NCBI GenBank assembly: GCA_017624835.1
Contig: JAGAMG010000022.1
Location: 97,449 to 161,448, forward strand
DNA from: Lachnospiraceae bacterium
Lineage (GTDB): Bacteria; Bacillota; Clostridia; Lachnospirales; Lachnospiraceae
Direction of reading: 5' to 3'
DNA: 64,000 nt
Shown: positions 1-64,000 of the stretch, in pieces
Layout of the letters: each line of letters starts with the position of its first letter
How positions within the stretch are numbered: the stretch's first letter is position 1
Program-made: the position numbers and the translations under genes
The notes under the pieces: generated by a model
What the model was told of the DNA's origin: nothing
Databases searched by the model: none
What the model saw: the letters and a program-made list of their open reading frames with translations, nothing else

Positions 1-62
1 ATATCAGATTTGAACTTTCTGATACTTCTTCTGGTCTGCATTTTGTTTAAAACTTCACTCAT
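1..62 (-). CDS. Nitroreductase family protein, N-terminal part only
   Basis: Only the first 20 codons lie inside the window; the gene continues beyond base 1. The peptide starts MSEVLNKMQTRRSIRKF. The RRSIRKF element is the usual N-terminal FMN-phosphate-binding signature of nitroreductase-fold oxidoreductases. A good AAGGAG ribosome site lies 8 bases before the ATG. The Nudix gene at 101-541 is directly upstream on the same strand, so the two may be co-transcribed. The family call rests on the N-terminal motif alone. Confidence 0.6.
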   Translation of the reverse strand, partial: MSEVLNKMQTRRSIRKFKSD

Positions 63-100
63 GATTTAGACTCCTTTTCTTTCCTATAAAATGTTAACAG

Positions 101-541
101 TTACCTATAGTGTGGTTTATATCCATCCTTGTATGTACAAAAGCATTCGGAAAAATCATTTTCAAACATGGTTATATATTTTTCCATATTGGGCGCCAAA
201 TTCTGTTGTTTCAATTCCTGCTTATCCAGCCAAAACACTTCGCCTTCTGCAGTTTCTGCTATAAGCTCTCCTGTATATTCTGTAGCCTTGTAAAAATAGG
301 TAAAATAGGTAAATCCGCTTTCATTTTCTTCCCAATAAATGAATCCCTTACTTTTCAGATTGGAAATAGTCAAACCTGTTTCTTCTCTAAACTCACGGAC
401 GGCAGAATCATAAATACTTTCACCAGATTCCACATGTCCGCCCGGAAAAGCAATTCCACAAAATTTCTTTTTTCTGTTGAGCACCAAAACTTTTCCATCC
501 ACTTCCAGCATTACCATATTTGTCAATTCTGTATTTGCCAT
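101..541 (-). CDS. Nudix hydrolase (MutT-like)
   Basis: Small Nudix-fold pyrophosphohydrolase of 146 residues. The Nudix box spans about residues 34-57, beginning GGHVESGES and ending REETGL, with the metal-binding glutamates of the REXXEE pattern present. Such enzymes cleave nucleoside diphosphate-X substrates and often sanitise nucleotide pools. The substrate cannot be read from sequence. It lies 9 bases downstream of a second, unrelated Nudix gene, in a same-strand array of small enzyme genes. The ribosome site (AGAGG/AGGAAA) is modest. Confidence 0.85.
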   Translation of the reverse strand: MANTELTNMVMLEVDGKVLVLNRKKKFCGIAFPGGHVESGESIYDSAVREFREETGLTISNLKSKGFIYWEENESGFTYFTYFYKATEYTGELIAETAEGEVFWLDKQELKQQNLAPNMEKYITMFENDFSECFCTYKDGYKPHYR

Positions 542-551
542 TTTTCTTTTC

Positions 552-1058
552 CTATGCCTCTCTGTTTAATTTTTCCATAAAGCTTTTTAAACGTTTCTTT
601 TGCGGCTCAATACAATCACCTGAACTCAAGAATTTAAGTAACTCTCCCTTGGAAATCCATTTATAAGCAATGGTTTCCCCCTCTTGTAAAGTAACGGAAT
701 CCTTGGGACAATCCGTTATACAAAGATATCCATAATGGATGGCATGTCCCTCCGGACGATGGGTGTGATAAATTTGTTTCAATTCTCCTGCTTCAATACC
801 ACATTCCTCCTGCAATTCACGTCTTGCACATTGTTGCGGTGTCTCTCCCTTTAATGCACTTCCGCCTGCCCCCACTTCCCAACAACCGGGCCATCCTTCC
901 TTGTCCAACGCTCTTTGCATTAAAAGGAAATCTCCATCTCGATGGCGAACTACCGTTTCACAAACCAAATGATAAACATTGTCAGGTATGTGCTCTCCGC
1001 GAACCAAATCAAAATCAAGTTTCACTTCGTCCTTATCATAAGCATCCCAGAGCTCCAT
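552..1058 (-). CDS. Nudix hydrolase (isopentenyl-diphosphate isomerase-like subgroup)
   Basis: Protein of 168 residues if started at the ATG at 1058, which has a GGGAGG ribosome site 5 bases upstream. An ATG at 1073 would add five residues but lacks a site, so the shorter start is preferred. The Nudix box lies at about residues 66-88, with ARRELQEECGI as its core. The upstream segment, with bulky aromatic residues and HXVCETVV, resembles the Nudix proteins often annotated as IPP-isomerase-like, but isomerase function is not shown. Substrate unknown. It is only distantly like the neighbouring Nudix gene at 101-541. Confidence 0.82.
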   Translation of the reverse strand: MELWDAYDKDEVKLDFDLVRGEHIPDNVYHLVCETVVRHRDGDFLLMQRALDKEGWPGCWEVGAGGSALKGETPQQCARRELQEECGIEAGELKQIYHTHRPEGHAIHYGYLCITDCPKDSVTLQEGETIAYKWISKGELLKFLSSGDCIEPQKKRLKSFMEKLNREA

Positions 1059-1092
1059 AAGTACCTCCCTCATACTTTCAACATGTCTATTT

Positions 1093-1551
1093 TCATTTAA
1101 CGGACATCACATAAATCTGACATGGATTATCCTTGTCCCAATAAGTTTCTAGGCACTCCAGTTCCTTAAAGCCCATACTTTTATAAAATGCATTGGTTTT
1201 GTTGTAGCTCTCGTAAAGACCATCCTGCAATGTTTTTACCTGTAAAAATTCATATCCGCTTTCTCTGGCAAATTCATAAAGAGCATGGAACAGTTGCTTA
1301 CCGATACCTAATCTATGAAATTCCTTCCTGACTCCCATAACGCAAACCTCTGCTGTATATTGGCTGGTTTCTTTTAACACTACAAAGCCTCTAACCACTT
1401 CTCCGTCCATATCAGCCCACAACGGTAATTCCCTGCTGCTGTTAGCATATTCATTAATGCCCTCCGGTATCCCGAACCAATCAGGTAGGGCTTCTAAAAT
1501 ACTTCTACAAATTTGTTCTTTTTTATCTTTGTCTTGTATTTGTATGACCAT
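1093..1551 (-). CDS. GNAT family N-acetyltransferase
   Basis: Acetyltransferase of 152 residues. The acetyl-CoA-binding motif A is visible as VRKEFHRLGIGKQL, followed by the typical C-terminal strand-helix with NAFYKSMGFKE. The start is taken at the ATG at 1551, which has AAGGAG 6 bases upstream; a longer frame reaching 1614 lacks a ribosome site. The acceptor substrate cannot be predicted; small-molecule amines, peptides or antibiotics are all possible. It is one of four GNAT genes in the first 4.4 kb, none close enough to another to suggest recent duplication. Confidence 0.82.
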   Translation of the reverse strand: MVIQIQDKDKKEQICRSILEALPDWFGIPEGINEYANSSRELPLWADMDGEVVRGFVVLKETSQYTAEVCVMGVRKEFHRLGIGKQLFHALYEFARESGYEFLQVKTLQDGLYESYNKTNAFYKSMGFKELECLETYWDKDNPCQIYVMSVK

Positions 1552-1616
1552 GGTTTTCTCCTTATAATATACAAATTGCCCCCAAAACTTAATTTTTAGG
1601 GGCGCATATACCATAA

Positions 1617-1958
1617 TTATTCAAAATTTTTCAACCACTGTTTTAAAATGAACTGCCAATCCATACCATCCTGCATTACCCTTAAAACAGTTACTACCTT
1701 CTTTTCATCATCAACAATGTAAAAGAAAAGATATGTACGATACGGCTTCAAATGTATATCATATCCTCTATACCGAAAACCACTCGTATCCAATCCTGTG
1801 GGCAGTGTCTTTAACTCATTTGTAGCACCTTTCATCTTCTTGGTAAAATTTTCTCCAAGCTCATGATATTTGAAAGTATCCAAAATATATTTTTTCATCT
1901 TTCTCATATCATCCCTGCTACTATAAGTATACTCAATCTTATACTTATCCTTTATCAT
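1617..1958 (-). CDS. RelE/ParE-family toxin of a type II toxin-antitoxin pair
   Basis: Small basic protein of 113 residues. Features fitting the RelE/ParE fold are an N-terminal helix pair rich in Lys/Arg, then LKTLPTGLDTSGFRYRGYDIHLKPYRTYLFFYIVDDEKKVVTVLRVMQ, in which the YRTYLFFYIVD and VVTVLRVMQD strands are diagnostic. The gene directly upstream, 11 bases away, encodes a 49-residue acidic protein that fits an antitoxin. RelE homologues cleave mRNA on the ribosome and ParE homologues poison gyrase; which applies here is not decidable by eye. Confidence 0.8.
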   Translation of the reverse strand: MIKDKYKIEYTYSSRDDMRKMKKYILDTFKYHELGENFTKKMKGATNELKTLPTGLDTSGFRYRGYDIHLKPYRTYLFFYIVDDEKKVVTVLRVMQDGMDWQFILKQWLKNFE

Positions 1959-1969
1959 GATGCACCTAC

Positions 1970-2119
1970 CTAAATCACATCAAGCTCTGCCCACATTTCC
2001 TCCTCTGAAATCACTCGACCCTTTTCCACATCATCTATGGCTTCATCCAGCTTAGAAAACAAGGCATCCATTGCATCATCTATGGTATATGCTTTTTTTG
2101 TTACTTGAATAGCTTCCAT
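1970..2119 (-). CDS. Short acidic antitoxin partner of the RelE/ParE toxin
   Basis: A 49-residue frame starting MEAIQVTKKAYTIDDAMDAL and ending EEEMWAELDVI. It is strongly acidic, which contrasts with the basic toxin encoded 11 bases downstream. The ATG at 2119 has AAGGA at a suitable distance. No DNA-binding fold (ribbon-helix-helix, HTH or AbrB) is obvious; the length fits only a toxin-wrapping helix. Upstream a possible -10 box, TATACT on the minus strand (2164-2169), precedes the gene, followed by a GGCAAT direct repeat. The antitoxin role is inferred from position, charge and size. Confidence 0.7.
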   Translation of the reverse strand: MEAIQVTKKAYTIDDAMDALFSKLDEAIDDVEKGRVISEEEMWAELDVI

Positions 2120-2199
2120 ATAATCATCCTTTCAAATAAATCGGATTGCCTCTTATTGCCTATAGTATAACACACTCAATTATTTTCTACTATATTTTT

Positions 2200-2604
2200 C
2201 TATCTAAAATAAGCTATCATATGCCCTTCCACCAAAGGTTTCATGCCAAAGGACTGATAAAAGTGATTGTCCACCTCATCCGCCAAATCAGTTACTACTT
2301 GAAACATTCTAACATCCTTATACTTATTCCAAATCATCTTAAATAACATGGAACCAATCCCCTGCTTTTGGTAGCATCTATCTACGATTAAGTCCTGCAC
2401 TATAACAATATGCTCTCCATCACCTACACAACGAATGAAACCTATCAGATTTTCTTCCTCAAAAGCACCTAATATGTATAAAGAATTTTGAAAGGCTCGA
2501 ACTAATTTCCTGTCATTATCTAAGTAGGATTTCCAGCCTTCTTCAGCATATATTTCTTTGACTCTTTCTATTAATTCTGTGCTAAATTCTTTGTAAGATA
2601 TCAT
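2200..2604 (-). CDS. GNAT family N-acetyltransferase
   Basis: GNAT protein of 134 residues, short but complete. Motif A reads VDRCYQKQGIGSMLFKMI and the C-terminal part reads NHFYQSFGMKPL. The N-terminal EEGWKSYLDNDRKLVRAFQNS segment is like that of the small GNAT proteins widespread in Firmicutes. A GAGGTG ribosome site lies 5 bases before the ATG. It ends about 80 bases from the antitoxin gene, so the toxin-antitoxin pair probably has its own promoter. Substrate unknown. Confidence 0.82.
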   Translation of the reverse strand: MISYKEFSTELIERVKEIYAEEGWKSYLDNDRKLVRAFQNSLYILGAFEEENLIGFIRCVGDGEHIVIVQDLIVDRCYQKQGIGSMLFKMIWNKYKDVRMFQVVTDLADEVDNHFYQSFGMKPLVEGHMIAYFR

Positions 2605-2613
2605 TGATTCACC

Positions 2614-3381
2614 TCACACTACCTTCTCAAAATACAAAATCATTTCCAGACATTTATCATTCTCCCCAATGGGAAGCAAATCTCCTTCTGAGATTTTTCC
2701 GACAATCTCTTTTCTTATACTACTGCCTTTACAAGTAAGACCAAATTCTTTACAAACTGCAATAAAGTTCTCCAATGAATAGTAGACCGCATTTCTTTCT
2801 CTAAGATAATCATAGGTTTGGGAACCCATTTCATAAAACTGCTCAATAACCACAAATCGTCCCTCCGGCTTCAAACTCCTGGCAAGCTCCGCTAAAAGTC
2901 CTCTGTAATTATCCACATTATCTAGTAAATTACCACAAAAAGCATCGATACTTTCATCCTTAAACGGAAGTCCCTTATCCAAATCAACATCGAAAATACA
3001 AAAACGCTTGTCAACATTTGCTTTTTGATGGGCGTTCACGATTGCTTTACTAGCATCTGTGGCAATAAATATACTCTCATTTTCCATGAAATCGAAAACA
3101 GGAGCAAAATATCCCGATGGACCGCTGGCAAGGTCAACGGTAATACCGCCTCGCTCTGTAATATATTGGAAATATTTTGCCATCTGACTATCGGATTTCA
3201 CATTTTCACAATGAATTTTGTACATCCGCTTCATCTGCAAATGCCGAGAATTCTTTGTATAATAATTATCCAATGCTGTTGACCATTTTGGACGTTCTGC
3301 TTCATCAGTGAAAAAATGAAACACGTTTTTTTCCTTTGTAAAAGAAGTTCCATCTTTTATTAGTAATGTAATATCTAACAT
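2614..3381 (-). CDS. Class I SAM-dependent methyltransferase
   Basis: Protein of 255 residues with a Rossmann methyltransferase core: motif I reads TVDLASGPSGYFAP, then FIATDASKAIV, and DAFCGNLLDNVDNYRGLLAELARSLKPEGRFVVIEQ follows as motifs IV to VI. The start is placed at the ATG at 3381, which has GGAGG at good spacing. A longer frame to 3486 would overlap the upstream GNAT gene by about 100 bases. It is 4 bases from that GNAT stop, suggesting co-transcription. The methyl acceptor is not predictable. Confidence 0.8.
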   Translation of the reverse strand: MLDITLLIKDGTSFTKEKNVFHFFTDEAERPKWSTALDNYYTKNSRHLQMKRMYKIHCENVKSDSQMAKYFQYITERGGITVDLASGPSGYFAPVFDFMENESIFIATDASKAIVNAHQKANVDKRFCIFDVDLDKGLPFKDESIDAFCGNLLDNVDNYRGLLAELARSLKPEGRFVVIEQFYEMGSQTYDYLRERNAVYYSLENFIAVCKEFGLTCKGSSIRKEIVGKISEGDLLPIGENDKCLEMILYFEKVV

Positions 3382-3385
3382 GAAA

Positions 3386-3805
3386 TCACCCTCCAATCCA
3401 CAAATCCATTCCTGCGCCAGCCTCTTCATTAGGTCTTTCATTAAACCCAAACTTCTTATAAAATGTTTCCCTACCTTTTGCAGCAATTAAGACAATTTTT
3501 ATTTTCCAGCCTTCCTTTAATTGCGACTTTACAAAGTCAATTGCCATTTGAACCATCTGGTTCCCTATTCCCAGCCCTTGATAGTCCGGCATTACCATCA
3601 CATCCGCCAAATAGGAAATGTAACCGCCATCCCATATAATCCTTGCTGTACCTACAATCTTTTCCTTATCATAACAGCCTATGACATAGGCTGAATGCTC
3701 TAATCCCGACTGCGCCTGTTCCTTACACAAAGCACCCCATCCTACAGCTTCTCTTAATAAATTATAATCTTCCACAGTGATAGACTCTTGATATACTATA
3801 TCCAC
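3386..3805 (-). CDS. GNAT family N-acetyltransferase
   Basis: A 139-residue GNAT protein that begins with a GTG codon and a GAGG ribosome site. Motif A is VMPDYQGLGIGNQMVQMAI, and the C-terminal RETFYKKFGFNERP is the usual substrate-side element. The initial ITVEDYNLLREAVGWG segment matches the group of small GNAT proteins in Firmicutes whose substrates are unknown. It lies between another GNAT gene and a methyltransferase gene in a tightly spaced same-strand run. Confidence 0.83.
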   Translation of the reverse strand: MDIVYQESITVEDYNLLREAVGWGALCKEQAQSGLEHSAYVIGCYDKEKIVGTARIIWDGGYISYLADVMVMPDYQGLGIGNQMVQMAIDFVKSQLKEGWKIKIVLIAAKGRETFYKKFGFNERPNEEAGAGMDLWIGG

Positions 3806-3818
3806 AATAAATACCTCG

Positions 3819-4346
3819 TTATTTCCTCAAATCCTTTATCAAACATAATGTCAGCTCATCATCATTCTTGCATGGTGCATCCACAGGGCAAATCTTTTCC
3901 TCATAATAGACGCCTTTCCCATCCGGGAGATAGCCCCGTTTTATGTACAGCCTTTGGGCTGCACCATAGTCACTGTTTAAGCAAACATCCAGATACACTT
4001 TATCTCCATAAGCTCCGGCAATTTCTTCCGCCACATCCATCAGCCTGTTTCCGATTCCCTTTTTACGATAAGGCTCCAAAACCTTCAAATCTACTACACC
4101 GGGAATCCCTTGATTCCCCAATCCGCCCCATTTGCATTTGAAATAGAGAAAAACATATCCTGCAATTTCTCCCCGGTATAATGCCAATAGCGCAGTACTG
4201 TTTTCTTTTTCTTGGTTTGCAACCTGATTCTTGAAATAGTTTCTATTTTTCTCAGAAGTATCATTCTGAGCCTTGCAAATATCCGTAATATCCTCAGCAT
4301 TCATTTGACGAATCACAAGGTTTTCTGATTCATAAAAAATTTTCAT
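3819..4346 (-). CDS. GNAT family N-acetyltransferase
   Basis: Acetyltransferase of 175 residues, the longest of the four GNAT proteins here. The N-terminal LVIRQMNAEDITDICKAQ is typical of the family, and motif A reads VLEPYRKKGIGNRLMDVA. It is followed by VYLDVCLNSDYGAAQRLYIKRGYLPDG, which matches GNAT proteins that acetylate small amines or peptides. A GGGAG ribosome site precedes the ATG. The substrate is undetermined. Confidence 0.83.
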   Translation of the reverse strand: MKIFYESENLVIRQMNAEDITDICKAQNDTSEKNRNYFKNQVANQEKENSTALLALYRGEIAGYVFLYFKCKWGGLGNQGIPGVVDLKVLEPYRKKGIGNRLMDVAEEIAGAYGDKVYLDVCLNSDYGAAQRLYIKRGYLPDGKGVYYEEKICPVDAPCKNDDELTLCLIKDLRK

Positions 4347-4370
4347 TTTTCTCTAACTCCCCGGCATACT

Positions 4371-5252
4371 CTACTTGGCATCCGAATATATCCCCAGCGT
4401 TTCAGCCCATCTTAAGAAAAGGGATTTCCACTGTCCTGTCTGGGCTTGGTCATTCCCCAAACCAAAGCCATGGTTTCCGGTTCTGAAAATATGAAGCTCT
4501 GCCGACACCTTCTTGGCACGAGCTGCAAAATAGAGAAGCACGCTGTTTTCCGCGGGCGTTGTTTCATCATCATCGGTTTCAAAAATAAACAATGGTGGCG
4601 TATTCTCATTCAGCATCTCATGAGGCTTATATTTTGCCAGCTGCTTCTTTTCATAAATAGCGATAGGATTGCTTTTACCATCACCGCGATTTTGCTGCAC
4701 ATCCCCTGAGATTGCAGGATATCCCAGCACACAAAAATCGGGACGTGCCGAATAGAAATCCGCTTCATCAACAGGCTTACCCAGCTTTTTGTCAAATCCG
4801 GTGGCAATTAGTGCAGTTTGATAACCACCGGCGGAAAAGCCCATAACACCGATGGCATCCTCACGGATGCCCCACTCCTTCGCCCGGGCTCTCACAATGC
4901 GGACTGCTCTCTGGGCATCCATTAGTAAGACATCATATTGATTTTTATGCTCATTTACAGGAAGTCTAGTCTTTAAAACAAAGGCTGCCATTCCCAGACT
5001 ATTCAGCCACTCTGCCACATCCCTACCCTCGTGGCTCAGCACCTGTCGCATAAATGCGCCACCCGGGATAATAATAAAAGCAGGCGCATTTTCAAGCCCC
5101 TCCGGTATAAATGGAATCAGCTCCGGGGAGGTAACATTTTGCACAAGCTCCTTTTTCCTGCCGTTTTTTTCTTCGATAAAAAACTCCTCTGTGATAGTCA
5201 GGTTTTCTGAACCGGGGGCTGTTGCAGGATATAGTTTTATATTTGTGGTCAT
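4371..5252 (-). CDS. Alpha/beta hydrolase, acetyl esterase/lipase type
   Basis: Cytoplasmic esterase of 293 residues, with no signal peptide. The oxyanion-hole region is IIPGGAFM (about residues 61-68), the nucleophile elbow is GFSAGG (Ser140), the acid is in the DDDETTP stretch near 229, and the histidine is in GNHGFG near 262. This is the layout of the Aes/BD-FAE esterases that remove acetyl groups from sugars and xylan fragments. GGAGG lies 8 bases before the ATG. Given the arabinose and GH43 genes elsewhere in the window, a role in hemicellulose oligosaccharide processing is possible but not shown. Confidence 0.85.
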   Translation of the reverse strand: MTTNIKLYPATAPGSENLTITEEFFIEEKNGRKKELVQNVTSPELIPFIPEGLENAPAFIIIPGGAFMRQVLSHEGRDVAEWLNSLGMAAFVLKTRLPVNEHKNQYDVLLMDAQRAVRIVRARAKEWGIREDAIGVMGFSAGGYQTALIATGFDKKLGKPVDEADFYSARPDFCVLGYPAISGDVQQNRGDGKSNPIAIYEKKQLAKYKPHEMLNENTPPLFIFETDDDETTPAENSVLLYFAARAKKVSAELHIFRTGNHGFGLGNDQAQTGQWKSLFLRWAETLGIYSDAK

Positions 5253-5280
5253 GGGGAGTGCCTCCTTTTATCCTTTATAT

Positions 5281-5913
5281 TTATTCCGGTCTGTCCGCCA
5301 AATTACTTGCCTTTTTGCCATTCGCCTTAATCATTTGGCGCCAGCCCATCTGAGCACCTAATTTGTAAGCAAATCTAGGCAAAGCAACCGATACATAACA
5401 ATTTTCCTGTATTTCCTGCTGCTCAATTTTTTCTGCAAGCATGGATAATGCTTTATCTATGGGGGCTTTGGGTCCTTGTCCGGGTTCCAGCTTAGGCATC
5501 ATGGCAAGCCCGCCACCTCCACCAATCCCAATTCCACCACCCCAGGGGTTGTTCGTCTTCGTACACCAATTCTGTAAAATTCTCAGAGCATGCTTTGCCT
5601 GAATTCCTTCATAAAAACCGCAATTTACAATACCATAAACCTGTCTTTTTGAATGATGCACATTTTCTTCTTCTAATTGCGCAAGACAGGAAAGCAAATG
5701 TCCCGGAATTCCATCCACATACAACGGGAAAGCAAATATCCACGCATCCGCTGTACTTAATTCTGCTTTCACTGTTTCAGAAACATCGGTTGTATGAAAG
5801 CCCAAGTCTAAAATCTCATTTGTTTCTGAAAAATAACCTTTCAAATCTTCTAACAAAGCTCCGCTGGCACTGTTTTTTACCTTAGGGCTTCCGTTAATGA
5901 ATGCAATTCTCAT
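5281..5913 (-). CDS. NAD(P)H-dependent oxidoreductase, flavodoxin fold
   Basis: Flavodoxin-like protein of 210 residues, started at the ATG at 5913. FMN-phosphate loop: FINGSPKVKNSASG at the N-terminus. The middle AWIFAFPLYVDGIPGHLLSCL and the glycine-rich GGGIGIGGGGGLA are typical of small NADPH-dependent FMN reductases/quinone reductases. Its ATG overlaps the stop of the upstream gene as ATGA, so the two are translationally coupled. The partner is a second flavodoxin-fold protein, and the two may form one flavin-dependent redox unit. Confidence 0.8.
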   Translation of the reverse strand: MRIAFINGSPKVKNSASGALLEDLKGYFSETNEILDLGFHTTDVSETVKAELSTADAWIFAFPLYVDGIPGHLLSCLAQLEEENVHHSKRQVYGIVNCGFYEGIQAKHALRILQNWCTKTNNPWGGGIGIGGGGGLAMMPKLEPGQGPKAPIDKALSMLAEKIEQQEIQENCYVSVALPRFAYKLGAQMGWRQMIKANGKKASNLADRPE

Positions 5914-6398
5914 AGGGTTATGCCCTCCAATTCTTCCGCACATTTGTAAAAATGAACAGCCTTTACCTTTCCATCATAATTATCTGCATTAGCTTCCAGA
6001 ATTTCTCTTGCAGTTTCCTTCTCCGTTTCTGTAATAGCTTCCCCATAAAAATGAGCAGATAGAGAAATTACATTTTGATATCTTCGTTTATGATGCATCT
6101 CCCCTTTTCTGATTACAAAATCAGGATGGATATAGGAAATTGCTCTATCCTGCACCATTTTCACGAAAGGACTTAGACTGCCATAATAGCACTTGCTAAC
6201 CAGAATCAATTCTGAGCACTTACCCATATCTATTCCGGTATTCTCATAGCCATCGTGAATGACACATTTTCCCGGCGTTTTTACCCAGCAGCCAAAGCAT
6301 CCGATACAATGATGGATGCTGCCCTTGGGACTAATAATTTTATACTCGCCCTCTATAGGGATATTAAAATTTTCCAAGTCAGTAATAATTAGTTTCAC
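5910..6398 (-). CDS. Flavodoxin-family protein with a Cys-rich loop
   Basis: Protein of 162 residues starting at a GTG (6398) with AAGGAG upstream. The segment CIGCFGCWVKTPGKC is characteristic of flavodoxin-family oxidoreductases of anaerobes. SELILVSKCYYGSLSPFVKMVQDR matches the second FMN-contacting region. The N-terminal phosphate loop (G-S-P-R type) is not present in its usual form, so flavin binding may depend on the adjacent protein at 5281-5913, with which it overlaps by 4 bases. Function is inferred at family level only. Confidence 0.72.
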   Translation of the reverse strand: MKLIITDLENFNIPIEGEYKIISPKGSIHHCIGCFGCWVKTPGKCVIHDGYENTGIDMGKCSELILVSKCYYGSLSPFVKMVQDRAISYIHPDFVIRKGEMHHKRRYQNVISLSAHFYGEAITETEKETAREILEANADNYDGKVKAVHFYKCAEELEGITL

Positions 6399-6423
6399 TT
6401 ATGTTAACTCCTTTGTATTTCCC

Positions 6424-7653
6424 CTATTTCTTCTTATCACGCTTTCTTCCCAAGTAGTTATCCAGCTTCTCCTTCATGTTTTCAGGTATTTCCTTGGATA
6501 CCGGGCATTTTCCTGAATTTGCCATTTGAGAAGTAAAAACGCTAATAAAATCAATATCTATCAGCATCTGTTCTGCGCTCATCACCTTAGCAGTGTCATA
6601 GCTGTTGTGGATAGTTGCCGTGTTCCCGGGTGCTATCCGGGCAAAGGACACTGCCGGGATTCCCTTATCTGCAAAAGGTGTGGAATCGCTGGAATAAACA
6701 TCCTGATAGGGTTTGATTCCAAAGCTTTCAATGGCTCCCAGATATTCCAGGTAATGAACTAATTTTTCCTCAGAAGTACAGCAAGCTATGAATTTACCCA
6801 TAATGCAACCAATCATATCTAAGTTGATATTTAGAATCACCTTTTTCAGCTCCTCCTCATGGGCTGCCACATATGCCTTAGAGCCCAACAAACCTCTTTC
6901 CTCGCTGCCGCACCAGATAAACCTAAGTCCATAGCGGTGAGATTCTTTTGCAAACTTCTCTGCAATCGCCAAAAGACCAATACTTCCTGACATATTGTCA
7001 TAAGCCCCTTGGGAAAGGGATGTGGAATCATAATGTGCAGTCAGCACAATCATTTCTTCTGTTTCACCTGAAAGCTCTAAAACCAGATTGTGGGACTCTC
7101 CTTTATATTCCTTTTGTTTGATACGGATAGTTGCTTCCTTTGCGCCGGATTTTACCAATTCTATTGCCTGTTTTGCATTGATATTTACACCAAGCATTTT
7201 TTCACCTTTGCTGATATAGGAGCGCAGCTCCTTTTGGTCGATATCCTCATCTGCATAATTTGCATTTCCATCATAGGTAATAAAGCCCACTGCTCCGCTC
7301 TCTCGCAAATCCTGATATCTCCAATATCCCATACCAATATCATTTAATACAATTTTTCCCTTGCAATTCTCAAGGGAATAAGCATCATCATGGGGCATAT
7401 AGTACAATGGCGCTGTTACCTCTCCACTTCCACAGCAAAAATAACCCTTGCAGGGAATTACCTTGCCATCTACAAGTAATTCTGCTTCTTCTATCTCAGC
7501 CATATCCACTTCAAAGGCTTCCAGATGTGCCTCCAATCCCATTTCCTCACATTTTTCTTTTAAGTAATTAGCACATTTCAATTCACTTTCGCTACCACCC
7601 ATGCGCACATAGGCGGTATCTGTAAAAATTTGATTTATCTGTTTTTGATTCAT
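6424..7653 (-). CDS. M28 family zinc aminopeptidase
   Basis: Cytoplasmic metallopeptidase of 409 residues with no signal peptide. The co-catalytic zinc site of clan MH is complete: His207 in TAHYDS, Asp219 in GAYDNMSG, Glu251/Glu252 in GSEERG, Asp279 in NLDMIG and a His near 372 in TIHNSYDT. Residues about 85-165 form an inserted PA-like segment, as in many M28 aminopeptidases. The start at 7653 has GGAGG 6 bases upstream. It probably trims peptides inside the cell; specificity is unknown. Confidence 0.88.
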   Translation of the reverse strand: MNQKQINQIFTDTAYVRMGGSESELKCANYLKEKCEEMGLEAHLEAFEVDMAEIEEAELLVDGKVIPCKGYFCCGSGEVTAPLYYMPHDDAYSLENCKGKIVLNDIGMGYWRYQDLRESGAVGFITYDGNANYADEDIDQKELRSYISKGEKMLGVNINAKQAIELVKSGAKEATIRIKQKEYKGESHNLVLELSGETEEMIVLTAHYDSTSLSQGAYDNMSGSIGLLAIAEKFAKESHRYGLRFIWCGSEERGLLGSKAYVAAHEEELKKVILNINLDMIGCIMGKFIACCTSEEKLVHYLEYLGAIESFGIKPYQDVYSSDSTPFADKGIPAVSFARIAPGNTATIHNSYDTAKVMSAEQMLIDIDFISVFTSQMANSGKCPVSKEIPENMKEKLDNYLGRKRDKKK

Positions 7654-7685
7654 TTTCTTCCTCCTGCTGAAATAACGATATATTC

Positions 7686-8237
7686 CTATAATTTTTTAAT
7701 TAACTTTTTATAAACTCTTTCCACCATCCAAGGCTCCTTTGAAACCTGTAAAGCCTCAGCTAAGGTCCACCATTTCACAGCCTGATTTTCTGCTTCATTT
7801 ACAATTAACTCTTGATTCTCGTCGGCCTCTGCCAGATAAGTGACATTGAAATGTAAATGACTGGGTACATAGCATCCTTTTTTGATATGCCCGTTTACTG
7901 TTAAAACCTCCAGACTAAAGATATCCCTGCTTATCAGGGTGGCATTTTTTACCCCTGTTTCTTCCCACAGCTCTCGCATTGCCACTGCACACAAATCTTC
8001 TTCTCCATCTGCATGTCCGCCTATCCACGACCAAGAATCATAAATGTTATGATATACCATTAGGGTTTTGGTACGCTCTTTATTTACAGTCCACACAGAA
8101 GCCGTAAAATGAGCTATTTTGTTTTCCCGTTCCAAATAGTTGGAGTTATTTGTCATAAATTGCAGCATTAATTCTTTGTCGCATTCTTCCTGCTGATTCA
8201 TGGGTTTGTAGTTTTGGATTTGATGAAATAGGTTCAT
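7686..8237 (-). CDS. Nudix hydrolase
   Basis: Third Nudix protein of the array, 183 residues. The Nudix box lies at about residues 73-96, beginning GGHADGEED and ending MRELWEETGV. Upstream HFTASVWTVNKERTKTLMVYHNIYDSW and downstream VPSHLHFNVTYL resemble the group of Nudix proteins annotated as dNTP or ADP-ribose-type hydrolases with unknown substrate. AAGGAG lies 7 bases before the ATG. It is distinct in length and flanks from the other two Nudix genes. Confidence 0.84.
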   Translation of the reverse strand: MNLFHQIQNYKPMNQQEECDKELMLQFMTNNSNYLERENKIAHFTASVWTVNKERTKTLMVYHNIYDSWSWIGGHADGEEDLCAVAMRELWEETGVKNATLISRDIFSLEVLTVNGHIKKGCYVPSHLHFNVTYLAEADENQELIVNEAENQAVKWWTLAEALQVSKEPWMVERVYKKLIKKL

Positions 8238-8253
8238 TTTATTTCTCCTTCTA

Positions 8254-8769
8254 TTATTTTTTGCGATAAATTATATACCCCTGTTCAACTAAATCTGCAA
8301 CCTTAAATTTTCTTTGAGAAACCTTTCCTGTACTTCTAGTTGCATCAATGATGATGACTTCTGTCTTTTCTTTATTTGCAAATCCTTTAAATAGCATTAC
8401 ATGACTTCCCGGCTTGGCAAATACATCTCCCTGCCGTATCTCTTCTAATTTTTCTACTATTATTGCTAAATTGGGAATATCCCTTGTGGCAATTTTCTTG
8501 GGTAACTCCCAGCATATTGTCAGCAAGCCGGAACAATCTACACCCACAGTATAATGACTTCCGTATCTTTTCTTATCCTCCGGTACATTGCCTGCATATC
8601 TTCCTTCTTTTATACCTTTGTCAAATTCTTCTAGGGTTGATGCATTCCCCCATCCATAAGGAATCCCTACATTCCTTTCATTGACTTTCCACCATCCACA
8701 GCCACATACCAATTCTTTCCTTTTCTTGTAATCTCTGCTGTAGGTAATAATATTTTTTCTTTGCACCAT
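8254..8769 (-). CDS. NlpC/P60-like peptidase fragment, 5'-truncated and joined to another gene
   Basis: The frame encodes 171 residues, but only from about residue 26 (WWKVNERNVGIPYGWG) onward does it read as an NlpC/P60 (C40)-type cysteine peptidase, with catalytic Cys79 in GVDCSG and a His in PGSHVML. The first 25 residues are a shifted-frame reading of the DUF3781 gene that overlaps it (8667-8879). The real N-terminus, signal peptide included, is missing, so export is unlikely. A GGAGG 10 bases before the ATG at 8769 may be accidental. Best explained as a decayed peptidase gene joined by deletion to DUF3781. Confidence 0.65.
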   Translation of the reverse strand: MVQRKNIITYSRDYKKRKELVCGCGWWKVNERNVGIPYGWGNASTLEEFDKGIKEGRYAGNVPEDKKRYGSHYTVGVDCSGLLTICWELPKKIATRDIPNLAIIVEKLEEIRQGDVFAKPGSHVMLFKGFANKEKTEVIIIDATRSTGKVSQRKFKVADLVEQGYIIYRKK

Positions 8770-8879
8770 CCGATTACATCCTCCGTATTGAGAGATAGAT
8801 TTTTCTTAATTCTTTGAATGCCTAATTCGGTGGAATGTAATTTGTTTATATTCATTATTAACTCGTTTTTATTATTCAT
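8667..8879 (-). pseudogene. DUF3781 protein, 3'-truncated
   Basis: A 70-residue frame starting MNNKNELIMNINKLHSTE. It matches the start of DUF3781 proteins through RKGKNWYVAVDG at about residue 60, then runs into ten unrelated residues and a stop. The lost part corresponds to the usual C-terminal quarter. At the break the DNA continues in another frame as an NlpC/P60-type sequence. A weak AGGA site lies 6 bases before the ATG at 8879. DUF3781 has no known function. Presumed non-functional because of the truncation. Confidence 0.65.
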
Positions 8880-8887
8880 CCTTATTC

Positions 8888-9280
8888 CTACCCCCAACTC
8901 AGCTCATATTTCCCAGTTGCCGAATGAAATCTGAAAACCATATAATATTTTTGCTTTATATTAACATCTATGTCCGCACTCTGGTTATTTCCGTCCAAAC
9001 GCAAGACAGGTTGTTTTGCAGAATCTAATATTTCTACAAACAATTCTCCTTTACTGAGCTGAGATATTAATTCAAAATGATAGGTTTTGCTTTCCTTAAA
9101 GCGAATAATGCGTTTAAGCGTTCCGGCACAGGAAGCAAAATTAGCTTTGCAGCTGCTTTTTCCCCTAATTGTACCAACAAACATTACTGCTTTCTTTGCA
9201 TTGATTATCAGATATCCATTCATGTATAAAAGATAAAATAGAATTCCTAATAAAATAATTATTACAAAGCCTATAACCAT
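8888..9280 (-). CDS. Small membrane-anchored protein of unknown function
   Basis: Protein of 130 residues, started at the ATG at 9280 with GGGAGG upstream; the longer frame to 9409 runs into the methyltransferase gene. One N-terminal membrane segment (about residues 3-24, VIGFVIIILLGILFYLLYMNGYLII) is followed by a soluble domain of about 100 residues rich in beta strands. That domain includes YHFELISQLSKGELFVEILD and ends in YMVFRFHSATGKYELSW. The pattern suggests a small beta-sandwich on the outer face or in the cytoplasm. I do not recognise the family. Confidence 0.6.
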   Translation of the reverse strand: MVIGFVIIILLGILFYLLYMNGYLIINAKKAVMFVGTIRGKSSCKANFASCAGTLKRIIRFKESKTYHFELISQLSKGELFVEILDSAKQPVLRLDGNNQSADIDVNIKQKYYMVFRFHSATGKYELSWG

Positions 9281-9308
9281 ACAATACACCTCCCAACGAC
9301 AACTTTTT

Positions 9309-10079
9309 TTACAATTTCCTCGCCTTAAAGCATACTGAAATAGGTAGCATTTTAGCTTTTCGTGTCTTATCACTAGTGTCTTCCGTAGATTCCATGGTTT
9401 CTCTGTCATTTTGCTCTATCATTTGCTCAATCACAAAACCAGCCTTCGCAAGAGCATTTACATAGGTGGATATTTTACGGTTACATAAAATTATTTCACT
9501 GTCATGAACAGGCATCGTAAAATAAGACTCATCAAAATAGCTTCGATGGAAAACCAGTTTTTCATCCTCTATCACATCTTTACGCTCTTCGCAGGACCAT
9601 GCCACACAATAATGTAAGGGATGATGCCAACTGAAAATGAAAATACCATCCTTCTTCAAATAGGAAGCAAATTTATCCAAAGTACCTTGCAAATCCGTCG
9701 TCCAACCGATTCCATATATGGAATATACAAAATCGAAGTACTCCTTGGGCACATCCAACTCCGCTTCCATAGGAGAACATATGAGGTTGGCGGTATACCC
9801 ATTCTGTGCTAAATATTCCCTGGCATTATCCAGTTGCTTCTCAGATAAATCCACACCCCAAAGCTCCCCTGCATTTCTATCTGCATGATATTTTAAGGAA
9901 TGTCCGCTTCCGCAGCAGATTTCCAGCATTTTCTTGCCGGAAACATCGCCGAATAAATGCAACTCATCCTCTGTTACGAATTTTACTCCATACTTTGGCA
10001 GAGCTGTTGTTCCAAACCAATAATCGGCATTTTCATTCCAATAGGATTTGTTGTTTTCTATAATTTTGTTATTTTCCAT
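9309..10079 (-). CDS. Class I SAM-dependent methyltransferase
   Basis: Methyltransferase of 256 residues. SAM-binding motif I is MLEICCGSGHSLKYHA, the acidic end of strand 2 is WGVDLSEKQL, and the motif IV region reads FDFVYSIYGIGWTTDLQGTLDKFASYLKKDGIFIFSWHHPL. SmtA/UbiE-like in type, but the substrate is unknown. A promoter lies directly upstream (10119-10146), so this gene probably starts the minus-strand transcript that runs into the array. Confidence 0.85.
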   Translation of the reverse strand: MENNKIIENNKSYWNENADYWFGTTALPKYGVKFVTEDELHLFGDVSGKKMLEICCGSGHSLKYHADRNAGELWGVDLSEKQLDNAREYLAQNGYTANLICSPMEAELDVPKEYFDFVYSIYGIGWTTDLQGTLDKFASYLKKDGIFIFSWHHPLHYCVAWSCEERKDVIEDEKLVFHRSYFDESYFTMPVHDSEIILCNRKISTYVNALAKAGFVIEQMIEQNDRETMESTEDTSDKTRKAKMLPISVCFKARKL

Positions 10080-10118
10080 TAGAATATCCCCTCCTTGACA
10101 CCCATACGCTTTTATGAT

Positions 10119-10146
10119 AGATTATTAACATCTTCACAGCAGTCAA
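10119..10146 (-). promoter_or_regulatory. Promoter of the methyltransferase gene
   Basis: On the minus strand TTGACT (10141-10146) and TAATCT (10119-10124) are spaced by 16 bases and stand about 40 bases before the start codon at 10079. Sigma-A type, judged by match to consensus only. Confidence 0.5.
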
Positions 10147-10244
10147 GCTGTGCTTTTTCTAAAAGGGTCTTTTTGTTTATTCAACATTTTATCCCTTATT
10201 AAAAATTTAAATCTATATTCTATTCTAACTAAGGAGGTATTTTT

Positions 10245-11351
10245 ATGCAAGAAAATCATGTTTCATCTCTTATTTTTCCCTCATTGGAATCTTCATCCGA
10301 TATTATTGGTTCCACCCGGCTTCGGCAGGAGGTTTTTGAACAAATTCGTGAGGACCCGGATGCATATGCTCACTACTGCCGCTTATCAGAGGACGAACGA
10401 AATGCCCTAATAGAATTCTGTATGGGGAATCGCGGTCTACAAATTACATACGATCCCTTTTTTCGGGAAATTTTTCATCCTTTAAAGCATCCAACCAGAT
10501 TAAGCAGGTTTTTATCTGCATTGTTGGGACAATCGGTTACGGTGCAAACAATTCTTCCGCGAGAAGGTATACAGCTTTCTAATGAATCCTCGCTTATGAT
10601 TATGGATGTGCTGGTTCAAACGTCAGACGGTACTCTTATCAATGTGGAAATGCAGAAAATCGGATATGCCTTTCCCATAGAAAGAACCTTTTGTTATGGC
10701 TCCGACCTTCTGGTTCGTCAATATGCTAACCTTCGGGAAGAATTAAAAAATTACTTTAGCTATGTGTACATGCGACCGGTTTATGTAATTGTTTTAATGG
10801 AAAAAAGCCCCGGAATTTTTCACGAAAAACCTGATTCTTACATTCATCATTCTAATTTCCAATTCGATAGTGGTCTTCCGACTAAAAATTTACTAAATTT
10901 TATATATATTCCTCTTGATATTTTCCTGAATATCCCTCATAATGAACTTACAGAGTTGGATGCATGGTTATACTTTTTAAGCTCCTCAAATCCCCTGCAT
11001 ATTCAACAAATTATAGAAAAATATCCCTTTTTCAAGGAGCTTTACCAAGACATTATTAACTTTCGTTTTCATCCAAAGGAGTTGATTTTTATGTATTCAG
11101 AGGCATTAGCAATTGCAGACCGCAATACCATTAAGTATATGATTGATGAATTGAAGCAAGAGTTAAAAGAAACCGAATCTGAATTATCCGAGAAGAATGC
11201 TGCTCTATATAAATTAGATGCTGCTCTTGCAGAAAAAGACGCTGCCTTATCTAAAAAGGATGCTGCTCTTTCTGAAAAGGATGCTGCTCTTTCTGAAAAG
11301 GATGCTGAAATTGCACGGTTAACCGCCTTATTAGCACAATATAATAATTAG
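10245..11351 (+). CDS. Rpn-family PD-(D/E)XK nuclease/putative transposase with coiled-coil tail
   Basis: Protein of 368 residues with AAGGAGG 7 bases before the ATG. Residues about 65-300 match the PD-(D/E)XK family transposase/Rpn group: DPFFREIFHPLKHPTRLSRFL, then the active-site strand pair MDVLVQTSDGTLINVEMQ with Asp, Glu and Gln in place. Rpn proteins are DNA endonucleases that promote recombination. Residues about 300-360 form a coiled coil made of heptads of the type KDAALSE, encoded by a 21-base tandem repeat. It is one of the few plus-strand genes, facing the ara operon tail to tail, as a single-gene insertion might. Confidence 0.8.
   Translation: MQENHVSSLIFPSLESSSDIIGSTRLRQEVFEQIREDPDAYAHYCRLSEDERNALIEFCMGNRGLQITYDPFFREIFHPLKHPTRLSRFLSALLGQSVTVQTILPREGIQLSNESSLMIMDVLVQTSDGTLINVEMQKIGYAFPIERTFCYGSDLLVRQYANLREELKNYFSYVYMRPVYVIVLMEKSPGIFHEKPDSYIHHSNFQFDSGLPTKNLLNFIYIPLDIFLNIPHNELTELDAWLYFLSSSNPLHIQQIIEKYPFFKELYQDIINFRFHPKELIFMYSEALAIADRNTIKYMIDELKQELKETESELSEKNAALYKLDAALAEKDAALSKKDAALSEKDAALSEKDAEIARLTALLAQYNN
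11196..11300 (+). repeat. 21-base tandem repeat (5 units) inside the Rpn gene
   Basis: Five in-frame 21-base units, of which the last two (11259-11279 and 11280-11300) are identical and the earlier three diverge. Each encodes one coiled-coil heptad of the DAALSEK type. Slippage here would change tail length without shifting frame. Confidence 0.85.
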
Positions 11352-11353
11352 TA

Positions 11354-11409
11354 TTTGCAAAAAGGCACGGAGTATATGATGGAATCCAATCCACAATATG
11401 CTCCGTGCC
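11354..11409 (-). terminator. Rho-independent terminator of the ara operon
   Basis: On the minus strand GGCACGGAG (from 11409) pairs with CTCCGTGCC (to 11364) across a 28-base loop and is followed by TTTTTGC. It lies 45 bases past the kinase stop. The same stem is only weakly followed by T on the plus strand, so it serves the Rpn gene less well. Confidence 0.65.
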
Positions 11410-11454
11410 ATTACTTTATCATTTCATTTTCCTTCTGCTAACGCACTTCCTATT

Positions 11455-13050
11455 CTATCTCAATCCCACAATCGCTGTTCTTTCCGCAGGCAGAGTTGCC
11501 TTATATTTCTCAAGGAATGCATCAAAGCCTGTTACATCCTCAGCCTTAGGCTCGATGGTACTTCCGGTCTGCCCCGCAAAAATCTTGTCATTCAGGTAAG
11601 CAGATAAGGTTTCATCTGCTGCCTTTTCCTGCATAAATGCAGCCAATACTGCCATACCCCAGGCACCGCCTTCACTTGCGGTATCCATCACTGTAACAGG
11701 TGCATTCATGGCTGCTGCCAGCATCTGCTGTCCCACTACAGGTGTTTTGAAGAGACCGCCGTGTCCCATCAGGGAATCCACAGTTACCTGCTCTTCCTTA
11801 AGCAGAATATCCACACCTATTTTCAAAGTAGCAAGGGCACTGTAAAGGTGGGTTCTCATAAAGTTTGCCAGCGTAAATTTCGCGTCAGGAGTACGCACAA
11901 ACATAGGTCTTCCTTCCTCCGCACCTGCAACAGGCTCGCCGGAGAAGAAATTGTATGCCAACAGACCACCGCAGTCAGTATCTGCTTCCAATGCCTTTCG
12001 ATAAAGGGTTCCAAACAGATCGTTCATTTCTACCGTCATGCCAAAGGTAGTTGCAAACTCCTTGAACAGGTTTACCCAGGCATTCAGGTCAGAGGTACAG
12101 TTGTTGCAGTGTACCATAGCAACCGGCATACCATCCGGCGTAGTTACCATATCGATTTCCTCATGTACCTTAGAAAGTGCCTCTTCCAAAACAACCATTG
12201 CAAAAATAGAGGTTCCGGCAGACACATTACCTGTACGCACAGCCACACTGTTGGTTGCTGTCATTCCGGTACCGGCATCTCCCTCGGGAGGACACATAGG
12301 TGCACCTGCCTGTAAGGTTCCGGTAGGGTCTAACAGCTTTGCACCCTCTTCGGTAAGCACACCTGCCTGCTCTCCTGCCACAAGAACCTTTGGTAAAATA
12401 TCACGAATTTTCCAAGGGTATTTACCTGCAACCAATTCATCAAACTGATCCAGCATCTTGGAATCAAAGTCAAAGGTGGTGGAATCAATAGGGAACATCC
12501 CGGAAGCCTCACCAATACCAAGTACCTTCTCTCCGGTCAGCTTCCAATGAATATATCCGGCAAGAGTCGTAAAGAAAGTAATATCCTTTACATGCTCCTC
12601 GTTATTTAAAATTGCCTGATACAAATGTGCAATACTCCATCTCTGGGGAATATTGAAATTAAATGCCGGAGTCAGCACCTTACATGCCTCCTCTGTCATG
12701 GTATTACGCCAGGTACGGAAGGGTACCAAAAGCTCTCCTGCTTCATTAAATGCCATATATCCATGCATCATACCACTAAATCCGATAGCACCAATTTGGG
12801 TAAGTACTACCCCATATTTGGTCTGTACATCTGCTGCAAGACTTTTGTAGCAGTTCTGTAATCCAGTCCAAATATCCTCCAGACTATAGGTCCAGATATT
12901 GTTTTCCAGACGATTTTCCCAATCATGAGTGCCCATGGCAATGGGCTGATGACTTTCATCAATTAATACAGCTTTAATTCTGGTAGAACCAAACTCAATA
13001 CCAAGTACGGTTTTTCCTGCCTCAATGGCAGCCTTAATTACTTCGCTCAT
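11455..13050 (-). CDS. araB: FGGY-family sugar kinase, probable L-ribulokinase
   Basis: Kinase of 531 residues. The N-terminal phosphate motif is [15 protein letters not shown], the FGGY signature region is around [10 protein letters not shown], and adenosine-binding [24 protein letters not shown] is near the C-terminus. It lies 66 bases after L-arabinose isomerase and in the same direction as the AraR-like regulator, so phosphorylation of L-ribulose is the likely job. It is closer in look to the clostridial arabinose kinases than to E. coli AraB, so xylulokinase-like specificity cannot be excluded. The next enzyme, ribulose-5-phosphate 4-epimerase, is not in the window. Symbol given by function. 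Confidence 0.82.
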
Positions 13051-13116
13051 ATCTTTCCTCCATTTTAATAACCGAATTTGTTACAACAATTTCTCTATAT
13101 TCTCTGTTGTCGCGGT

Positions 13117-14613
13117 TTATTTATAATAAACGGAATTCCATCTCAATTCATTCTTTAATGCCGGAATGGTAGTGTTGTTATCAATTACTACACTTTCAAT
13201 TCCCATGGCATCTGCCCAATCCACCATCTGCTGTACACTCAAATCGTAAGAGAATGCAGTATGATGTGCACCACCTGCCAAAATCCATGCTTCTGCACCT
13301 ACCTCCAAATTAGGCTGAGGTGTCCAGAATGCTGTTGCTACAGGCAGCTTAGGCATGGGCTTTTCACATTTCTTACAATCCACGGCATTTATCAACAGGC
13401 GGAAACGGTTACCCATATCTACTAAAGAGGTTGCCACACCGGAGCCTTTTTTGCTGGTAAATACTAATCTTGCAGGATCCTCACGATTACCCATGGAGAG
13501 GGGATTTACCTTAATGCCAATAGGACCTTCAGAAATGGTAGGACATACCTCCAACATATGCGCCTGCAAAATACCTTCCTTACCGGGTACAAAGTTGTAG
13601 GTATAGTCCTCCATAAAGGAGGTTCCCTTTGCATCCTTCATTCCCTGAGTCATAATTTTCATCAGGCGTACCATAGCTGCGGTCTTCCAATCGCCTTCGC
13701 CACCGAAGCCATAGCCCTTTTCCATCAGTCTCTGAATTGCCAGACCGGGAAGCTGCTTTAATCCGCCCAGCATACCAAAGTGTGTTACAATTGCATGATA
13801 GTCTCCGGCTTCTAAAAATCTTTCCAAACCAATTTCAATCTGCGCCTGAACAGCCACATGCTTTTTAAATTCTTCTGGGTCCCTGCCCTCTAACAAAATA
13901 ACATATTTACTGTAATATTCCTCCACTAATGCATTGGTCTCCGCTTCACTGACTGCATTTACATATTCCACTGCATCATTTACATTAAAGTGGTCAATCT
14001 CCCAACCAAATTTTACCTGTGCCTCTACCTTATCACCCTCGGTAACTGCTACGTTATTCATGTTATCACCGATACGGCACACACGGATGTGGGAGGATTC
14101 CATAACACCTACCGCAGTGCGCATCCAGCCTGCAAGCTTTTCTGCAACCGCAGGATTTGCCCAATGACCAACAATTATTTTTCTCTCAATGCCCATACGG
14201 GTAACAATATGACCATACTCTCTGTCACCATGAGCGGACTGATTCTCATTCATGAAGTCCATATCAATGGTATCATAAGGAATTTCCTCATTAAACTGTG
14301 TATGTAAATGGCACAGAGGCTTCTTATACTCCTGTAAACCAATTATCCACATCTTTGCAGGGGAGAAGGTGTGCATCCAGGTAATCACACCGGCACAGTT
14401 TTCATCGTTATTTGCCTCATTAAAGGTACGGCGGATGGATGCCTGGTCGATTAAAGTGGGCTTCCATACCAATTCGTAAGGCAATACACCACTGGCATTC
14501 AAACCCTCCACCATTTTTTGTGAATGCTCCGCTACATTTCTGAGGCACTCATCTCCATACAAATCCTGAGAACCGGTACAAAACCAAAACTGATACTTCT
14601 TCATCGCTTTCAT
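13117..14613 (-). CDS. araA: L-arabinose isomerase
   Basis: Protein of 498 residues, the normal length for AraA, converting L-arabinose to L-ribulose in the cytoplasm. Start FWFCTGSQDLYGDE is the family signature. The four metal-site residues can be placed: Glu in GFGGEGDWKTAA, Glu in FMEDYTYNF, His in LQAHMLEVCP and His in GGAHHTAFS. AGGAGG precedes the ATG. It is the second gene of araR-araA-kinase. Confidence 0.95.
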   Translation of the reverse strand: MKAMKKYQFWFCTGSQDLYGDECLRNVAEHSQKMVEGLNASGVLPYELVWKPTLIDQASIRRTFNEANNDENCAGVITWMHTFSPAKMWIIGLQEYKKPLCHLHTQFNEEIPYDTIDMDFMNENQSAHGDREYGHIVTRMGIERKIIVGHWANPAVAEKLAGWMRTAVGVMESSHIRVCRIGDNMNNVAVTEGDKVEAQVKFGWEIDHFNVNDAVEYVNAVSEAETNALVEEYYSKYVILLEGRDPEEFKKHVAVQAQIEIGLERFLEAGDYHAIVTHFGMLGGLKQLPGLAIQRLMEKGYGFGGEGDWKTAAMVRLMKIMTQGMKDAKGTSFMEDYTYNFVPGKEGILQAHMLEVCPTISEGPIGIKVNPLSMGNREDPARLVFTSKKGSGVATSLVDMGNRFRLLINAVDCKKCEKPMPKLPVATAFWTPQPNLEVGAEAWILAGGAHHTAFSYDLSVQQMVDWADAMGIESVVIDNNTTIPALKNELRWNSVYYK

Positions 14614-14659
14614 TTATAAATCCTCCTATGATGTTATATATTCTTTCATGAATTTGATA

Positions 14660-15745
14660 CTAGACAGTCGACTGGGACACGGACTCCCTCTCTATTACTC
14701 TGGTATCAAACTCATAACTCTCTCCTTTTTTACGCCCACCAATCATTTGCAGCAATATTTCCACTGCTTTCGCTCCCAGCTTTTCCTTGGGATGGGGCAA
14801 TGAGGTAATGGAAACCTCGCTATGTAGTGCCAAATCCGAATCATCCATACTGATTATGGAAACATCCTCCGGCACCCGAATCCCTCTGGCTGTGAGAATC
14901 CGAATCAACTGAAAGGCAATTTGGTCATTATAGCAAAACAATGCACTACATGCCTCAACTCTGTTCAGAATCTTATCCGTACAATATGCCAATTGCTTGG
15001 ATTCATCCGTATCAATCCAAACCATCCTGGAATCTGTTACGGGGTACCCTGCTTCTTCCATGGCAAGCAAATATCCAAGGTATCGTTGCCGCCCCTGACC
15101 ATCATCCAGCTTAAGAATCGCCCCAATATCACGATGTCCTTTTTCAATTAGATAATTCACTGCCTTTCTGGCTGCTGCCACATCATTTAGGGACACATGG
15201 GGCACATCCAATTTGGGATAAAAGGTATTAATAAACAGAAAAGGCACCTTTCTCTCCATTAATTGCCGGTACAAAGAAATATTGGGATTGGGAAGACCGC
15301 TTTTGGTTCCCTCCACAATCATTCCGGCTACATCATCCCTGTTCAGAATATCCTGTAAAACGCTTTTTTCCCGCTCCAAAGTATTGTTGGTAAAAAATAT
15401 CTGCAGAGAATAACCGCTTTCAAACAGTGCATTCTCTATCCCCTGTATGGTCTTCGGGAAAATGTAACTGTCCACATAAGTAATAATTAAAGCAATATAA
15501 TTCCTACCCTCCAAATTTTCCCGACGGTCATAATTCAGATAAGTGCCACTGCCCTTTATCCTGCGGACAATTCCCTCATCCTCCAGCACGCTCATGGCCT
15601 TCCGCACCGTTTGTCTGCTGATTTGAAATTGTTCCACTAATTCATTTTCCGAGGGAAGCTTATCCCCTGGGGAAAGCTTTCCTTCCGCTATCTGATTTTG
15701 TATGTAATGAATCAAAACCTGATATTTTGTTTGGGTTTCCTGCAT
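14660..15745 (-). CDS. araR: AraR-type GntR/LacI repressor of arabinose genes
   Basis: Regulator of 361 residues. Residues 1-72 are a GntR winged helix (LSPGDKLPSENELVEQFQISRQTVRKAMSVLEDEGIVRRIKGSGTYL), and the rest is a LacI-type periplasmic-binding-protein-like sensor (IVEGTKSGLPNPN, GHRDIGAI, DVSIISMDDSDLA). This domain pairing is that of AraR, which leaves DNA on binding L-arabinose. It is first in the operon with araA and the kinase. A consensus promoter stands upstream. A perfect palindrome lies further upstream at 15892-15912. Confidence 0.88.
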   Translation of the reverse strand: MQETQTKYQVLIHYIQNQIAEGKLSPGDKLPSENELVEQFQISRQTVRKAMSVLEDEGIVRRIKGSGTYLNYDRRENLEGRNYIALIITYVDSYIFPKTIQGIENALFESGYSLQIFFTNNTLEREKSVLQDILNRDDVAGMIVEGTKSGLPNPNISLYRQLMERKVPFLFINTFYPKLDVPHVSLNDVAAARKAVNYLIEKGHRDIGAILKLDDGQGRQRYLGYLLAMEEAGYPVTDSRMVWIDTDESKQLAYCTDKILNRVEACSALFCYNDQIAFQLIRILTARGIRVPEDVSIISMDDSDLALHSEVSITSLPHPKEKLGAKAVEILLQMIGGRKKGESYEFDTRVIERESVSQSTV

Positions 15746-15829
15746 GTTTTTGCCTCACATCTTCTGTGCTGATATCTTCCTCATTGTCTTTACGCTTACA
15801 TAACCTTACTCACATACGGCTCTGCTTAC

Positions 15830-15858
15830 AGTATAGTAAGAAGATTTGCAAAAGTCAA
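15830..15858 (-). promoter_or_regulatory. Promoter of araR-araA-kinase
   Basis: TTGACT (15853-15858) and TATACT (15830-15835) on the minus strand with a 17-base spacer, an almost perfect sigma-A promoter about 85 bases before the araR start. Confidence 0.7.
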
Positions 15859-15891
15859 TACATCTTTTTATATTCTTAAATACATTTCTCT

Positions 15892-15912
15892 AAGTTGTAT
15901 TTAATACAACTT
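15892..15912. promoter_or_regulatory. Perfect palindrome in the araR/DUF885 divergent region, candidate operator
   Basis: Arms AAGTTGTATT and AATACAACTT surround a single T, giving a perfect 10-base dyad. The half-site TTGTA...TACAA recalls AraR boxes, but the spacing is wider than the Bacillus site. It sits 33 bases upstream of the araR -35 box and about 70 bases upstream of the DUF885 start, so it may serve either gene. Confidence 0.45.
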
Positions 15913-15983
15913 CTACTTTCATATTTTCTGTACACCCTTCATATACTGAATAGATAACATAAAAAAACAAGGTGGGATTTTCC

Positions 15984-17834
15984 TTGAAAAAGCGTTCGAC
16001 CTTTTCCTCAAAACACCTATTATATGTCTGCGCTTCCCTACTTCTATTTGCAGCCATTACTTTATTCCTCTTCCAAAATAAAAAGGATGAAAAACAATTC
16101 TCCCATATCAGCTCACAGCTCTTTGTAGAAGAAATGAAAAGCAGCACATTAAACATGCACTACACCATTGCTTCTCCTACGGACTTCGGAATTTATAACT
16201 ATCAGGCAAAACTTCCCATTTATAAACCCAATGAGGAATTAACCGATCAGGCAGCTCTTGAAAATATTTTGTCTTCTCTACAGAACATTGATTCTACAAA
16301 GCTGTCTGCCTCCAACGCCTATACATATACTTTATTAGAGCGCTCCCTTACCAATTCCTTACATTTAAATCAATATAAATATTATAGCGAGCCCCTGTCT
16401 CCCTCCTCCGGCATGCAGTCCCAGCTTCCCATTTTGTTGGCGGAATACAGCTTTCGTGACAAAAGAGATATTGAGGATTATCTGGCTCTGCTGGATCAGA
16501 CAGACGAATATTTCGCTTCCCTCTTATTGTACGAACAGGAGAAAGCTGCTGCCGGATTACTCATGCCCGCTTCTTCTCTGGAAAAGATTCAAAAACAATG
16601 TGACACGATTGTCACATTGGAAGAATTAGAAAAAAATACTCACTTTCTGCAAACCACCTTTGCAGAAAGGCTGCAAAATCTGATTACCTCCCAGAAAATT
16701 ACTGCCGAAGAAGCTCAAAACTACAATGCCCATAATGACCGCCTGCTAAAAACCGTACTTTGCCCCGCCTATGAGGCCTTATCCGATGGTCTGTTTCTAC
16801 TACAGGACAGTACCATTCCCTTAAGCGGTCTGGCCGCCAAGCCCCTGGGCAAAGAATATTATGAATATTTATTAATCTCAGAAACCGGTTCCTACCGCCC
16901 TGTTTCCGATGTAGAAAAACTTCTTACCACACAACTTGAGCAGGAATATCAGTCCATGCGCACTCTTTTACAAGAAACTCCAACCCTGATGGAGCAATTA
17001 AAAGAGGAACAATATAACAATTTACCCTATTTAGACGCCGCCACCATGCTAACGGACTTACAACAGCGCATGCAGAGTGATTTTCCCAGTCTCACAAAAA
17101 CAGGGCAAGCACAGCCCACAGTGATGGTGAAAAATGTTTCCAAAAATCTGGAGCAATATACTGCTCCGGCATTTTACCTGACACCACCCATCGACGATAC
17201 TGACAACAATGTCATTTATATAAATCAGAAAAATTCTCCAAAAGGCCTGGAGCTGTACACTACTCTGGCACACGAAGGTTATCCCGGTCACCTTTATCAA
17301 ACTGTTTACAGCAATCGCAGTTTCCTGGAAAATAAGGAAAACAAAGTCAGACAGCTTTTGTGGTATGGTGGTTATTTAGAGGGCTGGGCTTTATATGTGG
17401 AATTTCTTTCCTACGATTATGCTTCCCGACTGCTTACAGAACAAAATCGTCCCATGGATGCCCTTTGTGTACAAATAGAAAAGCATAACCGCAGTTTGCA
17501 GCTATGCCTTTATTCCATCATTGATATTATGATTCATTATGAAAATGCCTCCTACAGTCAGGTGGCGAAACTATTGGAAAACTTCGGCGTAAACAATCCC
17601 AACTCCGTAGCCGCCATTTACACCTACATTGCAGAGGAACCCTGTAATTACCTGAAATATTATCTGGGATATCTGGAAATCCTGGAATTGCAAAAAGCCG
17701 CCAAAGCTCAATGGAGCGATTCCTATACGGACTATGCTTTCCACAGCTTTTATCTGGATTGTGGTCCCTCGGATTTTACATCCCTTACTGAGCGTCTTGA
17801 GGCAACTTCCCAACAGTACGAAAGAATTGATTAA
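15984..17834 (+). CDS. DUF885 family metallopeptidase-like membrane/exported protein
   Basis: About 616 residues from the TTG at 15984, which has AAGGTGG 8 bases upstream; a GTG at 15972 is in frame but poorly placed. The N-terminus is a signal anchor (KHLLYVCASLLLFAAITLFLF). The DUF885 hallmark HEGYPGH near residue 427 is a probable zinc site, with YLEGWALYVE downstream as in other family members. The family is related to gluzincin peptidases; substrates are mostly unknown. Its last 50 bases overlap the 3' end of the fabT-like gene on the other strand. Confidence 0.8.
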   Translation: MKKRSTFSSKHLLYVCASLLLFAAITLFLFQNKKDEKQFSHISSQLFVEEMKSSTLNMHYTIASPTDFGIYNYQAKLPIYKPNEELTDQAALENILSSLQNIDSTKLSASNAYTYTLLERSLTNSLHLNQYKYYSEPLSPSSGMQSQLPILLAEYSFRDKRDIEDYLALLDQTDEYFASLLLYEQEKAAAGLLMPASSLEKIQKQCDTIVTLEELEKNTHFLQTTFAERLQNLITSQKITAEEAQNYNAHNDRLLKTVLCPAYEALSDGLFLLQDSTIPLSGLAAKPLGKEYYEYLLISETGSYRPVSDVEKLLTTQLEQEYQSMRTLLQETPTLMEQLKEEQYNNLPYLDAATMLTDLQQRMQSDFPSLTKTGQAQPTVMVKNVSKNLEQYTAPAFYLTPPIDDTDNNVIYINQKNSPKGLELYTTLAHEGYPGHLYQTVYSNRSFLENKENKVRQLLWYGGYLEGWALYVEFLSYDYASRLLTEQNRPMDALCVQIEKHNRSLQLCLYSIIDIMIHYENASYSQVAKLLENFGVNNPNSVAAIYTYIAEEPCNYLKYYLGYLEILELQKAAKAQWSDSYTDYAFHSFYLDCGPSDFTSLTERLEATSQQYERID

Positions 17835-18243
17835 GATTACTAAGTGCCTTTTCCAAAATTACCTGCTCCTGCTCGTCCAGGTCTTTCACGATTGCATCTA
17901 TCATTTGCTGATGAAAACGCCTGTGTTGGGCATGGGCGCTGCGCCCCTTCTCTGTCAGGGAGATTAATACCACTCTACGATCCTCTTCACTGCGGGTACG
18001 CTCTACATAGCCTTTTTTCACAAGGCTGTTCACGGATATGGTGAGCGTTCCCGTTGTAACTGACAACTGTTTTGCCACAGTAGTCATATTCTTAGCGTCA
18101 TATATGTCAATTGCCTCTATGACATGCATGTCATTTACGGTCAACTCTTTATATTCACCTGTTTTTACAGCTCGTTCTTCAATTGTGTTGATTTCACGAA
18201 AGAGCTTTACCAGCACTTCGTTTAAGGTTGAAGTAATGTCCAC
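17785..18243 (-). CDS. fabT: MarR-family regulator, probable FabT
   Basis: MarR protein of 152 residues. The N-terminal NEVLVKLFREINTIEERAVKTGEYKELTVNDMHVIEAI, the recognition helix region VAKQLSVTTGTLTISVNSLVKKGYVERTRSEEDRRVVLISLTEKG and the RRFHQQM segment match the FabT group that represses fatty acid synthesis genes when bound to acyl-ACP. The fatty acid operon 3-10 kb away has a FabT-type palindrome at its promoter (28087-28099). It begins 1 base after the stop of the Mrr-like gene, so the two are co-transcribed. The FabT assignment is by pattern and context. Confidence 0.75.
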   Translation of the reverse strand: MDITSTLNEVLVKLFREINTIEERAVKTGEYKELTVNDMHVIEAIDIYDAKNMTTVAKQLSVTTGTLTISVNSLVKKGYVERTRSEEDRRVVLISLTEKGRSAHAQHRRFHQQMIDAIVKDLDEQEQVILEKALSNLNQFFRTVGKLPQDAQ

Positions 18244-18244
18244 T

Positions 18245-18697
18245 TTATTCCTCCAGCATACTCTCCAGGTACCCTCTGTCCCAAAGTAATATCTTTAGCT
18301 TTTTAGCGGCTTCCACAGCCGGTGTTGTAAAATATTGGTTAGTTAATACGGCACCTACCATTCGGTCATAATAATCCCTTCCGGCGTAGGCCTCCTGTAC
18401 CGCTTTGACTCCTACCGGTGCTGCATAGCACTTACATTGAATGGCATAGGTAACCCCTTCCTTTTCTGCCAAAATATCAATGCCATAGTCTCCGCTTCCC
18501 TTGGTAACCTCCACCTCCTGAAAGCCTCTCCTGCGTAGCAAATCTGCACAGAAATACTCAAAGTCATGCCCTTCCATCAAATCGATATCATCAGGCTTTT
18601 TTCGTTTTGCCCGTATCAGGAACCAACACCCAATGCCGATTCCCGCAAATACCAACAGCAATATTAAAATCATAAGTAATAATCTATAATTGTCCAT
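18245..18697 (-). CDS. Membrane-anchored Mrr-like restriction endonuclease domain protein
   Basis: Protein of 150 residues. One membrane segment spans about residues 6-28, followed by a basic stop (RAKRKK), then an Mrr_cat-type PD-(D/E)XK domain: GHDFEYFCADLLRRRGF, the active-site GSGDYGIDILAE and YAIQCKCY, where Asp and the QCK motif are intact. No DNA-recognition domain is attached, so it is not a complete Mrr enzyme. Such TM-Mrr proteins are common in Firmicutes and their target is unknown. It is directly upstream of the fabT-like gene. No clear ribosome site precedes the ATG. Confidence 0.78.
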   Translation of the reverse strand: MDNYRLLLMILILLLVFAGIGIGCWFLIRAKRKKPDDIDLMEGHDFEYFCADLLRRRGFQEVEVTKGSGDYGIDILAEKEGVTYAIQCKCYAAPVGVKAVQEAYAGRDYYDRMVGAVLTNQYFTTPAVEAAKKLKILLWDRGYLESMLEE

Positions 18698-18750
18698 AAA
18701 ACTATTTTACCATATTTCCAGCCATTTTTGCCACCAAAAGGACTTTTTAT

Positions 18751-18779
18751 TTGACAAAAATCCTTTGCAGAACTATAGT
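18751..18779 (+). promoter_or_regulatory. Promoter of the AEC transporter gene
   Basis: TTGACA (18751-18756), a 17-base spacer and TATAGT (18774-18779), 46 bases before the ATG at 18825. Near-consensus sigma-A promoter. Confidence 0.75.
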
Positions 18780-18824
18780 TGACGTGGGGCAATCCCTCAT
18801 TTGTAAATTTATGCAGGAGTTATT

Positions 18825-19772
18825 ATGGAACAATTATTTTTTAGTTTAAATGCAACCATTCCTGTTTTTTTGGTAATGGTTATCGGTTATCTTTTAAAAC
18901 AGCTTCACATCATTGATGAACCCTTTGTGAAAACCTTAAATTCCTTTAATTATAAGGTCACACTGCCTGTCCTATTGTTTAAGGACATTTCCGGCTCGGA
19001 CTTTTACAGCGTATGGGACACCAAATACGTGCTCTATTGTTTTCTTGTTACCCTTTTGTGTATCACCGGCATCTGGGTATTTGCCGGACTCTTTTACAAA
19101 AAGAAAGAGAGCTTGGGGGAACTGATTCAAGCTTCCTACCGAAGCAGTGCCGCTGTACTTGGCATTGCCTTTATTCAAAATATCTATGGAAATTCCGGCA
19201 TGGCACCCCTTATGATTATTGGTACCGTTCCCTTGTACAATATTGCAGCAGTACTAATCCTGTCCTTTACAGGACCAAACGCCAAAGGTTTGGACAAGGC
19301 TTCCCTAAAGGCTTCTGTAAAGGGAATTATTACCAATCCCATTATTATCGGTATCCTGCTGGGAATGGTAGCATCTCTCTGTAGAATATCCTTCCCCGTT
19401 ATTATTACCAAAACCATAAATAATATATCCGTTCTTGCCAGCCCCCTGGCATTAATCGGTCTGGGAGCAGGCTTCGAAGGACGTAAGGCACTGAAACAAT
19501 TACTACCTACCGGAATTGCTTCCTTTATTAAACTGATTGCTTTGCCCGCACTCTTTTTGCCATTGGCAATCTACCTGGGATTTACTCAGGAAAAGCTGGT
19601 AGCCATTCTGGTTATGCTGGGCTCTCCCACCACCACCAGTTGCTATATTATGGCAAAAAATATGGGTCATGAAGGTACTCTTACCTCCAGTGTAGTGGTA
19701 GCTACCACCTTCTTAAGCTCTGTTACCCTGACTGCCTATCTTTTTATGCTACGCAGTTTGGGCGTTATCTAA
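18825..19772 (+). CDS. AEC (auxin efflux carrier) family transporter
   Basis: Integral membrane protein of 315 residues with about ten predicted membrane segments in two halves, starting LNATIPVFLVMVIGYLLKQLHIIDE, the usual AEC N-terminus, and containing SPLALIGLGAGFEG and GSPTTTSCYIMAKNMGHEG in the second half. Bacterial AEC carriers move malate, malonate or other organic anions; the substrate here is unknown. It has its own strong promoter and AGGAG, and converges on spmB. Confidence 0.88.
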   Translation: MEQLFFSLNATIPVFLVMVIGYLLKQLHIIDEPFVKTLNSFNYKVTLPVLLFKDISGSDFYSVWDTKYVLYCFLVTLLCITGIWVFAGLFYKKKESLGELIQASYRSSAAVLGIAFIQNIYGNSGMAPLMIIGTVPLYNIAAVLILSFTGPNAKGLDKASLKASVKGIITNPIIIGILLGMVASLCRISFPVIITKTINNISVLASPLALIGLGAGFEGRKALKQLLPTGIASFIKLIALPALFLPLAIYLGFTQEKLVAILVMLGSPTTTSCYIMAKNMGHEGTLTSSVVVATTFLSSVTLTAYLFMLRSLGVI

Positions 19773-19804
19773 CCTTGCCTTCGGATACAAAGCAATACAT
19801 TTAT

Positions 19805-20335
19805 CTATTTCACGATATTAGCTGCCAACAGAATACTCATCACCGTTCCTACCAAAGTGGACAGAAGTGCCCCTGTCAGGGTATATCGTGTTTTGGTTAC
19901 TTTTGCTGCCAAAAAATAAACACTCATGGTATAAAAAATTGTTTCCGTACAACTCATCAATAGAGAGGTAATCATTCCCACATAGGAATCCGGTCCCATA
20001 TTCTTAAAGATATCCAACACCAATCCCGTTGCCGCTGAGGAGGAAAACATTTTCACAATCAACAGCGGTATAATCTGGGAGGGCACCCTAAGTACATTGG
20101 TTAGTGGCTGCAGCAATGTGCCCAAAAGTTCAAAAAAACCGGAAGCCCGCAGTACACCTACTGCCATCATCAAGCCTATCAAGGTTGGTAAAATATCCAC
20201 AACCACACGCAGACCATCCTTGGCTCCCTTCAGAAAGGTTTCATAAACCTTTACTCCCGACACCATTCCATAACCAACCACATAAAATATTAAAATCGGA
20301 ATAATAATATCTGACAGATGTGTCAGTGCTTCCAT
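19805..20335 (-). CDS. spmB: Spore maturation protein B
   Basis: Membrane protein of 176 residues with the Gate/nucleoside-recognition fold: DGLRVVVDILPTLIGLMMAVGVLRASGFFELL and SSSAATGLVLDIFKNMGPDSYVGMITS match SpmB. In Bacillus, SpmA and SpmB act together during spore core dehydration. It begins 2 bases after spmA stops, so they form one operon. Length is normal for the family. Confidence 0.9.
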   Translation of the reverse strand: MEALTHLSDIIIPILIFYVVGYGMVSGVKVYETFLKGAKDGLRVVVDILPTLIGLMMAVGVLRASGFFELLGTLLQPLTNVLRVPSQIIPLLIVKMFSSSAATGLVLDIFKNMGPDSYVGMITSLLMSCTETIFYTMSVYFLAAKVTKTRYTLTGALLSTLVGTVMSILLAANIVK

Positions 20336-20337
20336 AA

Positions 20338-20928
20338 TTATCTATGCCCCCCGTCCTTTATCTTGCAATACACAATTGCAGCTATGGTGCTACACAGGGT
20401 TGCAAAAATAGCCGGGGCTATAATCCCTGCCGGATTGGCACTGCCATACTGACTCCGATATGCAATCATATTCACCGGAATCAACTGCAGGGACGAAATA
20501 TTCAATATTAAAAAGGTACACATCTCATTGCTGGCTATCTGACCGGGCTTTCCCCGTTCTTTCTCCAGCTCTGCTAAGGCTTCCATAGCTTTCAGACCCG
20601 CCGGGGTACATGCCCAGCCTAAGCCCAATACATTGGCAATAATATTGGTAGCAATATACTCCCTCGCCTTGTGTCCCTTGGGAATCCGGGGAAACATAAA
20701 ATTCAAAAAAGGGGTAATTGCCTTTGTCAGTTTTTCAATCAGCCCTGCTTCCTTAGCAATCTCCATCAACCCCATCCACAATGCCATTACACCTGCCATG
20801 GTTATGCACAGCGAAATAGCTTCCCCTGCACTATCTAAAGCTCCGTTTGTGACCTCACTCATCCGCCCCGTACAGGCAGCATATATCACACCCAGTAAAA
20901 TCATAAATGCCCAGATAAAATTTAGCAT
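20338..20928 (-). CDS. spmA: Spore maturation protein A
   Basis: Membrane protein of 196 residues, start LNFIWAFMILLGVIYAACTGRM, with MALWMGLMEIAKEAGL and NIIANVLGLGWACTPAGLKAMEAL as family signatures, plus NEMCTFLILNISSLQLIP. First gene of spmAB. AGGAG stands before the ATG. It supports a spore-forming host. Confidence 0.9.
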   Translation of the reverse strand: MLNFIWAFMILLGVIYAACTGRMSEVTNGALDSAGEAISLCITMAGVMALWMGLMEIAKEAGLIEKLTKAITPFLNFMFPRIPKGHKAREYIATNIIANVLGLGWACTPAGLKAMEALAELEKERGKPGQIASNEMCTFLILNISSLQLIPVNMIAYRSQYGSANPAGIIAPAIFATLCSTIAAIVYCKIKDGGHR

Positions 20929-21020
20929 TCTTGTTACTCCTACAGTTTTTTGCCATAGTCTTTACTAACACTTTATGCGGGCTTTGCCTTTTACTTGCAA
21001 GCTTTTTATACAGAATCTGA

Positions 21021-21064
21021 ATTGGCAGCAATCAGAGCAAACTCAATGCCTAATTGCTGCCAGA
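21021..21064 (-). terminator. Hairpin after fabH, possible end of the fatty acid operon
   Basis: On the minus strand, TGGCAGCAAT (21062-21053) pairs with ATTGCTGCCA (21032-21023) about 25 bases past the fabH stop, with a 20-base loop. The stem is strong, but no clean T run follows, so termination is likely rather than certain. Confidence 0.4.
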
Positions 21065-21086
21065 TTATTCTTGTCACATTTTTCTT

Positions 21087-22049
21087 TTACCATTCTAAAA
21101 GTACAGTTCCCCAGGTAAGACCGGCACCAAAGCCGGAAAGTACAATCTTTCCCCCCTTCTTCAGCATACCCTTCTGGTTCATTTCATCCAATAACACAGG
21201 TACGCTTGCCGCAGAAAGATTTCCACAATGGTCTAAACTAATGGGGAATTTATCCTCAGAAACCTTCAAACGTTTTGCCACAGACTGTAAAATACGGATA
21301 TTTGCCTGATGTAATGCAAAGTAAGAAATTTCATCAATGGATACATTTGCTTTTTCCAATACTCGCTGAACGGATGCAGGCACGGTACTTACCGCAAATT
21401 TATAAACCTCCTGACCATCCATATGCACATAATCCAAGGAGGTATCAGTGGAAACCAAAGGATTGTTATTTCCTCTGCTCTTTCCCAACAACACATGAGC
21501 TTTGGAACCATCACAGCCCTGCTCAAAAGCAAGTAACCCACTCTCGTCAGCTCTTACAACGGCTGCACCTGCACCATCTCCAAAAAGCACGCAGGTACTT
21601 CTGTCATTCCAATCCATAATTTTGGATAGGGTTTCTGCTCCTAAAATCAAAGCAGTTTTGTAGATGCCCGCCTGAAAATAGGCATGAGCTGTATTCAATG
21701 CAAAGATAAATCCTGCACAGGCTGCATTCATATCAAAAGCAACCGCCTTAGCAGCTCCAATAGCCGCCTGAACCTCACAGGCAGTAGAAGGTGTCATATT
21801 ATCTCCTGATACGGTTCCTACAATAATCAAATCTATTTCTTCCCCACTGATTCCTGCATTTTCCAGAGCACGCTTTGCAGCCTCTATACACATGCTGGTA
21901 GTGGTTTCCTCTGTTACCAGATGGCGCTCACAGATACCGGTTCTGGTACGAATCCATTCGTCAGAGGTATCCATGATTTTTGCCAAATCGTCATTTGTTA
22001 CCACTGCCTTAGGCAGGTAACTTCCCGTTCCAATAATTCTGGTGGTCAT
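21087..22049 (-). CDS. fabH: 3-oxoacyl-ACP synthase III (FabH)
   Basis: Ketoacyl-ACP synthase of 320 residues that starts fatty acid chains from acyl-CoA and malonyl-ACP. Catalytic triad: Cys111 in NAACAGF, His in FALHQANIRI near 245 and Asn in HCGNLSAAS near 275. RTRTGICERH at 35-43 is the usual CoA-binding region. Last gene of the operon, an unusual place because fabH is often near the start. Confidence 0.95.
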   Translation of the reverse strand: MTTRIIGTGSYLPKAVVTNDDLAKIMDTSDEWIRTRTGICERHLVTEETTTSMCIEAAKRALENAGISGEEIDLIIVGTVSGDNMTPSTACEVQAAIGAAKAVAFDMNAACAGFIFALNTAHAYFQAGIYKTALILGAETLSKIMDWNDRSTCVLFGDGAGAAVVRADESGLLAFEQGCDGSKAHVLLGKSRGNNNPLVSTDTSLDYVHMDGQEVYKFAVSTVPASVQRVLEKANVSIDEISYFALHQANIRILQSVAKRLKVSEDKFPISLDHCGNLSAASVPVLLDEMNQKGMLKKGGKIVLSGFGAGLTWGTVLLEW

Positions 22050-22120
22050 AATATCTATTTCCTTTATCTATATTATCTGTTATCGCTCTATTCTGTCATT
22101 TAACTTGCCTAATACAATCT

Positions 22121-23221
22121 TTATGCGCCGGCAATCTCTGCCATAATGTCACTGACATGCTCCAGCTTAGTAGCTCTCCATGCGTTAGTTCCGCAGAATA
22201 ATAAAGCATTGTCCACATCACCCTTTACCGCAGCCACCAAAGCCTCCGTAATACAATAAGGAGTCTCCATAGGCTTACAGGTGCTGACACATAAATGACA
22301 TCTGCCATGAGGAATCTGTCCCTCTTTGGCGCGCTTTAAAAATGCATTATTGAGTGCACGTCCCGGCATTCCTACCGGACTTTTTACTAAAGTAATATCC
22401 TCTTCTTTTGCATTGATATAAGTCTGCTTATAGGCATCGGAAGCATCACATTCATAGGTGGTTACAAAGCGAGTCGCCATCTGTACACCATCCACTCCAA
22501 GCTCCATGGTTTCTTCCACATCTTTTCTGTCGTAGATGCCACCTGCCGCTACCACCGGGATATGCACCCCTTTTGCGGAAGCACATTCCTTTACATAAGC
22601 AACAATTTTCTTAATTTCCTCGGCAAAATTCAGTTCATCCATATTGGCAAGCTGGTCATAGGAAAAACCAAGATGTCCTCCCGCCTTAGGACCTTCAATT
22701 ACTACCAAATCCGGTAAACGGTCATATTTTTTCTGCCAATAGCGCAGAATAACCTGTGCAGATTTCAAGCTGGAAACAATGGGTGCAATCAAAGTACTGC
22801 TTCCCTTTACCAGCTCCGGCAGACTCATGGGAAGTCCTGCACCGGAAATAATTAAATCGATACCGGCTTTTACCGCAGCCTTTACATAATCCTCATACTG
22901 TCTGGTAGCAACCATAATATTCACACCAATAATTCCCTTGCCACCAATCCCTTTTTTCGCACGGATATCTGCGTCATTTTCTCTTGCCTTTTGTATTTCA
23001 GTCTCAATCGCCTTCAGGTTAGTCCCAATGGGGTCTGCATCAAAGGTAGTTTCACGATATCCAATCTGTGCAGTGGATATAATTCCAACACCGCCCTCCG
23101 CAGCTACTGCTCCGGCAAGCTTGGACAGACTTACACCTACACCCATTCCCCCCTGAATCACAGGGATTTTAGCAATTAGGTTTCCTATTTTTAATGGTTG
23201 CAATTCTTTTCTTATATTCAA
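22121..23221 (-). CDS. Nitronate monooxygenase/FabK-like flavoprotein in the fab operon
   Basis: TIM-barrel flavoprotein of about 366 residues. PVIQGGMGVGVSLSKLAGAVAAEGGVGIIS and IGVNIMVATRQY match the nitronate monooxygenase/2-nitropropane dioxygenase family, and GPKAGGHLG with VVAAGGIYDRKDVEETMELGVDGVQMATRFV is the FMN-phosphate side. It is only distantly like FabK at 26836. A frame from 23254 would overlap fabZ; a TTG at 23221 has GAGGG 7 bases upstream and is preferred. The C-terminal region, with CHLCVSTCKP, is an extra not seen in FabK. Role in lipid synthesis unproved. Confidence 0.8.
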   Translation of the reverse strand: MNIRKELQPLKIGNLIAKIPVIQGGMGVGVSLSKLAGAVAAEGGVGIISTAQIGYRETTFDADPIGTNLKAIETEIQKARENDADIRAKKGIGGKGIIGVNIMVATRQYEDYVKAAVKAGIDLIISGAGLPMSLPELVKGSSTLIAPIVSSLKSAQVILRYWQKKYDRLPDLVVIEGPKAGGHLGFSYDQLANMDELNFAEEIKKIVAYVKECASAKGVHIPVVAAGGIYDRKDVEETMELGVDGVQMATRFVTTYECDASDAYKQTYINAKEEDITLVKSPVGMPGRALNNAFLKRAKEGQIPHGRCHLCVSTCKPMETPYCITEALVAAVKGDVDNALLFCGTNAWRATKLEHVSDIMAEIAGA

Positions 23222-23237
23222 TGCTATGCCCTCGTTA

Positions 23238-23669
23238 TTACTTTCCAATTGCAAAGGTCAATTCAGCCTGCACTACCAGCTTATCGTCTACATAAGCCTT
23301 TGCCGCACCAATACCGATAGGGCCCTTGATTTTAATGATTTCAGTTTCCAGACGGAGCACATCTCCGGGCACTACCTTATTTTTAAATTTTGCAGAGTTA
23401 ATTGCTGCAAAATATGCAGTTCTTCCCTTAAATTCCGGCTGGCTAAGGATTGCCACCGCACCAACCTGTGCCAAAGCTTCAATCTGCAACACACCGGGCA
23501 TTACAGGCTCCCCGGGAAAATGTCCTGCAAAATAAGGTTCATTATAAGAAACACATTTTTTTCCCACAGCACGCACACCGGGCTCTAATTCCTCGATAGT
23601 ATCTATCAGCAGAAATGGCTGCCTGTGAGGAATAATTTCCATAATTTCCTGAGTAGTCAATAATGACAT
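23238..23669 (-). CDS. fabZ: 3-hydroxyacyl-ACP dehydratase FabZ
   Basis: Hot-dog fold dehydratase of 143 residues. The active-site His15 lies in [12 protein letters not shown], and the catalytic Glu follows in [20 protein letters not shown]. It removes water from 3-hydroxyacyl-ACP in each elongation round. There is no FabA or FabM in the window, so unsaturated chains would need FabZ/FabF activity or a gene elsewhere. Confidence 0.95.
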
Positions 23670-23707
23670 AATATTTCCTTCTTTCTAAGATTTAAATGTA
23701 TTTGTAA

Positions 23708-24943
23708 CTATTCAGAATACTTCTTTATCAAAATACTTGCATTATGTCCGCCAAAGCCAAGGGAATTGGACAGTGCGTAAGTAAAGTCACCGTTAACCGC
23801 TTCCTTACAGTAATCCAAATCGATTTCTTCATCAGGAGTCCGGTAACCAACTGTAGGATGAATGTAACCCTCCTGCAGTTCCTTTACACAGGTGATAAAC
23901 TCTACCGCACCAGCAGCGCCAAGAAGATGTCCAATCATGGACTTGGTGGAGTTAATCTTAATATTCTTCGCATGCTCACCGAAGCAAAGCTTGATTGCTC
24001 TGGTCTCGAACAAATCATTGTGATGGGTACTTGTTCCGTGGGCATTGATATAAGTAATTTCTTCCTTGGAAATACCTGCATCTGCAACTGCGTATTCCAT
24101 AGCCTTTGCAGCACCGCCGCCATCCTCTGCAGGGGAGGTAATATGGTAGGCATCACTGGTACATCCGTAACCAACAACCTCACCATAAATCTTTGCGCCA
24201 CGATTTAAAGCGTGCTCTAACTCTTCCAAAATAACAATACCGGCACCCTCGCCCATTACAAAACCGCTTCTGTCCTTATCAAAAGGAATGGAGCATCTGG
24301 TAGGGTCTTCGTTGGTGGATAATGCTGTCAAAGCGGTAAAACCGGAAATACCGATGGGGGTAACACTACTTTCAGTACCGCCTGCTACCATTACCTCAGC
24401 CTCACCATACTGAATCGCACGGAAAGCCTCACCGATGGAGTTGGTTCCTGTTGCACATGCGGTTACTACGTTAATGCTCTTACCCTTTAAACCAAACTGA
24501 ATGGATACATTACCTGCTGCCATATTACAAATCATCAAGGGTACCATCAGGGGGTTAATTCTGGAAGGACCCTTTTCTAACAGCTTCTTGTGCTCTCTTT
24601 CAATGGTCTGCAGGGAACCGATACCGGAGCCCACGGACACACCTACACGATAGGGGTCTTCCTTTTCCATATCAATTGCAGCATCCTCCAAAGCTTCCTT
24701 TGCAGCCGCTACTGCATACTGGCAGAACAGCTCCATACGCTTTGCAGCCTTAGGATCCATGTAATTCTTACCCTCAAAATCCTTTACCTCTGCTGCCAGC
24801 TTACACTTGTACTCGCTTGCATCAAATTTGGTAATGGGACCGAAACCAATCTTGCCAGCCTTGATTCCTTCCCAAAAATTTTCAACACCTAAACCGATGG
24901 GGGTGATTGCACCCAGACCGGTGATTACTACTCGTCTGCTCAT
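23708..24943 (-). CDS. fabF: 3-oxoacyl-ACP synthase II (FabF)
   Basis: Elongating ketoacyl-ACP synthase of 411 residues. Cys163 in VVTACATGTNS is the nucleophile, with His in INAHGTSTHHND and His in STKSMIGHLLGAAG. The N-terminal RRVVITGLGAITPIG and C-terminal NSLGFGGHNASI are standard. It is separated from fabG by a 158-base gap that holds a structured repeat. Confidence 0.96.
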   Translation of the reverse strand: MSRRVVITGLGAITPIGLGVENFWEGIKAGKIGFGPITKFDASEYKCKLAAEVKDFEGKNYMDPKAAKRMELFCQYAVAAAKEALEDAAIDMEKEDPYRVGVSVGSGIGSLQTIEREHKKLLEKGPSRINPLMVPLMICNMAAGNVSIQFGLKGKSINVVTACATGTNSIGEAFRAIQYGEAEVMVAGGTESSVTPIGISGFTALTALSTNEDPTRCSIPFDKDRSGFVMGEGAGIVILEELEHALNRGAKIYGEVVGYGCTSDAYHITSPAEDGGGAAKAMEYAVADAGISKEEITYINAHGTSTHHNDLFETRAIKLCFGEHAKNIKINSTKSMIGHLLGAAGAVEFITCVKELQEGYIHPTVGYRTPDEEIDLDYCKEAVNGDFTYALSNSLGFGGHNASILIKKYSE

Positions 24944-24968
24944 AATTTATAATCCCTTTCTAAATATA

Positions 24969-25100
24969 TTGCCATGCACATTCGGAATCCGCTTCGCTTC
25001 TTCCTCATGTCGGGCGTCCGCCCTATAGAAATGATTACACATAAGTCTCTTTGTGAGCAAGCTCCCACGAGCCTCCTGCGCAATCATTTCTGCATGGCAA
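24969..25100. repeat. Structured intergenic element between fabG and fabF
   Basis: The element is bounded by a perfect 10-base inverted repeat, TTGCCATGCA (24969-24978) and TGCATGGCAA (25091-25100). Inside is a second pair, AGAAATGATT and AATCATTTCT, enclosing a GTGGGAGC/GCTCAC hairpin, and separately a GGGCG-GA-CGCCC hairpin. On the minus strand it would lie in the fab operon mRNA. It is GC-richer than its surroundings and looks like a mobile palindromic repeat or a structured RNA. Confidence 0.6.
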
Positions 25101-25101
25101 A

Positions 25102-25842
25102 CTACATACACATTCCACCATCAACGGAAATAACCTGTCCGGTGATGTAGGAAGCTTTGTCACTTGCAAGGAATGCAACTGTCTCTGCGATATCCTTGGT
25201 ATTTCCTACTCTCTTTAATGGAATCTGGGACAGAACTGCTTCCTTAGCTGCATCAGTCATTGCCTGGGTCATATCAGTGTCGATATAACCGGGGGCAACA
25301 GCATTTACAGTAATGCCGCGGCTTGCCAACTCTCTTGCCACACTTTTTGTAAGACCGATTACACCTGCCTTACTTGCCGCATAGTTTGCCTGTCCGGGAT
25401 TGCCCAGGATTCCGGTAACGGATGCCATGTTAATGATACGACCACTCTTCTGCTTCAGGAAAGCACGATACATGTGCTTGATGGTATTAAAGGTTCCCTT
25501 TAAGTTGGTATCCAGTACAGCGTCAAAATCCTCTTCACTGATTTTCATTACCAGATTATCCTTGGTAATTCCTGCATTGTTTACCAAAATGTCAATACGA
25601 CCGTATTTATCTAAAACTCCCTGTATCATCTCGCCGCAAGCTGCAAAATCCGCTACAGAACACTGTACTGCAATGGCTTCCCCTCCATTGCTTACGATTT
25701 CATCCACAACCTGCTTTGCTTTTTCTTCGGAACCGTTGTAATTTACAACAACCTTTGCACCGTAGCCTGCCAATGTCAATGCGATTTCCTTGCCAATTCC
25801 TCGGCTTGCTCCGGTTACTAATGCCACCTTACCCTGTAACAT
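25102..25842 (-). CDS. fabG: 3-oxoacyl-ACP reductase (FabG)
   Basis: Short-chain dehydrogenase of 246 residues. The cofactor motif is [17 protein letters not shown] follows at about 88, and the catalytic Ser-Tyr-Lys is in [26 protein letters not shown]. The end [11 protein letters not shown] is typical. It uses NADPH to reduce 3-oxoacyl-ACP. Fourth gene of the operon, between fabD and fabF. Confidence 0.95.
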
Positions 25843-25909
25843 ATGCTTTCCTCATTTCTACGCATATTGCGTTTTATTGTAATACTCCCTATTCCCTCAT
25901 AAGAACATC

Positions 25910-26824
25910 TTATAATTCTGCCAGTTTTTCTAAATCTGTTACTTTCTCTATATTAAGGACCTTCACATCGCGATTAATCTTCTTCATAAATCCGGACAAG
26001 GTCTTGCCTGGTCCGATTTCCACAAAGGTGTCTACACCATCAGCAATCATGCGCTCCACACTCTGTTGCCATCTTACTGAGGATGCCACCTGAGTCTTTA
26101 ACAGCTCCTTCACCCGGGACTTATCTGCCACATAATCGCCTGTTACGTTGGATAAATAAGGAATCTGCATATCCTTAATTTCCACATTTTCAAGCTCTGC
26201 CCCCAGCTTCTCTCCTGCCTCTGCCAGCATAGGAGAATGGAATGGACCACTTACCTTGAGAGCTACACATCTCTTAGCACCTGCTGCAGTCAATTTCTCA
26301 GCAGCTACTGCCACTGCAGCCTCTTCGCCGGTAATTACAATCTGACCGGGACAATTATAGTTTGCCACAGATACCTGTCCTTCTGTTTCCTCACAAATCT
26401 TTTCAATGGTTTCGGTATCCAGACCAAGGACTGCGCTCATAGCACCACCGGTAGGTACTGCCTCCTGCATAAAGAGTCCTCTCTGGCGAACCACCTTGAA
26501 AATATCCTCAGGCTCCATAACACCGCTGACTGCCAACGCTCCATACTCACCAAGGCTTAAGCCTGCGGTTACATCTGCATGATAGCCCTTTTCCTCCACA
26601 GCCTTCCACATAGCCAGCTCTGCTGCCATCATGGCAATCTGTGTATACTCTGTGATGTTAATCTTCTCATTCTCTTCAAAACAAAGAGCTTCCACATCCA
26701 GACCGCTGGCCTTGGATGCAAGCTCAAACATTTCCTTACAAACAGGGAATGTATCATAAAAATCCTTTGCCATGCCCACATACTGTGCGCCCTGACCCGG
26801 GAAAATAAATGCAATCTTACTCAT
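25910..26824 (-). CDS. fabD: Malonyl-CoA:ACP transacylase (FabD)
   Basis: Transacylase of 304 residues. Start IAFIFPGQGAQYVGM, nucleophile Ser90 in GLSLGEYGAL, Arg in VRQRGLFM and His near 198 in VSGPFHSPML. It loads malonyl groups onto the ACP encoded two genes upstream. Start codon 12 bases from the fabK stop. Confidence 0.95.
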   Translation of the reverse strand: MSKIAFIFPGQGAQYVGMAKDFYDTFPVCKEMFELASKASGLDVEALCFEENEKINITEYTQIAMMAAELAMWKAVEEKGYHADVTAGLSLGEYGALAVSGVMEPEDIFKVVRQRGLFMQEAVPTGGAMSAVLGLDTETIEKICEETEGQVSVANYNCPGQIVITGEEAAVAVAAEKLTAAGAKRCVALKVSGPFHSPMLAEAGEKLGAELENVEIKDMQIPYLSNVTGDYVADKSRVKELLKTQVASSVRWQQSVERMIADGVDTFVEIGPGKTLSGFMKKINRDVKVLNIEKVTDLEKLAEL

Positions 26825-26835
26825 ATTCGTTCTCC

Positions 26836-27759
26836 TTATAACTTCAGAAGCTTCTTGCCCTCTTCCATAATCTGTGTCACAATTTCTTCACAGGTACGCT
26901 TCTCTTTAATCATACCTGCAATCTGACCTGCCATTACGGTTCCGTTTACCACGTCACCCTCCATAACTGCCTTGCGCAGAGAACCCAAGGTCAGAACCTC
27001 AAGCTCTTCCATAGGAGCTCCTTCTTTTTCCAGACGCAGATATTCTTTTGTCATGTTATTGCGGATACAACGAATCGGATGTCCATGTGACATTCCTGTC
27101 ACTTCTGAATCAATGTCCTTTGCTTTTATGATACGTTCCTTATAATTATCATGAGTAATTGCCTCTGAAGCTGTACAGAATACAGTTCCCATCTGCACTG
27201 CCTCTGCACCCAGCATAAATGCCGCTGCAAATCCTCTGCCGTCTGCCACACCGCCTGCTGCGATGACAGGAATGGATACGGCATCCACCACCTGAGGTAC
27301 CAGAGTCATGGTGGTTGCGGAACCAATATGTCCGCCGGACTCCATACCCTCTGCTACCACAGCATCTGCACCGGCACGCTCCATCATCTTCGCCATAGCA
27401 ACACTTGCTACAACGGGAATAACCTTTACACCGGCTTCCTTAAACATAGGCATAAACTTGGCAGGATTACCGGCACCTGTGGTTACTACCTTCACGCCTT
27501 CTTCAACCACAACCTTGGCTACATCCTCAGCATTGGGGTTCATCAGCATGATGTTCACACCAAAAGGCTTATCTGTCAGTTCCTTTGCCTTACGAATCTG
27601 CTCTCTTACAATTTCTGCAGGCGCACTTGCTGCACCAATTAATCCTAATCCACCTGCATTTGATACTGCAGCAGCCAAATGGTATTCTGCCACCCATGCC
27701 ATTCCGCCCTGGATGATGGGATATTCAATTCCCAATAATTCGGTAATCCTAGTTTTCAC
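26836..27759 (-). CDS. fabK: Enoyl-ACP reductase II (FabK)
   Basis: FMN-dependent enoyl-ACP reductase of 307 residues. EYPIIQGGMAWVAEYHLAAAVSNAGGLGLIGAASA, PFGVNIMLMNP and AEGMESGGHIG, then VIAAGGVADGRGFAAAFMLGAEAVQMGTVF, are FabK-specific. It performs the final reduction of the elongation cycle in place of FabI and lies immediately after acpP, as in streptococcal and clostridial operons. FabK enzymes are generally not inhibited by triclosan. Confidence 0.93.
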   Translation of the reverse strand: MKTRITELLGIEYPIIQGGMAWVAEYHLAAAVSNAGGLGLIGAASAPAEIVREQIRKAKELTDKPFGVNIMLMNPNAEDVAKVVVEEGVKVVTTGAGNPAKFMPMFKEAGVKVIPVVASVAMAKMMERAGADAVVAEGMESGGHIGSATTMTLVPQVVDAVSIPVIAAGGVADGRGFAAAFMLGAEAVQMGTVFCTASEAITHDNYKERIIKAKDIDSEVTGMSHGHPIRCIRNNMTKEYLRLEKEGAPMEELEVLTLGSLRKAVMEGDVVNGTVMAGQIAGMIKEKRTCEEIVTQIMEEGKKLLKL

Positions 27760-27812
27760 GATACTCCTCCCAAGTTCTTACAATATCTTTCTATTATAAT
27801 GCTATAATTATC

Positions 27813-28046
27813 TTATGCCTCTACACCCTTAGACTTCATGTACTCCATGATATCGCCTACAGTGTTGATGCTCTCTAAATCCTCTGCAGGAATCTCAATA
27901 CCATATTCCTCTTCGAAAGCCATAACCAACTCGAATAAATCCAAGGAATCTGCACCCAAATCATCCTTAAAAGAAGAAGTCTCGGTAATCTCAACTCCAT
28001 CCAAACTTAACTGCTCTTCAATGATTTCTTTTACTCTTTCAAACAT
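27813..28046 (-). CDS. acpP: Acyl carrier protein
   Basis: Acidic protein of 77 residues from the ATG at 28046, which has AAAGGAG upstream; a longer frame to 28082 has no ribosome site. The 4'-phosphopantetheine attachment Ser34 lies in [13 protein letters not shown]. First gene of the fatty acid operon and probably the essential ACP. Confidence 0.95.
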
Positions 28047-28086
28047 AACCTTATCTCCTTTTATATTTATTATATATTTCAAATTG

Positions 28087-28099
28087 TTTGATATTCAAA
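28087..28099. promoter_or_regulatory. FabT-type operator at the fatty acid operon promoter
   Basis: TTTGATATTCAAA is a dyad with arms TTTGA and TCAAA spaced by 3, the same layout as FabT boxes of streptococci. It directly follows and touches the -10 box, so a bound repressor would block RNA polymerase. A FabT-like gene lies at 17785-18243. Confidence 0.75.
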
Positions 28100-28127
28100 G
28101 TATATTTGTATAAATGCTCTTTGTCAA
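28099..28127 (-). promoter_or_regulatory. Promoter of the acpP-fabH operon
   Basis: Minus strand TTGACA (28122-28127), 17-base spacer, TATACT (28099-28104). Near-perfect sigma-A promoter. The transcript would start inside or just past the FabT-type box and carry an untranslated leader of about 45 bases. Confidence 0.82.
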
Positions 28128-28173
28128 GAGCAAAATATAGAAATATACACAAATAATCATAAAATATTTTTTC

Positions 28174-30735
28174 TTACAACTCTTTCCATTCTATTTCCAA
28201 ATCATGAAGCATGATGGTGTTCTGCCAGCCACCACTACCGGGCGTTCCTGTGTGTTGGATTGCCACACCACCAAAGGAAGTTTCGCTAATCCGTACCTCC
28301 ATATCCACCGCCGATGCATATTTTGCTTCACTACCATTAGCCTTTATTGTCCGGGACTGTGCATGAACGCTCAGGTTATTTTCCTTTACTGCCAACCTAA
28401 TTTCACAACCGGTCAAGAAACAGGAGGTCAAAATGCCTTCATTTAAATAAGTAGTTTCACCATTTTCATATTTTATAAAAAGAAACCTTACTCCATCGGA
28501 GGCTTCTGCAGAACGCAAAATTCTCACACCTACACCGGCCAAAGTCTCCGTATCAAATTTAATGCAGATATCCATATATTGGTCAGCACTTCCAAATCCC
28601 TGCCCTGCAGTCTTGGCAGGATCCAGCTTTATAGAGAGCGTCATATCTCCATAAGAACCTTTCAGAGGCGTATACATCAATCTTGCTCCCTGAACATTTT
28701 GATACAAACCCTTGCCAACACTTCCGTTTCCGGTCTCTCCGTATTTCCAAGGCTCCGAATTCTGCGTATTGTCCCATTTGCCAAAATTTTGGGTATCCTT
28801 AGGACGGTATTGGTCTACAGTCCAAAAGCCAGGGATAATTTTGTCCTGGGTACTTGTAGGAAATGTACTGAAATCTGTAGTAAATGTATACGCATAATCT
28901 GTTCCGTCTGCATGAACCAATTTGCCGCTATTGCTTCTATGTATATCATTGTCATGAATGCTTGCTACATCTTGGGAACTTACTCTGATCTTAGAAACCG
29001 CTCTGACACCTTCTCCGCAATGGCTACAGCTATGAGCTAATTCTACCTGTACCATCAGGTAATATCCTACATCCGCTCTAGTCAATAAATATTCTTTCAA
29101 TGGAATACCATCCCGGGAAATCGCCACCAATACAGCCTCCTTACCCTTTTCGTCCTCACAACGATACCAGGATATCAAAGACAGCTCCTTGTAATCTGCC
29201 AAATCCGCTTCATAGGACACCCTTGCTAAGCCCTGCTCTATTTCCACTTGGGGCAGTTTCAAAAATACCGGAGCCTCTAAAAGCTGTGGTAAACATTTTA
29301 GTCTAACTGCCGCCTCCAATCCCTGAGACGTCTGCGCATGCACAATAACCTCTTTTACAAAAGGCGCTTTGTTCACATTTTCCACAAGACATATACCATT
29401 CCCCTTATCCGTAATTTGCACATAGGGCTTATCTGCTTCTTCTATATAAAATGAAATACTTACATCTTCTGCCGGTTCCCCATAGAAATAAAAGGCTTTT
29501 GCCTCTAACTGCATAGACTCCTTGTATCCAAGCGTCTCTGCATGCTCTGTGGAAGTCTTTATTTTAAGAAACGTAGGAATGGTTTCTTTTCCTGCTTTCT
29601 TCACAATCTCCTTAACCTGCATGGGATCCCACTCATCCTTACCCCTAAGCAAATTATAGGTATTATAAATAATCCTACCATCCTTCTCCAAACGGTAAGC
29701 CTTCTCTATTTCTTTTCCTTCCATATGAATTGTCTCTAAAGCATTTTCGCCGGCAACAATAACGGGGGCTCCATTATATCGCACATGGGACTGATAGCAT
29801 TTTAAAGATGGATGGGGATATTTGGTCCATGCAATAGCAAAGCCTGCTTCACTCTCACTTTCCTCAGCTACTCTCTGATATTCGCAATCCACTACAGTTA
29901 CAGCACCACCCTCTTTGGTAAAGTACTGTGTCCGTTCCACACTTTCCGCAAGAATACGACTACGGAACAGACAGTTCAAAAATACAGCACCGGACTCCCT
30001 TGTGCTATAGAAAGGTCTGTTCCCATAAAAATCAAAGTCACAGTTCAAATACACAGCTTTTCCATTCAACGCGTCATCCGTGCTTTCAAAATGACAGTTC
30101 TCATACAAGCATCTTTCCCCACCGCACACCGGAAGGAGATTTAATCGACTGATAAAATTACAATTCCTTGCCCACAGCTTATCCCCTCTCTGCCATCCTA
30201 ACTGTGCCTGTGTAATGGTGTCGGTACGCCTTTTGCGACTTAACCGGGAATTTTTCGGATATATCAAATCCACACTACAATAATTTCCTATGGTTAGATT
30301 CTTCAGCTCCAAATCGCGCACCTTAAAGCAAAACATTGTGTAATTGCCATTGGCACCATGGGATTGCCCGCGGTTACCCGCAAGGACTACATCTCTAGGA
30401 TTATCACATAGTCCCACCAGCCTTAATGCATCACATTCCACTCTTACTCCAAAGGGCATGGGCTCCCCTTCCTTACCCTGCACAGTGTCAGTTGCATCGG
30501 GATTGTCAATCCAATAGACATGAGGAGCAATGTAAACAGTTATGGGCGCTGTAGTAGTCTTTTCCCCAATATTTATGGTCGCAAATAAGGCTCCTATGTC
30601 ATTAAATGCATAGGGATTTCCGGTTATCGCTGCAGAATCCAATCCTGCATCCAAATACAGCGCACTCTCACTTAAGAAAATGCGCTGTCCGTTATAGGTA
30701 ATTGTTGCTTTGTCAAATAGGGGCTTCTCGTTCAT
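28174..30735 (-). CDS. Right-handed parallel beta-helix protein, probable pectin-active
   Basis: Protein of 853 residues without a signal peptide. Residues about 10-340 read as a pectinesterase/pectate-lyase-like beta helix: ITVYIAPHVYWIDNP, VRDLELKNLTIGNYCSVDL, RCLYENCHFESTDDALNGKAVYLNCDFDFYGNRPFYST and GAVFLNCLF. Two middle segments look like immunoglobulin-type or linker domains, and residues about 650-853 form a carbohydrate-binding-like beta sandwich. An acid pair in TDDALNG may be catalytic. It acts in the cytoplasm if not exported. GH43 and arabinose genes nearby favour plant-polysaccharide oligomers as substrate. Confidence 0.68.
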   Translation of the reverse strand: MNEKPLFDKATITYNGQRIFLSESALYLDAGLDSAAITGNPYAFNDIGALFATINIGEKTTTAPITVYIAPHVYWIDNPDATDTVQGKEGEPMPFGVRVECDALRLVGLCDNPRDVVLAGNRGQSHGANGNYTMFCFKVRDLELKNLTIGNYCSVDLIYPKNSRLSRKRRTDTITQAQLGWQRGDKLWARNCNFISRLNLLPVCGGERCLYENCHFESTDDALNGKAVYLNCDFDFYGNRPFYSTRESGAVFLNCLFRSRILAESVERTQYFTKEGGAVTVVDCEYQRVAEESESEAGFAIAWTKYPHPSLKCYQSHVRYNGAPVIVAGENALETIHMEGKEIEKAYRLEKDGRIIYNTYNLLRGKDEWDPMQVKEIVKKAGKETIPTFLKIKTSTEHAETLGYKESMQLEAKAFYFYGEPAEDVSISFYIEEADKPYVQITDKGNGICLVENVNKAPFVKEVIVHAQTSQGLEAAVRLKCLPQLLEAPVFLKLPQVEIEQGLARVSYEADLADYKELSLISWYRCEDEKGKEAVLVAISRDGIPLKEYLLTRADVGYYLMVQVELAHSCSHCGEGVRAVSKIRVSSQDVASIHDNDIHRSNSGKLVHADGTDYAYTFTTDFSTFPTSTQDKIIPGFWTVDQYRPKDTQNFGKWDNTQNSEPWKYGETGNGSVGKGLYQNVQGARLMYTPLKGSYGDMTLSIKLDPAKTAGQGFGSADQYMDICIKFDTETLAGVGVRILRSAEASDGVRFLFIKYENGETTYLNEGILTSCFLTGCEIRLAVKENNLSVHAQSRTIKANGSEAKYASAVDMEVRISETSFGGVAIQHTGTPGSGGWQNTIMLHDLEIEWKEL

Positions 30736-30748
30736 AAATGTCCTCCTT

Positions 30749-31087
30749 TTATATCAGTCCTTCTTTTTCCGCACGATATTTGCAGCCTTCCTCAGCTGAA
30801 CCTATGACACATATGTCAGCTTTCCCTTCACTGACACACAACTCACAGGAAGGGCAAGGACGTGTGCTGTCCCCAAAGGGTCTGGGTACACTTCCGCCTA
30901 CGGTACTGTGTTCGCAGGTAGCACACCAACAGGAAACACATTCTGGGAAACCGCCGGCTTTGCAGGTGACAGATACCTCTTGCACACTTCCCTGTACTAT
31001 TTCCTGCGCTTCTTCCACAGACGCTTCTTCCGCATATGCTATATCAAACAGACTTAATTGTCCCTCTATATTATTCTTTCTTCCCAT
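30749..31087 (-). CDS. Small Cys-rich protein with a sliding-clamp-like motif
   Basis: Protein of 112 residues. The N-terminus reads MGRKNNIEGQLSLFDIA; QLSLF fits the consensus for binding the DNA polymerase III beta clamp. The rest holds nine cysteines, several in CXXC-type arrangements (CVSCWCATC, CPSCELC), as in zinc-binding domains. AAAGGA is upstream of the ATG. I do not recognise a family; similar small SLFD proteins occur in mobile elements. It is probably first of a transcript with the beta-helix gene 13 bases downstream. Confidence 0.6.
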   Translation of the reverse strand: MGRKNNIEGQLSLFDIAYAEEASVEEAQEIVQGSVQEVSVTCKAGGFPECVSCWCATCEHSTVGGSVPRPFGDSTRPCPSCELCVSEGKADICVIGSAEEGCKYRAEKEGLI

Positions 31088-31169
31088 GTATCTATATCCT
31101 TTTCATTTTGTAACATCTAACCCTACGTTCTACTACTTATCTAATCAAACTTGCTGTCCGATACCACTC

Positions 31170-31198
31170 ATTTTAACACAACACATTCGATAATTCAA
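31170..31198 (-). promoter_or_regulatory. Promoter of the Cys-rich protein/beta-helix transcript
   Basis: TTGAAT (31193-31198), 17 bases, TAAAAT (31170-31175) on the minus strand, about 83 bases before the ATG at 31087. Confidence 0.6.
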
Positions 31199-31200
31199 AA

Positions 31201-31227
31201 CCAAAAGGGCACCGCTTTACGATGCCC
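31201..31227 (-). terminator. Rho-independent terminator of the GH43 gene
   Basis: Minus strand GGGCATCG and CGGTGCCC form an 8-pair stem (one G-U) with a 5-base loop, followed by TTTTGG. It lies 35 bases past the GH43 stop. Confidence 0.75.
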
Positions 31228-31261
31228 ATTCTTACAACTCCTACAAATTCAATCTATAAAA

Positions 31262-32668
31262 CTATGCAAATGAAAAACTTAACAAATCAAATGCACCTTC
31301 TCCCTGCCATACAAGGAAAAATCCACTCTTTTCACTATCTACAGCAAAGGGAGCAGTTATCTTCTCCCATTCAGTAACAGAAAGCTCCATTGGCAGACTT
31401 GCCACAGGCTCACCTTCTTCTGTAAGCTTGATATACAATGTACCCTTTGCATTTCCTCTTACAGTAAAAGTCACACTCTCACACTGCTCAAAGGTGAAAT
31501 ACTTGTAACCAATGATACAATTATCACGGATACCCTTTACATACTGTCCGGGCTCACACTCCCTGTCCTCGCCGTCCTGAGTAATGCGGGGTGCCATGCG
31601 GCCTCGCTCTGCCTTATCTGCATATTCATTCTTGTCCATCAAGGCACAGGCAATATAAGCAGGGTACTCACCCCTCCCCACCAAAGGACCATCATTTAAT
31701 CCACAGCTGGTGGATTCCACTTGGGCAATATGACCATTTTCATCAAAGAATACCTGCTCTGCCACACCCTGTCTTGCATAGGAACTGTGATTGGTCAGCC
31801 TATGGTCAAAAATATAGTATTTACCATTCAGCTCCACCAGACTTCCATGAGTATTTCCGTTAGGGTATACGGGATTTTCTATGGAATGTCCATTGATTCC
31901 CACATCCGAGGTGGAATGAATACGTCCGCCGTATACAAATCCTCCGTCCGGCCTGTCACTGATATAATAATGCAGACCACCGATTCTTACAGAATATATC
32001 AGATAATATTTTCCATGGAATTTCCGCATGGAAGGTGCCTCAAAGTAACGGATTTCCTCTGGGGTATCCCTGCCGATTACAACCTTGGGTCCTTCTTTTA
32101 CGGTAAGCATGTCTTCTTCCAATTCCACCATATGACAGCCAACATATTTTCTACCCAATTCATCCTCCAGCTTTCCCGGACAAAAACCGGAAAACAGGAA
32201 GACTCTTCCATCATCATCCACAAATACACCGGGGTCAAATTGATAGTAGTCCCCTGCTGTGCTTCCAATAGTATGACCAGTTTTGTCGCAGACATCTCCC
32301 AGATACTCGTACTGTCCTGCAGGAGTATCACACACAGCCACGGACATAATTGAGGAATGGGCAACCGAATAGTACAAATAGTATCTGCCATCCTTACCCT
32401 TTGCCACATCCGGCGCAAAATAATAATTCCTCTCATACTGTACGGGATGCTGGTCTTTGCGGTAAATCACACCCTCATAACGGAAATCTGACAAATCCTC
32501 CAAGGGCGCAGACCAACACACATAGTCATTCATACAGTAGTCATTTCCACCAAAGCGGTCATGACTGCCATAAATATAAAGTCTGCCATCAAACACATGG
32601 GGTTCCCCATCCGGTATGTACTCGTAGCTTGGTAAATAGGGGTTGAAAATCTGTTTCTTCTTTTGCAT
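31262..32668 (-). CDS. Glycoside hydrolase family 43 enzyme (beta-xylosidase/arabinofuranosidase type)
   Basis: Five-bladed propeller hydrolase of 468 residues, no signal peptide. Catalytic residues can be placed: base Asp in YIPDGEPHVFDG, pKa-setting Asp in YYQFDPGVFVDDDG and acid Glu in IRYFEAPSMRKFHGKYYLIYS. The last 110 residues form a CBM6-like module (YKYFTFEQCESVTFTVRG). It would release arabinose or xylose from oligosaccharides in the cytoplasm and could feed AraA. Own promoter (32699-32727) and terminator (31201-31227). Confidence 0.85.
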   Translation of the reverse strand: MQKKKQIFNPYLPSYEYIPDGEPHVFDGRLYIYGSHDRFGGNDYCMNDYVCWSAPLEDLSDFRYEGVIYRKDQHPVQYERNYYFAPDVAKGKDGRYYLYYSVAHSSIMSVAVCDTPAGQYEYLGDVCDKTGHTIGSTAGDYYQFDPGVFVDDDGRVFLFSGFCPGKLEDELGRKYVGCHMVELEEDMLTVKEGPKVVIGRDTPEEIRYFEAPSMRKFHGKYYLIYSVRIGGLHYYISDRPDGGFVYGGRIHSTSDVGINGHSIENPVYPNGNTHGSLVELNGKYYIFDHRLTNHSSYARQGVAEQVFFDENGHIAQVESTSCGLNDGPLVGRGEYPAYIACALMDKNEYADKAERGRMAPRITQDGEDRECEPGQYVKGIRDNCIIGYKYFTFEQCESVTFTVRGNAKGTLYIKLTEEGEPVASLPMELSVTEWEKITAPFAVDSEKSGFFLVWQGEGAFDLLSFSFA

Positions 32669-32698
32669 TATGTCCCTCCGCTTAAAATGATTATACTC

Positions 32699-32727
32699 AT
32701 TATACTCTCGTGGACTTTTTTCAGCAA
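32699..32727 (-). promoter_or_regulatory. Promoter of the GH43 gene
   Basis: TTGCTG (32722-32727), 17 bases, TATAAT (32699-32704) on the minus strand, about 30 bases before the start. A second TATAAT follows 9 bases later. Confidence 0.65.
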
Positions 32728-32827
32728 GATATCTCTATCACTCCACACCTTTGTTTATTTTAAATTTTAACGGTATCCGGTGACGGAAGATCTAGTAATT
32801 AAAGACTCCCAAATTTCTCCATTTTAC

Positions 32828-32902
32828 AAAAACCCTCCCAACCAAGTATGCTTATCTATTCACATACTTGGTTAGAAGGGTTTTTAAAACTGCTTTTCTT
32901 TT
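32828..32902 (-). terminator. Left copy of the coat-gene terminator
   Basis: Minus strand hairpin with arms AACCCTTCTAACCAAGTATG and CATACTTGGTTGGGAGGGTT, loop of 12 bases, then TTTTTGT. It is a diverged copy of the hairpin at 34455-34531, 1629 bases away. One stem pair has changed on both sides (A-T here, G-C there), so pairing has been kept. It now terminates the ATPase gene. Confidence 0.85.
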
Positions 32903-32959
32903 TTACAAAGTACCCTGAGAAAACAGTGCTTTCACATGAGCAACTTCTTATTGTCCATA
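32903..32959 (-). pseudogene. Fused remnant of a duplicated spore coat gene pair
   Basis: Bases 32903-32949 repeat the 3' end of the coat gene at 34532 (encoding KALFSQGTL and stop). The adjoining 13 bases, CTTATTGTCCATA (32947-32959), match the 3' part of the 61-residue gene at 34834-34846. It is therefore a deletion product of a second copy of the two-gene coat module. No intact reading frame remains. Confidence 0.7.
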
Positions 32960-32965
32960 TCCTGC

Positions 32966-34324
32966 TTATAACATCATCGTCATATATGGCGGAATACAAA
33001 CAATCCCATCTTTAATAATCAAATTTCTAGGATGAATAATATAGCTCTCACCTATTCGACCCTTATATTTTTCTCTAAAATTATTTAGAGATGTTGTTTT
33101 ATACTGCTTTCCTGATTTCACTTCTATCGGAAACATCTTATATTTCAACTTACTGTTGTTTGAAATGATAAAATCAATTTCTATGTCATTTCTATGCTTA
33201 TCCTCATTATAATGTGTATAGAAATAAAGCTTATGTCCATTTGCTACCAACATCTGTGCTATCACATTTTCATATAGCATTCCTTCGTTAATTTGCAATT
33301 TCCCTGCCAAAATCTGCTTATACACTTCATCCTCAAGCAATTCGTTTTCATCAAAGGCATGACTTACCAGCAGTCCGGTATCTCCCATATAACACTTAAC
33401 ATAGCTTCTTGTTTCATTTAGTGCTAATCCTACATTGGGATCATTACATAAAAAGCACTCATTAGATATCATAGAGTCCGATAACCAGAAGAATGTTTCT
33501 TCATATTGTTCCGCATAACTACCATCTTGCACTTGCTTAAAAACAACTCTTTTTTCATGCTGTGAAAGAAATCCGGGAATCTGATCATAAATCGAAAGCA
33601 CCTTACTTCTGTATTGTGCATTTATTTTCATAATATCTTCACGATACAATCTAAGAATGTCTCTCTTTTCTTTATCCGCTTCCGTGAAATCCTTTTTATT
33701 TTCAACAAAAGCTACGACAGGCATTGGCATTCCACCCACAAGCATATACTGATGGAATAAAAGCATAGCCTTATTATGCATACTTCTCTCCAACGGTTCT
33801 CTCTTTTCAAAGCATCTTTTGATGTACTCTACAAGTAGTTCCTCGCCTAGCGCAAGAGCAAACTCTTCAAAATCCAAAGGATACATATTGAGATGACGTT
33901 CTTCAGATGGTATCACAATATCCTTTACATTTTCTTTGATAGATATAAGGGAGCCGGTTTCAATATAATCATATCTTCCATCTGCCACCAAATATTTTAT
34001 TGCAGCTCTTGCCTGAGGAAATATCTGAACCTCATCAAAAATGATAAGAGACTTTCTCTCCGTAAGCTTTTTTCCAAAATGAGTTTGTAACAGCATAAAA
34101 AAAGTATCAAGGTCATTCAAATGTCTTTCAAAATACGTTTCAATTTCCTTATCCCTCTTTGCAAAATCAATTAGAATATAACTTTCATATTCTTTTTTTC
34201 CAAACTCTTCACAGATAGTGGATTTCCCAATACGACGTGCACCTTCTACCATCAGAGCTTTTTTCCCCTGACTTCCATCCTTCCATTCCAAAAGCTTTTT
34301 ATATATTTTTCTCCTTAATATCAT
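32966..34324 (-). CDS. AAA ATPase with DUF4143-type C-terminus
   Basis: Protein of 452 residues from the ATG at 34324, which has GGAGG 5 bases upstream. Walker A in VEGARRIGKSTICEEFGKK, Walker B in SLIIFDEVQIFPQARAAIKYL and sensor ETGSLISIKEN fit the AAA_14 ATPase. The C-terminal part has DUF4143-like LYFYTHYNEDKHRNDIEIDFIISNN and IEVKSGK, a nuclease-like core. Function is unknown; these proteins are common in gut Firmicutes and Bacteroidetes as single-gene islands. It sits between two copies of a coat-gene/terminator segment. Confidence 0.85.
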   Translation of the reverse strand: MILRRKIYKKLLEWKDGSQGKKALMVEGARRIGKSTICEEFGKKEYESYILIDFAKRDKEIETYFERHLNDLDTFFMLLQTHFGKKLTERKSLIIFDEVQIFPQARAAIKYLVADGRYDYIETGSLISIKENVKDIVIPSEERHLNMYPLDFEEFALALGEELLVEYIKRCFEKREPLERSMHNKAMLLFHQYMLVGGMPMPVVAFVENKKDFTEADKEKRDILRLYREDIMKINAQYRSKVLSIYDQIPGFLSQHEKRVVFKQVQDGSYAEQYEETFFWLSDSMISNECFLCNDPNVGLALNETRSYVKCYMGDTGLLVSHAFDENELLEDEVYKQILAGKLQINEGMLYENVIAQMLVANGHKLYFYTHYNEDKHRNDIEIDFIISNNSKLKYKMFPIEVKSGKQYKTTSLNNFREKYKGRIGESYIIHPRNLIIKDGIVCIPPYMTMML

Positions 34325-34335
34325 AATTGCCTCCA

Positions 34336-34442
34336 GATTATACGCGCATATATAATTCCAATACTCTTTGATTATACGCACATTGTAACTCTATTATTGA
34401 TTATGCGCAAGTATGAAAATGCTATATTTTTTGATTATACGC
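34336..34442 (-). repeat. Four copies of GCGTATAATC before the ATPase gene
   Basis: Minus-strand GCGTATAATC at 34442-34433, 34379-34370 and 34345-34336, and GCGCATAATC at 34408-34399. Starts are 34, 29 and 34 bases apart, roughly three helical turns, and the last copy ends only 11 bases before the start codon. Each contains a TATAAT-like core. They may be binding sites for a regulator, possibly the ATPase itself, or multiple -10 boxes. Confidence 0.65.
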
Positions 34443-34454
34443 AGATAGTTCATG

Positions 34455-34531
34455 CAAAAAACCCTTCCAGCCAAGTATGCTTATCTATTCACATACTTGG
34501 CTAGAAGGGTTTTTAAAACTGCTTTTCTTTT
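34455..34531 (-). terminator. Terminator of the spore coat gene pair
   Basis: Minus strand arms AACCCTTCTAGCCAAGTATG and CATACTTGGCTGGAAGGGTT, 12-base loop, then TTTTTTGC. A 20-pair stem (one G-U) makes it one of the strongest terminators here. Confidence 0.9.
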
Positions 34532-34792
34532 TTACAAAGTACCCTGAGAAAACAGCGCCTTCACATGAGCCACTTCTTCCTCAGTTGCCTTCTGAGCAGG
34601 TACATAATAAGCCTTCTCTCTGGCAATCTGATACAGCTCTTCCTGGGACTGCTCACAGGCATTTCTAAACTGCTTTAAGGTCTGCTTTAATTCTTTATTT
34701 TCGGACTGAGCAATCATCTCCGCATAACGGGTAAGCTCACCATTGATCCCTGCAAGGGTATCGGAAACCATAACTTTTTCCTGCATCTGCAT
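34532..34792 (-). CDS. Small spore coat protein (CotF-like)
   Basis: Helical protein of 86 residues: QMQEKVMVSDTLAGINGELTRYAEMIAQSENKELKQTLKQFRNACEQSQEELYQIAREKAYYVPAQKA. The DTLAGINGELTRYAEMI and AREKAYYVPAQ segments are characteristic of coat F/spore coat proteins of clostridia. GGAGG lies 7 bases before the ATG. Second gene of a two-gene unit, followed by a strong terminator. A remnant of a second copy lies at 32903-32959. Confidence 0.8.
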   Translation of the reverse strand: MQMQEKVMVSDTLAGINGELTRYAEMIAQSENKELKQTLKQFRNACEQSQEELYQIAREKAYYVPAQKATEEEVAHVKALFSQGTL

Positions 34793-34806
34793 AACTTTAC
34801 CTCCTG

Positions 34807-34992
34807 TTACTGTAAGAACTTCATAAGCTGCTGCTTATTGTCCATAGCTGATTTTGCACCTTTTTCAAAAAACTGCTTAATCTGTGGGTCTGTAGCTTCC
34901 TTTGCATACTCCTGTAATTTACAGTGAGTGGTGTCAAATCCGCCCATCAGGTGACGTAAATTCTGCAAATCCAATTCTGAAATATTACTCAT
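34807..34992 (-). CDS. Small coat-associated helical protein
   Basis: Protein of 61 residues: MSNISELDLQNLRHLMGG followed by HCKLQEYAKEATDPQIKQFFEKGAKSAMDNKQQLMKFLQ. This is the N-terminal half of a coat-F-type four-helix unit, and such short proteins are commonly encoded next to the 86-residue type, as here. AGGAGG precedes the ATG. Probably forms a complex with the downstream product in the spore coat. Confidence 0.75.
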   Translation of the reverse strand: MSNISELDLQNLRHLMGGFDTTHCKLQEYAKEATDPQIKQFFEKGAKSAMDNKQQLMKFLQ

Positions 34993-35061
34993 ACATCTAA
35001 CCTCCTATTTATTTGATTCCAGGTTAGTGTTAGCTTTTATATCCAAAAATATTCTTCTTTT

Positions 35062-35808
35062 TTATAATTCAATATGAGGTGGTCTTGCAACTACAGTCTG
35101 CTTCCTGTCATAGGTAAGGGGATTCCCTTGGAAATCACTGACAATACCTCCTGCCTCCTGTACAATCAAGGCTCCTGCTGCATAATCCCAGGGACTTAAG
35201 ATTAACTCAAAAAACAATTCTGCTCTGCCACAGGCAAGATTGCACAAATTAATGGCAGAGGAACCATTGCAGCGAATATCCCCGGTTCTCAAAAAATAAT
35301 GATATATGGTTTCAAAGGTTTTCTTTGCCAGTTCTTCATTATAGGGTGCTGTTCCAACCAAAACCACTCCCTGCTTAAGCTCCCTGTTGGAAACATGTAT
35401 GGGCTTACCATTTAAAAAAGCACCCTTTCCCTTTTCAGCGGTAAAGGTTTCCCGCTCATAGGGATTGTATACCACACCCAGCACCGGAAATCCATCCTTT
35501 GCCAATGCCACGCTGATGCAGCTTGTATTGTATCCCCTGGCAAAATTAGTAGTTCCGTCAATAGGATCTACAATAAAGGCATATCCCTTGCTCACATCCG
35601 CCTTGTCTGCTTCGTCTTCTTCGCCAAAAAACACAGCTTCAGGAAGCAGCTTTAACAGCTTTTCCTTTAAAATTGCCTGAACTGCACTGTCATAATCAGT
35701 AACAAAATTACCCTTTCCCTCTTTTTCATGAACCTTCCGTTCTATATCCGTGGCACTGAGCAAAATTTCTCCGCACTCATGTACAATCTCAATTATTTTC
35801 TGTAACAT
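35062..35808 (-). CDS. suhB: Inositol monophosphatase family protein
   Basis: Mg-dependent phosphatase of 248 residues. Metal-site motifs are FFGEEDEAD, FIVDPIDGTTNFARGY and the C-terminal LSPWDYAAGALIVQEAGG. Family members hydrolyse myo-inositol 1-phosphate, fructose 1,6-bisphosphate or related phosphates, and SuhB also has an rRNA role in E. coli. Which activity applies is not clear; the symbol is by family. Confidence 0.9.
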   Translation of the reverse strand: MLQKIIEIVHECGEILLSATDIERKVHEKEGKGNFVTDYDSAVQAILKEKLLKLLPEAVFFGEEDEADKADVSKGYAFIVDPIDGTTNFARGYNTSCISVALAKDGFPVLGVVYNPYERETFTAEKGKGAFLNGKPIHVSNRELKQGVVLVGTAPYNEELAKKTFETIYHYFLRTGDIRCNGSSAINLCNLACGRAELFFELILSPWDYAAGALIVQEAGGIVSDFQGNPLTYDRKQTVVARPPHIEL

Positions 35809-35878
35809 ATTTTACTCTCCATTTACAATATTAGAATACAGCAATCCGAGTAATCTTACCAAATAAAATGTATTCTGC

Positions 35879-36571
35879 TTAAATAAATCCTGCAAACACA
35901 TATACTGACAACACTGTCATAATTCCTGCCACCACAATGGAAAGACTACTCATGGCTCCTTCTATTTCGCCAATCTCCATTGCCTTAGCAGTTCCCATGG
36001 CATGGGCACTTGTGCCGATTGCCAGTCCTTTTGCAATGGGCTCCTCTATTTTAAAAAGACGACAAATGGTTTCCGCTGCAATATTTCCAAAAATACCGGT
36101 AATGGAAATGGATACTACCGTAATGGTTACAATACCACCCATCTTTTCCGATACTCCCATTCCAATAGCGGTGGTAATGGATTTAGGAAGTAATGTCACA
36201 TACTGCTCATGAGTCAGCCCAAAAGCAAGGCTCATAAGGAAGATACTGACCATAGTTGTCAGCACTCCCGCTGCAATTCCTCCAAAGATTGCCTTGGGAT
36301 ATTTTTTTAATAATTCCAGCTTACGATACAGAGGAATCGCCAGACTCACCGTTGCCGGAGTCAGAAAAAAGCTGATATACTTTGCACCACTACTATAAAT
36401 CTCATAATCAATATCAAATATAAGCAAAAAGCTTACAATAATCAGCACCGCAATCAACAGTGGATTGGCAATGGCAATTTTTACTTTTTTCTTAACCCAT
36501 AATCCAATCTGATAGCAAAGCAGACTGATTACCACGCCAAAGAATAGGGACTGTGTCAACATTTCTTTCAT
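35879..36571 (-). CDS. lrgB: LrgB family protein
   Basis: Membrane protein of 230 residues with about seven segments. GGIAAGVLTTMVSIFLMSLAFGL, LLPKSITTAIGMGVSEKMGG and AKGLAIGTSAHAMGTAKAMEIGEIEGAMSSLSIVVAGI are LrgB/CidB signatures. LrgAB-type pairs move pyruvate or influence holin-like activity and lysis. It overlaps lrgA by 4 bases. Confidence 0.9.
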   Translation of the reverse strand: MKEMLTQSLFFGVVISLLCYQIGLWVKKKVKIAIANPLLIAVLIIVSFLLIFDIDYEIYSSGAKYISFFLTPATVSLAIPLYRKLELLKKYPKAIFGGIAAGVLTTMVSIFLMSLAFGLTHEQYVTLLPKSITTAIGMGVSEKMGGIVTITVVSISITGIFGNIAAETICRLFKIEEPIAKGLAIGTSAHAMGTAKAMEIGEIEGAMSSLSIVVAGIMTVLSVYVFAGFI

Positions 36572-36951
36572 GCCTTCTGCCCTCCCTCGGAAGTTTGTTT
36601 CTTACTTCTGCGGATTACCCCCTGGGACACCCTTCCTGTTACCACCATAATCAAAATAGTGGATACCACGGAAATTACACACAGAGGCACCAGCATCTGC
36701 TGTAATGCTTCCACGCTGGTCATAATACCCACTGTAGGGGGAATAAACAGAATGGGCAGAATCTCCACCAGAAAATCTGCTGCCCCTTCCACCTTCTCCA
36801 AAGGAATTATTTTTGTCATTAATCCAATCAGCATGAGTATCAAACCATAAATACTCGCTGCCACCGGAAGGGGAATCAAATATTCCAGCACCTCCGCAAT
36901 AAAAGAAATACTTAATATATTTGCCAATTGTTTGATAAATTTCATTTTCAA
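36568..36951 (-). CDS. lrgA: CidA/LrgA family holin-like protein
   Basis: Membrane protein of 127 residues with four hydrophobic segments: KQLANILSISFIAEVLEYLIPLPVAASIYGLILMLIGL and the family stretch FLVEILPILFIPPTVGIM. First gene of the lrgAB operon. No LytTR regulator gene is adjacent; the window's LytTR system lies 18 kb away. Confidence 0.88.
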   Translation of the reverse strand: MKMKFIKQLANILSISFIAEVLEYLIPLPVAASIYGLILMLIGLMTKIIPLEKVEGAADFLVEILPILFIPPTVGIMTSVEALQQMLVPLCVISVVSTILIMVVTGRVSQGVIRRSKKQTSEGGQKA

Positions 36952-36971
36952 CTACCTTTATCTAATTCATT

Positions 36972-37151
36972 CTACATTTGATGTCTTACCACGCCGTATT
37001 CATCGTCCAATCTAAAATAAGGACACTCTCTTTGAGTACCGGACAAAAAACGGTACATTTCATCCTCATCCAGATTTACCAGACAACAATAGCATTCATA
37101 ATCTACATCGTATATATAATTGACACACATGTCACAATTACTTTTCGCCAT
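36972..37151 (-). CDS. DUF6472-like Cys-rich mini-protein
   Basis: A 59-residue frame from the ATG at 37151 to a TAG at 36972: MAKSNCDMCVNYIYDVDYE, then CYCCLVNLDEDEMYRFLSG, then ECPYFRLDDEYGVVRHQM. The four-Cys pattern CxxC...CxC/C...C resembles small zinc-binding proteins of the DUF6472 type found in Lachnospiraceae. It lies 49 bases downstream of rsmI on the same strand, a likely last gene of that operon. An AGGA site precedes the ATG. Function unknown. Confidence 0.75.
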   Translation of the reverse strand: MAKSNCDMCVNYIYDVDYECYCCLVNLDEDEMYRFLSGTQRECPYFRLDDEYGVVRHQM

Positions 37152-37200
37152 ATTGTGTTCCTGCTTTCTTATTCTGATTTCTTGAAAAGAAAATTACCTT

Positions 37201-38046
37201 CTACTTACTATCCAACAAGTATTGGTAAATTTCCCGCTTTCCGACACCACGATCCTTTGCCACCTGTTTCATGGCAGCTTTGTTATCCATACCCTGTTCT
37301 TCATAATATGCCATGTGCTCTTCCACACTCATATTTTCCCAGGATGCAATTTCCTCCTGACGTTTTTCCTCCAGGCTCTTGCCCTCCAGCACCAGCACAT
37401 ATTCTCCCCGGGGCTCCTCTGTTTTGTAATACTCTAAAGCCCGCTCCAAGGTGGTGGGCATTACAGTTTCAAAACGCTTGGTCAGCTCCCTGCACAAGGT
37501 AATGCGACGTTCTCCCAAGGCTTCATAAAGCTCCTCCAGGGTTTTTACCAGATGATGAGGCGCCTCATACAAAATCATGGTACGGCTTTCCTGTTTTAAA
37601 TCCTCCAGCACTGCCCGCTTTTCCTTTTTATCCGCAGGTAAAAAGCCTTCAAAACAAAACCGTCTGGTGCTTAAACCGGATAAGGTCAACGCGGTAATAC
37701 AAGCCGCCGGTCCCGGCAAGGATGTAACAGTAATCCCATTTTCATGACACATCTGTACCAGCACCTCTCCCGGGTCAGAAATAGCCGGAGTTCCTGCATC
37801 TGTAATCAGAGCAATATCCTGCCCATTTAGCAACTGACCAACCAGTTGCTTCGCCTTTTCCACCTTATTATACTCATGATAGCTGGTCATCGGGGTATGA
37901 ATATCAAAATGATTTAATAATTTAATACTGTTTCGGGTATCCTCTGCTGCAATCACATCCACATTTTGCAGTGTTTCCACTACTCTGGGTGTCATGTCTC
38001 CCAAATTTCCAATGGGAGTTGCACATAAAAATAAGGTTCCTGCCAT
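37201..38046 (-). CDS. rsmI: 16S rRNA (cytidine1402-2'-O)-methyltransferase RsmI
   Basis: Methyltransferase of 281 residues. GTLFLCATPIGNLGDMTPRVVETLQNVDVIAAEDTRNS and ALITDAGTPAISDPGEVLVQ, with LPGPAACITALTLSGL, are RsmI signatures of the tetrapyrrole-methylase fold. It modifies the ribosomal decoding centre. In the order ricT-trmN6-rsmI it preserves the Bacillus yaaT-yabB-yabC arrangement. Confidence 0.95.
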   Translation of the reverse strand: MAGTLFLCATPIGNLGDMTPRVVETLQNVDVIAAEDTRNSIKLLNHFDIHTPMTSYHEYNKVEKAKQLVGQLLNGQDIALITDAGTPAISDPGEVLVQMCHENGITVTSLPGPAACITALTLSGLSTRRFCFEGFLPADKKEKRAVLEDLKQESRTMILYEAPHHLVKTLEELYEALGERRITLCRELTKRFETVMPTTLERALEYYKTEEPRGEYVLVLEGKSLEEKRQEEIASWENMSVEEHMAYYEEQGMDNKAAMKQVAKDRGVGKREIYQYLLDSK

Positions 38047-38064
38047 ATGTTACATTTCCTCCGC

Positions 38065-38802
38065 TTAATAGCCATATACATCATAAATTTCCGGTGTATA
38101 AACCCCCGGTGATTGATACACAATCAAAGGCTTCTCCACCGTCATTCGTGGTTTTCCTCCTCGCACAGCTTCCAACAGCACCATATTAGGCTCCTTATCC
38201 ACAAAAGGATATACCAGCTGCATCCGCTTCGGCTCCAGCTTATACCTTGTCAATGTGGCGATGATTTCCGCCAAACGAAAAGGGCGGTGTACCAGATAAA
38301 AATGTCCTCCCGGCTTTAACAGCTTTGCTGCCTGACTCACCACATCCTCCAAAGTACAAAGTATCTCATGTCTTGCAATTGCCTTGGGCGCATCGGGATT
38401 AGTAATGCCATGCTGTCCAATCATATAGGGCGGATTACAGGTAATGCAATCAAAAGAAGCAGACTTAAAAAATGTGCCTGCTTCTTTAATGTCTCCTGTT
38501 ATAATCTGAATCTTGTCAGAAAGTCCGTTCAGCTGGACACTTCGCCTTGCCATATCCGCACTTTCCTCCTGAATCTCCAGACCGGTCAATCGGGCGCAAT
38601 GATACTTTGCCTCCATCAGAATGGGAATAATTCCCGTTCCGGTTCCCATATCAAGCAAAACATCCTCTTCCCTTGCATGGGCAAAACCGGACAATAGCAC
38701 TGCATCCATTCCGAAACAGAATTTCTCAGGATTCTGTATAATCTGATAACCGTTCCGCTGTAAATCATCCAGCCGTTCGTTTTCTTTCAGATTAATTGTC
38801 AT
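38065..38802 (-). CDS. trmN6: tRNA1(Val) (adenine37-N6)-methyltransferase-like protein
   Basis: Protein of 245 residues from the ATG at 38802 with AGGAG upstream; a frame reaching 38940 extends into the repetitive tail of ricT. Methyltransferase motif I is LLDMGTGTGIIPIL and the N6-adenine motif IV is ITCNPPYM. The start overlaps ricT's end by 11 bases, so translation is coupled. YabB/TrmN6 family; the true tRNA target is inferred. Confidence 0.88.
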   Translation of the reverse strand: MTINLKENERLDDLQRNGYQIIQNPEKFCFGMDAVLLSGFAHAREEDVLLDMGTGTGIIPILMEAKYHCARLTGLEIQEESADMARRSVQLNGLSDKIQIITGDIKEAGTFFKSASFDCITCNPPYMIGQHGITNPDAPKAIARHEILCTLEDVVSQAAKLLKPGGHFYLVHRPFRLAEIIATLTRYKLEPKRMQLVYPFVDKEPNMVLLEAVRGGKPRMTVEKPLIVYQSPGVYTPEIYDVYGY

Positions 38803-40177
38803 GATTCTCCTGCTTCCTTCCTTCTCTTCTGTCACGTCTGTCTCTTCTATAAGGTCTGTCATGTCTGCGACCCTGACGTCCTTCATTTGCAGCCCCGTCC
38901 TGACCCTGATTATTTTCCTGCGCTTCTGTATTATTTCCATTCAGCGCATTTCTATTGTCATTACGGTTGTCATTTCTACGGTCAAATTTACGGTTCTGAC
39001 GATTCTCATTACGATTGTCTCCACGACCTTCATTGCGACTTTCACGATTCTCGTTATTATCGCTTCTATTGTCATGGCGCTTGTCATTACGTCTGTCATT
39101 TCTACGGTCAAACCGACGATTTTGGCGATTCTCTCCGCGGTTTTCACCACGATTCTCGTTACGATTTTCTCCGCGTGACTCGCCATGATTTTCATTGTGG
39201 CTGTCGCTCGTCTGTTCTCCGCGTTCTTCACCACGATTGTCACCACGTCTGTCATTTCTGCGTTCAGGCTTCATTTCCGCTTCTTCCTGAATTTCTTCCT
39301 TTTCCAGACGCTCCAATTCCTTCATTTCTTCCTTGGAAAGCTCCAGCTTTTCCTTCTTATTATGCTTACGCTTAAACTGAAGACGGTCTACCTCGTAATC
39401 ACGAATTTCCTTTTCGTCCCCATTCTCCACTACCACCTTAACAATCTGGCGCAGCACATTTACACTCTGCACCTCACCCTTTAAGCCATCATCGGTGGTT
39501 ACAAAATCACCGATACCGGGAAGTCTACGGTTTAACTCCTCATAGGTTTCTTCCTCGTTTTTCAGACAGCACATAAGTCTGCCACATACACCGGAAATCT
39601 TGGTAGGATTCAAAGACAGATTCTGCTCCTTTGCCATCTTAATAGAAACCGGAACAAAATCGGATAAATAGCTATGGCAACACAAAGGACGTCCACAGAT
39701 ACCGATACCGCCCAAAATCTTGGTCTCATCACGGACACCAATCTGACGCAACTCAATCCTGGTCTTGAACACACTTGCTAAATCCTTTACCAGCTCACGG
39801 AAATCAATACGTCCATCCGCCGTAAAATAAAACAGCACCTTATTGTTATCAAAGGTGTATTCTGCATCAATCAGCTTCATATCCAACTCATGATTGCGGA
39901 TTTTCTCCAGACAAATCTTATAAGCTTCTCTTTCCTTAAGCTTATTAGCTGCTTCCTGCTCCACATCCCTGGGCGTTGCAACACGAATCACCGGCTTCAG
40001 GGGCTGAATAACCTTATCATCCTCCACCTCATGTACGCCGGATACTACGGTACCATATTCAATTCCTCTGGCAGTCTCCACAATTACATGGTCGCCTCTT
40101 TTTATCTCAAAATGTAAAGGGTCAAAGAAATAAACCTTGCCCGCTGTACGAAATCTTACTCCAATTACTTTTGTCAT
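38792..40177 (-). CDS. ricT: RicT/PSP1 protein with a long charged repetitive tail
   Basis: Protein of 461 residues, against roughly 275-300 for usual RicT (YaaT). Residues 1-270 are the PSP1 domain: VIGVRFRTAGKVYFFDP, AEYTFDNNKVLFYFTADGRIDFRELVKDLASVFKTRIELRQIG and the conserved cysteines in GGIGICGRPLCCHSYL and SGVCGRLMCCLKNE. RicT supports RNase Y-dependent RNA processing and sporulation. Residues about 300-455 are an Arg/Asn/Asp/Glu-rich repetitive tail (NRGENRGEN, RFDRRNDRRND), probably disordered and RNA-binding. Confidence 0.9.
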   Translation of the reverse strand: MTKVIGVRFRTAGKVYFFDPLHFEIKRGDHVIVETARGIEYGTVVSGVHEVEDDKVIQPLKPVIRVATPRDVEQEAANKLKEREAYKICLEKIRNHELDMKLIDAEYTFDNNKVLFYFTADGRIDFRELVKDLASVFKTRIELRQIGVRDETKILGGIGICGRPLCCHSYLSDFVPVSIKMAKEQNLSLNPTKISGVCGRLMCCLKNEEETYEELNRRLPGIGDFVTTDDGLKGEVQSVNVLRQIVKVVVENGDEKEIRDYEVDRLQFKRKHNKKEKLELSKEEMKELERLEKEEIQEEAEMKPERRNDRRGDNRGEERGEQTSDSHNENHGESRGENRNENRGENRGENRQNRRFDRRNDRRNDKRHDNRSDNNENRESRNEGRGDNRNENRQNRKFDRRNDNRNDNRNALNGNNTEAQENNQGQDGAANEGRQGRRHDRPYRRDRRDRREGRKQENHDN

Positions 40178-40270
40178 CTATATACCTCACTTCTGCACTA
40201 ATGCGCACTTTAATTGCTTTTGCTATTTTAGCATACTTCTTTGTAAAAAACTACTGTTTCGTGGATTTTT

Positions 40271-41227
40271 CTATTTCATATACTGGGTCAATTCCATCTC
40301 CCATTCTTTCTCTTCTCCATTATCCAAATAGGTCACAATTGCGGCAGTTCTCTCCTCATTTAACCGCACATCCTTATATTCATAGCCCGCCAACTCCGTA
40401 AAGATTGTCTCATCCGGCTCCGAATCCTGAATATACACATTATCCAAATCTGCTGCCGGTTCATAGTAAGAGAATAGACACTCTGTAATAATTTCCCTAT
40501 CCTGTTCATCAAATTGCACCCGTACCGTAAACCGACTATCCTCAATCCATATACCATGCGCATCCGTTACCACTACATGGGTATCCCTAGTGGTGTCATA
40601 GCTGATTCCACCAAACTGAGTATCAATATGCTTAATATAGATGGAATAACCATCATAAAAGGTATCCTCCTGCTCCTTCATAAAATCCTTGGGAAGATAC
40701 TTTTGGTCAAATTTTATATCATCCTTCCAAAAGAACGAGGTATAAATATAAGTAATCTGATTCTCTCCCGACAAAAGGGCATATTCGTACTGATGATGAT
40801 GATTTTCCACTGCAATATATGCCGGATAGGAATAATTTTCTCCCTCCTCCTGTAAAAGCACTCGCTCCGTTCCACCGTAGTCCTTCTTCGTACTTTGCAA
40901 ACGCTGTACCTCCGCCTCATAGTCCTCCGGCGTATAGGTACACTGCAGGAAAATACTCACAGTGGGGTCATCCCAAGTATCCTTATAATAATAGGAAAAT
41001 TCCGTCTCCTGTACATCTGCCGCAATCTCCTCAGGAAATACAATCAAACCGCTCTGCAAATAATTTTCAAAAATGATGGGGTATTTCTTAATATTAGTGG
41101 TTCGCGTTGCAGGACCACCGAACAAAAACAGTGTAAAAAATAACACTACTAAAGTTATCATCGTCAATATGCCCAATGCCAAGCCTATTGCAACCCACTT
41201 TAAGGTTTTCTTTGTCTTTCTGTTCAT
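40271..41227 (-). CDS. Membrane-anchored sensor-domain protein, copy 1
   Basis: Protein of 318 residues from the ATG at 41227, with GAGGG 7 bases upstream; a TTG 6 bases earlier is too close to that site. One membrane segment spans about residues 11-33, followed by an extracytoplasmic domain of 280 residues. The core VSIFLQCTYTPEDYEAEVQRL with YPAYIAVENHHHQYEYALLSGENQITYIYT is shared with the product at 41270 and, more distantly, the C-terminal half of the anti-sigma protein at 42306. Function unknown. Confidence 0.7.
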   Translation of the reverse strand: MNRKTKKTLKWVAIGLALGILTMITLVVLFFTLFLFGGPATRTTNIKKYPIIFENYLQSGLIVFPEEIAADVQETEFSYYYKDTWDDPTVSIFLQCTYTPEDYEAEVQRLQSTKKDYGGTERVLLQEEGENYSYPAYIAVENHHHQYEYALLSGENQITYIYTSFFWKDDIKFDQKYLPKDFMKEQEDTFYDGYSIYIKHIDTQFGGISYDTTRDTHVVVTDAHGIWIEDSRFTVRVQFDEQDREIITECLFSYYEPAADLDNVYIQDSEPDETIFTELAGYEYKDVRLNEERTAAIVTYLDNGEEKEWEMELTQYMK

Positions 41228-41269
41228 TTCCAATCCCTCTTATACTTTCTTTTCCATCCTCATATGCTT

Positions 41270-42268
41270 TTACTTCTCATCCCTTGTCTTCATATAGGGC
41301 TTTAAATCTAATTTCCACTTTCGTTCCTTACCCTCATCCATATAGGTAATAATAACTGTGGTATTATCCCTATCCAGCTCCACATCCCGATACTCATAGC
41401 CTTCCAAATCTAAAAAAATGGTATTATCGGATTCAAAATCAGTGGTAAGCAGATTTATATTTTCAAAACCTGTTTCATAGTAGGCAAACTCACATTCCGT
41501 AATGATTTCTCTGTTTTGGTCATCATATTGCACTCTTACCGTAAAATAACTATCCTCCACCCACAGACCATGTCCATCCGTTACGGTAACATATTCCTCC
41601 TTGGTATTGTCATAACTAATATCACCATCTACTCTATCAACCCTTTTCATATAAATGGAATAACCATCATAAAACTGGTCTTTCTGTTCTTCCATATAAT
41701 CCGTTGGCAGATATTCCTGACCAAACTCCACCTCATCCCTATTAAAATAAACCGTATAAATGTAAGTAATCTGGTTCTCCCCGGTGAGCATGGCATATTC
41801 ATAGGCACTATGATGATTTTCTATGGCAACATACGCCGGATAGGGATATTTTCCCTCTTCATCCCGAAGCAGCTTCTTTTCCGTTCCGCCATAAACCTTT
41901 CTGGTGGCTTCCAAACGGTTTACCTCCGCCTGAAACTCCTCCGGGGTGTAGGTACACTGTAGAAAAATGCTGACAGTGGGCTCCCAAGTAGTCTCATAGG
42001 AAAAATAAAATTTAGTTTCGGACATTTCCTCCGTGATTTCATCAGGAAATACAATCAGGCCCGAATCAATATCCTTTTCATAGATTTGACTATAATCAGC
42101 AATATCCACCGTTACCTCTTCCTCACCGCCGGACAGAATCAGTATAAAAAATCCTGCAATCAATAACTGTAATAAAATGTAACCTACCACGCATCCTATC
42201 ACAATACTGATTACCACTTTAGCGTTTCCCTTTTTCCCTGATTGCTTTTCCTTCGCATTCCTTTTCAT
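41270..42268 (-). CDS. Membrane-anchored sensor-domain protein, copy 2
   Basis: Protein of 332 residues from the ATG at 42268, with GAGGGAG upstream. Basic cytoplasmic N-terminus, a membrane segment at about 20-45, then the same outer domain as copy 1: VSIFLQCTYTPEEFQAEVNRL, YPAYVAIENHHSAYEYAMLTGENQITYIYT and VRVQYDDQNREIITECEFAYYE. The two copies are similar along the whole length, indicating tandem duplication. They follow the ECF sigma/anti-sigma genes, so they are likely part of its signalling or its regulon. Confidence 0.7.
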   Translation of the reverse strand: MKRNAKEKQSGKKGNAKVVISIVIGCVVGYILLQLLIAGFFILILSGGEEEVTVDIADYSQIYEKDIDSGLIVFPDEITEEMSETKFYFSYETTWEPTVSIFLQCTYTPEEFQAEVNRLEATRKVYGGTEKKLLRDEEGKYPYPAYVAIENHHSAYEYAMLTGENQITYIYTVYFNRDEVEFGQEYLPTDYMEEQKDQFYDGYSIYMKRVDRVDGDISYDNTKEEYVTVTDGHGLWVEDSYFTVRVQYDDQNREIITECEFAYYETGFENINLLTTDFESDNTIFLDLEGYEYRDVELDRDNTTVIITYMDEGKERKWKLDLKPYMKTRDEK

Positions 42269-42305
42269 TGGTACTCTCCCTCGCATTTTCCATCATCCTA
42301 CAGCC

Positions 42306-43121
42306 CTAAAAATCATACTTATCCTTATAAATACTATAGGGCTCCAGCTCCTCAAACTCCATACCATGCTGCCCATATTCCAAAGGTAGATAGTCCTCAT
42401 TAAAATACAGTTCCCTACGGTCCACAACCCCTTGCAAATACACGTAAATAATTTTGTGTTCCTCCTCCAAAAACAGCGCATACTCATTACAATGATTTAC
42501 CATGGCATACACTGCCGGATATTCAAAATCCTTTTCCGTATAAACAGTACCAAGATTGGTATCCTGTCCTATGATTTGCTGCAAACGCTGCTTTTCTGAC
42601 AAATACTCATTTTCTGTATACTGACATTCCAGATAAATCTGACATTCCTGATACATAGAATTATGATCACATTCATAAGCATATTTCAGTATTTCAGCCC
42701 GGGACTTCTCCAATGCCTCTTCCTTTGGGAAAAGTGCCAGCTCTGAAAGACCGGCATAATCCTCAAACTCCCCATAGTCAGCTATATCCTCTGTATAGGT
42801 AACAGGGTTCGGTAAGTACATATTTTGAAAAACCCGGATACCATACCACAGGAAAAGTGCCGCGAAGGGAAGCATAATTCCTATTGCACCACCCAACATC
42901 TGATAACGATATCTGCGCAATCTGCGGAAAAATCTTTTATCTGCCTTACCCTGCATGGAGCTTTCCTCTTCGTATTGACTTAAAAGCTCCCGATATACCT
43001 TTTCACATTTTTTACATTCCTGTAAATGTGTTTCTACAACAGTGACACTTGTGTCATTTGTTAGCTGCTCTATATAGGAAGGCAGCAAGTCTCTCACAAT
43101 CATACATTCTCTATCCTGCAT
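42306..43121 (-). CDS. Zinc-finger anti-sigma protein fused to the sensor domain
   Basis: Protein of 271 residues. Residues 1-50 are a zf-HC2 anti-sigma domain: MIVRDLLPSYIEQLTNDTSVTVVETHLQECKKCEKVYRELL, with the H-x3-C-x2-C zinc ligands. A membrane segment follows at about 75-93, and then the outer domain with YLECQYTENEYLSEKQRL and EYALFLEEEHKIIYVYLQG, the same arrangement as in the proteins at 40271 and 41270. It would hold the ECF sigma factor at the membrane until the outer domain senses a signal. Confidence 0.78.
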   Translation of the reverse strand: MQDRECMIVRDLLPSYIEQLTNDTSVTVVETHLQECKKCEKVYRELLSQYEEESSMQGKADKRFFRRLRRYRYQMLGGAIGIMLPFAALFLWYGIRVFQNMYLPNPVTYTEDIADYGEFEDYAGLSELALFPKEEALEKSRAEILKYAYECDHNSMYQECQIYLECQYTENEYLSEKQRLQQIIGQDTNLGTVYTEKDFEYPAVYAMVNHCNEYALFLEEEHKIIYVYLQGVVDRRELYFNEDYLPLEYGQHGMEFEELEPYSIYKDKYDF

Positions 43122-43206
43122 TCCTTCTCACTTCCTTTCCACCTTTGGCTATCGAAACAACCCTCGGCTCTTTTTCATTTCTAAAAAATATGCGAAATGT
43201 AAGATG

Positions 43207-43524
43207 TTATATATAACACGCAATAATATAAATCCACACACACATTAGGAAAAGTAAATATCCATATACAAACAATTTTCCCTTTGCCTTGCCAAAAAGC
43301 ATGTTTTTATGGGACTTCTTATTGTTCTTTTGTGATTCTGCTTTTCTGCTTTCTGCAAAAAGCTCCTCATAGGAGGTATCCATGTACCTTAAGCTTTTAC
43401 GGCAGGACTCACATCCCTGCAAATGCTCCCTGATAAACTCTCCTGTTTCCTCACTTGTCTTATGCTCCAGATAGAGAGGCAGTAAATCGGAGATAATATC
43501 ACATTCTTGATTTTTATTTATCAT
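43207..43524 (-). CDS. Zinc-finger anti-sigma protein, short
   Basis: Protein of 105 residues. The zf-HC2 domain reads CDIISDLLPLYLEHKTSEETGEFIREHLQGCESCRKSL with His-x3-Cys-x2-Cys ligands, and one membrane segment spans about 84-103. It overlaps the sigma factor gene by 11 bases, the usual layout for a cognate anti-sigma factor. The extracellular part is only a couple of residues, so sensing must involve other proteins. Confidence 0.82.
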   Translation of the reverse strand: MINKNQECDIISDLLPLYLEHKTSEETGEFIREHLQGCESCRKSLRYMDTSYEELFAESRKAESQKNNKKSHKNMLFGKAKGKLFVYGYLLFLMCVWIYIIACYI

Positions 43525-44011
43525 CCTTTTCCAGCTCCCTTCCCAGTATTTGTTTGCCTCGGTAATAGGTTACTCTTGCCCAGTTTTCCGTTTTACCGAA
43601 AATATTACCGATTTCCTTAAAACTTAAATCTCCTGTCAGACGCAACAAAAATACATCCTTCATGGGGCTTGGCAGCTCCTGAATTTTTTTATAAACAGCC
43701 AGCTTCCCTTCATTGTCAATAAACTGTTGCTCCAGCTGTTCCCCAATACCGGTTTCCGTCATTTCCTCTAACGGTACCTCAGCATGCCTTCTGTTTTTAT
43801 CCAGATGCTGATAAAAGGTGTATTTTGCAATCTGGCACAGCCAGGTAGACATCTTACATTCCCCACGAAACTTCCCACTATTCTTGATTGCCCGGTAAAA
43901 GGTTTCCTGAGTCAGCTCCTCTGCCAAGTCATCATCCCCACCGGTTAAGCCCATGAGAAAACCATAAACGGTATGAAAATATTCCTCATATGCCTTCCGC
44001 ATATCCTGCAC
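43514..44011 (-). CDS. ECF-type RNA polymerase sigma factor
   Basis: Sigma-70 family protein of 165 residues starting at a GTG, with GGAGG 7 bases upstream. Region 2: YEEYFHTVYGFLMGLTGGDDDLAEELTQETFYRAIKNSGKFRGECKMSTWLCQIAKYTFYQHL. Region 4: LPSPMKDVFLLRLTGDLSFKEIGNIFGKTENWARVTYYRGKQIL. Co-encoded with two zf-HC2 anti-sigma proteins. Leader bases 44012-44100 hold TGTAAC and several AT-rich boxes that could be an autoregulated ECF promoter. Confidence 0.92.
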   Translation of the reverse strand: MQDMRKAYEEYFHTVYGFLMGLTGGDDDLAEELTQETFYRAIKNSGKFRGECKMSTWLCQIAKYTFYQHLDKNRRHAEVPLEEMTETGIGEQLEQQFIDNEGKLAVYKKIQELPSPMKDVFLLRLTGDLSFKEIGNIFGKTENWARVTYYRGKQILGRELEKDDK

Positions 44012-44101
44012 TGTACCACCTCCCTCTTTTGTGTTCTGTAAATAAGTCCAACTAATATATGAATTCGTTACAAACTTTTGAAAAAAATTTTTACATAAAT
44101 T

Positions 44102-45139
44102 TTAGCACAAAAAGGAAAAAGTTGCCGCTTTATTTTTTTGCGACAACTTTTTTGCAAAACGATGTTCCCATAATAATATAAAAACTCCGCATACAATCCC
44201 AAACCCAATTACTCCACCGGCAAATCCTATGCTTTTAAAAAAAACTTCCTTTAGTTCTACTGCTGCTGTGCTTGACATTCCTTCCAACGCTTTCCATATT
44301 TCTATAAATACATTTTTATAATACGTTAAATCCAAAATATTTTCCTTGGGTAACAAGGAGGACGGCAAACTTACTCTCTGTGTCACATTGGTAAATCCCC
44401 AAAACAATAACAAACCAATTCCTAAATTGCCGGCAAGCAACACTCTGTTTTCTGGAGGATTACTCATTAATTTGTAAGAATACCCCCATAGCACCACAGA
44501 AAACATTAGCAAAACCCAAATTACAGATAGCAAAGGCATATTTTCAAAGAATTCCTTTACCTCTCCCAAGCAATATATCTTGCTCTCCTTTGTCAAATTT
44601 ATGGTATCCCGCATCATACCTTCCATATAAGGTAATTTACCAGTTTGGGATATAAGCAATATATTTCCCTTCTGTTCCAAAAGCTCTGTATCTTCCCAAT
44701 CCATGGTTACAGTTTCTGTTCCCACAGGAGCTATTACCAAATACTTTTCATTTTTCCCCTTATAAGGAGTCACTTTCTGCACCAAATCCCCGGGGGTAAT
44801 TTCTTTTGATGCATATAAAATATATTTTCCTCCCATACCCGATGTGATCAAAACACACTCTTTCTCCACTGTATAGAAATGGGAATCTGTTTCCTCCACC
44901 CTGTTCCCACTTTCCCAGCCACTGCCCTTCACGATCTCATACAAATGGTTTCCGGACGCATCCCTTGTCAGTGCTTCCAATGTAAGCTCTGCATCCCCTT
45001 GTCCTACCATGCTTTGATGCGCCCCTTCATAAACTACTACCCGGGCTGTCATCAGTCGCTCAATGTTTTCCGAAAGAACCGTGCAAACTGCCAACAACCA
45101 AAATATTAATACAAAAAAATAAATTGATTTTCTTTTCAT
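44102..45139 (-). CDS. Multi-pass membrane protein of unknown function linked to an ABC importer
   Basis: Protein of 345 residues. A signal-anchor segment spans about 5-22, then an outer domain of about 180 residues, with segments at about 203-221, 233-251 and 304-324 and a short Lys-rich tail. The outer domain has no motif I recognise. The gene begins 2 bases after the stop of the permease gene, so it belongs to the ABC importer operon and should work with it. A Lys-rich stretch followed by sheet-forming residues suggests a binding or gating role, but this is inference. Confidence 0.6.
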   Translation of the reverse strand: MKRKSIYFFVLIFWLLAVCTVLSENIERLMTARVVVYEGAHQSMVGQGDAELTLEALTRDASGNHLYEIVKGSGWESGNRVEETDSHFYTVEKECVLITSGMGGKYILYASKEITPGDLVQKVTPYKGKNEKYLVIAPVGTETVTMDWEDTELLEQKGNILLISQTGKLPYMEGMMRDTINLTKESKIYCLGEVKEFFENMPLLSVIWVLLMFSVVLWGYSYKLMSNPPENRVLLAGNLGIGLLLFWGFTNVTQRVSLPSSLLPKENILDLTYYKNVFIEIWKALEGMSSTAAVELKEVFFKSIGFAGGVIGFGIVCGVFILLWEHRFAKKLSQKNKAATFSFLC

Positions 45140-45141
45140 GA

Positions 45142-45921
45142 TTATTTTTCCTCTCCAAACACAATTCCTTCCACCAATTCCCTATTGAAATAGGAAAAAA
45201 GAAACAACGGCGGTAATAGCACCAGCAGACAACAGGCAAACTGTTTTTCCCAATTCCCTGATGACACATACGCCAATGCTACAGAAATAGGATAATCCTC
45301 AAAACCATCCAGATAAGCGATGGGTTGTTCCACCATATTCCATGCATCCAAAAAGGATAATATGCCTGTACATACCAGCCCACCCTTACTTACCGGAATG
45401 ACCACACCAAAAAAAATTCCAAACAGTCCACAGCCATCTATCCTTGCACTATCAAGCATATCATCGGATACCGTTCGAAAACACTGTGTCATAAGAAAAG
45501 TCCCCAATGGCACAAAAATATTAGGAAAAATCAACGCTGCATCCCTTCCAAGTATCTTTAGTTTGTCCAGAATAATATAAGTAGGAACCTGTGTCACCTG
45601 CAAAGGCAATATCATCAGAATCATCAGAAAAAAGAACATAATATTTTTGCCGGGAAAGCTATATTTTGCAAATCCATAGCCTGACAGAACTGACACTAAA
45701 ACCTGTCCGAATACAATATACAAACAAATACCAAGACTTCGCCAAAAACGAAATAAATATTGTGAGGTTCCTAAGAAAACATCATAATATGCTTGAAAAG
45801 AAAATCCCCTATCCTGTTGATAAAAACCACCGGTTAACACAAGAAAATAGGGTACAACGCACAAAATTCCCAGAAAAAAAACAACAATTGATGTTATCCA
45901 ATGCTTTTTCTTCCTTTTCAC
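45142..45921 (-). CDS. ABC sugar permease (MalG/MsmG type)
   Basis: Inner-membrane permease of 259 residues with six segments. The EAA loop region reads DSARIDGCGLFGIFFGVVIPVSKGGL, with the usual MalG-type SARIDG. It overlaps the partner permease gene by 4 bases. CUT1-type sugar importers usually use a shared ATPase (MsmX/UgpC) encoded elsewhere; none is in the window. It is on the short side for the family. Confidence 0.88.
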   Translation of the reverse strand: MKRKKKHWITSIVVFFLGILCVVPYFLVLTGGFYQQDRGFSFQAYYDVFLGTSQYLFRFWRSLGICLYIVFGQVLVSVLSGYGFAKYSFPGKNIMFFFLMILMILPLQVTQVPTYIILDKLKILGRDAALIFPNIFVPLGTFLMTQCFRTVSDDMLDSARIDGCGLFGIFFGVVIPVSKGGLVCTGILSFLDAWNMVEQPIAYLDGFEDYPISVALAYVSSGNWEKQFACCLLVLLPPLFLFSYFNRELVEGIVFGEEK

Positions 45922-46784
45922 GTCCTATATGACTCCTTTCTCCTAACCCATGCATATATAATTCCGATTACAACCGTCACTACAAGAAATAGAAGCACCG
46001 ATGCCACGGATAATTTTCTATAGTTCAGATTTTCAAAAGAATTATTTATAAAATGTTGTAACATATACACATCCGTATTAGGATGTTTTCCACCAATCAG
46101 AAAAATCTCCCGGAAACATTTAAATGCATTCAGCATGGAAAACAGTAACGCAAAAAATATAGAGTACCACATTTGGGGTGTCGTTATATACCTAAATTTC
46201 TGAAAAGAACCTGCACCCTCCAACTCTGCAACTGCATACTGCTCCCTAGGAATCGTCATAAGCCCTGCCAATAACAAAATAACGCTATAACCTGTGTTTT
46301 TCCACAAATATAAAAGTATCATTATGGCAAACGCCCAAGAAGATTCCAACCAATCGCCTGTAGGCAATCCCAAAATATTTAAGCATTTATTCAATATGCC
46401 TTCACTGCCCCAAAGCTGTTCTACCAACAGAACAGTTCCCACCACAGGCATAACATAGGGAAACAAAAGCACTGTTTTCAGCAACTTGTGACGTTCTACA
46501 TGTTTCTTCAGCATAAGTGCTATTCCATAGGAAACCAATAGAATCAGTGGCAGACCTACGAAAAGGAAACGAAAGGTATTCCAGAATGCCAAACAGAACA
46601 TTTCATTATCAAACATTTTTTCATAATTCTCTAAGCCAACAAAGCTGCCACCTGCTCCCACACTACTTTTCAGTGAATACACCACCATCATACCAAAAGG
46701 AGCTGCATAGAATACCATGCAGCCCAGCATCATAGGAATGACCAATAAATAGCCGATCATATATTTCTTTATATTCCTTTTCAT
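45918..46784 (-). CDS. ABC sugar permease (MalF/UgpA type)
   Basis: Permease of 288 residues with six segments: LLVIPMMLGCMVFYAAPFGMMVVYSL at the N-terminus and the EAA loop VAELEGAGSFQKFRYITTPQMWYSI. It pairs with the MalG-type permease and the lipoprotein binding subunit upstream, giving a complete importer minus the ATPase. Confidence 0.88.
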   Translation of the reverse strand: MKRNIKKYMIGYLLVIPMMLGCMVFYAAPFGMMVVYSLKSSVGAGGSFVGLENYEKMFDNEMFCLAFWNTFRFLFVGLPLILLVSYGIALMLKKHVERHKLLKTVLLFPYVMPVVGTVLLVEQLWGSEGILNKCLNILGLPTGDWLESSWAFAIMILLYLWKNTGYSVILLLAGLMTIPREQYAVAELEGAGSFQKFRYITTPQMWYSIFFALLFSMLNAFKCFREIFLIGGKHPNTDVYMLQHFINNSFENLNYRKLSVASVLLFLVVTVVIGIIYAWVRRKESYRT

Positions 46785-46803
46785 CCGCTTGCCTCACTCA
46801 ATA

Positions 46804-48060
46804 CTATTCCGATAGTTCCATTTGCAAAGTATTGTATGTACTGTGTACCATTTCTTTTCTTTCATCCTCATCCCGAGTACGCACATACAGATAAAACATG
46901 TTATACAATTCTTTATCAAAGTTAGAATAAAAGCGAACAGCATTTATTTTACTCTCTAAATTTTCTATAGCATCCATATCTTTCTGAGTAAGACCGGAAT
47001 ACATATTCTGATATGCCTGCCGATTTATCGGCGCTTCAAACCAGCTATACCATTTCAATTGCCCAAAGCTGTGTTCCCCATCCCTAAAGCCTGTTCCACT
47101 CATAAATTCATCACTAAAAAAAACATCTATCAGTGAAAAAGCCATCTCTGGCTGTTTTGTATTATGGTTAATCCCAGCATACATAGTAATATTTGCAGTA
47201 ACGCCACCCGCCTCATTAGGTAATCCGATTATAGTATAATCTTCTTGTTCTGCTGCAAGATATTCATATAATACTTTCAATGCTGCGCCCCCAACAACTT
47301 TATCCGGTGCATTCTCCACAGCATCACTTTCATAGGTTGCTTCTATGTATTGTGCAGCTTCCTGTGCTCTTATCAGTAGCTCTTCTTCCGTAAACAACAG
47401 TTTTTCTTCCTGATAGTCTGCAAGTCTACCATATATTTCAGAAAACTTGGAATATAAAGTAAGACTCATTGCTTTTTGAATAACAGGATTTTCACAAACA
47501 AGCAATTCTTCCCATGAAGAAGGAATACCACCATTCCCCTCTACATCAGTTGTATGAAATGCAAAGGCCGCATAATGATAAAGTATCGGAAGCAGCATCT
47601 GACCTTCCTCTGTTCTTCCAGCCTCCAAAATTGTCTGATTCCAGTTCTCTGGTCTCATATAATTTGCCTGCTTCATATATTCATCCAATGGTAGGAATAC
47701 ATCCGCATACATCATTTTCTCCGGATTAGAAAAGAGAATTGCTTCCGCTTCTTCATCCTGTGCACTCATTGGATTAATACAGGAAAGAATAAACACGTCC
47801 GGACCACCACCCGACATTATTTCAGTGCGAATTTCCGTCATTTTTATTTCCGCAGTATCAGAGTCCTTCGGAATAACCACTAGTTCAGCCTCTGCCCCTT
47901 CATTTAGTTTCTCCCATACGTCAATCAATTCCCGCGCCTGATCACAGAAATGATAATCCACACACACAGTTAACTTTTCCGGCTCTTTTTCCTGCTTTTG
48001 GCAGCCTGTACAGATTCCAAGCAGCAAAGCAGTTGTCATTAATATGAGTATCTTTTTCAT
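46804..48060 (-). CDS. ABC extracellular solute-binding lipoprotein
   Basis: Protein of 418 residues from the ATG at 48060 (AGGAG 5 bases upstream). The signal peptide MKKILILMTTALLLGICTGC ends at lipid-attachment Cys20. The mature part follows family 1 sugar-binding proteins: MSGGGPDVFILS, VFLPLDEYMKQ and GGVTANITMYAGINHNTKQPEMAFSLIDVFFS. Ligand unknown; by family a sugar or oligosaccharide, although its neighbours (small secreted proteins, XRE regulator) leave a peptide or signal molecule possible. Confidence 0.85.
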   Translation of the reverse strand: MKKILILMTTALLLGICTGCQKQEKEPEKLTVCVDYHFCDQARELIDVWEKLNEGAEAELVVIPKDSDTAEIKMTEIRTEIMSGGGPDVFILSCINPMSAQDEEAEAILFSNPEKMMYADVFLPLDEYMKQANYMRPENWNQTILEAGRTEEGQMLLPILYHYAAFAFHTTDVEGNGGIPSSWEELLVCENPVIQKAMSLTLYSKFSEIYGRLADYQEEKLLFTEEELLIRAQEAAQYIEATYESDAVENAPDKVVGGAALKVLYEYLAAEQEDYTIIGLPNEAGGVTANITMYAGINHNTKQPEMAFSLIDVFFSDEFMSGTGFRDGEHSFGQLKWYSWFEAPINRQAYQNMYSGLTQKDMDAIENLESKINAVRFYSNFDKELYNMFYLYVRTRDEDERKEMVHSTYNTLQMELSE

Positions 48061-48135
48061 TTTTTCTCCTATGCAAGATGGAACTGTATATAATAAATTC
48101 AATTCCATCTTGCAAATTTTACATCTTTTAATCAA

Positions 48136-48480
48136 TTAATGATAGCCATGGCATTCCGACTTCTGTTGCTTTCCTATGCTCTGAAGACCAGCTCCACAAT
48201 AATTACAAATAGATGTGATTAGTCTTGTTCTTTCTTTTATTAAATCTGTTCCATAAGGATAATGTGTACAATCTATCTCGCCTACAGTAGACCATTCACT
48301 CCATTCTCCATAAGTTGTTTTCATTTGACCTACACCGCAATCATCACACAGCGCTGCTCTCGGCTGTACACTTACATTCAATTCCTGTGCCTGAACGGAA
48401 GTACCACCTGCCAAAAATGGAACCATTATTGCCACTGCCATACAAGATAATACCATCTTACTAATTTTTTTCTTCATCAT
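48136..48480 (-). CDS. Small secreted Cys-containing protein
   Basis: Protein of 114 residues with a signal peptide (MMKKKISKMVLSCMAVAIMVPFLAGGTSVQA, probable cut after AQA). The mature part reads NVSVQPRAALCDDCGVGQMKTTYGEWSEWSTVGEIDCTHYPYGTDLIKERTRLITSICNYCGAGLQ and has CxxC...C...CxxC...C, a pattern for a small zinc or disulphide fold. Similar secreted proteins occur in clostridia without assigned function. AGGAG precedes the ATG. It is first in the operon with the ABC importer and lies beside the inverted pair of XRE-type sites. Confidence 0.65.
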   Translation of the reverse strand: MMKKKISKMVLSCMAVAIMVPFLAGGTSVQAQELNVSVQPRAALCDDCGVGQMKTTYGEWSEWSTVGEIDCTHYPYGTDLIKERTRLITSICNYCGAGLQSIGKQQKSECHGYH

Positions 48481-48573
48481 TCGTTGTCTCCTAAATTAAT
48501 TTTTCGTTTTAATAACATTTTAATCAAACATGTCTGACAGGGCTAATGTAACACAAATATTCTATAACAACAA

Positions 48574-48624
48574 TTGAGCAAATGGAAATGTGCACTGTAA
48601 ATCCTGCATTTTCCATTTGCTCAA
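48574..48624. promoter_or_regulatory. Inverted pair of XRE-type sites/hairpin before the peptide-ABC operon
   Basis: TTGAGCAAATGGAAA at 48574-48588 and its exact inverse at 48610-48624. The same sequence class also occurs twice before the XRE gene (49752-49786). A TATAGAAT-like -10 lies just past it toward the 48136 gene. It may also form a hairpin at the end of the 48662 transcript. Confidence 0.65.
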
Positions 48625-48661
48625 CACCTTAAATATAGCTTATTTTGCCTATGAATTTTAG

Positions 48662-49015
48662 TTATTCCTTATAGAGTGTACCTCTATATGTTGCTACAGT
48701 ATTATTAGTAGTATGCGAATATCCTGATAATGTAAGTGTACCAGAATAATTAGCACCATCTATCTTTTCACTCCAAGATAGTTTTTTAGATGGTATCACT
48801 ATTCCAGAATATATCACTTCTCTCGTCACACTTTTTCCAATACTACGAATGGTAATTTCATTACTTTCCATTTCATCTACGGCAAAAACTTCATAGTATA
48901 CCCCTTCTGTTGTATACCCCTCTCCTACTTTTTGCACACCCTCCTGTGCACTTACCGGCAATGAAATAGTTATAATTAAACTGAAACATACTAAAATACC
49001 ACAAATTTTTTTCAT
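48662..49015 (-). CDS. Small secreted protein of unknown function
   Basis: Protein of 117 residues. Signal peptide MKKICGILVCFSLIITISLPVSAQ, then a mature beta-rich region of about 93 residues without cysteine: VYYEVFAVDE, VTREVIYSGIVIPSKKLSWSEKIDGANYSGTLTLSGYSHTTNNTVATYRGTLYKE. Related secreted proteins recur in clostridia next to XRE regulators. It starts 15 bases after the XRE gene stop and is co-transcribed with it. Confidence 0.65.
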   Translation of the reverse strand: MKKICGILVCFSLIITISLPVSAQEGVQKVGEGYTTEGVYYEVFAVDEMESNEITIRSIGKSVTREVIYSGIVIPSKKLSWSEKIDGANYSGTLTLSGYSHTTNNTVATYRGTLYKE

Positions 49016-49030
49016 ATTATCTTATTCCTT

Positions 49031-49708
49031 TCATTCAACATCTAAAAAAACATACCCTATATATTCTGTTTCTTCCCAAGCTAATGCAGCTTTTTCATTA
49101 TTATAGTAGGAAAGCTTTACCGTTGTTGATTCTATTTCAGGATCATCCTTGTACCTGTTGTATATTTCATCTAACATAACACTTTCCAATGCAAGGTCAA
49201 TTTCTCCCTCAACCACAAATGCTATTTCATACGATTTTCCCCATAGAGGATCATCAATATATCTAGTACCAACCTGTTGAATAGCAGGCTGCTCTTGCTT
49301 CGTACTTGATATAACAAATCCTATTGCCACAACAAATACTGCTATAAAAATGAAAAGTCCTACAACAGCCCTATATTTTTTTATCTTTTTTTCTGTCCTT
49401 TTTGCATCTCTCCCCTCTTCTTCATTCCTCATTTCCTGCGTTTTTTGTGTTTCCTCACTAGCTTCTTCCTGATATGTAGGATTTTCCAATTTCTCCAACG
49501 TTCTAATGGGATTATGTAAATCATCACAGGAAACTTGAAAAATCTCTGCTATCCTATTAAACATTGTCATATCCGGAAGATTTTTTCCATGCTCCCATTT
49601 GCTAATGGCAGATGTAGAAACTGACAGCTTATCTGCTAATTCTTTCTGACTCATTCCTCCTTTTTTTCTTAATGTAGTCAAAAGCTTACCAAATTCTTCT
49701 TTATTCAT
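49031..49708 (-). CDS. Membrane-anchored XRE-family regulator
   Basis: Protein of 225 residues from the ATG at 49708. Residues about 3-57 are a Cro/XRE HTH (LTTLRKKGGMSQKELADKLSVSTSAISKWEHGKNLPD), then a charged linker, one membrane segment at about 113-135 and a 90-residue outer domain (YIDDPLWGKSYEIAFVVEGEIDLALESVMLDEIY). A one-component sensor: the outer domain may sense a signal and change DNA binding. Two copies of TTGAGNANNNGGAAA overlap its own promoter, suggesting autoregulation. Confidence 0.8.
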   Translation of the reverse strand: MNKEEFGKLLTTLRKKGGMSQKELADKLSVSTSAISKWEHGKNLPDMTMFNRIAEIFQVSCDDLHNPIRTLEKLENPTYQEEASEETQKTQEMRNEEEGRDAKRTEKKIKKYRAVVGLFIFIAVFVVAIGFVISSTKQEQPAIQQVGTRYIDDPLWGKSYEIAFVVEGEIDLALESVMLDEIYNRYKDDPEIESTTVKLSYYNNEKAALAWEETEYIGYVFLDVE

Positions 49709-49742
49709 GCTTTCCCCTCTGTATTGTATTATTTTTGACAAC

Positions 49743-49771
49743 ATTATACACTTGAGCATTTGGAAAATCAA
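49743..49771 (-). promoter_or_regulatory. Promoter of the XRE gene
   Basis: TTGATT (49766-49771), 17 bases, TATAAT (49743-49748) on the minus strand. The spacer is filled by an XRE-type site. Confidence 0.7.
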
Positions 49772-49786
49772 TTGAGGAAACGGAAA
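49752..49786. promoter_or_regulatory. Tandem XRE-type sites at the XRE promoter
   Basis: TTGAGCATTTGGAAA (49752-49766) and TTGAGGAAACGGAAA (49772-49786), 20 bases apart, so on the same face of the helix. The first sits between the -35 and -10 boxes. They match the inverted pair at 48574-48624. Confidence 0.7.
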
Positions 49787-49802
49787 AAACCTCCCCTTAG
49801 AT

Positions 49803-49842
49803 GGGTAAAGGGAAGAAACAAAAATATCTCTTCCCTTACTGA
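49803..49842 (-). terminator. Hairpin after the surface protein gene
   Basis: Minus strand GTAAGGGAAGA pairs with TCTTCCCTTTAC around a T-rich loop about 20 bases past the stop; a TTTTTT run follows only about 15 bases later. Possible terminator. Confidence 0.4.
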
Positions 49843-49857
49843 CTTTTCTGACATTAT

Positions 49858-51975
49858 TTAGTTCTTCGTTTTACAAGCAAAGCATCTTTTCCCCCAAAAT
49901 AATACAGCAATTCCACTTACCAGAGCTATCAGGAACCAAGCTGATACACTATTATTATCCCCTGTTTTGGGCACATTGTCCTTTTGCTTTGTCTCCGTTG
50001 CTGCCGGAGTATCTTCCTCTGTATCGTCCTCCGTATCATCTACATCATTATCTTCTGCAGACGTATTTTCTCCGCCTATGGTAGCTCCATCATTGCTATC
50101 ATTTCCACCGGCATTTCCTCCACCATTATTTTCACTACCACCACCGACAGGAGTGTTTACCGTATCCTTATACGCAAGTGAATAGATGGAGAATCTGTCC
50201 GTCGCAAAGGTTATCGTCCGGGTTGCCGGATCAAAGCTGCAAGGAAGTATGTCTGCCTTGGCACCTGTTCCGTCATTATGTATGCGGATTATTTCATAAG
50301 CTCTGGTCTTGTTGGTATCCGTATTTATGAGATTCTGAGGTATTGTAAATTTAACACTTACCGCTCCGTTGGTAGCAGAAACCGTAGCTGCACTTTCGCC
50401 ATCGAACTGCTTCCATAAAGTAAGGTCAAGGTACATACCTAATGTATAATCACCTAATTTCGCCTGTGTCAAGGTCTTATCTTCCTCAGTTGCTACGCTC
50501 TCTCCGGCTTTTACCTCTAACCAAATCTTTGCATTCTTTCCGTCAGTGACCTTCTGTTGTTCCTCCGTGGACAATACCTTTCCCACCAAATCAGATCCGC
50601 TTACATCCAGCATTGCATTGCATTCATTAGTTGCTTTATCAGTAGCATTTTCTACTGTTCCGGAAACAGGTGTGGCAGCTTGGAAATACTCAGAGATTGG
50701 AAGTGTAAGCACATTGCTCACATTTCCTGCTGCATCCTCAGTGACAAAGAAAATTTCAAATGTTCCTGCCGTAAGTGTGGTAAGGGAGAGGCTGTTTTCT
50801 CCGCTTACGCAGCTTGCACTTGTGCCGTACTGTTTCAGGTAAGATGCTGATGGAGCGGAACCGGCGCCCTCATGCTGATACTTGTAATAATATGTTCCTG
50901 CCTCTGTACTGGAAAACCTTACAGTTGCCGTGCTATCGCTTGTGCGGCTTGTCCCCATTCCGGTCAGGAAAGGCGCGATAGTATCCCCGGACGTTATCAC
51001 CCTGGTATAACCACAGGTATTACAGTTCGCATCCTCATCATTGTCATAGCTATGCGTTCCATAGCCATCCTTTTGGCTCACATCTGATATATTACAATCT
51101 CCCACTCCCTCGCAATTATGCCAATGATAATCAGCATCACTACTCCATGCTGTTGCCCAGCTATGAGTCGTACCTGAAGCTATGAGCTTTACATATGGAT
51201 AGGAACTTAATGCTGCAGTATTGTCCCAAGTAGCAGCATCACCTTCATTGCTGCCAACCCATACCTGACAATGATAATTTCCCAAATCAGGAGCACTTTG
51301 GAATGCCGCGGTTCCACCTTTTATTGTCATGGTACCTCCCTGAATAATAGGAGTATTGGTTCGATCATGATCATATCCGATTCCATAAGTAGCTCCTGTA
51401 GCTGTAACCACTGCATTATCCTTTATGGTAATAGCACCGGCTACTGCATTATTGCAAATGCCTGCCTTGCTTGTACCAACCGTATTGACCTTAGCATCTC
51501 CCTGTATGGTCACATTCTTCCAAACCCAAAAACCATTGTTTGCACCTGTAACATTCAGTGTACCACTTCCCTGAATTGTAATGGATGGACCATCAGTAAA
51601 TCCGCTATCTCCCACAATGGCACTGGCGCCTGTACTTATCACAGTGTTTGTTGTACCATCTTCAAGTTCTAATATCAAATCAAGATTACCATTATAATAG
51701 TCCCCCCATAGGATAGCCTTTTCACTTGTTTCAATCTGTAAACCCTTCAAGGTCAAAGTACCCGTACTTGCATCAAAACTGGCATGGGCATCTGCTGCCA
51801 CATTATCTGCCGTACCCTGTGCACCGTTTGTTCCATTATGATAATAGGGATTACTTGCATCCAATGTTGCCGTACCTATTTTAACACTTTCCGTAGGCGC
51901 AGCATATGCTGTAATTGGTGCAAATGTCAATGCTACAAACAACCCACTTAACATACTAAACAACCACTTTTTCAT
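49858..51975 (-). CDS. Sortase-anchored surface protein with carbohydrate-binding-like repeats
   Basis: Protein of 705 residues from the ATG at 51975 (AAGGAG 6 bases upstream). Signal peptide MKKWLFSMLSGLFVALTFAPITAYA. Residues about 30-260 form a beta-helix-like repeat domain (GTLTLKGLQI, SITIQGSGTLNVTGANNGFWVWKNVTIQGDAKVNT), then a Trp/His/Cys stretch, an Ig-like region and a domain beginning TVENATDKATNECNA. The end has VPKTGD, a hydrophobic segment and a basic tail, as for LPXTG sortase substrates with V for L. Probably displayed on the cell wall. Confidence 0.8.
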   Translation of the reverse strand: MKKWLFSMLSGLFVALTFAPITAYAAPTESVKIGTATLDASNPYYHNGTNGAQGTADNVAADAHASFDASTGTLTLKGLQIETSEKAILWGDYYNGNLDLILELEDGTTNTVISTGASAIVGDSGFTDGPSITIQGSGTLNVTGANNGFWVWKNVTIQGDAKVNTVGTSKAGICNNAVAGAITIKDNAVVTATGATYGIGYDHDRTNTPIIQGGTMTIKGGTAAFQSAPDLGNYHCQVWVGSNEGDAATWDNTAALSSYPYVKLIASGTTHSWATAWSSDADYHWHNCEGVGDCNISDVSQKDGYGTHSYDNDEDANCNTCGYTRVITSGDTIAPFLTGMGTSRTSDSTATVRFSSTEAGTYYYKYQHEGAGSAPSASYLKQYGTSASCVSGENSLSLTTLTAGTFEIFFVTEDAAGNVSNVLTLPISEYFQAATPVSGTVENATDKATNECNAMLDVSGSDLVGKVLSTEEQQKVTDGKNAKIWLEVKAGESVATEEDKTLTQAKLGDYTLGMYLDLTLWKQFDGESAATVSATNGAVSVKFTIPQNLINTDTNKTRAYEIIRIHNDGTGAKADILPCSFDPATRTITFATDRFSIYSLAYKDTVNTPVGGGSENNGGGNAGGNDSNDGATIGGENTSAEDNDVDDTEDDTEEDTPAATETKQKDNVPKTGDNNSVSAWFLIALVSGIAVLFWGKRCFACKTKN

Positions 51976-52003
51976 GTGTTTCTCCTTTACTTCTTTACTC
52001 TGA

Positions 52004-52957
52004 TTACAATCCCAATAACTGCCGCTTCTTCGCCGCAAACTCTTCCTCCGTCAAAATACCGGAATCTAACAATGCCTTATACTGCTGCAACTGTTCAATC
52101 ACATTTGCTTCCGAATTTGCCTGTGGCGCAGTCTGGGAAACCGGCTGCCCTGCCATACCTGCATTATCATAGACCTCCCCGGCACCCGGACAAATCAGTT
52201 GCATTAATTGGGTAGCCAATTCATGCAGTGTATTTACAGACTCCTCATACTCCTGCATATACCCTTCAATACTAGGATCACTGGTACTGAAGGTAGGCGC
52301 CTTTCTTTCCCAGCGATAATCACTCCAATAGGGATGCTCCAGCTCCAGCTCAATCTGAAAACGCTCGATGGGACCTTCCGTTTCAAAATAAGGACGGGCA
52401 CGATGTATAGGCGGAGGATTGTGGTTATCATCATCCCTCGCTCTTTCTCTCTGCATCCGCTCCATACGTTCCCACATCTCATATTCATGCCTCTGCATTC
52501 TGAATTGTGCAATCAACGGGGACATAGCATTTATCCTTTCAGGAACCTCACTTATATAGCATTTCAATGCATTACCATTATTTTTAAACAAAGGCTTACC
52601 ATCCTCCAAAATACGGAAGCTTTTTAAATTTGCAGCCTCAAAAGCTATACCAAAACCACTATTATGCAATCTAAACAAGCGGCTATTAGCATCCACCACA
52701 AAATTTCCGTTTAAGAACCCCAGATCATAGCTATAGGTTTCTGTAAAGGCATCCCGCAGAGCCTGATTTTCTTTAAAAAAATTCAGATATCCCTTGAAAT
52801 CGTCCACTGACATTTCATTCACTGCACCACTTGGCAAATCAATATGGCTGTCACATTCCTTACAGATGGGCATATCCTCAATCTTGGTAGAAAATAATCG
52901 TGGAGTCGGATTGCCACAGATGGGGCACAGTTTTTTGTTGTTACTAAATAATCCCAT
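52004..52957 (-). CDS. DUF4428/SHOCT zinc-ribbon protein
   Basis: Protein of 317 residues. The N-terminal zinc ribbon has CPICGNP and CKEC. The middle is a DUF4428-type region, followed by a charged Arg-rich linker (MERMQRERARDDD), and the C-terminus VIEQLQQYKALLDSGILTEEEFAAKKRQLLG is a SHOCT domain. No membrane segment is seen. SHOCT proteins often bind or direct other proteins near membranes. It lies between lemA and the surface protein gene and is probably co-expressed with them. Confidence 0.78.
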   Translation of the reverse strand: MGLFSNNKKLCPICGNPTPRLFSTKIEDMPICKECDSHIDLPSGAVNEMSVDDFKGYLNFFKENQALRDAFTETYSYDLGFLNGNFVVDANSRLFRLHNSGFGIAFEAANLKSFRILEDGKPLFKNNGNALKCYISEVPERINAMSPLIAQFRMQRHEYEMWERMERMQRERARDDDNHNPPPIHRARPYFETEGPIERFQIELELEHPYWSDYRWERKAPTFSTSDPSIEGYMQEYEESVNTLHELATQLMQLICPGAGEVYDNAGMAGQPVSQTAPQANSEANVIEQLQQYKALLDSGILTEEEFAAKKRQLLGL

Positions 52958-53012
52958 AAATTTATCCTCCTGTATTATAAACTATCTATTCCTCGTACAT
53001 CTGGATATTTTC

Positions 53013-53531
53013 TTAGACTGTCTCCAAATAATCCCTCTGCCATAAGCCAAATATGCCTCCTATCACAGATGCAGGAAATATCTTAAGCTCACGGTTAAAT
53101 TTATTTACGCTGTCGTTATATATCAAACAACTGGTACATACCATCTTTTCATAGCTGTCTACAGCATTTAGACACTTCGTATAATTTTCATCAGCTTTTA
53201 TTTCTGGATGCTGCTCTGCCACCAAGGCTACTTTCTCCAGAACCTCTGAAATAACCTCTTCCTGATTCTTTACATCCCTGGGGGTAGAAATAGCAGTAAT
53301 AACAATACGCTGCGCCTTAAGAGTTTCCAGCAAGGGTTGCGCCTCATGGACAGCATAACCTTTTACTAAATCCACCAAAGCACTTACCGCATCAAACCTG
53401 GCTGATAACTGCACGCCAATCTGTCCCATGGCGTTATTGATATTTTCATCCATTCCTATCAATTTTTGACGGACTGAAATGCTCCACACCACCAAAAGCG
53501 TAAAAAAAGCGCCAATGATAATAAGCCCCAT
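53013..53531 (-). CDS. lemA: LemA family membrane protein
   Basis: Protein of 172 residues: one N-terminal membrane segment (about 2-18) and a long helical LemA domain (MDENINNAMGQIGVQLSARFDAVSALVDLVKGYA, IYNDSVNKFNRELKIFPASVIGGIFGLW). LemA proteins often accompany SHOCT or TPM proteins in envelope modules; the biochemical role is unknown. A hairpin lies just before it (53553-53587). Confidence 0.88.
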   Translation of the reverse strand: MGLIIIGAFFTLLVVWSISVRQKLIGMDENINNAMGQIGVQLSARFDAVSALVDLVKGYAVHEAQPLLETLKAQRIVITAISTPRDVKNQEEVISEVLEKVALVAEQHPEIKADENYTKCLNAVDSYEKMVCTSCLIYNDSVNKFNRELKIFPASVIGGIFGLWQRDYLETV

Positions 53532-53552
53532 AAATAACCTCCTTCCCCAATA

Positions 53553-53587
53553 TTTTAAAAGGCGAATGCGGTATTCCGCGTCCGCCT
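53553..53587 (-). terminator. Hairpin between the lipoprotein gene and lemA
   Basis: Minus strand AGGCGGACGCGG pairs with CCGCATTCGCCT (12 positions, one mismatch, one G-U), loop AATA, followed by TTTTAAAATATT. A likely terminator or partial attenuator, so lemA may be expressed less than the lipoprotein. Confidence 0.6.
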
Positions 53588-53604
53588 ATATTAGCACTCC
53601 TATT

Positions 53605-54219
53605 TTAACCGAATAACTGACTCTCTGCTTCTACCAACCACTCTTCAATAGCTATCAGGTCTTCAACCATGATATTGAACTCCTCTTCGGTAAGCTCCTG
53701 GTCACTTTCCAATAAAGTCTTATACTCGCTCATAATACCTGCCATCTCAACCATGGTATCGGTAAATTCCTTGGAAAATGCATCAGGATTCGCATTAACA
53801 ACAGTTCCGGCTGCGTCAAACATAGTACTTACCCCATTGAATAGTTCAATCGCAAGCTGCTTATCCACAACAACAGCTTCCACCGCCAGTTCCTCCAGCT
53901 GTGCATCCATGTCTTTCGCCCAGTTTTCTACCTCTGTAAAGACCTCAACCATTCCGGTTACTTCTTCCTCAGTATATTCCCGATCACTTTCTAACATATC
54001 CTTATATTCGGTTAATGTACTCCCCATCTCACTTATTGCATCAAGCAGATCCTGGGGATAGGCTTCAATGTTGGCATTGATCTTGTCAATTAAAGTGTCA
54101 TAGGCATCACTGGCACTGTTAAAGGAATCAATAGCGGGTTGTGGGTCTGCCCCTCCACAAGCAACCAAAGACACACACATTACCAATGCCATTAAAAGTG
54201 CAGATAATTTCTTCATCAT
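53605..54219 (-). CDS. Lipoprotein with two homologous repeats
   Basis: Protein of 204 residues from the ATG at 54219, with GGAGG 8 bases upstream. Signal peptide MMKKLSALLMALVMCVSLVAC with lipobox Cys21. The mature part is two related halves of about 80 residues: both have a D/N-rich helix, then EYKDMLESDREYTEEEV...E.W in the first and EYKTLLESDQELTEEEF...E.W in the second. It is strongly acidic and helical. Family not recognised. A LytTR-type direct repeat lies about 85-110 bases upstream. Confidence 0.75.
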   Translation of the reverse strand: MMKKLSALLMALVMCVSLVACGGADPQPAIDSFNSASDAYDTLIDKINANIEAYPQDLLDAISEMGSTLTEYKDMLESDREYTEEEVTGMVEVFTEVENWAKDMDAQLEELAVEAVVVDKQLAIELFNGVSTMFDAAGTVVNANPDAFSKEFTDTMVEMAGIMSEYKTLLESDQELTEEEFNIMVEDLIAIEEWLVEAESQLFG

Positions 54220-54264
54220 AATTTTTTCCTCCTGTAAATGAACATTGCCACTTGGCATATCTAC

Positions 54265-54294
54265 AGAATAAACTCTTTTCGCACTAAAATGGAA
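54265..54294 (-). promoter_or_regulatory. Weak promoter of the lipoprotein operon
   Basis: Minus strand TTCCAT (54289-54294), 18 bases, TATTCT (54265-54270). The -35 box is poor, as at activator-dependent promoters. The direct repeat at 54303-54331 lies just upstream. Confidence 0.5.
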
Positions 54295-54302
54295 CTCGTT
54301 GC

Positions 54303-54331
54303 CTGAATCGTACCAAAAATGTACTGAATCG
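54303..54331 (-). promoter_or_regulatory. LytTR-style direct repeat upstream of the lipoprotein gene
   Basis: CGATTCAG at 54331-54324 and again at 54310-54303 on the minus strand, 21 bases apart (two helical turns). Its near edge is 8 bases from the -35 box. This is the layout used by AgrA/LytTR response regulators, and a LytTR regulator gene lies at 55618. Confidence 0.6.
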
Positions 54332-54340
54332 ACAGTCTCC

Positions 54341-55621
54341 TTATAACGATACCCTCAAAATAAATTTCCCATCCTTCACAGCAAAATTACAAATACCTCT
54401 ATATCGCTCTACCAATGTACAAATGCTTTTCACTCCCAAGCCATGTCCGGGATTATTTGTAACAGGAATCCCATTTTCAAAAGTAACATCTCCATCGCAG
54501 GAATTTATAATTTGCAAAAAGAACTTACCATTTTGTTCGTATGCCGAAACCTTGATTGAACAAGGTAACTCCTTATTCTTTAGTCTCTGACAGGCATGCA
54601 ATGCATTTTCCAATCCGTTGGACAATAGCACACACAAATCACTTTCCGATACCGAAATAATCCGGGGAATCTGTACTTTAATTTCCATGGTGATACCACA
54701 GCCCTCTGCTCTCCCTACAAATGCAGAAAGAATCAGATTGGCAGCCTCATTCTCACAATATGCAACTATCCTTTGGGCTTCAATTTCTGCATCAATTGTA
54801 TGGATATACTCCTTAGCCTGTTCCAGACACCCATTTTCAATGCAAGCCAATAGATACTGCATATGATGACGCAAATCATGTCGATAGGTACTAGCCTGAT
54901 GCTGGGACTGCCGCAAGGCTTCAATTTCTCTGACAGCCTGTGTCATCTGGAGATTCAAATAATCCTGAGCCTGTTGTAACCTGCTCCGGGCACGATTCTC
55001 CTCCGAAGTATGACACACCGACATTAAATATATTATGCTACAGGTAAAAAACATAAATTCCACTACCACCGGAATACCCCTTGAAAGTAAATCCGTATAA
55101 ACCCGGGTCAGATAATCAAACCCATAATCCAACATCGGGATTAAACCAAATTGGCACTGTACCGACTTAGGGTAATAAGAAATGGAACGGACAGCCGGCG
55201 CAACAAATTGCAGCAAAAGCAGCATTAGCGGAAAGGTTATGAGCAACTCAGCAATGTTTTGCATGAGCACATCACCGGAAAAGATTGCCACAATCAATAA
55301 TGCAAGCCATCTGCGAAGCTGACAGCATAGATAAGAAGCAAATACGGATACAAAAGACCATAAACAATTCCTACTAAAAAAGCAAAGAACAATCGCTAAT
55401 GGGACATGGGTAATTACGGGATAAATATAACGAACCATTTCCATATCTGCCAAAGTCACTACGATTCCCTGTATCAACAAAAGCCCTGCCCCACAAGTTG
55501 CCATTAACAGACGCTTTTTCCTTGTCCATAAAATATTACAAAATCCAGCCGACAGAACAATTCCATAAATGCCCACGGAAGCGCCGTTTATAAAAGAAAT
55601 AAGCTTTGAAATATCACTCAT
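54341..55621 (-). CDS. GHKL sensor histidine kinase (AgrC-like)
   Basis: Protein of 426 residues. Residues 1-190 hold about six membrane segments. A coiled-coil dimer region follows, then HQASTYRHDLRHHMQYLLACIENG with the phospho-accepting His, and a GHKL ATPase (LSNGLENALHACQRL, GHGLGVKSICTLVERY). Overlaps the response regulator gene by 4 bases. The membrane-sensor type suggests a small extracellular signal such as a peptide. Confidence 0.88.
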   Translation of the reverse strand: MSDISKLISFINGASVGIYGIVLSAGFCNILWTRKKRLLMATCGAGLLLIQGIVVTLADMEMVRYIYPVITHVPLAIVLCFFSRNCLWSFVSVFASYLCCQLRRWLALLIVAIFSGDVLMQNIAELLITFPLMLLLLQFVAPAVRSISYYPKSVQCQFGLIPMLDYGFDYLTRVYTDLLSRGIPVVVEFMFFTCSIIYLMSVCHTSEENRARSRLQQAQDYLNLQMTQAVREIEALRQSQHQASTYRHDLRHHMQYLLACIENGCLEQAKEYIHTIDAEIEAQRIVAYCENEAANLILSAFVGRAEGCGITMEIKVQIPRIISVSESDLCVLLSNGLENALHACQRLKNKELPCSIKVSAYEQNGKFFLQIINSCDGDVTFENGIPVTNNPGHGLGVKSICTLVERYRGICNFAVKDGKFILRVSL

Positions 55622-56355
55622 GCTAGAAAAACCTGCTTTCTGTTAAACACATATTCCAGATACTTGTCCTTAAATTCAGAGTATTTTCCCCGAGGAATGG
55701 GGATTTCTGTAAGATTAGCCATGATAATAGCCTTATAGGAAAGGTTCTGAATATAATCCATATTTACCAAATAGGAACGATGAGGACGCAGGAAGTTCTC
55801 ATACTGCTCCAGCTGACTATGAAGCTCGTCCAGACTTCCTACTCTCTCCAAAATCTTTCCACCTTCCAAATGAAATACTAATGTACGTCCATTCACTTCA
55901 CAGTATTCTAATTTACTTAACTCAATTCGTGCAATCCCGCTTTTACAGCGCAAAATTATGCTACACTGTTGTTCCTTTTCACATTCAGAAATAGCGGAAT
56001 CCATCAATCGAAAGAAGCTTTCCTCCCAAATAGGCTTTAGCTGATAGAAGTATGCACCTACTGCATAAGATTGCACGGCAAATTCAGAAGAGGATGTTAA
56101 AAAAATTATTTTGACATTTGTGTCATATTGCCGGATTTCTTTTGCAACATTAATTCCGTTCTGTCCCGGCATAATCACATCCAAAAACAACACATCCAGC
56201 CGCATTCCTTTTTCAATTTCAGCCAATAATTCCAAAGGACTGTGAAACGCTGTGTATACAATTTCCTGATTTCGTTCTACACGATATCGATCAAGCAAAA
56301 CACTGATTTCGCTTAATATGGATAAATCATCATCACAAAACCCTATCTTTATCAT
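55618..56355 (-). CDS. LytTR response regulator (AgrA-like)
   Basis: Protein of 245 residues. Receiver domain: FCDDDLSILSE, phospho-acceptor Asp59 in VLFLDVIMPGQNG and Lys in FYQLKPIWEESF. LytTR DNA-binding domain from about 130: IEYCEVNGRTLVFHL-like segments with FLRPHRSYLVNMDYIQNLS and IPIPRGKYSEFKDKYLEYV. Directs the kinase's output; likely target is the direct repeat before the lipoprotein gene. Confidence 0.9.
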   Translation of the reverse strand: MIKIGFCDDDLSILSEISVLLDRYRVERNQEIVYTAFHSPLELLAEIEKGMRLDVLFLDVIMPGQNGINVAKEIRQYDTNVKIIFLTSSSEFAVQSYAVGAYFYQLKPIWEESFFRLMDSAISECEKEQQCSIILRCKSGIARIELSKLEYCEVNGRTLVFHLEGGKILERVGSLDELHSQLEQYENFLRPHRSYLVNMDYIQNLSYKAIIMANLTEIPIPRGKYSEFKDKYLEYVFNRKQVFLA

Positions 56356-56421
56356 CGTAATCTACACTTTCTTTTGTATCCTAAATACACATAAAATTTT
56401 CATGTACGGAATCCACAATTC

Positions 56422-56450
56422 TTGACATAATAATTCTTCTACTTTATCAT
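56422..56450 (+). promoter_or_regulatory. Promoter of the MerR gene
   Basis: TTGACA (56422-56427), 17 bases, TATCAT (56445-56450). Near-consensus; a palindrome follows at 56461-56476. Confidence 0.65.
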
Positions 56451-56460
56451 GAGTATACAC

Positions 56461-56476
56461 CGTACATCGATGTACG
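56461..56476. promoter_or_regulatory. Perfect palindrome CGTACATCGATGTACG before the MerR gene
   Basis: A 16-base perfect dyad about 11 bases past the -10 box, where a bound protein would block transcription. Likely autoregulatory operator of the MerR protein. Confidence 0.55.
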
Positions 56477-56541
56477 ATGCAAGCATATTACAAAAGCATT
56501 ATATTTAACAATTATTTCCCAGGATTACAATAGGAGGTTTT

Positions 56542-57318
56542 ATGTCACAAAATGATAACAGACTAATGTCCATTGGTGAAGCCGCCAAATCCCTTGGCAT
56601 TACCCGTAGAATTATTTTAAATTATGAGTCTAAAGGGCTCCTTACTCCTGACAAAAAGGATTCTACAACCGGAAACCGTTACTATACCGCCGACTCCATA
56701 ACCCGAATGCGCACCATTCGAATACTGCAAAATCTCGGTCTTTCCCTTGATGATATTTATGCTTACTATAATGGCATAACGGATTTAGAACCTCTGATTA
56801 CACGCCTGGAACAGCTCCGGGACGAAATCAATCTGAATATTGAAAAATTAAAGGAACGTGTAAAAAGTGAAAATGATTTTGAAATTCAGACTGTTACCAT
56901 TCCTGCCCAAACTATTTATCGTAAAATACTTCGCACAGAAACCTTAGAAGAAAAGACCAGGCAACTACGGGAAATTTTTCTTGAGGCAATCCGCAGCTTT
57001 GGTTCAGATACCAGTAAGCGTATGTTTTTTATAGAGTATCCTCTTGATGATCCTGATTTGATTTCTTACTGCATTGCGATTCCACAGATAAGTCAAGGAG
57101 AGGATATCCTTAACTTATCCGAGGAAAAGGTACTTTCCATGTTTTACCACGGAAGCTATGAATCCATCCCTGCCGTAAGGGACAAGATTATTGCTTATGC
57201 AAAGGAAAATGGAATTCCCTTAAAAGGAACCTGCCGCCATATATACCTGGAAGGACCGCCCCAACACAAGGATCCTTCCAAATTCATTACGCAGGTTGCT
57301 CTGCCAATTCAGTGTTAG
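56542..57318 (+). CDS. MerR-family regulator with GyrI-like effector domain
   Basis: Protein of 258 residues with AGGAGG upstream. MerR HTH: MSIGEAAKSLGITRRIILNYESKGLLTPDKKDSTTGNRYYTADSITRMRTIRILQNLGLSLDDI. A coiled-coil dimer helix follows, then a BmrR/GyrI-like small-molecule-binding domain (IPAQTIYRKI, MFYHGSYESIPAVRDKIIAYAKENG, RHIYLEG). No efflux gene is adjacent, unlike many multidrug-responsive MerR loci. Plus strand, opposite its neighbours. Confidence 0.88.
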   Translation: MSQNDNRLMSIGEAAKSLGITRRIILNYESKGLLTPDKKDSTTGNRYYTADSITRMRTIRILQNLGLSLDDIYAYYNGITDLEPLITRLEQLRDEINLNIEKLKERVKSENDFEIQTVTIPAQTIYRKILRTETLEEKTRQLREIFLEAIRSFGSDTSKRMFFIEYPLDDPDLISYCIAIPQISQGEDILNLSEEKVLSMFYHGSYESIPAVRDKIIAYAKENGIPLKGTCRHIYLEGPPQHKDPSKFITQVALPIQC

Positions 57319-57361
57319 CAGCTGATTAATGTAATCCATAAAGATCTGTTTTCAAGGGTGC

Positions 57362-57395
57362 AAAAATGGGCAGGAGAAATCTCCTACCCATTTTC
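57362..57395. terminator. Bidirectional terminator between MerR gene and holB
   Basis: ATGGGCAGGAG and CTCCTACCCAT form a hairpin with loop AAAT, flanked by A-rich and T-rich sides, so it can end both convergent transcripts. It overlaps the holB stop codon. Confidence 0.75.
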
Positions 57396-58376
57396 CTTTA
57401 TGCTTAATAACAATAATTCCATAGTCAAATCAAAGTTTACGTTGGCATTCAAACGATTCTTTGCCTTTTCCAATGCTTCTATGATTTCTTCAATTCCCTC
57501 ATAGCTGCTGCGCTGTGCCACACGGCGCAATGCCTGAATCTCTTCCCTAAACACCAAATGATTCACATCATTTGTTGCCTTAAACAGCAATACATCCCGA
57601 TACCAAATTGCCATAATATCCAGATAATCATTGATTTCCAGCTTGTAATCACCAATCTTCTTTATGGCAGCCACAATCTCATGGAGCTCCATATCCTGAA
57701 TATATTTCAAAAGGGATAATGCCTCATTTTTTACATTTTCAAAATCCTCGCTGGATGCCAGGGAACGTGCTTTGCCAATATTTCCTCTGGCAAAAGCCAC
57801 ACAAACCTCCGCCTTATAATCGGGAATCTGCATCTGTTCCATCAAATATTTACGCACCAGCTCATCCGCTACCGGCTTCATATTTAACACTACACAGCGA
57901 CTTAGAATGGTAGGCAATAAAGAGTTTACATTAGAAGTAAGCAGAAGAATTACTGCATACTCAGGCGGCTCCTCCAGAGTCTTTAAGATTGCATTCTGTG
58001 CCTGCACAGTCATTTTCTCTGCTTCATTAATAATATACACCTTGTATGGGCTGCTATAGGGCTTGATAGCCACATCATTATTAATCTGTGCACGGATATC
58101 GTCAACACTAATGGTATTGGGCTTTTCATGCATTACCTTAATAATATCCGGCTGATTATCTGACAGTGCCTGTTTACAGGAATGACATTCCTGACAAGGA
58201 TTTTCTTTATTGTTTTCACATTGCAATGCCATGGCAAAAACCTTGGCAATAAATTCCTTACCGGAAGATTTTTCTCCATTAATAATATAAGCATGGGAAA
58301 TTTTTCCGGAAGAAAGTGCACCCTGTAAATGCTCTTTAATTTGTTCCTGCCCCACAATATCCTTAAACTCTGCCAT
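57384..58376 (-). CDS. holB: DNA polymerase III subunit delta'
   Basis: Clamp-loader subunit of 330 residues. VGQEQIKEHLQGALSSGKISHAYIINGEKSSGKEFIAKVFA holds a P-loop, the zinc module is CENNKENPCQECHSC, and TLEEPPEYAVILLLTSNVNSLLPTILSRC is the DnaX/HolB signature. In other Firmicutes holB is followed directly by ricT; here about 17 kb separates them. Confidence 0.92.
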   Translation of the reverse strand: MAEFKDIVGQEQIKEHLQGALSSGKISHAYIINGEKSSGKEFIAKVFAMALQCENNKENPCQECHSCKQALSDNQPDIIKVMHEKPNTISVDDIRAQINNDVAIKPYSSPYKVYIINEAEKMTVQAQNAILKTLEEPPEYAVILLLTSNVNSLLPTILSRCVVLNMKPVADELVRKYLMEQMQIPDYKAEVCVAFARGNIGKARSLASSEDFENVKNEALSLLKYIQDMELHEIVAAIKKIGDYKLEINDYLDIMAIWYRDVLLFKATNDVNHLVFREEIQALRRVAQRSSYEGIEEIIEALEKAKNRLNANVNFDLTMELLLLSIKENG

Positions 58377-58402
58377 ACCTTCCGCCCTCCTGTGTAAATT
58401 TC

Positions 58403-58843
58403 TTATGTAAATATATCTAGAAGCAATCCCCTGATTTCACCAATTTTATTTAGGATTGCCAGATTGTCTTTCTCATCCTTCATCAATTCCTGCGCCAGTT
58501 GATCCAGATTTTCATCCACAAGACGTATAATTCCATATACGCGATGCCTTCCTCTTCTGTCCAAGAAATTCTCTCTGGTAAAGGAATGAGAATGGGTTAC
58601 CACCTCATTTAAAAATTCCTTTATCAGTCCCCTATAGTGCCGCATATCCTTTACATCTCGGCGCTTTGCCAGCTTCTGCCCCTCTGCGGTAATCTGCTCC
58701 ATTAAACCATTCAGCTTTGTTTGCAGCTCCGCCTCGCCAATATGACTTGCCAGCATAAACTTAAAGGTACCGTCCGTAGGCTGTGTTACTTGCGTCTGCT
58801 CTATGGGCGCACTCTGCATTACCTGATTCACTTTAATATCCAT
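58403..58843 (-). CDS. yaaR: YaaR family (DUF327) protein
   Basis: Helical protein of 146 residues, with [61 protein letters not shown] as the DUF327 core. It is conserved beside holB in Firmicutes, with unknown biochemical role. Confidence 0.88.
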
Positions 58844-58910
58844 ACGCCCATGTCACCTCCCAATTAATTACATACTTTGAGCTTCCTTACCAAATCACGA
58901 TTTATAAACT

Positions 58911-59501
58911 TTACACACAATTCTCTTTTATGTAATTGGAAATCTCATTCAGACAGCTTTCCAAATCATGGTTCCAAAATCGTCTGCTGATTCCTGCCTC
59001 TCTAATCTTTTCATCGGCAAAATCCTCGCTGTCCGCAAGGAATCTACGACACATTTCTTCATATTTTGGTTTTTTTTGCTTTTTCTCCCGATTTAATGCC
59101 CGTTGCAGACGAACCCCATCATCCAATTCTATTAAAACCGGAAGAAGATTTTCTTCTCCAAAATACTCCCTTGTTTTCAAATAGGATTCTAATGTACCTA
59201 TTATAACATAATTATTCTCTTTTAGCTGTATTTGTTCATCATCCACTGTAAAATAACGCCATAACCCATGAAAAGTATTATAAGAACGTTGCTCTATAAT
59301 CTTTCCACCGGCAAGCATGTCTTGAAACCCCTGTTCATCGGTAAAGAAATACTCCACACCATTACGCTCTCCCTCACGGATAGGTCTGGTGGTATAAGGC
59401 ACGATAGTTTTTAATGCTACCGTGCCCCTTTTCAATAACTCTTTGAATATGGTATCTTTACCGGAAGAACTTTTCCCCATAAGATATATGATTTTACCCA
59501 T
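58911..59501 (-). CDS. Guanylate kinase-like protein
   Basis: P-loop nucleotide kinase of 196 residues: GKIIYLMGKSSSGKDTIFKEL, then TIVPYTTRPIREGERNGVEYFFTDEQGF. The GMP-site motif TTRPIREGE and GVEYFF fit guanylate kinase, but it is not a canonical Gmk, and in the Bacillus cluster this position is held by thymidylate kinase. Substrate therefore uncertain. Confidence 0.82.
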   Translation of the reverse strand: MGKIIYLMGKSSSGKDTIFKELLKRGTVALKTIVPYTTRPIREGERNGVEYFFTDEQGFQDMLAGGKIIEQRSYNTFHGLWRYFTVDDEQIQLKENNYVIIGTLESYLKTREYFGEENLLPVLIELDDGVRLQRALNREKKQKKPKYEEMCRRFLADSEDFADEKIREAGISRRFWNHDLESCLNEISNYIKENCV

Positions 59502-59504
59502 TCT

Positions 59505-60920
59505 TTATTTTACCTCAACCACACGAATCATATTGGTTTTTCCGGGAATACCCAAAGGCACTCCTGCAGTAATGACAGCAATGTCACCTTTCTTTAAATA
59601 ACCTTCCTTTTCAGCCAGCTTCACTGCATTTTCAAAAAGCTCTTCTGTATCTTCCGCTTTGGGCAGGAAAAGCGGCTTCACACCCCAGGAGAGATTCAAT
59701 TTTCTGGCAACTCTATTATCCATTGCACAACCGATAATAGGACAACCGGGCTTATATCTGGCAATCGCTTCTGCAGTAAAACCGGATAAGGTTACCGTAA
59801 TAATAGCCGCCGCCTTCAAATCCATGGCAGTGGTACAGGTTGCATGGGCAATTGCGGTGGTAATGTCATCCTTTTCTGATGTCGATAATTTCGCCATACG
59901 AGATCGATAATCAATATCTCTCTCGGCAGATTCTGCAATTTTTGACATGGTTTTTACCGCTTCCACAGGATACAGACCTGCAGCACTTTCACCGGAAAGC
60001 ATAATTGCAGTGGTTCCGTCATAAATGGCATTGGCAATATCCGTTGCCTCGGCTCTGGTAGGTCTGGGATTTTTAATCATGGACTCCAGCATCTGAGTAG
60101 CGGTAATTACATGCTTACCCTGTGCATTTGCCAGCTTAATCATTTTTTTCTGTAATACAGGAACCTCTTCCAGTGGAATTTCAACACCCATATCACCACG
60201 AGCTACCATAACACCATCGGATACACTGAGAATTTCCTCCAAATTTTGAATACCCTGCATATTTTCAATTTTTGCGATAATTTTCATATCGCTATTGTAT
60301 TCATCCAAAATACTTCTTACTTCCAAAATGTCTTCTTTAGTTCTTGCAAAAGAGGCTGCAAGATACTCAAAACCGGTCTGTGCACCAAAAATAATATCCG
60401 CTCTGTCCACATCACTAATATAAGGCATGGAGAGAATAGCACCGGGTACATTGACACCCTTATGATTGGATACAAAACCACCATTATTAACATGGCAAAC
60501 AATTTCCGTGTCCTGAATTGCTTCTACACACATTTCAATCAGACCATCATCTATCAGAATGGTTGTTCCCACAGAAATGTCATTTTTTAAATTCTTATAG
60601 GTAATTGAAGCACGCTCCGATGTACCCATAATATCTTCGGTAGTAAGGGTAAAGGTTTGTCCTGCTGTAAGCTCCACCTTACCACCCTCAAAATCACAGA
60701 GACGAATTTCCGGTCCCTTGGTATCAAGAAGGGTTGCTACCGGCAAGCCAACTTCTTCTCTTACCTTAACAACTCTGTCATATTTTCTTTTCTGCTCCTC
60801 ATGTGTTCCGTGGGAAAAATTAAATCTGGCAACATTCATGCCTGCCAGCATAAGCTCCTTCAAACGTTCTTCACTCTCACTGGCAGGTCCAATCGTACAA
60901 ATAATTTTAGTTTTTCTCAT
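59505..60920 (-). CDS. pyk: Pyruvate kinase
   Basis: Glycolytic enzyme of 471 residues from the ATG at 60920, with AAGGA upstream. Start RKTKIICTIGPASESEERL; NFSHGTHEEQKRKYD; the catalytic IIAKIENMQGIQNLEEILSVSDGVMVARGDMGVEIP and ITATQMLESMIKNPRPTRAEATDIANAIYDGTTAIMLSGESAAGLYPVEAV. There is no C-terminal PEP-utiliser extension, so it is the short type. It lies inside the speA/holB block. Confidence 0.97.
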   Translation of the reverse strand: MRKTKIICTIGPASESEERLKELMLAGMNVARFNFSHGTHEEQKRKYDRVVKVREEVGLPVATLLDTKGPEIRLCDFEGGKVELTAGQTFTLTTEDIMGTSERASITYKNLKNDISVGTTILIDDGLIEMCVEAIQDTEIVCHVNNGGFVSNHKGVNVPGAILSMPYISDVDRADIIFGAQTGFEYLAASFARTKEDILEVRSILDEYNSDMKIIAKIENMQGIQNLEEILSVSDGVMVARGDMGVEIPLEEVPVLQKKMIKLANAQGKHVITATQMLESMIKNPRPTRAEATDIANAIYDGTTAIMLSGESAAGLYPVEAVKTMSKIAESAERDIDYRSRMAKLSTSEKDDITTAIAHATCTTAMDLKAAAIITVTLSGFTAEAIARYKPGCPIIGCAMDNRVARKLNLSWGVKPLFLPKAEDTEELFENAVKLAEKEGYLKKGDIAVITAGVPLGIPGKTNMIRVVEVK

Positions 60921-60940
60921 AATAAATCCTTTCAAATTTC

Positions 60941-62386
60941 TTATTTTTCTTCTAAGAGCACCTTTATACAAAGGGGTTCCAGGGATTCAATTCCCTGTAA
61001 GGAAAGTCCTAGTTCTTTATATTGTAGCAATTGCTCATAAAGTGCTTGTGTTAGCACCTCCCCCGGAACCAAAATTGGTATTCCCGGTGGATATAAATTG
61101 ATAAATTCTCCAATAGCTCTGCCTACTGCCTGATTTAACGGGATTATTTCTGTTTCCATATCCCAGGCTTTCGCAAGTGGCATTGCTGCTCTATTTTTTT
61201 GAAATTCTCCTTTAGCCACAGCTTTGCATTTCTCAAAATTCCCTATTGATGCCTCAATGCATCTGTCTATGGCTAACAAAGCCTTCTCCATCCGTTCATA
61301 AGCTTCTTTTCCATCCCCAATCGTAAACATGGCAAGACAATAACTTCCCGCCGCCATTTCCAATTGGAGATGATAGGACTTCAATAGCATATCATAAATC
61401 TCTTGTCCCGACAAACCTAAATCTTTAGAAGATATTACCAGCTTTCCTACGTCCTGCTTTCCGGTCTGCAGCGGCAAGAATTTAAGATGCTTACATGTTT
61501 TCAAATTCTGTAACAAACCATTATAATTATTAAAGAAAGTTTCGAAAAGCGTCTCTCCCTCATCCTCCACAATCTGCAAGGCATTGTCAATACTTGCCAT
61601 TAATACATAGGATGGGCTGCTGCTTTGGTAAATATGCAAAAAACGTTTTAATTTACTACGGTCAATCAAATTACCATTTACATGTAGCAGTGCTGTCTGG
61701 GTCATTGCCGGCAAGGTCTTATGCACACTATGAATCACAATGTCCGCGCCCTGCTGACAGCTATTTTTAGGAAATCCTTTTGCCAGTCCCAAATGCGCAC
61801 CATGAGCCTCATCCACAATTAAGGGAATTCCTCTTTCATGAACCACTTCTGCAATTGCTTTAATATCTGCAATTCTTCCTTCATAGGTAGGAGACACCAA
61901 AAGAACTGCTTCGATATCCGGTTCCTCTTGCAATGCTGCTTCTACCTGCTTCGGTGTAATTGCACCACAAATATCATACTCCTCTATAATCTCCGGGTAC
62001 AGATAAGATATTGTTAAATTTCTCAAATATGCGGCATGATATGCTGCTTTATGACAATTTCTTGCCATCAAAATATGCCCATTTGGAGGCAAAGCTGCAC
62101 TGATTGCACTCAAAATACCACAGGTACTTCCGTTTACTAAATAAAAAGTCTCCTCCGCACCATATAATAGGGAAGCTTTTTCCTGCAATTCTTGTAAAAT
62201 CCCCTGTGCCTGATGAAGATTATCAAAACCATCTATTTCTGTAATATCCAGCTTCATAATCTGCGCATCTATGCATCCTGTTAATTGCCTTTTATGACCG
62301 GGCATGTGATAGGGATAATAATCGCTGTCTCCATATTGTTTTAATTTATTATACAATTCACTCAATAGTACTTTCTCACTTTGCAA
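60941..62386 (-). CDS. Orn/Lys/Arg decarboxylase family PLP enzyme (YaaO/SpeA-like)
   Basis: PLP fold-I enzyme of 481 residues. PYHMPGHKRQ at 21-30, LDITEIDGFDNLH, NGSTCGILSAISA and the PLP lysine in IVIHSVHKTLPAMTQTALLH are family motifs. Substrate may be arginine, lysine or ornithine; the polyamine role follows from family only. First gene of the conserved block. Confidence 0.88.
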   Translation of the reverse strand: MQSEKVLLSELYNKLKQYGDSDYYPYHMPGHKRQLTGCIDAQIMKLDITEIDGFDNLHQAQGILQELQEKASLLYGAEETFYLVNGSTCGILSAISAALPPNGHILMARNCHKAAYHAAYLRNLTISYLYPEIIEEYDICGAITPKQVEAALQEEPDIEAVLLVSPTYEGRIADIKAIAEVVHERGIPLIVDEAHGAHLGLAKGFPKNSCQQGADIVIHSVHKTLPAMTQTALLHVNGNLIDRSKLKRFLHIYQSSSPSYVLMASIDNALQIVEDEGETLFETFFNNYNGLLQNLKTCKHLKFLPLQTGKQDVGKLVISSKDLGLSGQEIYDMLLKSYHLQLEMAAGSYCLAMFTIGDGKEAYERMEKALLAIDRCIEASIGNFEKCKAVAKGEFQKNRAAMPLAKAWDMETEIIPLNQAVGRAIGEFINLYPPGIPILVPGEVLTQALYEQLLQYKELGLSLQGIESLEPLCIKVLLEEK

Positions 62387-62390
62387 ACTG

Positions 62391-62685
62391 TTTGCTCGTT
62401 ATCGCGGCAAAAATCAAATGCCGCTGCGTGGCGCTTGATTTTCTGCTCGCGTAGGTTATCACTCGCAAAACCGCACTTCGTGCTTATTGTCTGCTTACGC
62501 AGACCTTTTGCTCGTTATCGCGGCGAAAATCAAATGCCGCTACGCGGCGCTTGATTTTCTGCTCGCGTAGGTTATCACTCGCAAAACCGCACTTCGTGCT
62601 TATTGTCTGCTTACGCAGACCTTTTGCTCGTTATCGCGGCGAAAATCAAATGCCGCTGCGCGGCGCTTGATTTTCTGCTCGCGTA
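62391..62685. repeat. 116-base tandem repeat (2.5 copies) rich in hairpins
   Basis: Copies begin at 62391, 62507 and 62623 (the last stops after 63 bases). Each unit contains an inverted repeat AAAATCAA...TTGATTTT around a GCCGC/GCGGC stem, plus GTCTGC-GTAA-GCAGAC and GCAC-GAA-GTGC hairpins. The unit is GC-richer than its surroundings. No reading frame or known element is recognised. It fills the gap between the decarboxylase and azlD. Confidence 0.88.
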
Positions 62686-62705
62686 CATTATATCATCAAT
62701 GGGGG

Positions 62706-62755
62706 TAAAAAAACAGTGCGAAAAGGCTGAAATTAAGTCTTTCGCACTGTTTTTA
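62706..62755. terminator. Terminator past azlD
   Basis: AAAACAGTGCGAAA (from about 62709) pairs with TTTCGCACTGTTTT (to about 62753), flanked by A-rich and T-rich sides. It overlaps the azlD stop codon and can act in both directions. Confidence 0.7.
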
Positions 62756-63073
62756 AAAGACGAACTGCACTAATAACATATAGCAAAGCGTTCCTGCTCC
62801 AATACTTAGCAATGTATTTTTTCTCCACAGGTGAAACACCACTACTAAGCCGATTGACAAAAATTCCGGAATACCTCGACTTCCTTCAAAGACATTAACT
62901 CCCTTTAAACAGTATACTACCAAAATAGTCATAATTGCGGGTGGTAAAACATTTCCCAGATATTTTACCAAAGAAGGGACTTCTCTTTTTCCTCCCAAAA
63001 CTAAAAATGGTAATGCTCTGGTCAATAATGTACATATGGCTACAACTGAAATAATGGCTATTGAATGTCCCAT
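62753..63073 (-). CDS. azlD: AzlD-type branched-chain amino acid transport subunit
   Basis: Membrane protein of 106 residues with about four segments: AIISVVAICTLLTRALPFLVLG and YLGNVLPPAIMTILVVYCLKGV match AzlD. It forms the export pair with AzlC. The two genes overlap by 16 bases. Confidence 0.9.
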   Translation of the reverse strand: MGHSIAIISVVAICTLLTRALPFLVLGGKREVPSLVKYLGNVLPPAIMTILVVYCLKGVNVFEGSRGIPEFLSIGLVVVFHLWRKNTLLSIGAGTLCYMLLVQFVF

Positions 63074-63756
63074 CTTTTTTTCTCTCCTATCAATATTAAT
63101 GCAACCAATGTCAATGCAGGCAATAAAAATTTATCCGCACCAAATATAAAGAGACATAAAATGCCTATCACAGCACCTACTATAGCTGGTCTATGCTCCT
63201 TGCTATCCATCCATTGATTGATTACAATTACTACAAATAATGCCGTCATGGAAAAATCCACTCCTGTGGTATCAAAAGTAATCAATTGTCCAATAACAGC
63301 TCCTAACACGGAGCCTATAATCCAATAACAGTGGTCAAATAAAGCAATCATAAAGGAAATCCGTTTCTCATTCATTTCCTTAGGCACCTTTAAACCACAC
63401 AAAACAGAATAAGTCTCATCCGTCAAAGAAAAAATCATATACGGATAATATTTTCCCATACTTTGAAATTTCTCTATAAAAGACAGTCCATAAAATAAAT
63501 GTCTTCCATTAATAAATAATGTCATTACAGCTGCATACAGTAAACTTACTCCACCTGTTAAAAGTGTTACCAATACAAACTGCATGCTTCCTGCATAAAT
63601 ACAGACACTACACAAAAAAGCCCACCAAAAGCTATAGCCGGCATCCTGAAGCATCAATCCAAATGCAATTCCAAGAAATATATACCCCAGCATAACAGGT
63701 ACGGATTGAGCAAATGCAAAACGAATTTCATCAAACTTCATTTTTTTCATATGCAT
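63058..63756 (-). CDS. azlC: AzlC-type branched-chain amino acid exporter
   Basis: Membrane protein of 232 residues. SVPVMLGYIFLGIAFGLMLQDAGYSFWWAFLCSVCIYAGSMQFVL and MTLFINGRHLFYGLSFIEKF are AzlC signatures. AAGGA lies just upstream of the ATG. No separate promoter is evident between it and the tRNA genes upstream. Confidence 0.92.
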   Translation of the reverse strand: MHMKKMKFDEIRFAFAQSVPVMLGYIFLGIAFGLMLQDAGYSFWWAFLCSVCIYAGSMQFVLVTLLTGGVSLLYAAVMTLFINGRHLFYGLSFIEKFQSMGKYYPYMIFSLTDETYSVLCGLKVPKEMNEKRISFMIALFDHCYWIIGSVLGAVIGQLITFDTTGVDFSMTALFVVIVINQWMDSKEHRPAIVGAVIGILCLFIFGADKFLLPALTLVALILIGEKKRWDIQ

Positions 63757-63777
63757 AATATCCTTTGAAAAAAAGTA

Positions 63778-63803
63778 TAAAAAAAAAGCACCTTATATGC
63801 TTT
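63778..63803 (-). terminator. Terminator of the tRNA transcript
   Basis: Minus strand AAAGCA and TGCTTT form a short stem followed by a run of seven or more T. Confidence 0.55.
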
Positions 63804-63809
63804 CCTACG

Positions 63810-63837
63810 ACTGAGACATCGGGGATTCAGAACCCAC
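63810..63837 (-). pseudogene. Degraded copy of the tRNA-Lys 3' end
   Basis: The 19 bases from 63810 (ACTGAGACATCGGGGATTC) repeat those at 63867-63885 exactly, covering the acceptor and T arm of the tRNA-Lys gene; GAACCC follows after one inserted base. Beside it is an inverted T-arm-like GGGGTTCGAATC (63837-63848). It looks like a recombination scar or an integration target site. Confidence 0.55.
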
Positions 63838-63868
63838 GGGGTTCGAATCTTCTAAGATTCTACTCTAC

Positions 63869-63941
63869 TGAGACATCGGGGATTCGAACCCCGGACAACT
63901 TGATTAAAAGTCAAGTGCTCTACCGACTGAGCTAATATCCC
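63869..63941 (-). tRNA. tRNA-Lys (anticodon TTT)
   Basis: A 73-base cloverleaf on the minus strand. Acceptor GGGATAT pairs with ATGTCTC (two G-U), D arm AGCTCAGTCGGTAGAGC, anticodon arm CTTGA-CTTTTAA-TCAAG with TTT, and T arm CCGGGGTTCGAATCCCCG. The 3' CCA is not encoded. The discriminator is A. Confidence 0.95.
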
Positions 63942-63971
63942 ATACACAATACTATTTTTGAGTATTGCAAA

Positions 63972-64000
63972 TGCCCAGAACCGGAATCGAACCAGTGACA
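63972..64000 (-). tRNA. 3' part of a second tRNA, cut by the window edge
   Basis: Minus strand CACTGGTTCGATTCCGGTTCTGGGCA is a T arm and acceptor with discriminator A. The acceptor GGGC side implies a 5' GCCC start. The anticodon lies outside the window; the sequence recalls clostridial tRNA-Phe, but this is a guess. It is 30 bases from tRNA-Lys, in one transcript. Confidence 0.75.

Follow-up and report, generated by a model that had tools for sequence, protein, structure and literature searches.

Paired operator-like sites accompany a putative membrane-anchored XRE regulator and a small secreted protein in Lachnospiraceae

A set of four similar sites lies around the gene of an XRE-type regulator in the genome of a gut Lachnospiraceae bacterium, and raises the question of whether this protein acts through them on its own promoter and on the neighbouring operon of a secreted protein, SP2, and an ABC importer. 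We analysed a stretch of 64,000 nucleotides around the locus (hereafter, the window) from a source genome of 55 contigs that total 2.93 Mb, with a completeness of 84.81%, together with related genomes. From comparison of these sequences, we consider it likely that XRE is an autoregulated membrane one-component regulator which also controls the operon for SP2, a solute-binding protein and two permeases. The features discussed are collected in Table 1.

Table 1. Features of the locus in window coordinates, with the stretches of relatives that carry the lipoprotein family.
Feature	Position	Strand	Remarks
ABC importer permease (BPD_transp_1)	45142..45921	-	domain scan
ABC importer permease (BPD_transp_1)	45918..46784	-	domain scan
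Solute-binding protein, lipoprotein-like start (by eye)	46804..48060	-	SBP_bac_1
12-bp inverted pair	48072..48114	.	just ahead of the solute-binding protein gene start
SP2, small Cys-containing protein, signal-peptide-like start, 114 aa	48136..48480	-	first gene past the inverted pair
Operator-like site	48574..48588	+	inverted-pair arm; TTTCCATTTGCTCAA towards the SP2 operon; overlaps poor -35
Operator-like site	48610..48624	-	other arm; inverted-pair pattern in 2/138 genomes
SP1, small secreted protein, 117 aa	48662..49015	-	follows xre directly; alignment of 19 members
XRE regulator	49031..49708	-	N-terminal HTH_3, hydrophobic segment 115-133, ~92-residue C-terminal part presumed outside
xre promoter TTGATT-17-TATAAT	49743..49771	-	promoter scan; consensus match only
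Operator-like site TTGAGCATTTGGAAA (TTTCCAAATGCTCAA towards xre)	49752..49766	+	inside the -35/-10 spacer
Operator-like site TTGAGGAAACGGAAA	49772..49786	+	abuts -35 upstream; direct pair with 49752..49766
Lipoprotein-family stretches	L064, L065, L066, L068, L070, L072		tblastn
Lipoprotein-family stretches	L073 (partial, E 3.2e-5), L074, L094, L095, L096, L099		tblastn

XRE belongs with the XRE/Cro-C1 HTH regulators by virtue of its HTH_3 domain (PF01381, E=1.4e-15), which scores 57.5 bits against a Pfam cut-off of 23. Its hydropathy profile contains one hydrophobic segment, followed by 92 residues, and both results agree with the build given in the preliminary description of this DNA (an HTH, one membrane segment and an outer part of about 90 residues). 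In the XRE family alignment A5 (20 rows, one of them a fragment), hydropathy places a hydrophobic segment and 85-107 trailing residues in all 20 rows, with exactly one such segment in 18 and an extra or overlapping one in the other two. These profiles suggest a single membrane helix between the DNA-binding and outer domains. The HTH of the XRE profile matches PDB entries 1utx and 2xiu, the protein reaches 61.7 bits with the RstR model, under its cut-off of 80 bits, and its PADLOC matches are confined to the N-terminal part. No RodZ-type model was present in its 20 Pfam matches or in the best 25 of its 30 NCBIfam matches (E up to 0.1).

All four sites described earlier are present in the window as reported, namely an exact 15-bp inverted pair with TTGAGCAAATGGAAA on the plus strand in one arm and on the minus strand in the other, whose second arm reads TTTCCATTTGCTCAA, and the two variants TTGAGCATTTGGAAA and TTGAGGAAACGGAAA on the xre promoter, spaced by 20 bp. 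Taken one by one, such sites are not rare. With at most three mismatches, the 15-mer has 10 matches in the window versus 5.6 in shuffles (sd 2.5), at least 10 being reached in 8 of 100 shuffles, so that its frequency is not clearly above that of shuffled sequence. Exact copies of TTGAGCANNTGGAAA occur at five places in the source genome, three at the locus and two within ORFs, and allowing one mismatch raises the count to 26, versus 3 for the reversed control. Three of the 26 are again at the locus; the surroundings of 19 of the 23 distant ones were inspected, and 18 of these 19 are in ORFs while the remaining one (L008) falls in no ORF of at least 90 aa. A genome scan with the single 15-mer, proposed at the outset as a check, thus gives an ambiguous answer, its matches being mostly in ORFs and too numerous for a single site to be diagnostic.

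Since the single 15-mer is not rare in the window, the case for the sites rests on their close pairing. An exact inverted pair of 12 bp with a gap of at most 40 appeared in only 4 of 500 shuffles of positions 48136-49786, and the whole window contains two exact 15-bp inverted pairs with such a gap, at 48574-48624 and at 62709-62754. The shorter pair at 48072-48114 (TGCAAGATGGAA / TTCCATCTTGCA) resembles the operator with one inserted base; it is possibly an intercistronic mRNA hairpin or a divergent operator.

Mechanistically, the cytoplasmic HTH of membrane-anchored XRE would bind paired TTTCC-N5-CTCAA sites, that is, TTTCCATTTGCTCAA and its near variants in the window. The direct pair covers the -35/-10 region of the xre promoter, where the 49752-49766 site fills most of the spacer and also overlaps the final base of the -35, a position in the spacer that argues for autorepression; bound XRE would most likely repress xre together with SP1. 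The inverted pair, in turn, overlaps the presumed promoter of the SP2 operon (TTTCCA-18-TAGAAT, 48588-48559), through which the same XRE would switch that operon. Here the -35 is poor and is itself overlapped by the 48574-48588 site, which would fit repression or activation. The match of this promoter to the consensus is weak, and the scan that gave it counted 11, not clearly more than in shuffles (8.8, sd 2.9). Finally, the outer part of XRE, perhaps with SP1 or products of the operon, would report a condition at the surface or outside the cell, the constant length of its tail and the SP1 partner making an outside signal the likeliest.

Upstream of xre, terminator-like hairpins at 49815-49790 and 49796-49774 separate it from the preceding gene, and the second overlaps the upstream site. 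At 49858-51975 there is a large secreted protein with no Pfam match, whose C-terminus, by eye, has VPKTG, a hydrophobic stretch and a basic tail, as in surface proteins anchored by sortase. The protein at 52004-52957 matches SHOCT (E=1.2e-9) and, at a score under the cut-off, DUF4428.

If XRE is the binder, paired sites should keep company with genes of its kind. We searched 138 genomes of the genus for the relaxed inverted pair, TTGAG-N5-GGAAA-N14-26-TTTCC-N5-CTCAA, which was found in two, at one place in the source genome (G000) and at three in Lachnospiraceae bacterium GAM79 (G205, AP018536.1). The relaxed direct pair was found in three (G000, G502 and G206), and the reversed controls gave none in either search. 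By chance, roughly 0.007 inverted-pair and 0.009 direct-pair places would be expected if each genome had 3.05 Mb and the composition of the window. All the direct pairs precede an xre start, that of G206 being an xre cut after 17 residues by the contig end, and the inverted pairs of GAM79 are located ahead of the xre start, the unit after SP1 and a second ABC unit. The patterns were drawn up when all places except that of G206 were known; the genus searches hence test exclusivity, and the G206 direct pair is their one new find. Within the genus, these pattern searches give good support to paired sites and xre genes of this kind occurring together, and the link between sites and regulator that had been put forward before gains from it, with XRE as the likely binder.

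The sites might nevertheless belong to another DNA-binding protein, with XRE as a passenger. Other HTH proteins are at hand, given the six matches to the XRE query in its own genome. Against such a binder, which we hold to be improbable, stand the confinement of every paired-site match in the 138 genomes to such an xre locus and a correspondence, presented below, between the recognition helix and the ending of the sites.

A different reading of 48574-48624 is that of an RNA hairpin, a terminator or attenuator ending the xre-SP1 transcript instead of an operator. The minus strand folds there at -28.8 kcal/mol (z -5.08), a stability reached by none of 200 shuffles, and the hairpin would come just after the SP1 stop and run into TTGTTGTT, with 6 T in 8 bases and no unbroken run. 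Each of the three GAM79 inverted pairs likewise sits after a gene on the same strand. The silence of our terminator scan at this place is no test, as it accepts loops of 3-8 only. On the other hand, the inverted pairs of G274 and G264 are flanked by the starts of two divergent genes, a position at which no transcript ends, the related sites are direct pairs on xre promoters, and in GAM79 another hairpin with T5 (by eye) already stands between SP1 and the inverted pair. There was no Rfam match. Weighing these points, we regard such an RNA element as unlikely and prefer an operator bound by XRE.

The three GAM79 copies also have loop and flank letters in common, for which they look like recent duplicates, as would befit a small repetitive element that had settled at the locus. 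Yet neither genome (G000, GAM79) has the pair at any other place, and the direct pairs on xre promoters differ in geometry, which leaves an origin as repeat copies very unlikely.

How widely the arrangement is distributed was followed through both proteins. An XRE query matched 91 of 101 genomes in the genus, and full-length XRE 52 of 200 in the family, mostly in the HTH only among the matches listed, while the membrane and outer part as query found its own genome alone (1 of 397 in the family) and the single XRE protein found no relative in genome contigs. Relatives of XRE over most of its length are few. SP1, which has no convincing match in Pfam or NCBIfam and no convincing PDB relative (best E 0.043), matched 15 of 138 genomes in the genus including its own, and 12 were counted; the matches in G521, G235 and G527 were dropped as short and N-terminal (E 3e-4 to 9e-4). 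Its profile matched 6 of 397 genomes across the family, again including its own, of which G170 and G305 were kept and G175, G438 and G018 dropped (E 8.7e-5 to 9.8e-4). SP1 alone as query reached 2 of 200 genomes including its own, and a class-wide search 6 of 138 including its own, the five others being judged spurious, as partial matches in frames of 416-991 aa. Judged by these searches, SP1 is a better family marker than XRE. In the SP1 alignment (A6), 17 of 19 members come directly after an xre gene or xre piece. The SP1 of L109 has two genes between it and the preceding xre, and that of L107 has no xre in the stretch inspected, which stops at the contig end.

G253 has five SP1 genes, each beside an xre (L064, L070, L074, L094), one of the latter with an internal stop; two modules in L064 look recently duplicated, and the promoter repeats of the other G253 modules differ. 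The xre of GAM79 is split into pieces about 13.7 kb apart, L061:2571-2708 with the first ~42 residues and L062:6398-6931 with the rest. By eye, a serine-recombinase-type gene lies just ahead of the second piece, and two-component, ABC and mobilisation-like genes lie between the two. A second xre relative in GAM79, L063:7783-8235, is without the HTH part and is likely a remnant.

Among the xre loci, the sites themselves have diverged. Of 22 loci, 9 have two or more sites of the type TTTCC-N4-6-NTC(A/C)A in the 250 bp ahead of xre (those of L097 overlap each other), and the remaining 13 have no TTTCC-type pair there. By a count of at least two sites with up to three mismatches, 7 of 21 regions qualify, versus 0.06-0.37 expected. 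At four of the loci without a TTTCC pair (L065, L070, L073, L074), repeats of another kind exceed at least 95 of 100 shuffles. L108, which belongs to G305 of another genus, has a terminator-like inverted repeat ahead of xre, and TTTCC-N6-GTCAA both ahead of SP1 and ahead of the next unit. Of the 13, all but L067 were shuffled, and seven had no repeats above that level. These comparisons come from a 14-mer repeat test, in which at most 5 of 100 shuffles reached the observed count in only 8 of 21 upstream regions. It gave no pairs at the xre promoters of the window or GAM79, where the sites differ at more than two of 14 positions, and having missed known pairs, the window's included, was judged too strict. 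In G274 and G253, inspection by eye again shows a site placed between TTGATT and the -10.

The divergence may be matched in the protein. Where the recognition helix has Cys before K/R-W, the sites end in GTCAA (G264, L094 of G253, and G305; at L094 in one arm only, the other reading ATCAA), and where it has Ser they end in CTCAA or CTCCA (window, G205, L064 of G253, G274 and G502; G274 has three sites, one of them with TTCCA instead). There are exceptions, as L068 has Cys without such a pair and L097 has Ser with TTCCA endings, and TTTCC sites are missing from several loci of the Ser type. The correspondence, three loci against five, was drawn post hoc, and that the helix residue tracks the operator ending may be taken as a lead.

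The neighbouring genes bear on what is controlled. The window contains the solute-binding protein and two permeases of a putative carbohydrate-type ABC importer, although the former, at 24.8 bits (SBP_bac_1, E=2.6e-5), is just under the 26-bit cut-off, and it had no tblastn match in the relatives' stretches. These stretches have lipoproteins of their own, related to one another (tblastn E 1e-4 or better) in 12 besides the window. Six large family members were scanned with Pfam, and those of L064, L066, L068, L070 and L074 reached a solute-binding cut-off, the L065 lipoprotein having no Pfam match; beyond domain scans, gene labels in relatives were given by eye. By position, the lipoprotein gene and xre point away from each other in 10 of the 12 stretches and towards each other in L068 and L095, and in seven a small Cys-containing secreted protein lies between the two. 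SP2 and these small proteins are alike in position, size and CxxC, with homology not demonstrable by hhalign (probability 8.6%). In GAM79 and G305 the lipoprotein's place is taken by ABC systems of exporter-like appearance, and two of their proteins are common to both (E 3.6e-42 and 3.6e-38). The preliminary description had proposed a circuit for sensing and uptake. The tie to a solute-binding protein is supported in kind by the lipoproteins of the 12 stretches. Uptake finds no support as a general rule: the window is the one place where permeases were identified behind a binding protein, and the systems of GAM79 and G305 look like exporters. The arrangement persists in some relatives, with altered sites, so that it looks like a real candidate link between the cell exterior and gene control.

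These loci could also be read, tentatively and with more doubt than confidence, as a family of surface-signalling modules composed of a membrane XRE, SP1, a small Cys-containing secreted protein and an orphan solute-binding lipoprotein. The lipoprotein or the secreted proteins would feed an outside signal to the outer part of XRE, and recognition helix and operator would have diverged together, so that several modules could coexist in one cell without cross-talk.

We found no description of the xre/SP1 family in the open-licence PMC literature, searched by title and abstract start. If our reading is true, gut Lachnospiraceae have a membrane-anchored, repressor-type regulator with readable operators, which would make parts of the XRE regulon predictable from sequence. 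In that case G253, with its paralogous modules, would offer a natural test of co-evolution between the XRE recognition helix and its operator, and the orphan solute-binding lipoproteins could be regarded as candidate sensors.

Several known systems share elements of this design. RodZ, a cell-shape protein, consists of an HTH, a single membrane helix and an outer domain in that order, as predicted for XRE; the XRE locus differs in having operator-like pairs, SP1 and solute-binding proteins, and RodZ models were missing from the Pfam and NCBIfam matches inspected. The phage-repressor-like XRE proteins RstR, P22 C2 and SinR are soluble and not known to have a membrane helix or outer domain. XRE resembles them in its HTH, which its PDB matches relate to phage repressors, and in a probable autoregulation via several sites on its own promoter, and differs in its membrane segment and outer part. 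For Enterococcus faecalis, CylR2 and CylR1 are described as an HTH repressor and a protein suspected to sit in the membrane and to pass on a signal from outside, with regulator genes divergent from the controlled operon (PMC3709268). CylR2 has an HTH related to that of XRE (1utx, 2xiu), and the divergent layout is that of many of the relatives' loci. CylR1 and CylR2 are two proteins, CylR1 with three predicted helices, whereas XRE is one chain with one segment. Similar in overall design would be ToxR, TcpP and CadC, which have a single membrane helix, with OmpR-type winged DNA-binding domains in ToxR and CadC. ToxR and CadC are presented as membrane one-component regulators in PMC7593790. XRE would share with ToxR, TcpP and CadC this membrane-bound one-component design, and is set apart from them by its XRE/Cro-type domain, its TTTCC-N5-CTCAA pairs, its secreted partner SP1 and its home in a genus of Lachnospiraceae.
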